Below are positions 1 through 29,632 of a stretch of DNA of 29,632 nt, in pieces (position 1 is the stretch's first letter; each line of letters begins with the position of its first letter). Source of the DNA: a virus. The notes beneath the pieces were generated by a model. That model was not told the DNA's origin. It saw nothing but the letters and a program-made list of their open reading frames with translations, and did not search any database. Made by a program: the position numbers and the translations under genes. The stretch is taken from positions 1 through 29,632 of the IMG/VR virus record IMGVR_UViG_3300024182_000017; one strand, given 5' to 3'.

Positions 1-108
1 CTCACTGATATTGAAGCTGCTGCCCAAGAACTTCGGGATAAATTTGGCGACCGCTTGGTTCTCCTAGATCAGCCTCTCAACCGTGGCGGAAGCCTTGCGC
101 GCCATTAG
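1..108 (+). CDS. 3' end of an unidentified plus-strand gene (partial)
   Basis: The frame is open from the window edge and gives 35 residues ending in TAG at 106-108. The peptide has normal protein composition, with an amphipathic stretch (DIEAAAQELRDKFGDRL) and an end of NRGGSLARH. The opposite strand here gives only a 15-residue frame, so plus-strand coding is the better reading. It converges on the minus-strand late operon, whose last gene stops at 112, three bases away, so it would be the end of a rightward operon lying outside the window. I do not recognise the family, and 35 residues are too few to assign a function. Confidence 0.45.
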   Translation, partial: LTDIEAAAQELRDKFGDRLVLLDQPLNRGGSLARH

Positions 109-111
109 CAT

Positions 112-357
112 TTATGGAAAACATCTTACCTGCCAATTTAGAGTCGCCGGAGTCTGGGCAATCACGGCAGTTACTCGGATGCTCACTGTATTTGGTGCCG
201 AAATCCACGCCACATAAACCGCACCAGCACCTAAATCACCCGATGGCGTTGCCACGCAAGCCATTCCCGCCGCTGCACCAGCCACAGTTACCGTGGTCGT
301 AACAGACGCGCCTAAAAGCAATGCTCCTGGTGCCCAAGATGTGAGAGTAGCATTCAT
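112..357 (-). CDS. small virion-associated protein, 81 aa
   Basis: Last gene of the late operon seen here, starting 3 bases after the tail spike stop. It is rich in Ala, Val, Thr and Gly with almost no charge, and has the pattern VTVAGAAAGMACVATPSGD, then GAVYVAWISAPNTVSIRV. That alternating beta-strand pattern recurs in small phage proteins and C-terminal domains beside tail spikes and head fibres. There is no signal peptide with a clear cleavage site and no catalytic motif. Most likely it is a small decoration, fibre or spike-accessory protein. The ribosome binding site is weak (GGAC about 10 bases upstream), so translation is probably coupled to the spike gene. Confidence 0.65.
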   Translation of the reverse strand: MNATLTSWAPGALLLGASVTTTVTVAGAAAGMACVATPSGDLGAGAVYVAWISAPNTVSIRVTAVIAQTPATLNWQVRCFP

Positions 358-360
358 GAT

Positions 361-2544
361 TTAAAGTCCAATTACGTGAACATAATACGTGTAAGAATTT
401 CCGGCGACCGGAGTTCCGTTCATGGTTATGGTCAGGGTTGTCGCTGTCGCTGCCCAGGTGTGAGGCGGCGTGTTGAATGGACTGATAATGTCATTTCGCA
501 GCACAACCACAATGGGATTATTTGTCCATGTTCCATCTTTCCATGTGATCGTAATTGTCGGGTTCGCTAATTGGCCTGTGCCGGAAGAATTGACGATGAA
601 CGCAAAGGCTTGGTCAGTTCCCGTAGCGGCAGACTTTGTGGCTGTCGTTCCCCATCCAGCCGAGAGCACAATCGCCGCATCAGCCCCCGAATAAGCAGTG
701 CCAATGTTGGCCTTGATTCTGCGCAATCGTGCATCACCCACAGAGCCATCAATCTGTGCTTTCAGTGTTACACCAGCATCACTAAACCATCTGCCTAAAA
801 GTCCATTCCTTACTTGGAATCCGTCTGTACCGCGCAGAATAAGCGGCCCTTGCGACAGGAACACATTGCTGCTTGCATCAACATTTATTGGCGTAGCGGA
901 AGTTGAGAAATCTCCACCTGCTGCTGTATTCATATCCAGACTAAACGCAGCCCCAGAGCTTCCGATTCTCCACAACCCTCCTGCGGTTATGGATTGTGCC
1001 AAATCTCTCAACAGGAAAGTCGGGCCACCACTTTTCTGCACACGCGGCGCGCTATTGGTCGCGTCAATCAGCAGAGGAGTAGCTGAAGGCGTTTGGATTA
1101 TGCCGTCGTCGTTCAATAGGCGGAATAGGTTTGTCTCGTTCCCGCTGAAGCTGTAGGGAGTGGCACAGTTGAACTGTTTATTGTTTGCAAGAATTAAGTT
1201 GTCGAGGCCAGCAGCGGGGCATGTGACCTTGTAGCCGGTCGGCGCGTTGTAGGCGATGTTCCCTGTCACGGAACTGTTCTGATTGATGGTATTGTCGCCC
1301 GCCTGATTCCAGATTAGATAGCAAATCTGAGTCGCATTGTTCGTGCCAAAAACCACGTTCCCGCTGATATTGATACCGAAGCCAGAACGGTTGCTGATTC
1401 CCGTTGTCCCGTTTACCGCTGGCATCAGAACCGTATTGTTGACGATTGATACGTCCTGACACGATGTTGAGCACTCGATGGACGTGTCATGACATCCGAC
1501 GATGATATTCCCCTTAATAGTGAGGCGGGCTGTGCCATAAGCCGCTCCAACCTTTGAACCGATACAGAATATTCCATCGGCCAAAAGGGAATTGGCACAG
1601 TAATTATCTGTAACTTCTATATCATTCACTAGTGCGTTAAGTGGGCCATTGCCGAGCAGAATACAGCTACCGATGGCGATTGTGTCAATAATGTTCCCGT
1701 GAATACGACCCTTGGCGCAACCGTCATCACACCACACCCCATGATCGTAAGAATTGAGAAATTCACACCCGCTAATCTCAAACTTCGTGACGCCTTTGAA
1801 ATAAGCCGTGCGCCCCACCCCGGAGACAATACTCGCTGCGTTTACAGTCAAATCTCGAATGATAATGCTTGAGTTGGTAGCCCCAGCGTTTTTGAAAACA
1901 TCAAAATTCGTTCCTGTAGTGGTAAGCGTCGTAATTCCGCGCCCTGCGCCACGAAGCGTAATATTTGATGGGATTGAGATGGAAGCAGAAATAGTGTAAT
2001 TACCAGGCGGGATATAGACTTCTCCACCCGTTGCCGTTGCTGCCGTAATCGCCGCCGCAATGGTGGTATTAGCTACTCCATCGACAACGAAAATATTGTC
2101 AACGTTGCCAGAAATTAATTTCCCTGCGGCGAGAGTGAGATTGCCAGTCGTTATTGTTTGATTGCCTGAAGGATTCAGCAGCACTGCGCCAGCAACCGAT
2201 GGGCCTCCTAATGAGGCAGGAATCATTGTGCTTAAGTCAGCCGATGCCCCTGCAATCGACCAATAGCCGAAGTCCTGAATCAGCGTACAGCCGTTTGAGC
2301 CATAAAGCTGCGCCCGGTAAACGGTTCCGCTTGGACTCAGTTCATCGTTGAACCAGATGGCCGTTGTGGTGATTTTCCCATTCGCATCCAATGGGAAGTA
2401 CAGTGGGGCAGTCGTTATCTGTCCGCCCGTGGCTGTGACCTCGGCATTCTGCGAAAGGGTTAGAGACAGCAACCCCAGAGCGACAACATTGCCCTTGGCA
2501 TCCTGAAATCCCTGACTGGTGCTAATAAGTTTTGCGGGAGGCAG
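361..2544 (-). CDS. tail spike with right-handed beta-helix (pectate-lyase-like), probable CTG start
   Basis: Receptor-binding or depolymerising tail spike. Residues about 25-85 form an N-terminal beta-rich attachment region. Then comes NTTIAAAITAATATGGEVYI, typical of pectate-lyase-3 type spikes, followed by many short repeats of the GNII/GNVV type over several hundred residues, as in a right-handed beta helix. The last roughly 100 residues (WGTTATKSAATGTDQ to the end) match the beta-sandwich tail common on phage spikes. The only standard start is TTG at 2470-2472, but the frame stays open upstream and encodes a conserved-looking stretch, ISTSQGFQDAKGNVVALG, directly before it. No ATG, GTG or other TTG precedes that stretch; a CTG at 2542-2544 has AGGA seven bases upstream, so I place the start there (727 aa). 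If the TTG is used the protein has 703 aa. No catalytic residues can be assigned by eye. Confidence 0.85.
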   Translation of the reverse strand: MPPAKLISTSQGFQDAKGNVVALGLLSLTLSQNAEVTATGGQITTAPLYFPLDANGKITTTAIWFNDELSPSGTVYRAQLYGSNGCTLIQDFGYWSIAGASADLSTMIPASLGGPSVAGAVLLNPSGNQTITTGNLTLAAGKLISGNVDNIFVVDGVANTTIAAAITAATATGGEVYIPPGNYTISASISIPSNITLRGAGRGITTLTTTGTNFDVFKNAGATNSSIIIRDLTVNAASIVSGVGRTAYFKGVTKFEISGCEFLNSYDHGVWCDDGCAKGRIHGNIIDTIAIGSCILLGNGPLNALVNDIEVTDNYCANSLLADGIFCIGSKVGAAYGTARLTIKGNIIVGCHDTSIECSTSCQDVSIVNNTVLMPAVNGTTGISNRSGFGINISGNVVFGTNNATQICYLIWNQAGDNTINQNSSVTGNIAYNAPTGYKVTCPAAGLDNLILANNKQFNCATPYSFSGNETNLFRLLNDDGIIQTPSATPLLIDATNSAPRVQKSGGPTFLLRDLAQSITAGGLWRIGSSGAAFSLDMNTAAGGDFSTSATPINVDASSNVFLSQGPLILRGTDGFQVRNGLLGRWFSDAGVTLKAQIDGSVGDARLRRIKANIGTAYSGADAAIVLSAGWGTTATKSAATGTDQAFAFIVNSSGTGQLANPTITITWKDGTWTNNPIVVVLRNDIISPFNTPPHTWAATATTLTITMNGTPVAGNSYTYYVHVIGL

Positions 2545-2545
2545 T

Positions 2546-2743
2546 TTAGTATCCTGCTTTCTTTCTGCGCTTGTTGATGGCTTGGGCTAAGGGGCTGGGC
2601 TGATTTAAGACTTGATTGTTTGCCAGTGAGTTCTTAATCGCAATCGCCGCCAAAGCGCGAGGGTTTGTTACAGTCTGCCCTGCCTGACGCGGGCCTACTG
2701 GCTTAGGCGTGGGCTGATTGAATTTCTCGTTGAGGAGAGCCAT
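2546..2743 (-). CDS. small structural-operon protein, 65 aa
   Basis: A basic 65-residue protein of unknown function, rich in Asn, Pro, Gln and Ala, ending in NKRRKKAGY. Its ATG shares a base with the stop of the upstream 58-aa gene (TAATG), and its stop lies just before the proposed CTG start of the tail spike, so all three are probably translationally coupled. The middle (VTNPRALAAIAIKN) resembles VTNPGALAAAIGRRK in the upstream neighbour, which may mean an old duplication. Genes of this type commonly sit between head genes and tail spike in related phages, but no role is known to me. Confidence 0.7.
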   Translation of the reverse strand: MALLNEKFNQPTPKPVGPRQAGQTVTNPRALAAIAIKNSLANNQVLNQPSPLAQAINKRRKKAGY

Positions 2744-2919
2744 TACTTTTTCCCAGCAGCAGCCATCGCGCCCATCTTCTTTGCGCCGTACTTACGCCTG
2801 CCAATGGCGGCAGCAAGCGCACCGGGATTAGTTACTCCCGGCTTGCTAGACAGCTTTTGCTTGAGAGCAGCAAATCTCCCGCCACTTCCGAGAGGAGCTG
2901 AAGCATTTGGTTTTGCCAT
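2743..2919 (-). CDS. small conserved phage protein, 58 aa
   Basis: Begins MAKPNASAPLGSGGRFAALK and ends MGAMAAAGKK. The Gly-rich start followed by a Lys/Arg-rich alanine helix (GALAAAIGRRKYGAKKMGAM) is a recurring pattern of very small proteins encoded among head-tail genes of phages. The start ATG at 2917-2919 has a GGGGTG ribosome binding site close upstream. Its stop overlaps the next start by one base. The function is unknown; the basic, flexible composition would suit a nucleic-acid-contacting or head-completion accessory role, which is inference only. Confidence 0.75.
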   Translation of the reverse strand: MAKPNASAPLGSGGRFAALKQKLSSKPGVTNPGALAAAIGRRKYGAKKMGAMAAAGKK

Positions 2920-2922
2920 ACA

Positions 2923-3519
2923 TCACCCCGCTAAAGATTCGGCGGCAATTTTTCCATCAGGCAACACGGTTGGAGGCGGATCGAGATAACCCTGTTTCAT
3001 CTGGCGAAGGTCGCCAACTGCACACCCGCCAGCAAGACAGTCTTTGCATTTCGGATGGGTTTTGATGTGCCACTGCAACAGAACTTCTGCCGTTAGTCCG
3101 GTCTTGACGTTCTGTAACGCCGTGCCAGACTTCAACTGCTCATCCGTGCATTTGATTGGCGGGAAGCTCTTGAAACACCGGATGCATTGAGGCCGGAAAC
3201 AGTTATCAGAATTAACCTGTGCCCTGAACGCATGGCCTTGCGGCATGATGCCTTCGGCCATCTTGATATGTTGGCAGCGGAACTGAGTTTCCTTTTCCGT
3301 TCGGCCATAGGCTACTGCCTCTTTGATCTTGGCGACTCGCTTGCGCCGTTCAAGCTCGATCTCTTTGTCAATCTTGGCCTGCTCATGGGGAAGTGGTTTT
3401 TTTAGTTCCGTGATCGCCTTCATCATGCGGTCATCGGATTGCCGCTGCATTTCGGCCATCAGTTCGAACAGGTCTTCATTGGTAAAGGACTTTTGTGGTT
3501 GCGTGGTTTCTTCTTTCAT
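2923..3519 (-). CDS. hypothetical protein with cysteine clusters, 198 aa
   Basis: The N-terminal third is charged and helical (FELMAEMQRQSDDRMMKA, then a Lys/Glu-rich stretch), consistent with a coiled coil. The rest carries spaced Cys/His residues: RCQHIKM, CFRPQCIRCF, KTHPKCKDCLAGGC. These could bind one or two zinc ions. The start was set at the ATG at 3517-3519 because it overlaps the upstream stop as ATGA; the frame itself is open a further 11 codons to a TTG. It lies among small head-tail genes, so a structural or assembly role is likely. The family is not recognised. Confidence 0.75.
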   Translation of the reverse strand: MKEETTQPQKSFTNEDLFELMAEMQRQSDDRMMKAITELKKPLPHEQAKIDKEIELERRKRVAKIKEAVAYGRTEKETQFRCQHIKMAEGIMPQGHAFRAQVNSDNCFRPQCIRCFKSFPPIKCTDEQLKSGTALQNVKTGLTAEVLLQWHIKTHPKCKDCLAGGCAVGDLRQMKQGYLDPPPTVLPDGKIAAESLAG

Positions 3520-4145
3520 ATTGTGCTTCGTCTCCCTGTTAGTAAGGCCCAATAAGCCGAGTCATAGCTTGGTGGGCCAAAAATCGTTTCAGCAGCGGCC
3601 AGGTTAATCATTCCGGCCCTGACAAGCCGTTGCAGGATCGTGCGGTAGCCTTGTCTCAGAATCTTCTTGCAGCCGCCATAATGCACTTCTGTCTGCCCGC
3701 CAATAGTCATTACGCGGTCATCTTCTTTTTCTTGCAGGAAAAATTCAGGCATGATGCCATCATGGAATCCCATCAGAAATTGCTTGCCTTCTGGGAAAGT
3801 TTCAGAGACTTCAACTAAGCGATATATCCCAATCTTTTCCCTATCGGCATTCGCTCTTTCAAACCAGAACGATGAATTGAGCTGTAAAAGTCGCCGCATG
3901 AATGTTTCTGCGGTAATCGGAATGCCAATGGAAGCATCAAGCTCTGTACGTGGTCTGCCATTGTCCACTCGTACAGATTCAGCAGCCTTTTGGTTGGCAT
4001 CGGCGTTAAGGGCTTGCTGATATTCGCGTTTGTATCCGGTTTTGTCTTTCTGATGGCGTTCAACTGAAGAAAGCGGAGAACCCGCCATCACCCGGTTAGA
4101 GGCTTTGGCGGATTCTACCGATTTAGGAACGTCCAGAACTATCAT
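3516..4145 (-). CDS. hypothetical late-operon protein, 209 aa
   Basis: Starts MIVLDVPKSVESAKASNR at an ATG (4143-4145) that overlaps the upstream stop as ATGA; an upstream extension of the frame lies inside the 149-aa gene and was rejected. The first 80 residues are polar and Gln/Ala-rich. The second half is a compact mixed alpha/beta domain with several aromatic residues (NSSFWFERANADREKIGIYRL, MGFHDGIMPEFFLQEKEDD, then GPPSYDSAYWALLTGR). There are no catalytic motifs I can name. Its place between capsid decoration genes and the tail spike suggests a head-completion or tail-connector protein, but this is inference. Confidence 0.7.
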   Translation of the reverse strand: MIVLDVPKSVESAKASNRVMAGSPLSSVERHQKDKTGYKREYQQALNADANQKAAESVRVDNGRPRTELDASIGIPITAETFMRRLLQLNSSFWFERANADREKIGIYRLVEVSETFPEGKQFLMGFHDGIMPEFFLQEKEDDRVMTIGGQTEVHYGGCKKILRQGYRTILQRLVRAGMINLAAAETIFGPPSYDSAYWALLTGRRSTI

Positions 4146-4591
4146 GCGAACGGCAGTGCGCCCGGAGGCAGCGCAAACAGCGTGTAAGTAAAAGTGAAGC
4201 TGGGCGATGTGCCGCCAATCGTGTAACTCAGTCGGCAATTGTTCACGTCCACTGTTGCGGGTTTAACCAGCGTGCCGCCGGTCAAGGCAACCGCGCCCTC
4301 AGCCCCTACTTCGCCCACTCCAATGCCAAGGCGAACGGTCAGGAACGTAACGCCCGTGGCGGTGATTTGGGTATGCCGCCATGGGACGTTTACCCAAGTC
4401 GTACCGCCGTCAGTGGAAGTCTGCCAGCAGATGTCGAGCGTTGGCGAGGTTCCACTTGCAGCCGTTACGTTCACATAGAATGTGTACGCATCGGCAATAG
4501 GCAGCGTGAACTTGGTGGTTTGCGTGGTTGCGGTTTGCGCTGCGGAAGTCTGCAACGCTTTGATGATTGGAGTTTGAAGGTTACGCGCCAT
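4142..4591 (-). CDS. beta-rich virion protein, 149 aa (paralogue of 11347-11835)
   Basis: A Thr/Ala/Gly-rich, beta-strand-rich protein with little charge. Two blocks, YVNVTAASGTSPTLDICWQ near residue 38 and RLSYTIGGTSPSFTFTYTL near residue 120, recur in the same order in the 162-aa protein upstream of TerL, so the two are probably paralogues. The pattern suits a jelly-roll or Ig-like decoration, head-fibre or tail-tip protein. The ATG shares a base with the stop of the upstream gene (TAATG), tying it to the capsid cluster. Confidence 0.75.
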   Translation of the reverse strand: MARNLQTPIIKALQTSAAQTATTQTTKFTLPIADAYTFYVNVTAASGTSPTLDICWQTSTDGGTTWVNVPWRHTQITATGVTFLTVRLGIGVGEVGAEGAVALTGGTLVKPATVDVNNCRLSYTIGGTSPSFTFTYTLFALPPGALPFA

Positions 4592-5142
4592 TAGATCACC
4601 TCCGCGAAGAAGTCATCCAGCGTTGCCACGTTGGAAGCATTGGTTGAACCGAAGATGCAAGACACCATGCACCCGCAAGTTCCGGTGGTCAGATCGACGC
4701 CGGTTAGCGCCGTAATGGACGCGTTGGCCGTTTCAATCGTCTCAGCGTTGTATCCGTTCGCTGTGCCTGACAAACGCTGAGAGGTTGAATCCCAGATCAG
4801 AAGCACGTCAATAAACCATGGCCGCGTGATCGTAGCCAGAGAACGGTTGGTCAGAGCGAAAACGGTTGTGTTGTTGGCCGAAGTCGCTGAACCTGTGGTT
4901 GTGGTCAGATCATTCACGTTCTTGTTGAACTGAAGAGTGGCAAGAAAGTTTGATGTGGTCCCGGTTGTGGCGCGGCCTCTGGCGGAAACGTAAATCCGCT
5001 TTGTGGTATCGCCTGTGGTGCCCACAAGTTTGACGAATGCCGATTTAAGCGCATTGTCAGCTTGCAGGAATGTGGTGGCAGAAGTCGGGTTGGTAAGGTT
5101 CGTCGCCCGCTTTGCTACGTAATAACCTTGCACTGATGCCAT
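4591..5142 (-). CDS. putative capsid decoration or head protein, 183 aa
   Basis: Lies directly downstream of the major capsid gene, with a good ribosome binding site (AGGAG eight bases before ATG). It is rich in Thr, Asn, Ser and Ala, weakly charged, and composed of predicted beta strands (KRIYVSARGRAT, NFLATLQFNKNV, PWFIDVLLIWD). A cysteine pair occurs in TGTCGCMVSCIFG. This position and composition are typical of decoration or minor head proteins; there is no enzymatic motif. The exact family is not recognised. Confidence 0.7.
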   Translation of the reverse strand: MASVQGYYVAKRATNLTNPTSATTFLQADNALKSAFVKLVGTTGDTTKRIYVSARGRATTGTTSNFLATLQFNKNVNDLTTTTGSATSANNTTVFALTNRSLATITRPWFIDVLLIWDSTSQRLSGTANGYNAETIETANASITALTGVDLTTGTCGCMVSCIFGSTNASNVATLDDFFAEVI

Positions 5143-5190
5143 AACTCATCTCCTAAATTTCGGTTCAAACCGTCAGGGACGGCTCAAGAG

Positions 5191-6156
5191 TTAAACGAGC
5201 GATGAATCCGCAGTCACAATGCGGAAACGTGGTGTGGTCGTATCCAGGGTCTTCGCCACGGTTGCAAACCAGTAAGAAACATACTGGCCGATATTGCCTT
5301 CTGGGTCAGCCGGTGATGGGCCACCTTTGATGATGTTGACCTGCATCTGCTCATTGCGCGGGTCAACAATCTTTGATGGGCCTCTGCCGGTCAGGTCGAT
5401 CATCCCCACTCCGCCGTCGCCAGCAATGTAAGTGCTGTAAAGAACTGAAGGGGCAGTACCGGAAGTGTTGACGTTCGTGGTTTCGAGGAACCTTACGCCA
5501 GCAATCTTGCCGATTTCCCCGTACATTGGCGAGTTCACCAGACGGGTGTTATCGGTGTATTTCAGGACATCAATGAATCCACCAGCCGTGTTGTCAGAGG
5601 TCAGATCATAGGAAACAAACGGATGGATGATTCCTACAAAGTCCCCTCCGGCACGCGGGCGGATGTCTCTGCCGGTGAGCTGAGCACGGTTAGCGCGGGC
5701 ATCGGCTGCTGAGAACGCAGTCCCAATAGTGGCAAAGAGTTGGCCGGTATTGGAATCGAATTCATTGCGGTACAGCGTGTCTACAGTCTTTGCGGCACGG
5801 TAGGAGACGTCATCAACCATGCGCTCGGTGGTGGCAGCAATGTCGGTAAGGATCAGCAGTTCGGATGAGCTGGTGAAATCTGAGAACTGCTCGACGGTTG
5901 CCGAAACCGTTGTGCTGGCCTGATTGAACGGTGTGCCAACAGTTTCCGCCGAAGGCGTAGTATTAGCGCCCGGCAGAGTAAAGCGGTACATCTGGGTTGT
6001 TTTGCCTGAACCCTGCGGGATGACGCGAGGTTCGCAGATCGAGGCAAAGCGAAACATCTGCTCAAGCCGATCGAGCTTTACTCGGTCGTAATAGACTGTG
6101 GCCTGATGAGTTAGGCCTGCTGATTGAGTGGTATTCGCCGGTGGGGCGTAAGACAT
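5191..6156 (-). CDS. major capsid protein, N4-gp56 family
   Basis: Builds the icosahedral head (HK97 fold). The 321-residue length and the layout match N4-gp56-type coat proteins: LTHQATVYYDRVKLDRLEQM near the start, then VIPQGSGKTTQMYRFTLPG, a long central helix region with TTERMVDDVSYRAAKTVDTL, and a C-terminal YVSYWFATVAKTLDT. It begins with a strong AGGAG site eight bases before the ATG. The protein upstream in the operon is a scaffold-like protein, as expected for a head gene. A 192-base gap with its own promoter-like signals separates it from the scaffold gene, so capsid mRNA may be boosted independently. Confidence 0.9.
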   Translation of the reverse strand: MSYAPPANTTQSAGLTHQATVYYDRVKLDRLEQMFRFASICEPRVIPQGSGKTTQMYRFTLPGANTTPSAETVGTPFNQASTTVSATVEQFSDFTSSSELLILTDIAATTERMVDDVSYRAAKTVDTLYRNEFDSNTGQLFATIGTAFSAADARANRAQLTGRDIRPRAGGDFVGIIHPFVSYDLTSDNTAGGFIDVLKYTDNTRLVNSPMYGEIGKIAGVRFLETTNVNTSGTAPSVLYSTYIAGDGGVGMIDLTGRGPSKIVDPRNEQMQVNIIKGGPSPADPEGNIGQYVSYWFATVAKTLDTTTPRFRIVTADSSLV

Positions 6157-6289
6157 AGATTTCTCCTATGAGTCGGGAATGATGTTCAATTCGCCGTCAC
6201 AGAAGGAACTCTTCTGAAACTGCCTGCAACCCGCAACGAGGAACACTCGCGCCAGATTGGACGCTTGTTAGATTTTTATAGCTGCCGGG

Positions 6290-6308
6290 ATGAAAGGAAC
6301 GCTTTCAT
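6290..6308 (-). repeat. 7-bp stem hairpin in the capsid leader
   Basis: Seven-base perfect arms (ATGAAAG / CTTTCAT) with a 5-base loop lie in the untranslated stretch between scaffold and capsid genes. It is not followed by a T-run in the direction of transcription, so it is not a normal terminator. It would sit near the 5' end of any mRNA made from the promoter proposed at 6323-6352 and could stabilise or process the capsid message. Confidence 0.4.
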
Positions 6309-6322
6309 AGGTAGCTAAACCG

Positions 6323-6352
6323 ATTCTGCTACTAAACTTTGTCCAAAGTCAA
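6323..6352 (-). promoter_or_regulatory. possible promoter for the major capsid gene
   Basis: On the minus strand there is a TTGACT -35 box (6347-6352), an 18-base spacer and CAGAAT (6323-6328) as -10. A palindrome ACTTTG-TC-CAAAGT (6336-6349) covers the -35 and the start of the spacer, in the place of an operator. The signal overlaps the scaffold stop codon, and transcription would run into a 165-base leader ahead of the coat gene. The spacer is one base longer than ideal. Confidence 0.35.
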
Positions 6353-7197
6353 TAAATATAATTCCTCTGCCTTGCAAGGTCGATTCTCCGCTGGATTTCA
6401 TCTTTCGTCATGTTCACGTCCACCTTCAGATCATCGGGCACCGTGCTCAAGTCTACCGGGCCTGTGCTCGGTATCGGAGGCGGAGGAATCGGAGTTATCG
6501 GCGCTGCTTGTGCCGCTGGCTTTGCCTCATATACCTTGGTTTGTAGGGCAAAGGCATGAGCGGCCCTGAGAGCGTTTAGCTGTTGCCCAGTATCGCCGGA
6601 AAGCATCAAGGGGGTTAGGCCCAAAGTTTCCACGGTATTCAACAGTTTTTCTGAGTTCTCTGGCGTAGCGTTGAATTCCGGCGCAGCAGCGGAGAACATC
6701 ACGGAAAGGTTCTGCCCTGCAAATTGTTCCGTATTCTGCTGGATTCTTCCCAATGCCGCCTTGTATTCGTCAACCGTCTGGAAGCCAAGCTCTTTTGCCT
6801 GAAGTTCAGTAACGTACTTGGCAATGCGGCCTTCTTCCTCATTGGCGAAAACCTGCGGTGCAGGAGGAGTTGGAGGCGCAGGCGGTTGTTTCGCTTTCTC
6901 AATCTCCGTCTTTGCCCAGAGCTTTGTGTTTACATGCGCTCCGCCAATCTTGGGCAGAATTTCCGCTGCGGTTCCCGTGAACGTCTCGCCTGTAAGATAT
7001 TTGACTTCAAACTTGCCGTCGCCAAGGTCTTTGGTAACAACCGGATTCTCTGGCGTTGGCTCTGCTGCAACCGGAATTGCGGGAGTAGGAGCGGCAGGTG
7101 TAGGGACTGCCGCCGCAATCTGCTCTTTTGGCATGTTGACGGTTACTTGCTCTGCCGGAACTGCGGGACTTGCTGGTACTGTTGGCGCTGTGCTCAT
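6349..7197 (-). CDS. putative head scaffolding protein, 282 aa
   Basis: Guides capsid assembly. The N-terminal 50 residues are Pro/Ala/Val-rich and disordered. A small beta domain follows (GDGKFEVKYLTGETFTG), then Pro-rich linkers and a long helical, Glu/Gln-rich centre (AKYVTELQAKELGFQTVDEY). The C-terminus is basic and helical (MTKDEIQRRIDLARQRNYIY), as in scaffolds that dock on coat protein through a short basic helix. It is encoded between portal and major capsid genes, the usual scaffold position. The start overlaps the upstream stop (ATGA). Confidence 0.75.
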   Translation of the reverse strand: MSTAPTVPASPAVPAEQVTVNMPKEQIAAAVPTPAAPTPAIPVAAEPTPENPVVTKDLGDGKFEVKYLTGETFTGTAAEILPKIGGAHVNTKLWAKTEIEKAKQPPAPPTPPAPQVFANEEEGRIAKYVTELQAKELGFQTVDEYKAALGRIQQNTEQFAGQNLSVMFSAAAPEFNATPENSEKLLNTVETLGLTPLMLSGDTGQQLNALRAAHAFALQTKVYEAKPAAQAAPITPIPPPPIPSTGPVDLSTVPDDLKVDVNMTKDEIQRRIDLARQRNYIY

Positions 7198-7487
7198 TGT
7201 GCCTCGCTTGAAAGTGTTTCAAAATCTCTTTTGAACTGCTCTAATTCTTCTTCGTGCGCCTTGATTGTGTCTTCAGCCTGAATCATCATGGCGCGATACA
7301 TCGCTTCTCTCTGCTGCCACCTGAGTTGCAAGCGCATGTACGTCATCGGGTCGCTCGATACATTGCCTACCATATCCTCAAAAGCCGCCTGTACCTGTTC
7401 CTGCATGAATACGGTCAGTTCCTTGAAAGTCTCTGACTGGTAGACTTGGGCCTTTTCTGAAAGTGGTATTTCAGGCGTTGCGCTCAT
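7194..7487 (-). CDS. small helical head protein, 97 aa
   Basis: Almost entirely helical and acidic, with a probable coiled coil in the last 50 residues (MYRAMMIQAEDTIKAHEEEL). It is encoded between portal and scaffold with ATGA overlaps on both sides. Small helical proteins here are typical of podovirus-like head genes and may help portal or scaffold assembly. No named family was recognised. Confidence 0.7.
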   Translation of the reverse strand: MSATPEIPLSEKAQVYQSETFKELTVFMQEQVQAAFEDMVGNVSSDPMTYMRLQLRWQQREAMYRAMMIQAEDTIKAHEEELEQFKRDFETLSSEAQ

Positions 7488-9610
7488 TTCTTGGCCGCTA
7501 ACTGTTTAGGCTTAGGCGCGAACTTTTCTGCGGTCTGGGCAGGGTGTTCCATGCCAAATTGCTTGACGAATAGCGCGTGAATCGCTTCTGGCGTGAGCAT
7601 CTTCATAAACAAAGTTTTGAGCAAAGCCGTTTCGTCTGCCGCATCCTGATTTTCACTCTGCTGGTCAAGGCGAGATTGCTGAAGCTGCATCTTCGCCATG
7701 ATCTCCATTTGCTGCTGCTGCTGCAACTGTTGCTGTTCCTGCGGAGTCATGGGCCGCATCAGGGACTTGTTTGGAATGTTGAATGTGTCACAGGCAATTT
7801 GGTCAAAGTTTTTAGTATCTAGCGTCTGCCCAATTAGGTGCATGGCTGAAACATAAGCCGGATTGAAATAGGTCTGGGCAAGAGCTTGAAATCCACCTGA
7901 CTGCATGGATGTTCTCATTCGCATCTTGGCAGAAGCTCTGACTTCAAAACGAACCGAAGCATTCAAAACCGTGAGCGGATCGAGTTCAATCAACTGCCCG
8001 TCATCGCCCATCAACTGAATCAACTGCTGCGGGTTGAGATACTTTTTATCCAGCGCGAGAAGGATGTAAAGCAACGGCTCAAAAAACTGGTCTTCAAAGT
8101 TCTCAACCTGATATTCAACTCTAGAATTTGCAGCCGATTGTTTAGCAGCGATTCCATGCGCTGTGCGTGCTGAACTATCTCCGCCGCTAGCCGCCACCCC
8201 ATAAGCCGCTGCATCTGTATTTCCAGTAAGTTTCTGGACACGTTGCTCAAGGGCTTGTACCTCCTCAAATGCCGCAGGATTGATCGCCCCCATTTCCATG
8301 CGCTTTACATCGGTTTCAACATCGTTCAACACTTCCCAGTTAGCGCCGGGATGAAAGCGTCTGCCTGATGCGCCGACAAAAGCCCCGCGTTTCCTGATAA
8401 TCGGAGAATGCAAAATCAGGTTCAATTCATCCACGCGGTTATTGATGATGTTCTGGGCTAGTTTGTGATCGCCTTCAACCAGGTCGCAAATCGAGAAGCC
8501 GTAGAATCTTCCCAGGTAATTGGTGTAAAAGCTGTTGATGTGTGGAATGATGCCGTAAGGATTTGGCTCATTGCACATAGCGTGCTCGCGCCCCAGAAGC
8601 CATACATAGCGGTCTTTCCTCCAATAACGGATCATTTCCACGCGCAACAGTTCCGGGTCTGCCGATTGATCTTGAATGGGCGTGTACATGTTGCCGCGAT
8701 ACGATTCCTGCATCTGCTTGGTCGTATCTCCCATCGTTGCGGCTTTCATGTGCGCCAGTTCAATCAAACTTTTGTCATTGGGGACGCTGAATCCCGGCAG
8801 GCTGGCATAAGTCTTAATCTCTCGAATCGGTATCAGGTGCCGCGTTGCTGTGTAGAGAGCATCTTGCGGGTTGGGACTCGGGCAATTCGGGTCGATATAG
8901 AACTCTTCAATTTGGACATTTTGAGCATAGGGCCGCGACACCTGATACTTTTCCTGCCTGCGGTTAATCTCAAAGTGCATCTGCCCGTTGGGAACTTGTA
9001 CAGGTTCAGCCGTAATCGGATGCGGAACCGTAACGGTATCAGCCACAGCCATACGGTCGTAAACTTGGCGGTCTACTGCCTGCTGCCACCAGCCAAACTC
9101 AATCGGGCCTGCTCCGTAAGTCAAAGCAGATTCATACGAACGCCTGCAAAGCTCACGGGCAGTCAAGAATTGTCCCGGCTTGCCAATGTCTCTGAGTTGC
9201 GAACTCAAAAGCTGTCTTACCGCAAGAGCTTGAGCCAACGTGCTTCCCGGCTCGGGAAAAGATTCAAACGGCTCGGGATCGTCAAAAATGACTGCCAGAA
9301 CGCGCGGCAGAAGGACTTGAATTTCCTGCAATGCGATAAATACAGGCAAAGCAGAGCGGGGAATCCGCGTTCCTTCCCAAACTTTCTTTTCCGTCCAGCC
9401 CGTGAGCAGGCGATTCGATTCCCGAAAACGTCTATCATGGTTCTGGTTTCTGAACGTCTCTGCCTTACGGAAGTCGGCCAGTGCAATCTTTTTGGCAAAC
9501 TCAGGCGTCCACTGCGTGTTTACAGGCGTGATGGTAGTAGCCTCTTGCGTGGTGAGGCTTGTATTACCTGTGATTTGCAGGGTTTCTGGGACTACAGGTG
9601 CGGTCGCCAT
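7484..9610 (-). CDS. portal protein, 708 aa
   Basis: Forms the dodecameric ring at the head vertex through which DNA is packaged. Its length, its place directly after TerL and its sequence fit the large portals of podovirus-like phages: an N-terminal region with FRNQNHDRRFRESNRLLTGW, a wing and clip region rich in Arg and aromatic residues (HINSFYTNYLGRFYGFSICD), a long stem with NRVDELNLILHSPIIRKRG, and a barrel helix at the end. Near residue 625 there is a glutamine run (QEQQQLQQQQQ), a common slippery low-complexity feature of portal tails. The ATG shares a base with the TerL stop (TAATG). A 1.2-kb antisense open frame lies over it but looks like a codon-bias shadow. Confidence 0.88.
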   Translation of the reverse strand: MATAPVVPETLQITGNTSLTTQEATTITPVNTQWTPEFAKKIALADFRKAETFRNQNHDRRFRESNRLLTGWTEKKVWEGTRIPRSALPVFIALQEIQVLLPRVLAVIFDDPEPFESFPEPGSTLAQALAVRQLLSSQLRDIGKPGQFLTARELCRRSYESALTYGAGPIEFGWWQQAVDRQVYDRMAVADTVTVPHPITAEPVQVPNGQMHFEINRRQEKYQVSRPYAQNVQIEEFYIDPNCPSPNPQDALYTATRHLIPIREIKTYASLPGFSVPNDKSLIELAHMKAATMGDTTKQMQESYRGNMYTPIQDQSADPELLRVEMIRYWRKDRYVWLLGREHAMCNEPNPYGIIPHINSFYTNYLGRFYGFSICDLVEGDHKLAQNIINNRVDELNLILHSPIIRKRGAFVGASGRRFHPGANWEVLNDVETDVKRMEMGAINPAAFEEVQALEQRVQKLTGNTDAAAYGVAASGGDSSARTAHGIAAKQSAANSRVEYQVENFEDQFFEPLLYILLALDKKYLNPQQLIQLMGDDGQLIELDPLTVLNASVRFEVRASAKMRMRTSMQSGGFQALAQTYFNPAYVSAMHLIGQTLDTKNFDQIACDTFNIPNKSLMRPMTPQEQQQLQQQQQMEIMAKMQLQQSRLDQQSENQDAADETALLKTLFMKMLTPEAIHALFVKQFGMEHPAQTAEKFAPKPKQLAAKK

Positions 9611-11346
9611 TATGCGTTAAACATGCTCGCTGAAGGATTGAATTCTGCTGCCAGTCCATCTTGAAACTCTTGCTCTTCCATGCCCTGCAACATTTCCCAT
9701 GACATTGCTGCTACGGGAATGCCTTTCCATTCGCGGTAATCGGATTCAGGCGCTATGGGATTCATCTTTTCCCGGCCTTCAACGTCTGAAGTGATGCCGT
9801 CTCTCGACTGCAAGGCATCTGCAATCGTGTCTAAAATGTCATCATGGTTGAATTTGGGGAAGTAGAGAGCCTCTAAAATAAGTTGCTCTTTCGTATCTTT
9901 GGGAATGTCGTCTGCAAATACAAAAGCGCCGTTTTTCCAGTAAGGCTGCGTCCCGCGTATTCTGTGAACCTTGGAGACCGTGTTGTCGCGCTTGATTTCC
10001 ATGATGGGCAGATAAATCCCCCGTCTCGCCATCTCTTTCCGCAGGAACGGCGCGAGAATTCTTGAGTGAGCCTCTGCCTCAATTTTGAAAAACATCAAAC
10101 GCGGGCAGTAATTGAAAATCCAGAACATTCGAGTTATTACCGTTTCAGGATCGAGACGGCCCCAGAAAATCTTGTCGAAATAGCATCTCCCGTCTGTCCC
10201 CCAGCCATGAAGATTCAGGCATTCATGGTCTGCGTCTGCTCCGGCGCTGGTTCCCATGCCAGCAAGATCAATCGTGCAATTCCAGTTGATACGCGGTTTT
10301 AATTGATCGAGATAAGTGCGGGAAATCCAGCGAATGTCTTCTTTGGTTGTTATGAGGCCGTCTTTGTCCTGAAGTGGCTTAAGAAGATACTGTGGGTAGA
10401 GAACCCCGGGCCCTTCTGCGGGATCAGTCTCGATGCTTTTCAATTTATTGAGAGAAATTCTGTTGGCCCACCAGGGAACGGCTTTATCGGTGCCATAATC
10501 GGTCGCCGCAGGGATATAGAGAATGCTCCACTGCTTTTCCGCGTCAGGCTTCTTTTCTTCCTCGCTCTTGATACTGAAATGCAAATCGGAAAAGCTGTAA
10601 ATCGTTCCCGTAAGGTCAATCCAGCCCTTTTCATCAGGGTTTATCAAGTCATCCTGTTTCAAGGGATTCAGTGAACCGAAGAATTTCTTTGTCTGCTCAA
10701 TACTGCCAGGTGTTCTGACGTTCTGATCTTCCACCAGATCATCAACTTTGATGACATCATAGTGACCGCCAGCTACAGACGAATCAGCGCCGGAGACGCG
10801 GCAGGTTGGTTCCTTAATGCCTACCGTCTGACGGCAGGGAACGGTAAACTGTTCACTGTCGCCAAAATCTTCAACTTTGTCGTTGCCGATATTCTTGGGG
10901 CAGTATTCAGGGAAAAGCCAGCGGAAATGCACGTTCTTCTGAAATGATTCCTTGATGCCCTTCAAAAAGTCCTTGGCGCGTTCAAGTCTTGCCGAAACCA
11001 AAAGAATCCTCACATCGGGGTAATTGATAATCCATTGAATCGTGTGCGCCTGAGTGATGATCGTGGTTTTTAATCCGCCGCGAGTCACGAGGTTCATCCG
11101 CTTGCGTTTACCCTGAAGTTCCCACATTGAGCAGGCAGGCTTATAGCCGCATCCATCTTTGATGCGCACGACATTAAGCGGTTCAGCGCCGCCTTCAAAC
11201 TTCTGGCAATGATCGACTAGCAGGCGATGCGGTTTCCTTACGTCTTTGTAATTCAGAACTCCGCACAAATATCGCAAATCGGTGCGACATCTATGACGCC
11301 TCGCCTTCCAGTCGGCCAGGTCGGCTTTTATGTTGAATCGTTCCAT
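9610..11346 (-). CDS. terL: terminase large subunit
   Basis: ATPase and nuclease that translocates and cuts phage DNA during packaging. The ATPase domain shows a deviant Walker A, TRGGLKTT, at residues 88-95, and Walker B with catalytic acids in DVIKVDDLVED around 197-207. The C-terminal RNase H-like nuclease has acidic residues in NCTIDLAG (about residue 350), FFKIEAEAHS and NHDDILDTIADAL. The length (578 aa) is normal for the family. It starts immediately after the stop of the 162-aa gene. The first 25 residues are basic. No intein or interruption is visible. Confidence 0.93.
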   Translation of the reverse strand: MERFNIKADLADWKARRHRCRTDLRYLCGVLNYKDVRKPHRLLVDHCQKFEGGAEPLNVVRIKDGCGYKPACSMWELQGKRKRMNLVTRGGLKTTIITQAHTIQWIINYPDVRILLVSARLERAKDFLKGIKESFQKNVHFRWLFPEYCPKNIGNDKVEDFGDSEQFTVPCRQTVGIKEPTCRVSGADSSVAGGHYDVIKVDDLVEDQNVRTPGSIEQTKKFFGSLNPLKQDDLINPDEKGWIDLTGTIYSFSDLHFSIKSEEEKKPDAEKQWSILYIPAATDYGTDKAVPWWANRISLNKLKSIETDPAEGPGVLYPQYLLKPLQDKDGLITTKEDIRWISRTYLDQLKPRINWNCTIDLAGMGTSAGADADHECLNLHGWGTDGRCYFDKIFWGRLDPETVITRMFWIFNYCPRLMFFKIEAEAHSRILAPFLRKEMARRGIYLPIMEIKRDNTVSKVHRIRGTQPYWKNGAFVFADDIPKDTKEQLILEALYFPKFNHDDILDTIADALQSRDGITSDVEGREKMNPIAPESDYREWKGIPVAAMSWEMLQGMEEQEFQDGLAAEFNPSASMFNA

Positions 11347-11835
11347 TTACGTCCAGGCAATCAACTTGGCAGTCACGTTAAAAGAAAACGATGGGGAAGT
11401 CCCTGCAATCGTATATTTCACGCGCCAGATGTTTCCCAGCGGGCCGGGACGCATCGAACCAGCAGTCAATGCAGCATCGGAAATGGCATAGTCGCAACTG
11501 GTAGTGGCAGCATTATTGGGGGAGCCTACCATGCTGCCGCTGGTAAAACGCATAATTTTGGTAGCGGCGGCGGTGATCTGGGTAGCAGCGTAAAAGTCGT
11601 CAAAAATCACTGTCCCGGTGCCTTTGCCCAAGGCAACATCAACCGTGGCCGCAGAGGGAAATATTTGATCCTGAATAAATACGTTAAGCGTTGGGCTGGT
11701 TCCGCTGGCAGCGGTGCATTGAATGCAGATGATAGCGCCAATGTATCCGTCGGGGACATTCAGTACCCCGCCAACTCCGCTGGCAGTAGCGACGGTCTGC
11801 GCTAACAGAATTACGTCTTTTGATTCAGATTGCAT
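11347..11835 (-). CDS. beta-rich virion protein, 162 aa (paralogue of 4142-4591)
   Basis: A Thr/Ala/Gly-rich beta protein with blocks CTAASGTSPTLNVFIQD near residue 40 and KYTIAGTSPSFSFNVTAKL near the end. Both blocks occur in the same order in the 149-aa gene downstream of the capsid cluster, pointing to gene duplication. It starts with AGGAG six bases before ATG, 1 base after the glycosyltransferase-like gene. A decoration, head-fibre or adsorption role is likely. Its position upstream of TerL, apart from the other structural genes and next to the modification genes, is unusual. Confidence 0.7.
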   Translation of the reverse strand: MQSESKDVILLAQTVATASGVGGVLNVPDGYIGAIICIQCTAASGTSPTLNVFIQDQIFPSAATVDVALGKGTGTVIFDDFYAATQITAAATKIMRFTSGSMVGSPNNAATTSCDYAISDAALTAGSMRPGPLGNIWRVKYTIAGTSPSFSFNVTAKLIAWT

Positions 11836-11836
11836 G

Positions 11837-12451
11837 TCATGCTCCTACGAAAAACGCGGGATTTGCTACTGAAAATTGCGCTCCCATATGCAGATAGGGG
11901 CACATTTTCGTGTATCCACTCTTGAAGCCCTTCGCTATGATCTGGCGATGGCGTTCTACGTCCCAATAACAGTCTTCAAGCGGCGGAAATTCAGTTACAA
12001 GCCCTTTTCTCAGAAAAACCAGACCACCAACCGCGTGAATTTCGGTAATTTCCGGCCCGTCAAGCTGAAATTGATCGCCATTCGTTACTGCTCCTGAGAC
12101 AACGCCAAAATCAGGGTGCTTTTCCATGATTCGCAGGCCGTTTTCTACGAAGTCTTGCCCGTAAATTAGCGCGTCATCATTGGCTATGATGTAGGGGTCG
12201 GAAACAGAAATTTTCTCGGCTTCTTGTAGGCTAAAAGTGGAAAAGGGGAATTCTGGCGTGTTGACAGAACTGCATACCCATTCGCCTTCTCGGTGTCCCT
12301 TCCACCAATCATGCTGAATGCCATCTGCCCAATGTGCGATGTGCACCCTACAATCCTTTTGCAGCCTCCAGCGTGCTACTGAGGCAATAGCAAAGCCTAA
12401 GCGCAGCTCGTTGGAAGAAAAGACGCGAACGAAAACATCTGTTTTAGACGT
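11837..12451 (-). CDS. GT2/GT-A-like glycosyltransferase, probable ACG start
   Basis: Likely transfers a sugar from an activated donor. It reads as a compact GT-A fold: a first strand and helix (DVFVRVFSSNELRLGFAIAS), then ISVSDPYIIANDDALIYGQD, whose NDD is in the place of the metal-binding acidic motif, and later AVGGLVFLRKGLVTEF and YWDVERHRQIIAKGFKSGY. With 204 aa it is short for the family and lacks a C-terminal domain. The first standard start (GTG at 12344-12346) would cut off the first strand. The frame is open upstream to an ACG at 12449-12451 with AGAGG six bases before it, overlapping the methyltransferase stop by 8 bases; I prefer that start. The enzyme class is inferred from pattern, not from a database search. 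Confidence 0.6.
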   Translation of the reverse strand, partial: TSKTDVFVRVFSSNELRLGFAIASVARWRLQKDCRVHIAHWADGIQHDWWKGHREGEWVCSSVNTPEFPFSTFSLQEAEKISVSDPYIIANDDALIYGQDFVENGLRIMEKHPDFGVVSGAVTNGDQFQLDGPEITEIHAVGGLVFLRKGLVTEFPPLEDCYWDVERHRQIIAKGFKSGYTKMCPYLHMGAQFSVANPAFFVGA

Positions 12452-12974
12452 AAATAACCTCTAGGCCGTGGCTGCCGGGGCGAAGTTCGTGCTTCAAGCC
12501 ATGCTTATTGCAAAATTCATCAATGGCCTGCCTCACGCCGGGAAATGATGGCGTATCGGAATCGTGGCAGAGAGTCAATCCGCCAAGATTCATCTGCACA
12601 TAGGCATGTTTTAAATCTTCCATAACTGCCTCGTAACTATGATCGCCATCAATAAAGGCAAGATCAAAGCTCACCACATAAGGCCATGAGTTCTCACCCC
12701 ATATGCAGCAAAATGTCCATTGCGGATGCCCATACCAGACATATCGGCAGCTTGGGTGAACGTCTACGCTCCACAAATGGCCGCCGTTTTCTTCAAGGCC
12801 TGCCAATAGTGCAGTAGTAGAAATTCCACAGTGAACGCCTATTTCCAGCACGTTGCCTTTGGCATGTTCTTTAAGAAATGGCAGATGAGCATGGGTATCT
12901 AGCTTTTCATCCTGCTCAACTAGCGAATACATCTCCTGCGCCCGACTGTATATCGGCATTCCCGGCTGCGCCAC
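12444..12974 (-). CDS. class I SAM-dependent methyltransferase (Methyltransf_24 type)
   Basis: Transfers a methyl group from S-adenosylmethionine, substrate unknown. The SAM-binding loop is VLEIGVHCGISTTALLAG at about residues 42-59, and the acidic strand is HLWSVDVHP. The family signature FDLAFIDGDHSYEAVMEDL follows, then LGGLTLCHDS. Members are often found with sugar or natural-product genes. The GTG start shares a base with the radical SAM stop (TAGTG), and the end overlaps the glycosyltransferase-like gene, so the three enzymes form one coupled unit. Confidence 0.82.
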   Translation of the reverse strand: MAQPGMPIYSRAQEMYSLVEQDEKLDTHAHLPFLKEHAKGNVLEIGVHCGISTTALLAGLEENGGHLWSVDVHPSCRYVWYGHPQWTFCCIWGENSWPYVVSFDLAFIDGDHSYEAVMEDLKHAYVQMNLGGLTLCHDSDTPSFPGVRQAIDEFCNKHGLKHELRPGSHGLEVIYV

Positions 12975-14038
12975 TAGACAAACGCCTCATGCATCTGCGG
13001 AGCCGGATCGAGCACATAGGCCAGAGCAGAGTTCTGCTTTCTAAACTGGCACCGCTCACACCCTCTGCCGTCAAAATTGATCTGGTTATCAAAGCGCTCC
13101 TGACTCATCCAGAAGTCCTTGAAGCGTTGATCCTTGATGCTGCCAACCAATCCTCGACTGTTGTATGCATACCCACAGCAGCGGTACACGTTGAGGTCAG
13201 CCCCGATATAGGTTGTGAAGAATTGATACCCGCAGAGAGAGTCTTCTGGCGAACCCATTCTGAGGTCTTCAAGACGATCTCCAAATCGGTTATATACCGT
13301 GAATCCTTCATTGCTTAATCCTTCTGCCTCGGCACACAGCTTCGCGCACTCAGCATGAAAGCCTTCAAACATCGTTTCGTCTTCATTCGAGAACTGGGCT
13401 GAAATCCTGAAATTGTCAGCGCCAAGATATTTTGCGAGTGCAGCTGCCTTGGCTACTTCCTGCCAATTATGTGGCGTTACAACAAAACCAACGCCAATAA
13501 CACAGTCGGTTTTTGCCTCATCACGCGCATTGCGGAGATACCTGACGGCGTCCATAGCCTTCTGCCAGTGACTTCTGTGCACCCGACGAACAGAACAGTA
13601 CGTTTCCTCTGAAGCCGCATCCAGACTGACACGAACCCAAGATGCCCGCACAATTAACCTTGCCAGCGCTGGAGTGATCTGCACGCCATTCGATACCAGG
13701 GAAAACTTCATGCCATGCTGCCAAACCCTCTCAACTACCTGCTGAAACCCCTTATGCAGCGTCGGCTCCCCGCCACCTGTAAACTGGATCGCCTGCACCC
13801 CAATTTCCGCACAGTCATCCACAATCTCTAACGCCTTCTCCGTCGCCATCATGCGCTTATCATCAAATAACTGATTCGGCGCATACCCTTCCAGTCTATA
13901 AGCACAGAATTTACAGCTCTGCTGGCACAGGTCCGCCAAAATCAACTCAACATGCGGCAACCTTCCCGGCACCCCATTGCTGATTGAATGCAGCACGTCA
14001 GGGTGTCTAAAGGCCTTCAGGTGGCTGTAGGCGTTCAC
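12974..14038 (-). CDS. radical SAM enzyme with SPASM-like C-terminal cysteines
   Basis: The cluster-binding motif CxxxCxxC is present as C38, C42, C45 (DLCQQSCKFCAYRLE), followed by the SAM-contact motif TGGGEP at 87-92 and SLVSNGVQIT. In the last third, Cys residues occur in SLCGYQFF, VYRCCGYAYN and GCERCQFRK, like the twitch or SPASM region that binds extra iron-sulfur clusters. Such enzymes modify peptides, sugars or cofactors. At 354 aa the length is normal. The GTG start shares a base with the upstream stop. It sits in the late packaging operon, unusual for a metabolic enzyme, and with its two neighbours may modify a virion protein, a glycan or a nucleotide. The substrate cannot be read from the sequence. 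Confidence 0.87.
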   Translation of the reverse strand: MNAYSHLKAFRHPDVLHSISNGVPGRLPHVELILADLCQQSCKFCAYRLEGYAPNQLFDDKRMMATEKALEIVDDCAEIGVQAIQFTGGGEPTLHKGFQQVVERVWQHGMKFSLVSNGVQITPALARLIVRASWVRVSLDAASEETYCSVRRVHRSHWQKAMDAVRYLRNARDEAKTDCVIGVGFVVTPHNWQEVAKAAALAKYLGADNFRISAQFSNEDETMFEGFHAECAKLCAEAEGLSNEGFTVYNRFGDRLEDLRMGSPEDSLCGYQFFTTYIGADLNVYRCCGYAYNSRGLVGSIKDQRFKDFWMSQERFDNQINFDGRGCERCQFRKQNSALAYVLDPAPQMHEAFV

Positions 14039-14289
14039 TACTGCTGTATCATCCTCGCCAAGCGCTCATCCTGTGCTTCCTGCGCCTGAAACAACCGATT
14101 CTGATGGTTCCTGTACTGGTTCTCCAGATACCTCGTCGCCTGCGCCAAGATATTCAACGCCAAGTCCAAATTCCCCATTTCCCCGCCCACTGCCAGCTTA
14201 CCCGTAGCAAGCTCGTACTCAAGCGTCAGGGTCGCTTTCTTGCCTTCAGACTTCAGCGGTGCCCCGTTCAATGCCGTGATTTCAGCCAT
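14038..14289 (-). CDS. hypothetical protein, 83 aa
   Basis: Begins MAEITALNGAPLKSEGKKAT. The first half has short beta strands (TLTLEYELATGKLAVG) and the second half is one long amphipathic helix rich in Gln and Arg (NILAQATRYLENQYRNHQNR). The ATG at 14287-14289 overlaps the upstream stop by 8 bases; a longer frame to 14337 was rejected because of this. The stop shares a base with the radical SAM start. Function unknown; the helical tail suggests oligomerisation. Confidence 0.7.
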   Translation of the reverse strand: MAEITALNGAPLKSEGKKATLTLEYELATGKLAVGGEMGNLDLALNILAQATRYLENQYRNHQNRLFQAQEAQDERLARMIQQ

Positions 14290-14494
14290 TTGAACCCCCA
14301 CGGTAAACCTTGATGTTTGGGTCACACTCCCTGCCATCCGCTGTCATGTACTTGAACGTGTAACCGTAGGTCCGATTCTGCCCCACAATAGCCCGTGCTC
14401 GTTCAGCTTTCCCCTGCGGCAGCTTGTTGTAGTAAATCCAGTGCCAAAGTGCTTCTGCCCGCCTGTGTGCCCATCTCCAGAATCTAAGCCTCAT
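14282..14494 (-). CDS. hypothetical basic protein, 70 aa
   Basis: Starts MRLRFWRWAHRRAEALWHWI, a strongly basic, tryptophan-rich amphipathic helix, and ends in a small beta-like part (TYGYTFKYMTADGRECDPNI). The ATG overlaps the preceding stop by one base (TAATG). The Arg/Trp-rich N-terminus could contact membrane or nucleic acid. Family not recognised. Confidence 0.6.
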   Translation of the reverse strand: MRLRFWRWAHRRAEALWHWIYYNKLPQGKAERARAIVGQNRTYGYTFKYMTADGRECDPNIKVYRGGSNG

Positions 14495-14769
14495 TAGACC
14501 TCCAAACTCAAATTTTGCAAAACTCTACGGGTATAGCCCGCGCCGCCATTTCCCGACCCCTCTGGGGGTTTCCCGCCCCGGTGGCCAAGAAAGGTACCGG
14601 GAATTAAGCATTCTTTCGTTTTAACTGGCATCATCGTCTGTAATGGCCTTTGTTGGCGTGTGGTTGAGCTGTGAGGGGATGATGTGGGCAATATGGTTAG
14701 ACATTCGCAGCGAACGGGCTGCTGATCCCACGGAGCGCGCTGAGGGTCGCCAGCCCATGATTGCTGCAT
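14494..14769 (-). CDS. doubtful small gene, up to 91 aa
   Basis: Open frame between the 62-aa and 70-aa genes. From the internal ATG it reads MQQSWAGDPQRAPWDQQPVR and ends GYTRRVLQNLSLEV; a longer version starts at 14892 but would overlap the upstream gene by 80 bases. Its composition (Pro, Gly, Thr, Ser) is unlike the neighbours, and it contains a G/C-rich inverted repeat (ACCCC-TCTG-GGGGT, about 14556-14569). In favour, its stop overlaps the next ATG (TAATG). It may be a real gene or simply a leader segment. Confidence 0.35.
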   Translation of the reverse strand: MQQSWAGDPQRAPWDQQPVRCECLTILPTSSPHSSTTRQQRPLQTMMPVKTKECLIPGTFLGHRGGKPPEGSGNGGAGYTRRVLQNLSLEV

Positions 14770-14812
14770 ATTTATGCGTCCTTTTGTGCCATTATGCACT
14801 GCTAAGTCTGTA

Positions 14813-15001
14813 TTAAGCACGGCTAAATCCCGAGTTAGCCGCTGCCATTCCTGCCCTTGGGTTGCCACGGGGCCGAGCTTTCCAGTAGCCAAGGACCGTC
14901 AGCTCATCGCGCAATAGCTTGTAGATGGCCGAATCTCTCGACATGCCGCGTATAAGTGCACGTAATCGCTCAATTTCGGCCCCTGACGCGCGTCTACTCA
15001 T
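14813..15001 (-). CDS. hypothetical packaging-region protein, 62 aa
   Basis: Starts MSRRASGAEIERLRALIRGM at an ATG that overlaps the stop of the TerS-like gene by 8 bases. It is basic and helical, with the second half rich in Arg, Gly and Ala (WKARPRGNPRAGMAAANS). Position directly downstream of the TerS-like gene suggests a packaging accessory role. Family unknown. Confidence 0.6.
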   Translation of the reverse strand: MSRRASGAEIERLRALIRGMSRDSAIYKLLRDELTVLGYWKARPRGNPRAGMAAANSGFSRA

Positions 15002-15434
15002 CTTCTGCCCAGCTATCCAGCGCGGCCAAACTCTCAGCTCCAGGTGCCATCACCATGAATACGCCAGCATGACGGATGGATTGCACTGCCTTGCCCTCTA
15101 CGCGGTCCGTCAGTTCTTGAATAGCTGCCAGCCTATCCCGCGCTTTGCCGGCCTCTAGCGCGTCTTTTGCTACTACAGCAGCATATTTGTCAGCGCCTTC
15201 ATCATTCAAAATGCGCCGATACGCGTCAGAAATGCGCTTTGTAGGCGGTCTACCCGGCCCACCTGGGTTTCCAACAGCGAAATTTCCTTTTTCATCGTGA
15301 AGTGCGTTTTGCGGGCGACTTTCTTGACTTGCTTCTGAGCCAATGGGATACTGGGACTGGTCTATCGGGACAATAGTCTGCCACGTTACATTAACAGGTG
15401 AGTTATGGTCAGTAATGAGATTAGATTCACTCAT
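14994..15434 (-). CDS. TerS-like / DUF5681-like DNA-binding protein, 146 aa
   Basis: Probable DNA-recognition partner of the terminase. The first 45 residues are polar and probably disordered. The block GNFAVGNPGGPGRPPTKRIS at about 50-69 is the hallmark GNPGG-RP motif of DUF5681-type proteins, commonly encoded with phage terminases. Then come helices RISDAYRRILNDEGADKYAA and RDRLAAIQELTDRVEGKAVQ, the latter also typical of that family. It is the first gene of the late operon and lies about 3.6 kb from TerL, further than usual, because the modification trio lies between. Its 5' end overlaps an oppositely oriented gene by 30 bases. Confidence 0.65.
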   Translation of the reverse strand: MSESNLITDHNSPVNVTWQTIVPIDQSQYPIGSEASQESRPQNALHDEKGNFAVGNPGGPGRPPTKRISDAYRRILNDEGADKYAAVVAKDALEAGKARDRLAAIQELTDRVEGKAVQSIRHAGVFMVMAPGAESLAALDSWAEDE

Positions 15435-15698
15435 GAGGGATTAGAGAAGATTTGTTTTGTATGCGGTTGCTTTGTTTGTGGGCATCTTTGGTTGGCGATG
15501 AACAAGAAACCGCGCCGCTGCGCAAGCTGCAAAACGATGAAATGGAATAACTTTAGCGCGATAAACCCAAACAAGCTTCGAGAATATCTTTCTCATGCGC
15601 CAGAGCCAGCCAAGCTAGCTGCTGATGAATGGAAGCGCATCACTGCTGCTGATAGCCCACGCGAAACGACGATTGATCGTTCTTATTCTCAGGAGTGA
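15405..15698 (+). CDS. zinc-ribbon protein on the plus strand, 97 aa
   Basis: One of only two apparently intact genes on the plus strand. It carries a C4 zinc ribbon, CFVCGCFVCGHLWLAM then RRCASCKTMKWN, at about residues 17-48, as in small proteins with the pattern C..CGH.W...P..C..CK...W. The tail is polar and helical. AGGTGAG lies just before the ATG. Its start overlaps the start of the divergent TerS-like gene by 30 bases, so the two cannot have ordinary separate promoters; it converges with the gene ending at 15702. A regulatory DNA- or RNA-binding role is plausible but not shown. Confidence 0.6.
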   Translation: MVSNEIRFTHEGLEKICFVCGCFVCGHLWLAMNKKPRRCASCKTMKWNNFSAINPNKLREYLSHAPEPAKLAADEWKRITAADSPRETTIDRSYSQE

Positions 15699-15701
15699 GT
15701 T

Positions 15702-16058
15702 TCACCTTGCCCCACTTCCTTCTCGGCCATATTCTACGTAACCAACGTCTTTCCATGGACTTATCTCATGTGGATTGGGGATTTTACGCGGAATCCCCAC
15801 TACGATTATGCCCAGCATGGAGTCGATGTTCGGGGGCAATCGGTCTGGAATGAATGATTTAGGCGGACAATAGGTTGGATTACTGCCCGCCTTGGCAAAG
15901 ACTTGCCGCCTAACTTCGAACATTTGCAAGAGAATGTTTTCGAACACCCAATAAGCCATGCCACGGTTGACCAGGCTCTGCGCGCCAGAACGTTTTATTC
16001 TTCGCACACGCCTATCTGTTGGCTTTTGGAAGTGCTCTAAGACTGAGCAGTTTGCCAT
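15702..16058 (-). CDS. hypothetical protein, 118 aa
   Basis: Basic N-terminal part (KPTDRRVRRIKRSGAQSL), then a helical stretch (GMAYWVFENILLQMFEVRRQ), then a Pro-rich region with hydrophobic strand MLGIIVVGIPRKIPNP and an end of VGYVEYGREGSGAR. A second ATG at residue 34 could be the real start. No strong ribosome binding site is seen. It lies downstream of the candidate structured RNA and could be on the same transcript. Composition looks coding, but no family is recognised. Confidence 0.5.
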   Translation of the reverse strand: MANCSVLEHFQKPTDRRVRRIKRSGAQSLVNRGMAYWVFENILLQMFEVRRQVFAKAGSNPTYCPPKSFIPDRLPPNIDSMLGIIVVGIPRKIPNPHEISPWKDVGYVEYGREGSGAR

Positions 16059-16061
16059 TAT

Positions 16062-16436
16062 TTGCTAAGCCTGATGGCCGTTTTTATTGATTACCGCTAT
16101 TTGGGGCAAACTATCCCCCTCCCATGCGCCTTACGGTCGCCCCGCTTTATTCTGCGCGGTTCAGACCCTTGAGCCTGCAAGGGTACAGCCGCCGGATGGT
16201 TACACACCTGAATCGCTATGATTCACGCTGCAACTGCCCACCAACATCCTCAACTTTGGCTTGCTCGCCTCGCGGCTTTCTGCTACTCGTTTCGGCATTT
16301 ACCTGCATCGCTTAACGGGCGACCGGCTTCGCATTGCTGCGGATGGCATCCGGCTAAAATTCTCGCATGTTACGCGGCCCTAAACTCTTCCGGGAGATTC
16401 AGAGCCGCCCAGCCAACGGACAGCATTCATGCGAAT
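16062..16436 (-). ncRNA. candidate structured RNA or long structured leader
   Basis: No convincing gene occupies this stretch; the two plus-strand frames here are Ser/Ala/Cys-rich and look antisense. Read on the minus strand it has many hairpins: CATTC-GCAT-GAATG (about 16424-16437), GCGGC...GCCGC with inner TCT/AGA, CGGAT-GCC-ATCCG, GCC-GCGA-GGC with a GNRA tetraloop, TGAATC-ATAGC-GATTCA, ACCCTTG-CAGGCT-CAAGGGT, CCGC...GCGG, and GGATG...CATCC bracketing one of them. A promoter (16443-16471) would start transcription near its right edge. It could be a free RNA or the leader of the 118-aa gene. It did not match RNase P, tmRNA, or group I or II intron core motifs that I know. Edges are approximate. 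Confidence 0.4.
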
Positions 16437-16442
16437 GGTCTG

Positions 16443-16471
16443 ATTTTCAGTTAGTTAGGCTGGTGTGTCAA
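16443..16471 (-). promoter_or_regulatory. promoter upstream of the candidate structured RNA
   Basis: A perfect -35 box TTGACA (16466-16471), a 17-base spacer and GAAAAT (16443-16448; four of six matches) as -10 on the minus strand. The predicted transcript start is near 16436, at the edge of the hairpin-rich stretch. It lies just after the stop of the gene ending at 16484, so it would open a new transcription unit in the middle of the phage genome, ahead of the late region. Confidence 0.45.
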
Positions 16472-16483
16472 GAAGTGATGCCT

Positions 16484-16681
16484 TTACGATGTCTCTATTC
16501 CACGTGGAACTTTTGAGCGTTCGCGCCGAATGATGGCGTTGGCGATCACAGCGACTGACACGCCCTCATCTTCCGCACGTTGCAGCAGGTAGTCATAGTT
16601 CGCATCGTCCCATCGGATTTGATGGCGAGTTTTGGGAATTAGCTTAGATTGGCGACCGCGATTTGTGACAGGCAGGCTCAC
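16484..16681 (-). CDS. small DNA-binding-like protein, 65 aa
   Basis: GTG start at 16679-16681 just after the preceding stop. The basic N-terminus (VTNRGRQSKLIPKTRHQIRW) leads into helices NYDYLLQRAEDEGVSVAVIA and NAIIRRERSK, a strand-helix-helix arrangement suggestive of a ribbon-helix-helix repressor. It is the last gene before the promoter at 16443-16471 and could regulate that promoter, which is inference. Confidence 0.55.
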   Translation of the reverse strand: MSLPVTNRGRQSKLIPKTRHQIRWDDANYDYLLQRAEDEGVSVAVIANAIIRRERSKVPRGIETS

Positions 16682-16682
16682 G

Positions 16683-16787
16683 CTATTTGTCCTTCTCTGG
16701 GGAAGAGGATGCGCCAGTACGATTCAACATCGCAGCCTGCAAGTCCATAAATCTGTAAAACTCTTTCGTAAGTTGGCCGAGCCTCAC
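16683..16787 (-). CDS. very small gene, 34 aa
   Basis: From a GTG at 16785-16787 the frame reads VRLGQLTKEFYRFMDLQAAM and ends SSSPEKDK. GGAG lies 11 bases upstream inside the end of the preceding gene, whose stop is 4 bases away. The frame is open further upstream but antisense-like there. The helix plus disordered tail looks like a genuine phage micro-protein, but a shorter form from the internal ATG is equally possible. Confidence 0.4.
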   Translation of the reverse strand: MRLGQLTKEFYRFMDLQAAMLNRTGASSSPEKDK

Positions 16788-16791
16788 TTCT

Positions 16792-17037
16792 TCAGACTCT
16801 CCGCCCCATGAGGTGAAGGATTTGGGCGCGGAGTTCAACCAACTTCGCCTTGTCATCTTCCGTAGACCACTCGTTACCAGCCAGCCAAACCGCTGATTCG
16901 TAACGAGCCAGCAACTCCCCATGCCCCTGAACGGATGGGATGACCGCTTTGAACTTACATTCCGTTACGCAACCGCAGTCTGGGCCTTCTTTGGCGCACT
17001 TAACCAGATGATTATTTACTTGACGAAGGTAAGCCAT
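16792..17037 (-). CDS. hypothetical protein with Cys cluster, 81 aa
   Basis: Begins MAYLRQVNNHLVKCAKEGPD; the segment CAKEGPDCGCVTECKFKAV has four cysteines that may bind a metal. The C-terminal half is helical (LAGNEWSTEDDKAKLVELRA). It has a clear ATG and ends 4 bases before the next start. No named family. Confidence 0.6.
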   Translation of the reverse strand: MAYLRQVNNHLVKCAKEGPDCGCVTECKFKAVIPSVQGHGELLARYESAVWLAGNEWSTEDDKAKLVELRAQILHLMGRRV

Positions 17038-17070
17038 TCTGCTATCCTTTGTTCATGGTAGAGCTAAACA

Positions 17071-17217
17071 TCACGGTTTCTTCGGTTTACGTGGTTCCGG
17101 CAATGCGTTTCTCTCCCGCAACTTCTGCAAAAGCTCATTTCTCAGCCCTGCGGCCAGTTTTCGCGCAGACGTTCTCTGCAATGGACTCTTTGCTTTCTTT
17201 GGAGGCGTTTTAGCCAT
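17071..17217 (-). CDS. small basic protein, 48 aa, head-to-head with the transposase
   Basis: MAKTPPKKAKSPLQRTSARK, then helix LAAGLRNELLQKLRERNA and a PEPRKPKKP end: Lys/Pro-rich, likely nucleic-acid binding. Its ATG and the transposase ATG share one CATG palindrome (17215-17218), so the ribosome binding site of each gene (GGGAG here, GGAGG for the transposase) lies inside the coding part of the other. The gene is therefore either a genuine phage gene with a fortuitous new leader, or a chance frame inside the insertion sequence end. Confidence 0.45.
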   Translation of the reverse strand: MAKTPPKKAKSPLQRTSARKLAAGLRNELLQKLRERNALPEPRKPKKP

Positions 17218-18118
17218 GACACTCCCTGAGGTTAATTCTCTCTATTCGACAGACGAACGGTGCCGCGAGTTGCTGAATAAATTGCGCTGGCCCTTGGGTG
17301 TTGAATGCTTGCGCTGTAAGAGCAAGAAAGTTTACGACCTTCCGACACAAAAGAAGTTTGAATGCGGCGAATGCGGTTATCAGTTTTCCGTTCTGACTCA
17401 AACGATTTTCAATGACACACATCTTCCGCTGGAAACATGGTTCATGGCCGTTCTGCTTCTCGTAGAAGCGCGCAAGGGCATGAGCGCGAATCAGATTAAG
17501 CGCACTCTTGGAATCAGCTACAAGACAGCGTGGTATCTCTGTCACCGTATCCGCAAGGCCATGGCATCCGCTGAAAAGCCGATGTTGGACGGAACGGTAG
17601 AAATTGACGAAACCTATGTTGGCGGAAAGTTTCGCGGTGGCTACAGTGGACGCGCAAAAAACAACAAAGAAATCGTGCTTGGAGTCCGGCAACGTGGCGG
17701 CGATCTCCGTTTCTTCCATGCGGAAGATGTGAAGTCCGGCACGCTGGCAAAATTCATTCAAGAGCACGTATCGACTGATGTTGAAGTCCTGATGACCGAT
17801 GACTTCGGAGCATACCCCAATGCGATGAAACGCGCTGGACACGATGCGGCCAAACACAAGACCATCAATCACTCCAAAAAGGTTTACGCAGAAGGGGACA
17901 TCTACACAAACACGGTTGAATCCGCATTCTCGCTGCTCAAGCGCGGCATCATGGGAACATGGCACAAGATCAGCGCGAAACACCTTGCGGCATACCTTGA
18001 GGAAATGACCTTCCGGTTTAACCGCCGTAAGAATCCGGATATTTTTGTCGATACGTTGCGCCATATGATTACCGCTGACCCTTTGACCTTCGAAAAATTG
18101 ACAGAAGATGTCGCCTAA
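17216..18118 (+). mobile_element. IS1595 family (ISXO2-type) transposase, full length
   Basis: The 300-residue protein has an N-terminal zinc ribbon (C31, C34, C50, C53), a helix-turn-helix-like stretch ANQIKRTLGISYKTAWYLCH, and a DDE-type catalytic core: D131 in VEIDETYVGGK, D195/D196 in LMTDDFGAY, and the N-x-V-E motif NTVESAFSLLKRGIMG at 232 onward. No frameshift or stop breaks it, so it may be active. It stands out as a long plus-strand gene in a minus-strand operon. Its start is shared with the 48-aa gene and its stop overlaps the 127-aa gene by 4 bases, so no untranslated space is left for terminal inverted repeats; I found none by eye. Confidence 0.92.
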
Positions 18119-18498
18119 AAGCCAACGAAGAAAAGGTCTTCAAGGGCCATCTTACGAACTTGCCAAGAAGAACGCTCTTCTCCTTTAACTTTGAATATGC
18201 ACTCTCCGTCATCATTGAGCGTAACCGTAGCTGCAAAGATGAGAATGTCATCTTTCTTGACAACAATCTGACCACCATCCAAAAAGAAGGCAACAGCGGA
18301 ACTAATGCGATTACCTTGTCTCAACACTGTGAAACTGCCGCTCGAAGGGACAAACTTAAATCCGTAATAGCGATCTTCCGGGCGTAGATCATTACGAATT
18401 AAAACGTCACTCTCAATTTCAAGTTTCAACTTTTCAAACATCTGCATTGCTGAACATTCAGCTCGCACTGCAACCCAATTAATATTCCTGTTTTCCAT
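18115..18498 (-). CDS. unknown protein, 127 aa, convergent with the transposase
   Basis: Starts MENRNINWVAVRAECSAMQM with a good GGGAG site five bases before the ATG. It looks like a small beta-rich domain (YYGFKFVPSSGSFTVLRQGN, SAVAFFLDGGQIVVKKDDIL, ATVTLNDDGECIFKVKGEE). No family was recognised. Its TAG stop overlaps the transposase TAA by 4 bases on the other strand, and 19 bases upstream lies the remnant of another transposase end. It may be a passenger gene of the insertion sequence or the phage gene it landed against. Confidence 0.7.
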   Translation of the reverse strand: MENRNINWVAVRAECSAMQMFEKLKLEIESDVLIRNDLRPEDRYYGFKFVPSSGSFTVLRQGNRISSAVAFFLDGGQIVVKKDDILIFAATVTLNDDGECIFKVKGEERSSWQVRKMALEDLFFVGF

Positions 18499-18517
18499 TA
18501 CCGCTCCCTCTCTCTAT

Positions 18518-18562
18518 ATGATTACTGCCGATCCGCTGACGTTTGAGAATCTGACGGCTTAG
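18518..18562 (+). pseudogene. C-terminal remnant of a second IS1595-type transposase
   Basis: The plus strand encodes MITADPLTFENLTA then a stop. The intact transposase ends in MITADPLTFEKLTEDVA: 12 of the first 13 residues are the same, but many third codon positions differ, so this is the tail of a diverged relative and not a recent copy. Similarity begins at the TATATGATTAC junction near 18515; nothing before it matches. The remnant lies antisense to the last codons of the Ntn hydrolase gene. Confidence 0.75.
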
Positions 18563-19532
18563 GCTGATCCTTTTTGGCTTCAGCAGCTTTTTTGTCGTCA
18601 TTATCTTTTCTTACTCGCGCAGTAAATTTCGCGGTTTCCCTTTGCGCTCGGGCGATGCCACGTTCGGTGACTTTGCGATTCTTTTGGTAGATGTCATCGA
18701 TGTCTGCAATATGGTGCGGTTCGATCATGTACGATACCCCAACCCCAGCTCCTATAACGATCATGTCTGTGGCCTTGCCCACTCCAGGTGCTACTTCTGC
18801 CCGTTTTTTCGCAGCATAGGTCAAAATCAATGTGTCATCGAATGATCTTTTGGGGTTATGGCCGTAGAACATTAATTGTGACTCCGCATGAGCTTTGCCA
18901 TATCCGATTGCAGCGAAGCCAACGCTACTCAAATATGACAATTTATCTCTTTCTGTCGTGTAAAGCTGGGTGTAGATTTGTTCCTCACCAGTGGGACCAA
19001 GAGGGCCATCATGATCAATCCCAATGAATATTGCTTCTTCTATGGAAGGGAGTTCGTATTCAATAAGTTGATTGGCAATCTTCTCCACTTGCTCGGGGTG
19101 CATAGAAGATTGTTGACCCAAAAATGATTGCAAGGTTAGGCCAAGCGGATACAGTATCGCGGCTTCGGCTTTATCTCTCCGCAACTCTCGGTATTTCTTG
19201 CAATAGAGTGAAGCTACATCCTTAACCCTCATCCACTTTTTAGTATCTGCCAAAATCCATGTCTGCGTTTCTTTGTTAACTTCTTTCAGAATTTCGGCCT
19301 GTGTCGCCATGTCCCCGGCTACAAGAGCAAAAATCGAAGGCGAGAACCGCCACAGCTTTGCGGTCTCGGGCTCAAATTCCACATCTCCAGCGGTCAACAT
19401 ACGATCAGATGCGCCAATAATGAATGAATAGTCTGCTATTGCGGCTACACATACAGTCACGGCTTTCCTGCTTTCTTGCCGTTTTGGTTTACGATGTTTA
19501 CGAGACGGCTTGACGCTCAGGCTACCCCTCAT
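18522..19532 (-). CDS. proteasome-like Ntn hydrolase, 336 aa
   Basis: After a basic 25-residue leader comes VTVCVAAIADYSFIIGASDR, then ETAKLWRFSPSIFALVAGDM: the layout of a proteasome beta-type subunit, with T26 as candidate N-terminal nucleophile, D43 and K59 spaced close to the usual Asp17 and Lys33, and the AGD-x-ATQ block. Maturation would need removal of the leader. The middle has helices and PSIEEAIFIGIDHDGPLG; the C-terminus is highly charged (NDDKKAAEAKKDQPKPSDSQ). The last 12 or so codons lie over the transposase remnant, so the natural C-terminus was probably replaced. The start overlaps the upstream stop as ATGA, tying it to the phage operon. Substrate unknown: it might process a phage or host protein or act as an acylase. 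Confidence 0.75.
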   Translation of the reverse strand: MRGSLSVKPSRKHRKPKRQESRKAVTVCVAAIADYSFIIGASDRMLTAGDVEFEPETAKLWRFSPSIFALVAGDMATQAEILKEVNKETQTWILADTKKWMRVKDVASLYCKKYRELRRDKAEAAILYPLGLTLQSFLGQQSSMHPEQVEKIANQLIEYELPSIEEAIFIGIDHDGPLGPTGEEQIYTQLYTTERDKLSYLSSVGFAAIGYGKAHAESQLMFYGHNPKRSFDDTLILTYAAKKRAEVAPGVGKATDMIVIGAGVGVSYMIEPHHIADIDDIYQKNRKVTERGIARAQRETAKFTARVRKDNDDKKAAEAKKDQPKPSDSQTSADRQ

Positions 19533-19690
19533 AGGGCACCTTCGTCAAGTATATAATCCTGCTTAACCAAATACCCCTCTGGTTCGGCGGCGGGTTCGTA
19601 GGTGTGACCGCCAAACTCTTCCCGTGTTCCGTGGTGTACACGGTTCGATTCCTCCGCGCCACACCGGCAAACCTTTCTCTCATCGCTCAT
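19529..19690 (-). CDS. small protein with CRCG motif, 53 aa
   Basis: MSDERKVCRCGAEESNRVHH and an acidic tail ending YILDEGAL. GGAGG lies five bases before the ATG at 19688-19690. The stop overlaps the Ntn hydrolase start as ATGA, so the two are coupled. CxC plus His residues might bind a metal. It has no recognised family. Confidence 0.6.
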   Translation of the reverse strand: MSDERKVCRCGAEESNRVHHGTREEFGGHTYEPAAEPEGYLVKQDYILDEGAL

Positions 19691-19704
19691 CGCGGCCTCC
19701 GTGT

Positions 19705-19878
19705 TCACAACGGCTCTCCCGGCTCCGTCCCTTCGGCTGGAGAGGGCGCGAGTCTGCGGAGGAGTTCGGCGCGGTAATTTTCAATAACTTGTAAATCTGC
19801 ACCTGGATAATCGTCACAAATAGACGACTCAAATCTCGATACCAGTTCGGCCCCCGTCATCTTCTTCACGTCGCTCAT
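19705..19878 (-). CDS. small hypothetical protein, 57 aa
   Basis: Starts MSDVKKMTGAELVSRFESSI at an ATG (19876-19878) overlapping the upstream stop as ATGA. It is helical (ADLQVIENYRAELLRRLA) with a Pro/Glu-rich tail. The layout resembles small phage accessory proteins; function unknown. Confidence 0.65.
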   Translation of the reverse strand: MSDVKKMTGAELVSRFESSICDDYPGADLQVIENYRAELLRRLAPSPAEGTEPGEPL

Positions 19879-20132
19879 GGTCGCCTCACCGCAAGTTCTT
19901 TGATTCTCTGTGGCGGTTCGCCACAGCCCGGCATAAATTCTGGCTCACCTTGGAGAGCCTCTGCTTGTTGCTCCTCAAAGCATTCATTGTGCATTCGCCA
20001 GTTTTGCCATTCGCCATCGAAGACGCCCTTGTATTGTTTATGCTGTTCGCCAATGGGAATACGCCAGCCACACCACTCGCAGGTGTACTGCTTCCGCGCA
20101 ACTGGGCTAAGTGTTTCGCCGAAGTCGCTCAT
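19875..20132 (-). CDS. zinc-binding protein, 85 aa
   Basis: Starts MSDFGETLSPVARKQYTCEW at the ATG (20130-20132) overlapping the upstream stop. A zinc site is suggested by CEWCGWRIP at about 18-26 and MHNECFEEQ at about 47-55, a treble-clef-like pattern common in small phage proteins of unknown role. The tail is polar with GCGEPPQRIKELAVRRP. A DNA- or protein-binding role is likely. Confidence 0.65.
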   Translation of the reverse strand: MSDFGETLSPVARKQYTCEWCGWRIPIGEQHKQYKGVFDGEWQNWRMHNECFEEQQAEALQGEPEFMPGCGEPPQRIKELAVRRP

Positions 20133-20326
20133 GCTTTCTCCTTCCCTTCCGAGGGGCGGGCCCCCCACTCACGTAATTTCCTCCGGCGCATTTGCACGGT
20201 GTTAATTAGCAGATCACGGTAGGCGCGAATGCCATGGTCGCAATCCTTGCTGCCCCCTGCCGAAAGCATCAGCTTTGCCGCACGGCGAATAACGGTGATG
20301 TTTAGTTCTGGGCGAATGTATCTCAC
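20129..20326 (-). CDS. small basic hypothetical protein, 65 aa
   Basis: MRYIRPELNITVIRRAAKLM then a helix with AYRDLLINTVQMRRRKLREW. Basic and helical throughout, with ATGA overlaps on both sides. The pattern is that of small phage accessory proteins; no family can be named. Confidence 0.6.
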   Translation of the reverse strand: MRYIRPELNITVIRRAAKLMLSAGGSKDCDHGIRAYRDLLINTVQMRRRKLREWGARPSEGKEKA

Positions 20327-20778
20327 TCGACTTTCTCCTTTGTGGCCTGCTCGATTTCAAACCTGATTTTTACCTGCAACGGCGCTTTGTCGATTCGCGG
20401 CCTGTCCTTTCGATCCCACGTTCCGCCGCCGCACAATCCAACGCATCTCCATCCTGCTGCCGTGAGACTAGTTCCCGGTTCGCTGCTCAGAATGTAAGTA
20501 ACCAGCTTCCGATAGCCCATCGCCCTCGCAGCTCGCCAGCTTGCCGCATACAGCATTGAGCAGGCATTCTTGGTTCCGTCCGTTGCCAGCCTGACTACTT
20601 CAGCAGTCCATCCGTCATCCAACCGTCGCGCTACTGGCCTGCCCACAATCGAAACGCCTATGACCTTCTGCCCATTTGAGAGCGCAATGGCGAATTTGCC
20701 GCCTTGCGGAGCACGATGATGCCGATGAATCTGGCGTACAAACTCACGGGCATCACGCAATGAGATGGGGCAGAGCAT
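20323..20778 (-). CDS. XF1762 family protein (GNAT-like)
   Basis: Matches the XF1762 family seen in phages and mobile elements: REFVRQIHRHHRAPQGGKFA near the start, IGVSIVGRPVARRLDDGWTA in the middle, then TDGTKNACSMLYAASWRAAR and LSSEPGTSLTAAGWRCVG. The last blocks resemble the acetyl-CoA site of GNAT acetyltransferases, so an acyltransferase role is probable, but the substrate is unknown. I start at the ATG 20776-20778, whose T overlaps the previous stop (TGATG); a GTG one codon earlier is possible. Confidence 0.85.
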   Translation of the reverse strand: MLCPISLRDAREFVRQIHRHHRAPQGGKFAIALSNGQKVIGVSIVGRPVARRLDDGWTAEVVRLATDGTKNACSMLYAASWRAARAMGYRKLVTYILSSEPGTSLTAAGWRCVGLCGGGTWDRKDRPRIDKAPLQVKIRFEIEQATKEKVE

Positions 20779-21137
20779 CACTTCTTGGTACCCTCCTTGG
20801 CCTGCTGGGACGCTGGGGGAGCGAGGCTTAGTTGCAACATCGCTACACGAACCTTCCGCACAATAAACTCCAAATCGCTCGGCTCATTCAAGGCGAATCC
20901 TTCCCATCCGCTTCCCAAGGCTTTGATTATTTCGCTTGTCTCCGGCGGCACCCATCCCTCGCTCCCTGCTGCCACGGAGCAACAGCCTTGCTCTCGCAGG
21001 TAGCCGGAGATTCGCGGGACAAATGCTTTCGCGTAATTCGTAATGTCCTGCGGGTTGGAGCAATGACCCATTACGATCTTGACGATGCCAAGCTCCCTGA
21101 TTTCCTGGATTTGCTCGCCCGCATTTAGCTCTGCCAT
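20778..21137 (-). CDS. hypothetical protein, 119 aa
   Basis: MAELNAGEQIQEIRELGIVK leads into a mixed alpha/beta domain (VKIVMGHCSNPQDITNYAKA, SGYLREQGCCSVAAGSEGWV, LEFIVRKVRVAMLQLSL). Small and soluble, with no catalytic motif. It overlaps the 71-aa gene by 13 bases and is coupled to the XF1762 gene. Confidence 0.6.
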   Translation of the reverse strand: MAELNAGEQIQEIRELGIVKIVMGHCSNPQDITNYAKAFVPRISGYLREQGCCSVAAGSEGWVPPETSEIIKALGSGWEGFALNEPSDLEFIVRKVRVAMLQLSLAPPASQQAKEGTKK

Positions 21138-21340
21138 TTTCTGATCTCCTTGCGCAGCGTATCTGCGAATATTCCGCTCCCATTGTTCCGCACGAGTGCA
21201 TCAGCCTTCTCCAGCAGGGGCAGAAGCTCGCTCCGTAAAATATCGTCGCAATGCCTAATGCTTAACTTTTTATGTTTCACTGCATCTGCGAGCAGCATAT
21301 TCGTAACGCGCCGCAGCCCCTTCTCAAACTCATCCGACAT
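21125..21340 (-). CDS. small helical protein, 71 aa
   Basis: Starts MSDEFEKGLRRVTNMLLADA; an earlier in-frame start was rejected because GGAGG lies six bases before this ATG (21338-21340). All-helical (SELLPLLEKADALVRNNGSG, then DTLRKEIRKW). Unknown function. Confidence 0.65.
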   Translation of the reverse strand: MSDEFEKGLRRVTNMLLADAVKHKKLSIRHCDDILRSELLPLLEKADALVRNNGSGIFADTLRKEIRKWQS

Positions 21341-21417
21341 GAGTGCACCTCCCAATTACTTTCTAAAATCTTTTTCTTTGCCAAAGTCGTGCTCCGTTGA
21401 AACGATCTTCTGGGTCC

Positions 21418-22224
21418 CTACCCGGCAACCACGGAGCGAAGTGGTTGCTCTACTGCGCCCTTCTTCCAAAGCTGCTCCAGTGCCTCAATATCGCCGGGCT
21501 GGAGATGCTTGATGCTGAAACTTTCCAGAATCTCTTGCACTGAGTTGTAATAAGTTGCCCATGGCTTACCGGGATAGCGACATCCGTGAAACACCGCCGT
21601 TACTGCGCTGATTGCATCGCGTATTCTTGTACGGGAAACTTCTTGGTTCTGGTGAATCCTGTCCGCCTTTTGCGCCTCGCGGTGATTTTCATATCGTGTT
21701 CGATGGTCACGCCTCACGCCGATTTCATGTACCACACAGAGCTTTTGATCTGCCGTGGCCTCGCGGATGATCGGCGGCCGCGTCTGCCTGATGCTCTGCG
21801 TTGCCGCGCTGTAAGCGAGCAGACCCCATCCTTCAGGTAGTTCGGTCGGAGACATGGGAAGATCGTTTGGGATGGCGAGGTAAGCTAGATTTGTCGGCGG
21901 CTGCTGGCCCCATTTCTTGTCGCCACGAAAATCAGCGCGCGATGTTTTGACTTCCACCAGCGCAGTCATCAACTGCTGCCGTTCGTTGGCAAGCGCATAC
22001 CACGCCTCAACTTCTTCCCGCTTCTCCCATTTGGGCTTTCGCGGCAGCAGTCTCAGTTCCTGTAGTTCGGTTTGTGTCGGAACAATGACGCCCGCCAGAT
22101 CGGCGATCCAGCCCTCACACACGTACACCTCGGTTTCTACGGGCTTGAAGCCGCGCTCATCAAGCCAGCCGTCAACCGCATCAGTGACCTTGTGTGTGAG
22201 TTCCGTCTTGTTCCGGTCCTGCAT
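21418..22224 (-). CDS. MmcB-like PD-(D/E)XK nuclease-fold protein, 268 aa
   Basis: The core of a PD-(D/E)XK nuclease fold is visible: D42 in EGWIADLAGVIVP and E91-V-K93 in TALVEVKTSRADFRGDKKWG, followed by NLAYLAIPNDLPM and LPEGWGLLAYSA. These blocks match MmcB-type proteins found in DNA repair and mobile-element contexts. The C-terminal part is charged and helical, with many Arg and Gln. AAGGAG lies nine bases before the ATG. It may cleave or bind phage or host DNA; no partner is evident. Confidence 0.75.
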   Translation of the reverse strand: MQDRNKTELTHKVTDAVDGWLDERGFKPVETEVYVCEGWIADLAGVIVPTQTELQELRLLPRKPKWEKREEVEAWYALANERQQLMTALVEVKTSRADFRGDKKWGQQPPTNLAYLAIPNDLPMSPTELPEGWGLLAYSAATQSIRQTRPPIIREATADQKLCVVHEIGVRRDHRTRYENHREAQKADRIHQNQEVSRTRIRDAISAVTAVFHGCRYPGKPWATYYNSVQEILESFSIKHLQPGDIEALEQLWKKGAVEQPLRSVVAG

Positions 22225-22255
22225 CCTTGCTCTCCTTCAGAACCTTACCCGGCTA

Positions 22256-22576
22256 TCAGTCGTGCGCTGTGGCAATCGAAATCAAAATCTCCCGTTCGCA
22301 CTCTGGTAATCGCTCGCCGTCAAACTTCCCGCAATAGTCGTACGGATGGAAGCACATCGAAGTCGGCCACCATGATCCTTCCCGGCCAAACATCTTCCAC
22401 ATCACAACATTTGCCCAGCACACGCCCGAATGGTCGTTGATCCAGTTCAGCAACTTCCATGGCGTGATGTGCCGCAAGCACGGCGGAGGGGTCAAGAGCC
22501 AACTGCCTTCATCGCCGCGCTTAACGTAATCTTGCAATAACCACCACGCCCGGATGCGCCGAATTACTTCTCCCAT
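22256..22576 (-). CDS. tryptophan-rich hypothetical protein, 106 aa
   Basis: MGEVIRRIRAWWLLQDYVKR begins a protein with ten Trp residues and segments such as TPWKLLNWINDHSGVCWANV and GSWWPTSMCFHPYDYCGKFD. No transmembrane helix or catalytic motif is clear. It overlaps the preceding 57-aa gene by 13 bases. Family not recognised. Confidence 0.6.
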   Translation of the reverse strand: MGEVIRRIRAWWLLQDYVKRGDEGSWLLTPPPCLRHITPWKLLNWINDHSGVCWANVVMWKMFGREGSWWPTSMCFHPYDYCGKFDGERLPECEREILISIATAHD

Positions 22577-22737
22577 ATTCCCTTCGCTTTCTTCGCAATC
22601 ATCAGCGCCAATTCTTCATTGAGCAGGCTTAATCTGTCTCCGCAGAATCCCGAAAGCCATTCCAGAAACTCATCATGCTTACGGTATTCCTCTAACCCTT
22701 CGTGTACTGCTATGAGGTCTGCTCTTGGTATGGTCAT
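22564..22737 (-). CDS. small hypothetical protein, 57 aa
   Basis: MTIPRADLIAVHEGLEEYRK, then HDEFLEWLSGFCGDRLSLLN and a basic end (AKKAKGIWEK). Acidic, helical, with an ATG overlapping the upstream stop as ATGA (22734-22737). It fills what would otherwise be a gap, and has coding-like composition. Function unknown. Confidence 0.65.
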   Translation of the reverse strand: MTIPRADLIAVHEGLEEYRKHDEFLEWLSGFCGDRLSLLNEELALMIAKKAKGIWEK

Positions 22738-23003
22738 GCGCGTTGCTCCAATGCCCGATGAATCACGTTTAGCTTTTCTGGCCTGCGTTTAGCATGCGCA
22801 AACTTTGCATATGTCCCGCTCCGGTTGATGTCTTCGCGGGCGCTCCGAATGTTCATGCCAACAATTTCAGCGATGCGCGAGAACGTATTTCTATGAATGC
22901 CTAAATCTCTCGAGGCCGCACACTGATTGCCATTGTTTCGCATCAGCGCCTCCATCAAGAGACGTTTCTTGTAATCGTTTATCAAAATCTCAAATACTGT
23001 CAT
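22734..23003 (-). CDS. Fis-type helix-turn-helix protein, 89 aa
   Basis: The stretch YKKRLLMEALMRNNGNQCAA followed by SRDLGIHRNTFSR at about residues 11-43 is a Fis/NtrC C-terminal type helix-turn-helix. The C-terminal half is basic and less ordered. It probably binds DNA and could regulate the early operon or help replication. I start at the ATG 23001-23003; a TTG ten codons earlier is possible, and the ribosome binding site is weak. Confidence 0.7.
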   Translation of the reverse strand: MTVFEILINDYKKRLLMEALMRNNGNQCAASRDLGIHRNTFSRIAEIVGMNIRSAREDINRSGTYAKFAHAKRRPEKLNVIHRALEQRA

Positions 23004-23134
23004 TGGCCGGTTTCCCGCTAGAAGGCCGCTCAAGGGGAACGGCCTCCCGGCTTCGAGTTCAAACTTTCGTGTTAACGATTAGGAAACTCTTTCCTTTCCA
23101 TAGAGTGACTGCTGTATTAGTCCGGTTACACCAA

Positions 23135-23593
23135 TTATGTGAGCATCTTATCGGCAAACTTCTTGGAGCTGGTAGCTCGTATATGTCGCGCCAAATCTTT
23201 CAACGCTATTTGCCCGCGTTCTGATTTTCCTTTCAGCTTTCCGCTTTCCACGCCGTCACAAAACTTACGCAAAACATCGGCAAGCATGTAAAACTTTTCG
23301 CCAGCCAATTTGCGGCGCTTGAGGTCTTCGATTTCGCGGCGCTGTTTGGCGTCCTCGGTTCGCGCCTCCGGCGTAAATTCCCTAATTTTGGCAATCATCG
23401 GGACAAATTCGGAATATCCACGCGCTCGCCGCACCCCTTCCGCGAATCGGTTAAATCCAACACGTTCACATTCATCGCGCCAATCCTGCAAATAAGCTTT
23501 CTCGGTTTCCGGCTCAAGTTTCTGGTGTGGATAGCGAATCACCGTTTCCCGAAAAAGCTGCCTGACCTCAGAATTCCATTTTGTCGATGCCAT
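23135..23593 (-). CDS. putative replication accessory (helicase-loader-like) protein, 152 aa
   Basis: Follows and overlaps the replication protein by 26 bases. The N-terminal helical domain (NSEVRQLFRETVIRYPHQKL, DECERVGFNRFAEGVRRARG, VPMIAKIREFTPEART) resembles the DNA-polymerase-associated or helicase-loader helper proteins that follow DUF1376-type replication proteins; the rest is charged (KQRREIEDLKRRKLAGEKFY). No Walker motif, so it is not a DnaC-type ATPase. The role is inferred from position. Confidence 0.55.
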   Translation of the reverse strand: MASTKWNSEVRQLFRETVIRYPHQKLEPETEKAYLQDWRDECERVGFNRFAEGVRRARGYSEFVPMIAKIREFTPEARTEDAKQRREIEDLKRRKLAGEKFYMLADVLRKFCDGVESGKLKGKSERGQIALKDLARHIRATSSKKFADKMLT

Positions 23594-24272
23594 CTAGCCG
23601 CTCCTGCAACGCGCTTTTTTTCTCGTTGCCGTTCACGCTAACCTGCACTACCCATTCACTTGGGTCATCGTTGAATCCGTCTCCGTTCAGCCATGTGCTC
23701 ATGTACGGAATGTATTTTTTTTCTTTACGCGCTCGCTCACATGCCGCCGCATATTGAATCACTCGCTGCAAAATAAATTCCGCCGAATCGACCAAATTTG
23801 CTTTCTGTTCCTTAGAAACTCTCTTAACTGCTGAAAGAAAAGACTTCTTAGCTGTTCTTTTCTGTAAGTGCCTTGGATAGTACTTATAAGAATTAATAAA
23901 TAACTCTCCCAAGGTGTCATTAGACTCTAGGCAAACATGTCCATGTGCTTTGTTTTCTACCGCTTCCATCGCAAGTTTTTGTCCTTCAATGAAACTCAGT
24001 AGGCCAGAATGACAAAGCCACTGTTCGCCGTTTTCATCCTTGACCTTGAAGCAAGACACCACTAAGCCGCCATGTGTTTCCCAAAAGCTCTTAGTGCGCG
24101 CTCCAGCAAGCATCCAAAGGTTGGCGTCCAATCGCACTCTTAAATCCTTCTCAAAACAAAGATGTCGAAAAATTCTATAGAACCAGCCGAGCTGAAAATC
24201 CGTCAGCTTGCTCAGCCGGTCAGGATCAATCAGTGAACCGAAAAATTCTCTGACTTGAACATCTACCGCCAA
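23568..24272 (-). CDS. phage replication protein (DUF1376-like), 234 aa
   Basis: LTDFQLGWFYRIFRHLCFEK and DANLWMLAGARTKSFWETHG resemble the winged-helix N-terminal region of DUF1376 phage replication initiators; the C-terminal YIPYMSTWLNGDGFNDDPSE is the typical end of such proteins (patterns of the kind P..TWLN...W.D). The start is a TTG (24270-24272) with GGAGGG three bases upstream, closer than ideal. It probably brings the replicative helicase to the origin. No iterons were found inside the gene, though this is where an origin is sometimes embedded. Confidence 0.65.
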   Translation of the reverse strand: MAVDVQVREFFGSLIDPDRLSKLTDFQLGWFYRIFRHLCFEKDLRVRLDANLWMLAGARTKSFWETHGGLVVSCFKVKDENGEQWLCHSGLLSFIEGQKLAMEAVENKAHGHVCLESNDTLGELFINSYKYYPRHLQKRTAKKSFLSAVKRVSKEQKANLVDSAEFILQRVIQYAAACERARKEKKYIPYMSTWLNGDGFNDDPSEWVVQVSVNGNEKKSALQERLDGIDKMEF

Positions 24273-24328
24273 TTACCCTCCACTACTTCGCCTCCGCCTG
24301 CTCGGGCATTTAGACTGCTGCTCCCCGA

Positions 24329-24676
24329 TTAAATTTCCTGAATGTCGATGTTGTGAATAGCTTTCATTAACTTTTTCTTCAGTCTGTAGGCAGGCGTTTT
24401 GAACCCTTTAGCATCCTCTGTAATTTCGCACCAGTCTCCGTTGTCGCTTTGGCATTCGTAAAAAAAGTCTGCCTCATAGGTGCAAATCAACGTACCGTTT
24501 ACCTCTAGCGGCCATCGCAAATCTTTTTTATCCCAAATAAGACCGCGTATAATTCCTTGCTGTTCCAAAAGCTTAAGATGTGAATACCTCGTCGCCTCAC
24601 GCTTGCTGGCAAAGCGCACGTTATCCACAATCGTCGGAACTGCTCCATACTTGCTGCGGGTTATGCGGCGGGGCAT
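24329..24676 (-). CDS. DUF1064 phage nuclease, 115 aa
   Basis: SKYGAVPTIVDNVRFASKRE at the start, LICTYEADFFYEC in the middle and EDAKGFKTPAYRLKKKLM near the end match DUF1064, small phage proteins with a PD-(D/E)XK-like core (D70 and D88-A-K90 as candidate residues). Such proteins are thought to resolve or nick DNA during replication or recombination. Full length. Confidence 0.85.
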   Translation of the reverse strand: MPRRITRSKYGAVPTIVDNVRFASKREATRYSHLKLLEQQGIIRGLIWDKKDLRWPLEVNGTLICTYEADFFYECQSDNGDWCEITEDAKGFKTPAYRLKKKLMKAIHNIDIQEI

Positions 24677-24689
24677 CGGCCTTAGTCCC

Positions 24690-25229
24690 TCAGTTCGCTC
24701 TCGGTTGTGTTTTCGGTTTGTCGATCTCGTTCAGCAGCGGGGTTGCGCGTTTCTTGAGCAGTGCTTCCGCGAAGCGTTCGAGGTCTTTCTTGTAGCAGCC
24801 ATGCCGCGTTACGATAGCCTGAAATTCTTCGATGTCATGCTTGACGGTGCGCCAGACTTGACGGCCCTTGTTGTCATACTTCTTCTCAAAGTCTTTATCC
24901 AGAGCAGGGGCAGCGTGGCAAAGCTCGTGGTCGATAAGTGCGCGTTTCTTTTCGACCGTAAATTCAGAATCGTTCCAGATTTCTTTGTTGAGTAGGATGA
25001 CGAAATCCCATTCGGCCAGCTCTTTTTGGAGATCGGATGCCTTGACGCAGCGGCCTAGAACAAGATGACCGTCAACATCAGGCTTGAGAGCCTTGCGCCA
25101 CGCCAAACAGATTTTGGCAGTATGTAAATCTTCATGGAATTTGTCGCGCACTTCAGCAAGTAGTTTATACGGCTCAGAATTGCCGTTCGGGTTGATGAGT
25201 TCGTAATTTACCTTCTTCGGTTTCTTCAT
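24690..25229 (-). CDS. phage metallopeptidase (PhageMetallopep-like), 179 aa
   Basis: The zinc motif H101-E102-x-x-H105 (KKRALIDHELCHAAP) and the later block DIEEFQAIVTRHGCYKKDLE fit the putative phage metallopeptidase family. The N-terminal part includes DGHLVLGRCVKASDLQKELA and FVILLNKEIWND. I start at the second in-frame ATG (25227-25229) because AGGAG sits six bases before it and abuts the first. It may cut a host or phage protein early in infection. It lies in the replication module, overlapping the zinc-ribbon gene. Confidence 0.8.
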   Translation of the reverse strand: MKKPKKVNYELINPNGNSEPYKLLAEVRDKFHEDLHTAKICLAWRKALKPDVDGHLVLGRCVKASDLQKELAEWDFVILLNKEIWNDSEFTVEKKRALIDHELCHAAPALDKDFEKKYDNKGRQVWRTVKHDIEEFQAIVTRHGCYKKDLERFAEALLKKRATPLLNEIDKPKTQPRAN

Positions 25230-25383
25230 CTGCATCTCCTTTTAAAATTTCGGGTTCCGTTATCCACGGCCCCGGCTTAGTTCCAAGCCTTCTGTACCTT
25301 CGCCGCGCTCCGCAAGCTAAACACTTCTGCCAACCTCGTTGCGGCCAAGTAACTTGCCCATGAACGCAGCCAAACCATTTCAC
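25174..25383 (-). CDS. zinc-ribbon-like small protein, 69 aa
   Basis: MKWFGCVHGQVTWPQRGWQK then CLACGARRRYRRL: a Cys/His pair and a CxxC as in small zinc ribbons. The tail is acidic and disordered. The gene overlaps the next one by 56 bases in another frame, a longer overlap than its neighbours, but the N-terminal part is convincing. Confidence 0.6.
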   Translation of the reverse strand: MKWFGCVHGQVTWPQRGWQKCLACGARRRYRRLGTKPGPWITEPEILKGDADEETEEGKLRTHQPERQF

Positions 25384-25583
25384 TTAATCAGCCTCGCCAC
25401 TCTCGCCCAAGCCGCAGCCCACAGGCTCAACTTAGGTTCATCAGCGGGAAGGATGCGCAAAAACGGGGATTCTTCGTGTGGCGTAACTATTTCTGGCCTG
25501 ACCTTGTAGAGCAAAATCTGGTCATGCAGGCTCACGCCCTGAAGACGTTCTAGCTTGCGGTATTCGAGTTCAAAGGTGTTCAT
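25380..25583 (-). CDS. hypothetical protein, 67 aa
   Basis: Starts MNTFELEYRKLERLQGVSLH at the ATG (25581-25583) overlapping the HNH stop as ATGA; an earlier in-frame start lies inside the HNH gene and was rejected. Helical with a hydrophobic C-terminal helix (LSLWAAAWARVARLIK) that is amphipathic. No family. Confidence 0.6.
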   Translation of the reverse strand: MNTFELEYRKLERLQGVSLHDQILLYKVRPEIVTPHEESPFLRILPADEPKLSLWAAAWARVARLIK

Positions 25584-25906
25584 GCGATCACACTTTCCAG
25601 ATTTCTTCGGCTTCCTTTCAGCAGATTGCAATAGCTATGAGCAGGCTGAAGGTTTGATTCTGAATGGTCTTTGCATCCGCCCATTTTGCCTGGAATGATG
25701 TGGTCGGCCACCAAGTCGTCCCATGTGTAAATAGACCGTTTGCAGACGCCACACTTGAGCTGCCCAAACTTCTCATTCCACCACTTCGTTCGCATCCGTA
25801 AGCTAATTGAAGCCCAGTCCTCAGCCGCGGGAGCCGAGGTAAACAACTCAGGCCGCTTTCTCCGCGGAGCACCGCGCTTTCTTGGGATTCGGGTATAGCG
25901 GGTCAT
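25580..25906 (-). CDS. HNH endonuclease, 108 aa
   Basis: Zinc-finger-type HNH: C52 and C55 in KCGVCKRSIYTWDD, D68-H69 in LVADHIIPGK, N85 and H90...C93 in SNLQPAHSYCNLLKGS. The first 30 residues are very basic. Such HNH proteins cut DNA and in phages may serve in packaging, recombination or homing. It lies between a zinc-rich small protein and other early genes, with ATGA overlaps both sides, so it is part of the operon. Confidence 0.88.
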   Translation of the reverse strand: MTRYTRIPRKRGAPRRKRPELFTSAPAAEDWASISLRMRTKWWNEKFGQLKCGVCKRSIYTWDDLVADHIIPGKMGGCKDHSESNLQPAHSYCNLLKGSRRNLESVIA

Positions 25907-26115
25907 GCTGATTTAACATCCTCGTTCATTTGTGGGCACAGGTCATAAAACGGATGCCCATCTTCTTCTACGCGAACGTAATGTTGCTTCTTACAATCTG
26001 AGCAATAATGACCTCCGCAGGCGCACTTAGAGAGACATCTGTCGCAATAGTCCCCTCCGCATTCATCGCAGCCTTCGTCAAAACACTCATTCCTGCATCC
26101 ATCGCAAATAGTCAT
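25903..26115 (-). CDS. cysteine-rich zinc-binding protein, 70 aa
   Basis: Thirteen cysteines in 70 residues (CDGCRNECFDEGCDECGGDY, then CDRCLSKCACGGHYCSDC) would bind two or more zinc ions, as in B-box or RING-like double fingers. Acidic overall, so protein binding is likelier than DNA binding. ATG overlaps the exonuclease stop. Could be a host-factor inhibitor or adaptor; this is inference. Confidence 0.7.
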   Translation of the reverse strand: MTICDGCRNECFDEGCDECGGDYCDRCLSKCACGGHYCSDCKKQHYVRVEEDGHPFYDLCPQMNEDVKSA

Positions 26116-26849
26116 ACGCAGTCCTGCTCCGTAATCTGAAGTTCTGCATCAAATTCTGGATACTGGCCTCTGGCTTGCCTTACGCTGGCACGCAGCTTGT
26201 CCTCTAGGCTGTAGTTTTTGGCGTTGCGTTTAATCTGCTCGAACTCGGCAACCACTTCCTCAAGGAAAATGATTGCCTGCTTCTCTTGCTCGGCAATCTT
26301 CTTTTCGTCACGATCAACGCGCACGATTAGCATTTGCAGATCCTCAGGCAGGCGAGGATCAAAGCTGGTGAAGTCACAATACTTGGCTTCTGGGCCAGCG
26401 CACGCCAGCTGCCATGTAATTTGCGGTATGTATTCTGATGGGACAACGCCATCACGAAGGTATTCAAGGTGCGTAATCGTGTTCGGTACCTTAATCTCAA
26501 GCAATCCTTCGCCATCAATCAAGCCATCAGGAGAAGCACCACAACGATCTAAGGTCGGATGCAACAAAAATCCAATCAGGTCAACTGAAACTTTCTGGCG
26601 TAGCTCATACTCAGCTCTAGCTTGGGCTTCGAACTCTATGCCAAACTCCATAGCAGGAGAAACATAATGTTCCACTGCGCGGCCAGTTATAAGCTCCTGC
26701 AAAAGCTCTAACTTCATCTTGGCTCGCTTTCCCGATTCCTTGCCATTTTTGTTGAATGAGCACGCGGCTGCGATGCGGCAAGAAGTCAACATGCCCTTTC
26801 TCGCCTCAAGCCATTCAGGGGATCGCTGGATCACATCTAGGATTTGCAC
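26112..26849 (-). CDS. YqaJ-type exonuclease (viral recombinase), 245 aa
   Basis: Lambda-exonuclease-like 5'-3' exonuclease that makes single-stranded tails for the ERF annealing protein. Motifs: RSPEWLEARKGMLTSCRIAA at 9-28, CGASPDGLIDGEGLLEIKVP at 103-122 with D108, E118 and K120 as the catalytic set, and PSEYIPQITWQLACAGPEAK. GTG start (26847-26849) with GGAGGG just upstream. Together with ERF it forms the recombination pair, split by an HNH gene. Confidence 0.88.
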   Translation of the reverse strand: MQILDVIQRSPEWLEARKGMLTSCRIAAACSFNKNGKESGKRAKMKLELLQELITGRAVEHYVSPAMEFGIEFEAQARAEYELRQKVSVDLIGFLLHPTLDRCGASPDGLIDGEGLLEIKVPNTITHLEYLRDGVVPSEYIPQITWQLACAGPEAKYCDFTSFDPRLPEDLQMLIVRVDRDEKKIAEQEKQAIIFLEEVVAEFEQIKRNAKNYSLEDKLRASVRQARGQYPEFDAELQITEQDCV

Positions 26850-27355
26850 GCTTCCCTCCTGCTTTCATTCCATCCGCCTGGAACGATAGGAACGGCTAGG
26901 GCACGATATATCTCCCACCCCAAGCGGTTTATCCGGCTATGAATTATTTTGTATGGCAAGCGCAAGTTGCGACAGGCTTCAGCGAGAGTTAGGCGCTCCC
27001 CTGCAAGTTCAACATAAATACAGTTGCGTTTGTTTGTTGACTGCTCCTGCCTAGTCGCCCAGCGACAGTTACCCGGTTCATAGTTGCCGTCATTGTTGAT
27101 GCGCTCAATTGTGTGCAGGGGAGAAGGGCGTTTACCCATATCTTCTAGAAAAGCCTCAAATGAATCCCATCTTTTGCAGACCGTTATGCCCCTTCCCCCG
27201 TAATCCGCATATCTGGGGTGACGGGGATTGTTGCAGCGCTGTCGAATCTGAACTAGAGAGTTGCGAAACTTAGCCATTTCCGGGTCTCTTTCGCGCCATC
27301 TCCGGCCAGCATCAGCGCTAGCCTTCCTGCGTTTTGCTAAATCTGCGTAAGGCAT
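26837..27355 (-). CDS. HNH homing-endonuclease-like protein, 172 aa
   Basis: The core GRGITVCKRWDSFEAFLEDM and HTIERINNDGNYEPGNCRWA (H81, D89, N96) is that of freestanding phage HNH endonucleases, with a C-terminal DNA-binding stretch (GERLTLAEACRNLRLPYKII) like a helix-turn-helix repeat. It is wedged between the ERF and YqaJ genes, which normally lie together, with tidy overlaps at both ends, suggesting insertion of a mobile endonuclease that has been kept in the operon. Confidence 0.85.
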   Translation of the reverse strand: MPYADLAKRRKASADAGRRWRERDPEMAKFRNSLVQIRQRCNNPRHPRYADYGGRGITVCKRWDSFEAFLEDMGKRPSPLHTIERINNDGNYEPGNCRWATRQEQSTNKRNCIYVELAGERLTLAEACRNLRLPYKIIHSRINRLGWEIYRALAVPIVPGGWNESRREACKS

Positions 27356-28113
27356 TAGTCCTCACCAGCCTTCCGCAATTCCGCCTTTTTGGTGTCCTTT
27401 GCTCTGACGATTCGCAGCATGGCCTGGCCGTCTCCCGTGGCCTTGGCTGCTGCGTAAGCGTCATCGTAAATCTTCTTCAGTTCTGCAAGGGTTGAGCAGT
27501 TTTCAATCCATTCCAGGCGCTCGTTCAATTCGGCGAAGGTTCCGTTGGAGAGATTGCCGTCATTGTCATCTTCCCCAATGGCGACGTTGAAGATCATCTT
27601 GAGCAGGTAGCGCATCCCATAGCTTCCGGCTGAACCTCTGGCATGCGTCTTGGTCATCACGTCACTGCCCTTGGCACCTTTGCCGTCTGCTGGCATGTCA
27701 TAGTGATATACGCGAGTGTGGCCGCCGCGAGAGAGGTAACAGCGAACGCGAACCATCTCCACTTCGGGTGGGATACTGGGATCGGTGTCAAATGAAAGGC
27801 TGAAACCGTGCTTCAGGTAAATGGGACGCAGGGCACCGTCAAGCCGGGAGTAGGTCGCATATTTGCTGTGAGTGCTCGGGTTATCGGCGTTGGGAACGAT
27901 GCGACCGCATTCCTTCTGTGCGAGGTTCAGGGCATCATTAAACTCAAGCTCTGCCTGAAATGCACGCTCCTGCCTCACTAAAGCTGCAATGCGTTCAATC
28001 ACATCAATCGCCGCGTTGTTGTGCAGGGCAATCGAAAGCAGTTCAACGGGAGTGGGCATTCGGCGCTGCATTCCATCGGTCATAGGCTGTAAATCAAGTT
28101 GCTGGGTTGCCAT
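27355..28113 (-). CDS. erf: ERF-family single-strand annealing protein
   Basis: Anneals complementary single strands in phage recombination and circularisation. SKYATYSRLDGALRPIYLKH and GSAGSYGMRYLLKMIFNVAI with GEDDNDGN are the signature blocks of the ERF superfamily. Length 252 aa is usual, with a charged C-terminal tail that often binds SSB-like partners. Good AGGA site before the ATG. Confidence 0.9.
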   Translation of the reverse strand: MATQQLDLQPMTDGMQRRMPTPVELLSIALHNNAAIDVIERIAALVRQERAFQAELEFNDALNLAQKECGRIVPNADNPSTHSKYATYSRLDGALRPIYLKHGFSLSFDTDPSIPPEVEMVRVRCYLSRGGHTRVYHYDMPADGKGAKGSDVMTKTHARGSAGSYGMRYLLKMIFNVAIGEDDNDGNLSNGTFAELNERLEWIENCSTLAELKKIYDDAYAAAKATGDGQAMLRIVRAKDTKKAELRKAGED

Positions 28114-28122
28114 AAATTCCTT

Positions 28123-28326
28123 TCAATTCGGCAAATCGTTTTCGTCACACGCCGCTTGCAACAAGCAGCGAATAAACTGCTCACAGTACATGTCTTCCAT
28201 GGCGTCTACTGCTGCTTCGCCACCAAATAGAGCAGCCCATCTGCGGTAATGCACTTCAGGGAAGTTGCTGCGTTGCCAGCAGTAGCCTCGATAAGTAAGC
28301 TCGTTGATTACAGGCGTATGGTTCAT
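28123..28326 (-). CDS. hypothetical early protein, 67 aa
   Basis: MNHTPVINELTYRGYCWQRS, then EAAVDAMEDMYCEQFIRCLL: acidic and helical in the second half. ATGA overlap with the upstream gene. No family. Confidence 0.65.
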   Translation of the reverse strand: MNHTPVINELTYRGYCWQRSNFPEVHYRRWAALFGGEAAVDAMEDMYCEQFIRCLLQAACDENDLPN

Positions 28327-28622
28327 GCCTCGTCTCCGTTGTATTCGGCCATGCCGTGATACTGAAGGCGCATCTCAAAGTCGATACGCTCGCTGGAATA
28401 CTCCATTTCCTCGCGTTCTTCTTTCGATCTGACGATGCTCTTTCTCTCTGGCAGGATGGAGATGGTCATGCACAAGGAAGGAATCCTCGCCCCAGCAACG
28501 GCTCCATCCATCTCGCATTGAGCAGCCGATAAATTGCTACTCAGGCCAGATGCTTCAAAAAGTGGCAGGCTCTCTGCCTGTGGGCATATCTCGGCTCCGG
28601 TTTCAGGGTCGCGGTAGGTCAT
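28323..28622 (-). CDS. hypothetical early protein, 99 aa
   Basis: MTYRDPETGAEICPQAESLP leads a polar region with several Cys; the C-terminal part is Glu/Arg-rich (SKEEREEMEYSSERIDFEMR). GGAG lies eight bases before the ATG. Family unknown. Confidence 0.6.
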   Translation of the reverse strand: MTYRDPETGAEICPQAESLPLFEASGLSSNLSAAQCEMDGAVAGARIPSLCMTISILPERKSIVRSKEEREEMEYSSERIDFEMRLQYHGMAEYNGDEA

Positions 28623-28626
28623 AGAA

Positions 28627-28848
28627 TCACTCCGCTAACCAAACGGCATATTTATTGTTGGCGAGTTTGCTGGTGTGAACCTTCACCCCTAGTAAACGCA
28701 TACGGGTGTACAGGTTGCTCAGAACGCCTACATATTCAACCGCTTTGCCTGCGGGGAGTTTTTTAAGCGCCTCCAGCATTTCCGGATATTTGTTGTGTGG
28801 CATACGCTTCGGAGCATCAATTACTTTGAATTCATTCGTATCGGCCAT
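28627..28848 (-). CDS. first early gene, hypothetical, 73 aa
   Basis: MADTNEFKVIDAPKRMPHNK, then helix-rich YPEMLEALKKLPAGKAVEYV and RMRLLGVKVHTSKLANNKYA, reminiscent of small nucleic-acid-binding or anti-host proteins. I start at the ATG (28846-28848), which has GAGGGG five bases upstream; a GTG two codons earlier is inside the same hairpin. Its ribosome binding site lies in the 3' arm of a perfect 10-bp stem. Confidence 0.65.
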   Translation of the reverse strand: MADTNEFKVIDAPKRMPHNKYPEMLEALKKLPAGKAVEYVGVLSNLYTRMRLLGVKVHTSKLANNKYAVWLAE

Positions 28849-28849
28849 T

Positions 28850-28876
28850 CGCACCCCTCAACCTCAGAGGGGTGCG
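28850..28876 (-). promoter_or_regulatory. hairpin that sequesters the ribosome binding site of the first early gene
   Basis: On the minus strand: CGCACCCCTC, loop TGAGGTT, GAGGGGTGCG, then A and the ATG. The stem is 10 perfect base pairs, seven of them G-C, and its 3' arm contains the GAGGGG ribosome binding site. There is no T-run, so it is not a terminator. Folding would block translation of the early operon's first gene, suggesting control by a protein, RNA or temperature. Confidence 0.6.
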
Positions 28877-28938
28877 CTAAAATGAAGGCGATTCGTTTAT
28901 CGAAAGTGGCTCAGCAAGTTTGCCGATAGTGACCCGTA

Positions 28939-28980
28939 TTCCTAAACCGCAGGTCGCAGGTTCGACTCCTGCCAGGGCCT
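28939..28980 (+). other. attachment-site core: 3' half of tRNA-Arg(CCU)
   Basis: The sequence has, in order, a TTCCTAA anticodon loop (anticodon CCT), 3' anticodon-stem ACCGC, variable loop AGGTC, T-stem GCAGG, T-loop TTCGACT, CCTGC and acceptor 3' strand CAGGGCC. The 5' part of the tRNA is missing: the bases before the anticodon loop do not pair with ACCGC, and no GGCCCTG occurs upstream. A tRNA 3' half beside an integrase is the classic att core, restoring the host tRNA on integration. tRNA-Arg(CCU), E. coli argW, is a known integration hotspot. No second copy was seen in the window. Confidence 0.75.
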
Positions 28981-29027
28981 TAGAACTTCGATTTACGAAA
29001 GCATCTCACGATAGCGCACCACGTTGG

Positions 29028-29195
29028 TTAACTGGCTTTCATGCCTTCAGCCTCAGCAAACCGCCTGAGGGCCATTTGGAGAATTGCTGTTCTGGTTACC
29101 CCATGCTTCCGTTGTCCCTGAGTGAGAATTTCTATGTCCTCAGGTCGGGGGGTGAACGAAACTTTCACGGGTAGCTTGGGGTTTTTCTTTGCCAT
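29028..29195 (-). CDS. ribbon-helix-helix DNA-binding protein, 55 aa
   Basis: MAKKNPKLPVKVSFTPRPED then IEILTQGQRKHGVTRTAILQ: a beta strand followed by two helices, as in CopG/Arc-type repressors. The start at 29193-29195 is chosen because it directly follows a strong promoter; a longer frame would run through that promoter. Its position between the att core and the integrase remnant suits a lysogeny or excision regulator. Confidence 0.7.
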   Translation of the reverse strand: MAKKNPKLPVKVSFTPRPEDIEILTQGQRKHGVTRTAILQMALRRFAEAEGMKAS

Positions 29196-29202
29196 TTCGG
29201 AC

Positions 29203-29233
29203 TCTATACTACTCGATTGTATTACGCTGTCAA
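29203..29233 (-). promoter_or_regulatory. strong promoter for the ribbon-helix-helix gene, possibly leaderless
   Basis: Minus strand -35 TTGACA (29228-29233); overlapping -10 candidates TAGTAT (29206-29211, spacer 16) and TATAGA (29203-29208, spacer 19). The predicted transcript start would be at or within about 4 bases of the ATG at 29195, and no ribosome binding site lies between, so a leaderless message is likely. Confidence 0.55.
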
Positions 29234-29290
29234 GGAAAAAATGCGGGGCAACGGAATCAACATTTTGAGGGAGTTCGGAACGAGTTTTCC

Positions 29291-29404
29291 TCATGCCTTT
29301 TTCCGTTCGAGCACATCAACGGCCTCCCTCAGAACGGACATGGTTGGTTTATAATAGCGGCGAGTCATTGCTTGGCTGTGGCCGAACAACTTTTCAGCGG
29401 TATG
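29291..29404 (-). pseudogene. C-terminal remnant of a tyrosine integrase
   Basis: HTAEKLFGHSQAMTRRYYKP then SVLREAVDVLERKKA matches the last catalytic box of tyrosine recombinases: the GH(S) motif and, nine residues after its His, the nucleophilic Tyr (second Tyr of RRYYKP). Upstream in the frame there is no Arg-x-x-His box or core-binding domain; instead the frame runs antisense through a terminator. The gene has therefore lost its 5' part. The stop overlaps no gene. Confidence 0.7.
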
Positions 29405-29470
29405 GACGCACAGGCAAGGATACGGAAAGGCAAGCGGAACCCTTCTAATAGCGGGCATCGGAAACGCGGA

Positions 29471-29499
29471 AAGCGGGCTAATTCTTAGCCCGCTTTTGT
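29471..29499 (+). terminator. intrinsic terminator, plus strand
   Basis: A perfect 11-bp stem (AAGCGGGCTAA / TTAGCCCGCTT) with a 3-base loop, followed by TTGTTTTG after the closing TT of the stem. It is directed rightward and has no plus-strand gene directly before it now, so it may have belonged to a transcript cut away when the integrase was truncated, or to the host tRNA unit. Confidence 0.75.
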
Positions 29500-29520
29500 T
29501 TTGCGCCAGTAAACCTAGAA

Positions 29521-29558
29521 TGCCATGTTCGTTACTAGAACCATAACAAATCATGGCA
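29521..29558. repeat. inverted repeat TGCCATG ... CATGGCA
   Basis: Seven-base arms at 29521-29527 and 29552-29558, 24 bases apart, with a further CATGGCA near 29603-29609. It lies just right of the terminator. It might be recombinase or repressor binding sites, but its statistical weight is modest. Confidence 0.3.
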
Positions 29559-29632
29559 AAATGTCATGAATATAGGTGCCGAAAATAAATCTATGAATTA
29601 AGCATGGCAGAGGGGTATAATTCTGAGTGTTT

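Follow-up and report, generated by a model that had tools for sequence, protein, structure and literature searches.

An IS1595-family transposon within a phage gene carries a proteasome-like hydrolase in a cargo slot apparently exchanged by recombination

In this work, we describe a single intact IS1595-type transposon of 2,555 bp, located within a phage gene at positions 17007-19561 of a 29,632-nucleotide stretch of viral DNA (IMG/VR record IMGVR_UViG_3300024182_000017, positions 1 to 29,632; hereafter the window). Between its terminal repeats the element encloses a DDE transposase, a gene for a 127-aa protein and a gene for a proteasome-like Ntn hydrolase. We read it, with a probability of roughly 80%, as a complete passenger-carrying transposon of the IS1595 family, consisting of a fixed left part and a cargo slot whose content is exchanged by recombination. 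The fixed part would comprise the left repeat and transposase promoter, a miniprotein gene in divergent orientation and the transposase itself, while the slot would span the DNA from the transposase 3' end to the right repeat. In the clade of the window element the slot would almost always hold a proteasome-like hydrolase with an N-terminal threonine, transcribed from the right end towards the transposase, and elements would replace this content by recombining with one another, the breakpoints falling at or close to the 3' end of the transposase. The first-pass annotation had delimited an island at 18115-19532; its ORFs, coordinates and convergent overlaps at two transposase 3' ends were confirmed by ORF listing and alignment, so the genes were placed correctly, but the true feature is larger.

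The whole region is enclosed by a 21-nt inverted repeat, extension of which gave 24-bp ends with 21 of 24 positions matching. The left terminal repeat, GATGATTATTTACTTGACGAAGGT, lies at 17007-17030 (plus strand) and is an end of the ACTTGAC type conserved among related elements; the right one, CAGGATTATATACTTGACGAAGGT when read inward, was recovered by the inverted-repeat search at 19538-19561 (minus strand). Duplication analysis revealed a perfect 8-bp target duplication, CTTAACCA, on both sides of the element (16999-17006 and 19562-19569), and thus the proposed check for terminal repeats and a target duplication gave a positive answer for both. The best end pair over 60 Markov resamples matched at 16 of 24 positions, and no further pair of end repeats with an 8-bp duplication was present elsewhere in the window at 16/24 or better.

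Excision of the element together with one CTTAACCA copy fuses two pieces of a phage ORF in frame, namely the 5' part at 19570-19708 and the 3' part at 16792-16998 (both minus strand). The target phage gene was broken by the insertion, the case for the empty site being made from the window alone: the flanks join in frame over one copy of the duplication, whereas the suggested comparison with an empty site in a related phage yielded none, either among the relatives or in a direct search with the joined gene. Of the other phage genes, the radical SAM gene at 12974-14038 (minus strand) has counterparts of 67-77% identity on three other viral contigs; all three (L186-L188) are devoid of the target gene, and in L186 the similarity detected at the DNA level was limited to the radical SAM gene. 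The window also encodes a Mom-like DNA modification protein at 20323-20781 (minus strand; phrog_1384, 1e-35), which is likely an anti-restriction gene of the phage.

Relatives were chosen by their transposase and included 80 bacterial loci, mostly from Acidobacteria, as well as 68 distinct loci on phage contigs, obtained in two scans with overlapping sets of 13 and 67 loci; many of the related loci come from metagenome assemblies. Elements were retained if they had end repeats and exact 8-bp duplications, which gave 92, three of them from near-identical contigs; one doubtful element was dropped. The lineage with the ACTTGAC motif in its ends contains 61 complete elements. Without exception (61/61), their longest cargo ORF is placed opposite the transposase, tail-to-tail, and the stops of cargo and transposase overlap in 28 of the 41 elements with a single cargo gene. 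The convergent geometry is therefore non-random, as had been suspected, and tail-to-tail carriage of cargo is indeed a trait of this transposase group, the pairing recurring in other genomes; no related phage was found that has both genes and no transposase.

The relatives represent many independent insertions with differing duplications, which speaks indirectly for mobility, and no clear orientation bias with respect to the host gene was noticed (13 vs 9). Similar target duplications occur within one sub-clade (ACTGAAGT, ACTAAAGT and ACTTGAGT in L019, L020, L021, L032 and L033), and L036 and L038 both have CCATTTCT; such likeness inside sub-clades hints at a target preference. The alternative suggestion that the transposase repeatedly targets the 3' ends of these genes did not hold, since the cargo is internal to the element and the insertions are found in unrelated host sequences. 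The presence of two transposase 3' ends in the window might also speak for two independent insertions flanking ordinary phage genes. This is extremely improbable, because both genes are situated within one repeat pair and one duplication, the same layout is seen in 61 separate elements, and the second 3' end is only a 45-nt scar with no terminal repeat of its own. Separate transposons flanking phage genes were excluded as a candidate on the same ground, everything being contained in one repeat pair and one duplication.

The class of cargo tracks the transposase tree. Among the 36 members of the window's clade, 35 carry an Ntn hydrolase and one (L034) an SDH/ClpP-like serine protease (6136-7272, minus strand; PF01972), so that no other complete element of the clade lacks an Ntn hydrolase. 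When incomplete loci were included (transposase identity of at least 63%, at least 300 nt downstream), the hydrolase was present in 33 of 37. The sister clade (L006, L011, L012, L014, L015, L055, L056, L058-L060, L072, L076, L079, L081, L086, L090-L093, L099, L100 and L128) carries, for the most part, unrelated proteins whose N-terminal regions have transmembrane segments, in an unchanged slot and orientation. One sister-clade cargo on a phage contig (L010, 5899-6807, minus strand) belongs to the PADLOC candidate defence family PDC-S42 (1e-73). Another phage-borne relative (L003, 2-904; 64%) has its right repeat overlapping the transposase stop and represents a cargo-less form. Plasmid transposases were all less than 60% identical, the best among the matches listed reaching 39%.

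The transposase of the window (17216-18118, plus strand, 300 aa) matched PF12762 (4.1e-33) and the zinc ribbon PF12760 (1.1e-11), and its catalytic residues D131, D195 and E235 are invariant in 13 of 13 sequences. Its likely promoter occupies 17020-17048 (plus strand), with the -35 hexamer TTGACG inside the repeat, a 17-nt spacer and the -10 hexamer TATCCT. Survey of the spacing showed an optimum of 17 nt in both clades, and a -10 hexamer with at least 4/6 identity to TATAAT was found in 24/35 and 17/26 elements, respectively. The -35 of the predicted transposase promoter is supplied by the left repeat; for the right repeat, the same analysis gave no support for a promoter. Between the left repeat and the transposase most relatives have a miniprotein gene of 41-67 aa. 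The one in the window encodes a basic protein of 48 aa on the opposite strand (17071-17217, minus), and its start shares CATG with the transposase ATG. Conservation at the protein level was noted in most elements of both clades, with RVPTRKLLASIKRDLR as the motif of the Ntn clade and MTTDEALKHLFHPKVV as that of the sister clade. Single-change codons in 25 elements comprised 1977 synonymous and 185 nonsynonymous ones, a ratio inflated by the amino-acid-motif selection. The miniprotein is possibly an accessory of transposition.

The Ntn hydrolase is assigned by profile, fold and residues to 18522-19460 (minus strand), i.e. 312 aa from a GTG codon with Thr as the second codon. Its ORF extends to 19532, where an ATG lies only 6 nt from the right terminal repeat on the ORF side. 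The earlier reading coupled the hydrolase start to an upstream phage gene, which turned out to be wrong: the open frame crosses the right repeat, the conserved start is the GTG at 19460, directly followed by Thr, and the ORF upstream represents a broken half of the target gene. The survey of start sites pointed to a possible longer form with an in-frame N-terminal extension (19461-19532, minus strand) beginning at the ATG. An ATG at a distance of 26-50 nt from the right end exists in 26 elements; in 20 of them the first such ATG shares the frame of the conserved start, with no stop in between, and a second form of the hydrolase with a basic, proline-rich extension is likely.

Single-sequence search with the window hydrolase matched no Pfam or NCBIfam family, and PF00227 was detected in 17 of 34 family members, the window protein not being one of them. 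The 34-row family profile, when compared with PDB, matched 20S subunits with E values from 1e-16 to 1e-18, and in 3h4p residue 1 of the beta subunit aligns with profile position 1. The AlphaFold model of the window hydrolase (pLDDT 94.6) has the four-layer fold of beta subunits, and Foldseek returned 20S beta subunits (E 4e-12, TM 0.82 by target). By both profile and model, the label proteasome-like given in the first-pass annotation is correct. Position 1 is Thr in 30 of the 34 hydrolases, Ser in three and Ala in one (L036); D17 and K33 are invariant (34/34 each), and Gly47 occurs in 26/34. The codon preceding residue 1 was ATG in 20, GTG in 11 and TTG in three cases according to the automatic table, in which L026, L048 and L064, whose hydrolases are frameshifted, appear as frameshifted or misaligned at the start; inspection by eye revealed the NTG-Thr start there too. 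Since the start codon directly precedes Thr1, the nucleophile could, given known N-terminal processing, be exposed by simple removal of methionine. We infer that the hydrolase would be active as a Thr protease and would arise with no autocatalytic step.

The second cargo gene, encoding 127 aa, is located at 18115-18498 (minus strand) and shares 4 nt with the transposase stop. Its family is small, being represented in 5 of 121 genomes by the homologue survey. One relative (L217) is also cargo of an IS1595 element: it faces another IS1595 transposase tail-to-tail, and the element is complete, its 22-nt ends being identical; the remaining four have no IS1595 transposase nearby. A viral scan with the 127-aa protein gave no matches, and its structure model, built with no alignment, was poor (pLDDT 48).

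Exchange of cargo is visible in ten close pairs of elements, with DNA identity of 76-87% that starts at the left end and stops 0-49 nt short of where the transposase gene ends. Across the cargo this identity is absent; in 7 of the 10 pairs it returns at the right end. Similarities of transposases and hydrolases are uncorrelated (Mantel rho -0.001, 32 elements), and near-identical transposases are paired with hydrolases of no detectable DNA similarity. The abrupt loss of identity at the cargo together with the lack of correlation indicates that hydrolase modules are exchanged as a whole, at the 3' end of the transposase. The transposase of L028 (3-929, plus strand) is a mosaic, 80-93% window-like in the middle and nearer to the sister clade at its ends, and its cargo (916-1956, minus strand) is a membrane protein. 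Both the mosaic and the loss of homology in close pairs bear out the idea that this transposase group swaps cargo.

The window element itself contains the 3' end of a second, different transposase, encoding YMITADPLTFENLTA followed by the stop, which was found by local alignment at 18515-18562 (plus strand). The local score was 62, compared with at most 32 in the same scan of 13 other elements with a gap at this place, and the stretch was detected also as a 40-bp direct repeat. It matches the end of the L004 transposase (82% over 44 nt), in keeping with the earlier attribution of the remnant to a different transposase. The hydrolase stop is located 40 nt inside it, in a register identical to that of L004, L018, L025, L030, L043 and L045. 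Between the window and L016 the transposases are 88% identical but the hydrolases only about 10%, whereas the window hydrolase is 52-53% identical to those of L004 and L036. Judging by these alignments, the window element is a recombinant and the transposase remnant its scar. An L016-type left part with the 127-aa gene would have been joined to an L004/L036-type right part, which would have carried along about 45 nt of its transposase end. Such a tail was considered as a general mark of exchange and rejected, as it was seen in the window element alone and in no other element. These comparisons establish the anatomy of the element, its recurrence, module exchange and chimerism, and they suggest that exchange probably proceeds by recombination close to where the transposase gene ends.

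Hydrolases of this kind are not confined to the clade. In a hydrolase-first search of 8 genomes, 11 of 14 strong matches adjoin an IS1595 transposase, and in 121 Terriglobia genomes part of the hydrolase matches lay next to IS1595 transposases and a further part next to IS1-type ones. An IS1-type transposase (PF03400) stands beside the hydrolase in L196, L208 and L210, while L208, L214 and L197 are complete IS1-type elements with the hydrolase inside their own end repeats and 8-bp duplications; these five loci present IS1-type transposons carrying proteasome-like hydrolases, some of them tail-to-tail. For many of the hydrolase genes from the 121 genomes, no transposase was recognised in the vicinity, so free genes exist, which could feed the slot. 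Search of phage records with the hydrolase gave no match.

What the hydrolase does for the element or its host may be approached from the same data. It could be a transposition factor that acts on the transposase or on a host factor by processing or degradation, thereby setting copy number, and is required clade-wide. The constant side and orientation of the gene, as well as its presence in 35 of 36 clade elements with another protease in the 36th, would fit such a role. We nevertheless regard it as unlikely, as hydrolase and transposase similarity are uncorrelated to the extent that near-identical transposases accompany hydrolases with no DNA similarity detectable, the hydrolase is present in IS1-type elements too, the sister clade manages with membrane-protein cargo, L003 does without cargo, its right repeat following directly at the transposase stop, and frameshifted hydrolase copies occur. 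The cargo genes lie inside the repeats, and their unrelatedness to transposition is deduced from the missing co-variation with the transposase. Because of this missing co-variation, the other protease in L034, the sharing with IS1-type elements and the other cargo of the sister clade, host-directed cargo rather than transposition machinery is the best supported interpretation, with the hydrolase probably acting on host or competitor proteins. The earlier assignment to a phage accessory slot has to be replaced by transposon cargo. The near-exclusive enzyme class of the clade is odd for free cargo, and the hydrolase could have a function for the element.

As a special case of the cargo interpretation, the hydrolase may serve in defence, competition or addiction, with diversifying specificity leading to constant replacement within the same class. 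Fast turnover of the modules, their occurrence in phage and chromosome alike and the candidate defence protein carried by L010 in the sister clade are in line with it; against it, the PADLOC defence library gave no convincing match to the 34 hydrolases. A defence-like role is therefore our first functional guess, a tentative one with the odds leaning against it. Also short of even odds is the idea of a slot dedicated to proteasome-like Thr proteases, always filled but continually re-stocked with distant homologues through recombination at the transposase 3' end, i.e. an interchangeable arsenal spread by IS1595- and IS1-type elements and phages.

IS1595 elements with passenger genes (tIS) are known, e.g. 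tISCpe8 and MTnSag1 (PMC5704250), and were treated by Siguier, Gagnevin and Chandler (2009, as cited in PMC12888890). The window element resembles them in its IS1595 DDE transposase, terminal inverted repeats of about 24-25 bp, target duplication and additional gene. The known tIS examples carry lincomycin resistance, whereas the window clade has a tail-to-tail proteasome-like hydrolase, an exchanged slot and a divergent miniprotein. The IS1-type elements of Acidobacteria likewise hold hydrolases within terminal repeats and an 8-bp duplication (L208, L214, L197), but differ in their PF03400 transposase, ends of the GGTA.TGG type and variable gene order. In the survey of proteasome homologues by Fuchs, Alva and Lupas (2021; PMC8665760), no informative genomic context was reported, and transposons and Acidobacteria are not mentioned. 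Of the proteins described there, PHI shares with the window hydrolase the beta-subunit fold, Thr1/Asp17/Lys33 and no need for a cleaved propeptide. PHI has a helical insertion after H1/H2 and, in some members, a C-terminal helix; the window model places helices (79-134) between H1/H2 and the core and shows a long helix in its C-terminal part (248-297). PPH and AAH (PMC8665760) are, like the window hydrolase, phage-borne proteasome-like proteins, yet they are phage genes (PPH of about 140 residues or more) and not transposon cargo, and they differ in size and insertions. HslV, a weak background match in the host genomes, has the same fold and catalytic residues but is a housekeeping protein of about 185 aa in these hosts and paired with HslU, while the cargo hydrolases mostly have 230-340 aa and no adjoining ATPase. 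The open-access literature searched contained no description of an association of proteasome, Ntn, Anbu or HslV proteins with transposases, or of IS1595 elements with such cargo in Acidobacteria. Passenger genes in IS1595 are already known, and no account of an exchangeable slot for proteasome homologues turned up in these open-access papers.

Obtained results give the diverse proteasome homologues a strong and recurrent context, as a standing class of cargo in IS1595- and IS1-type transposons of Acidobacteria and their phages. This transposon context offers a testable route to the function of the homologues and a reason for their divergence and spread. The elements also constitute a natural system of cargo exchange in very small transposons, which can be traced by sharp breakpoints. 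If the idea of an interchangeable protease arsenal is true, it would serve defence, competition or control of the host.
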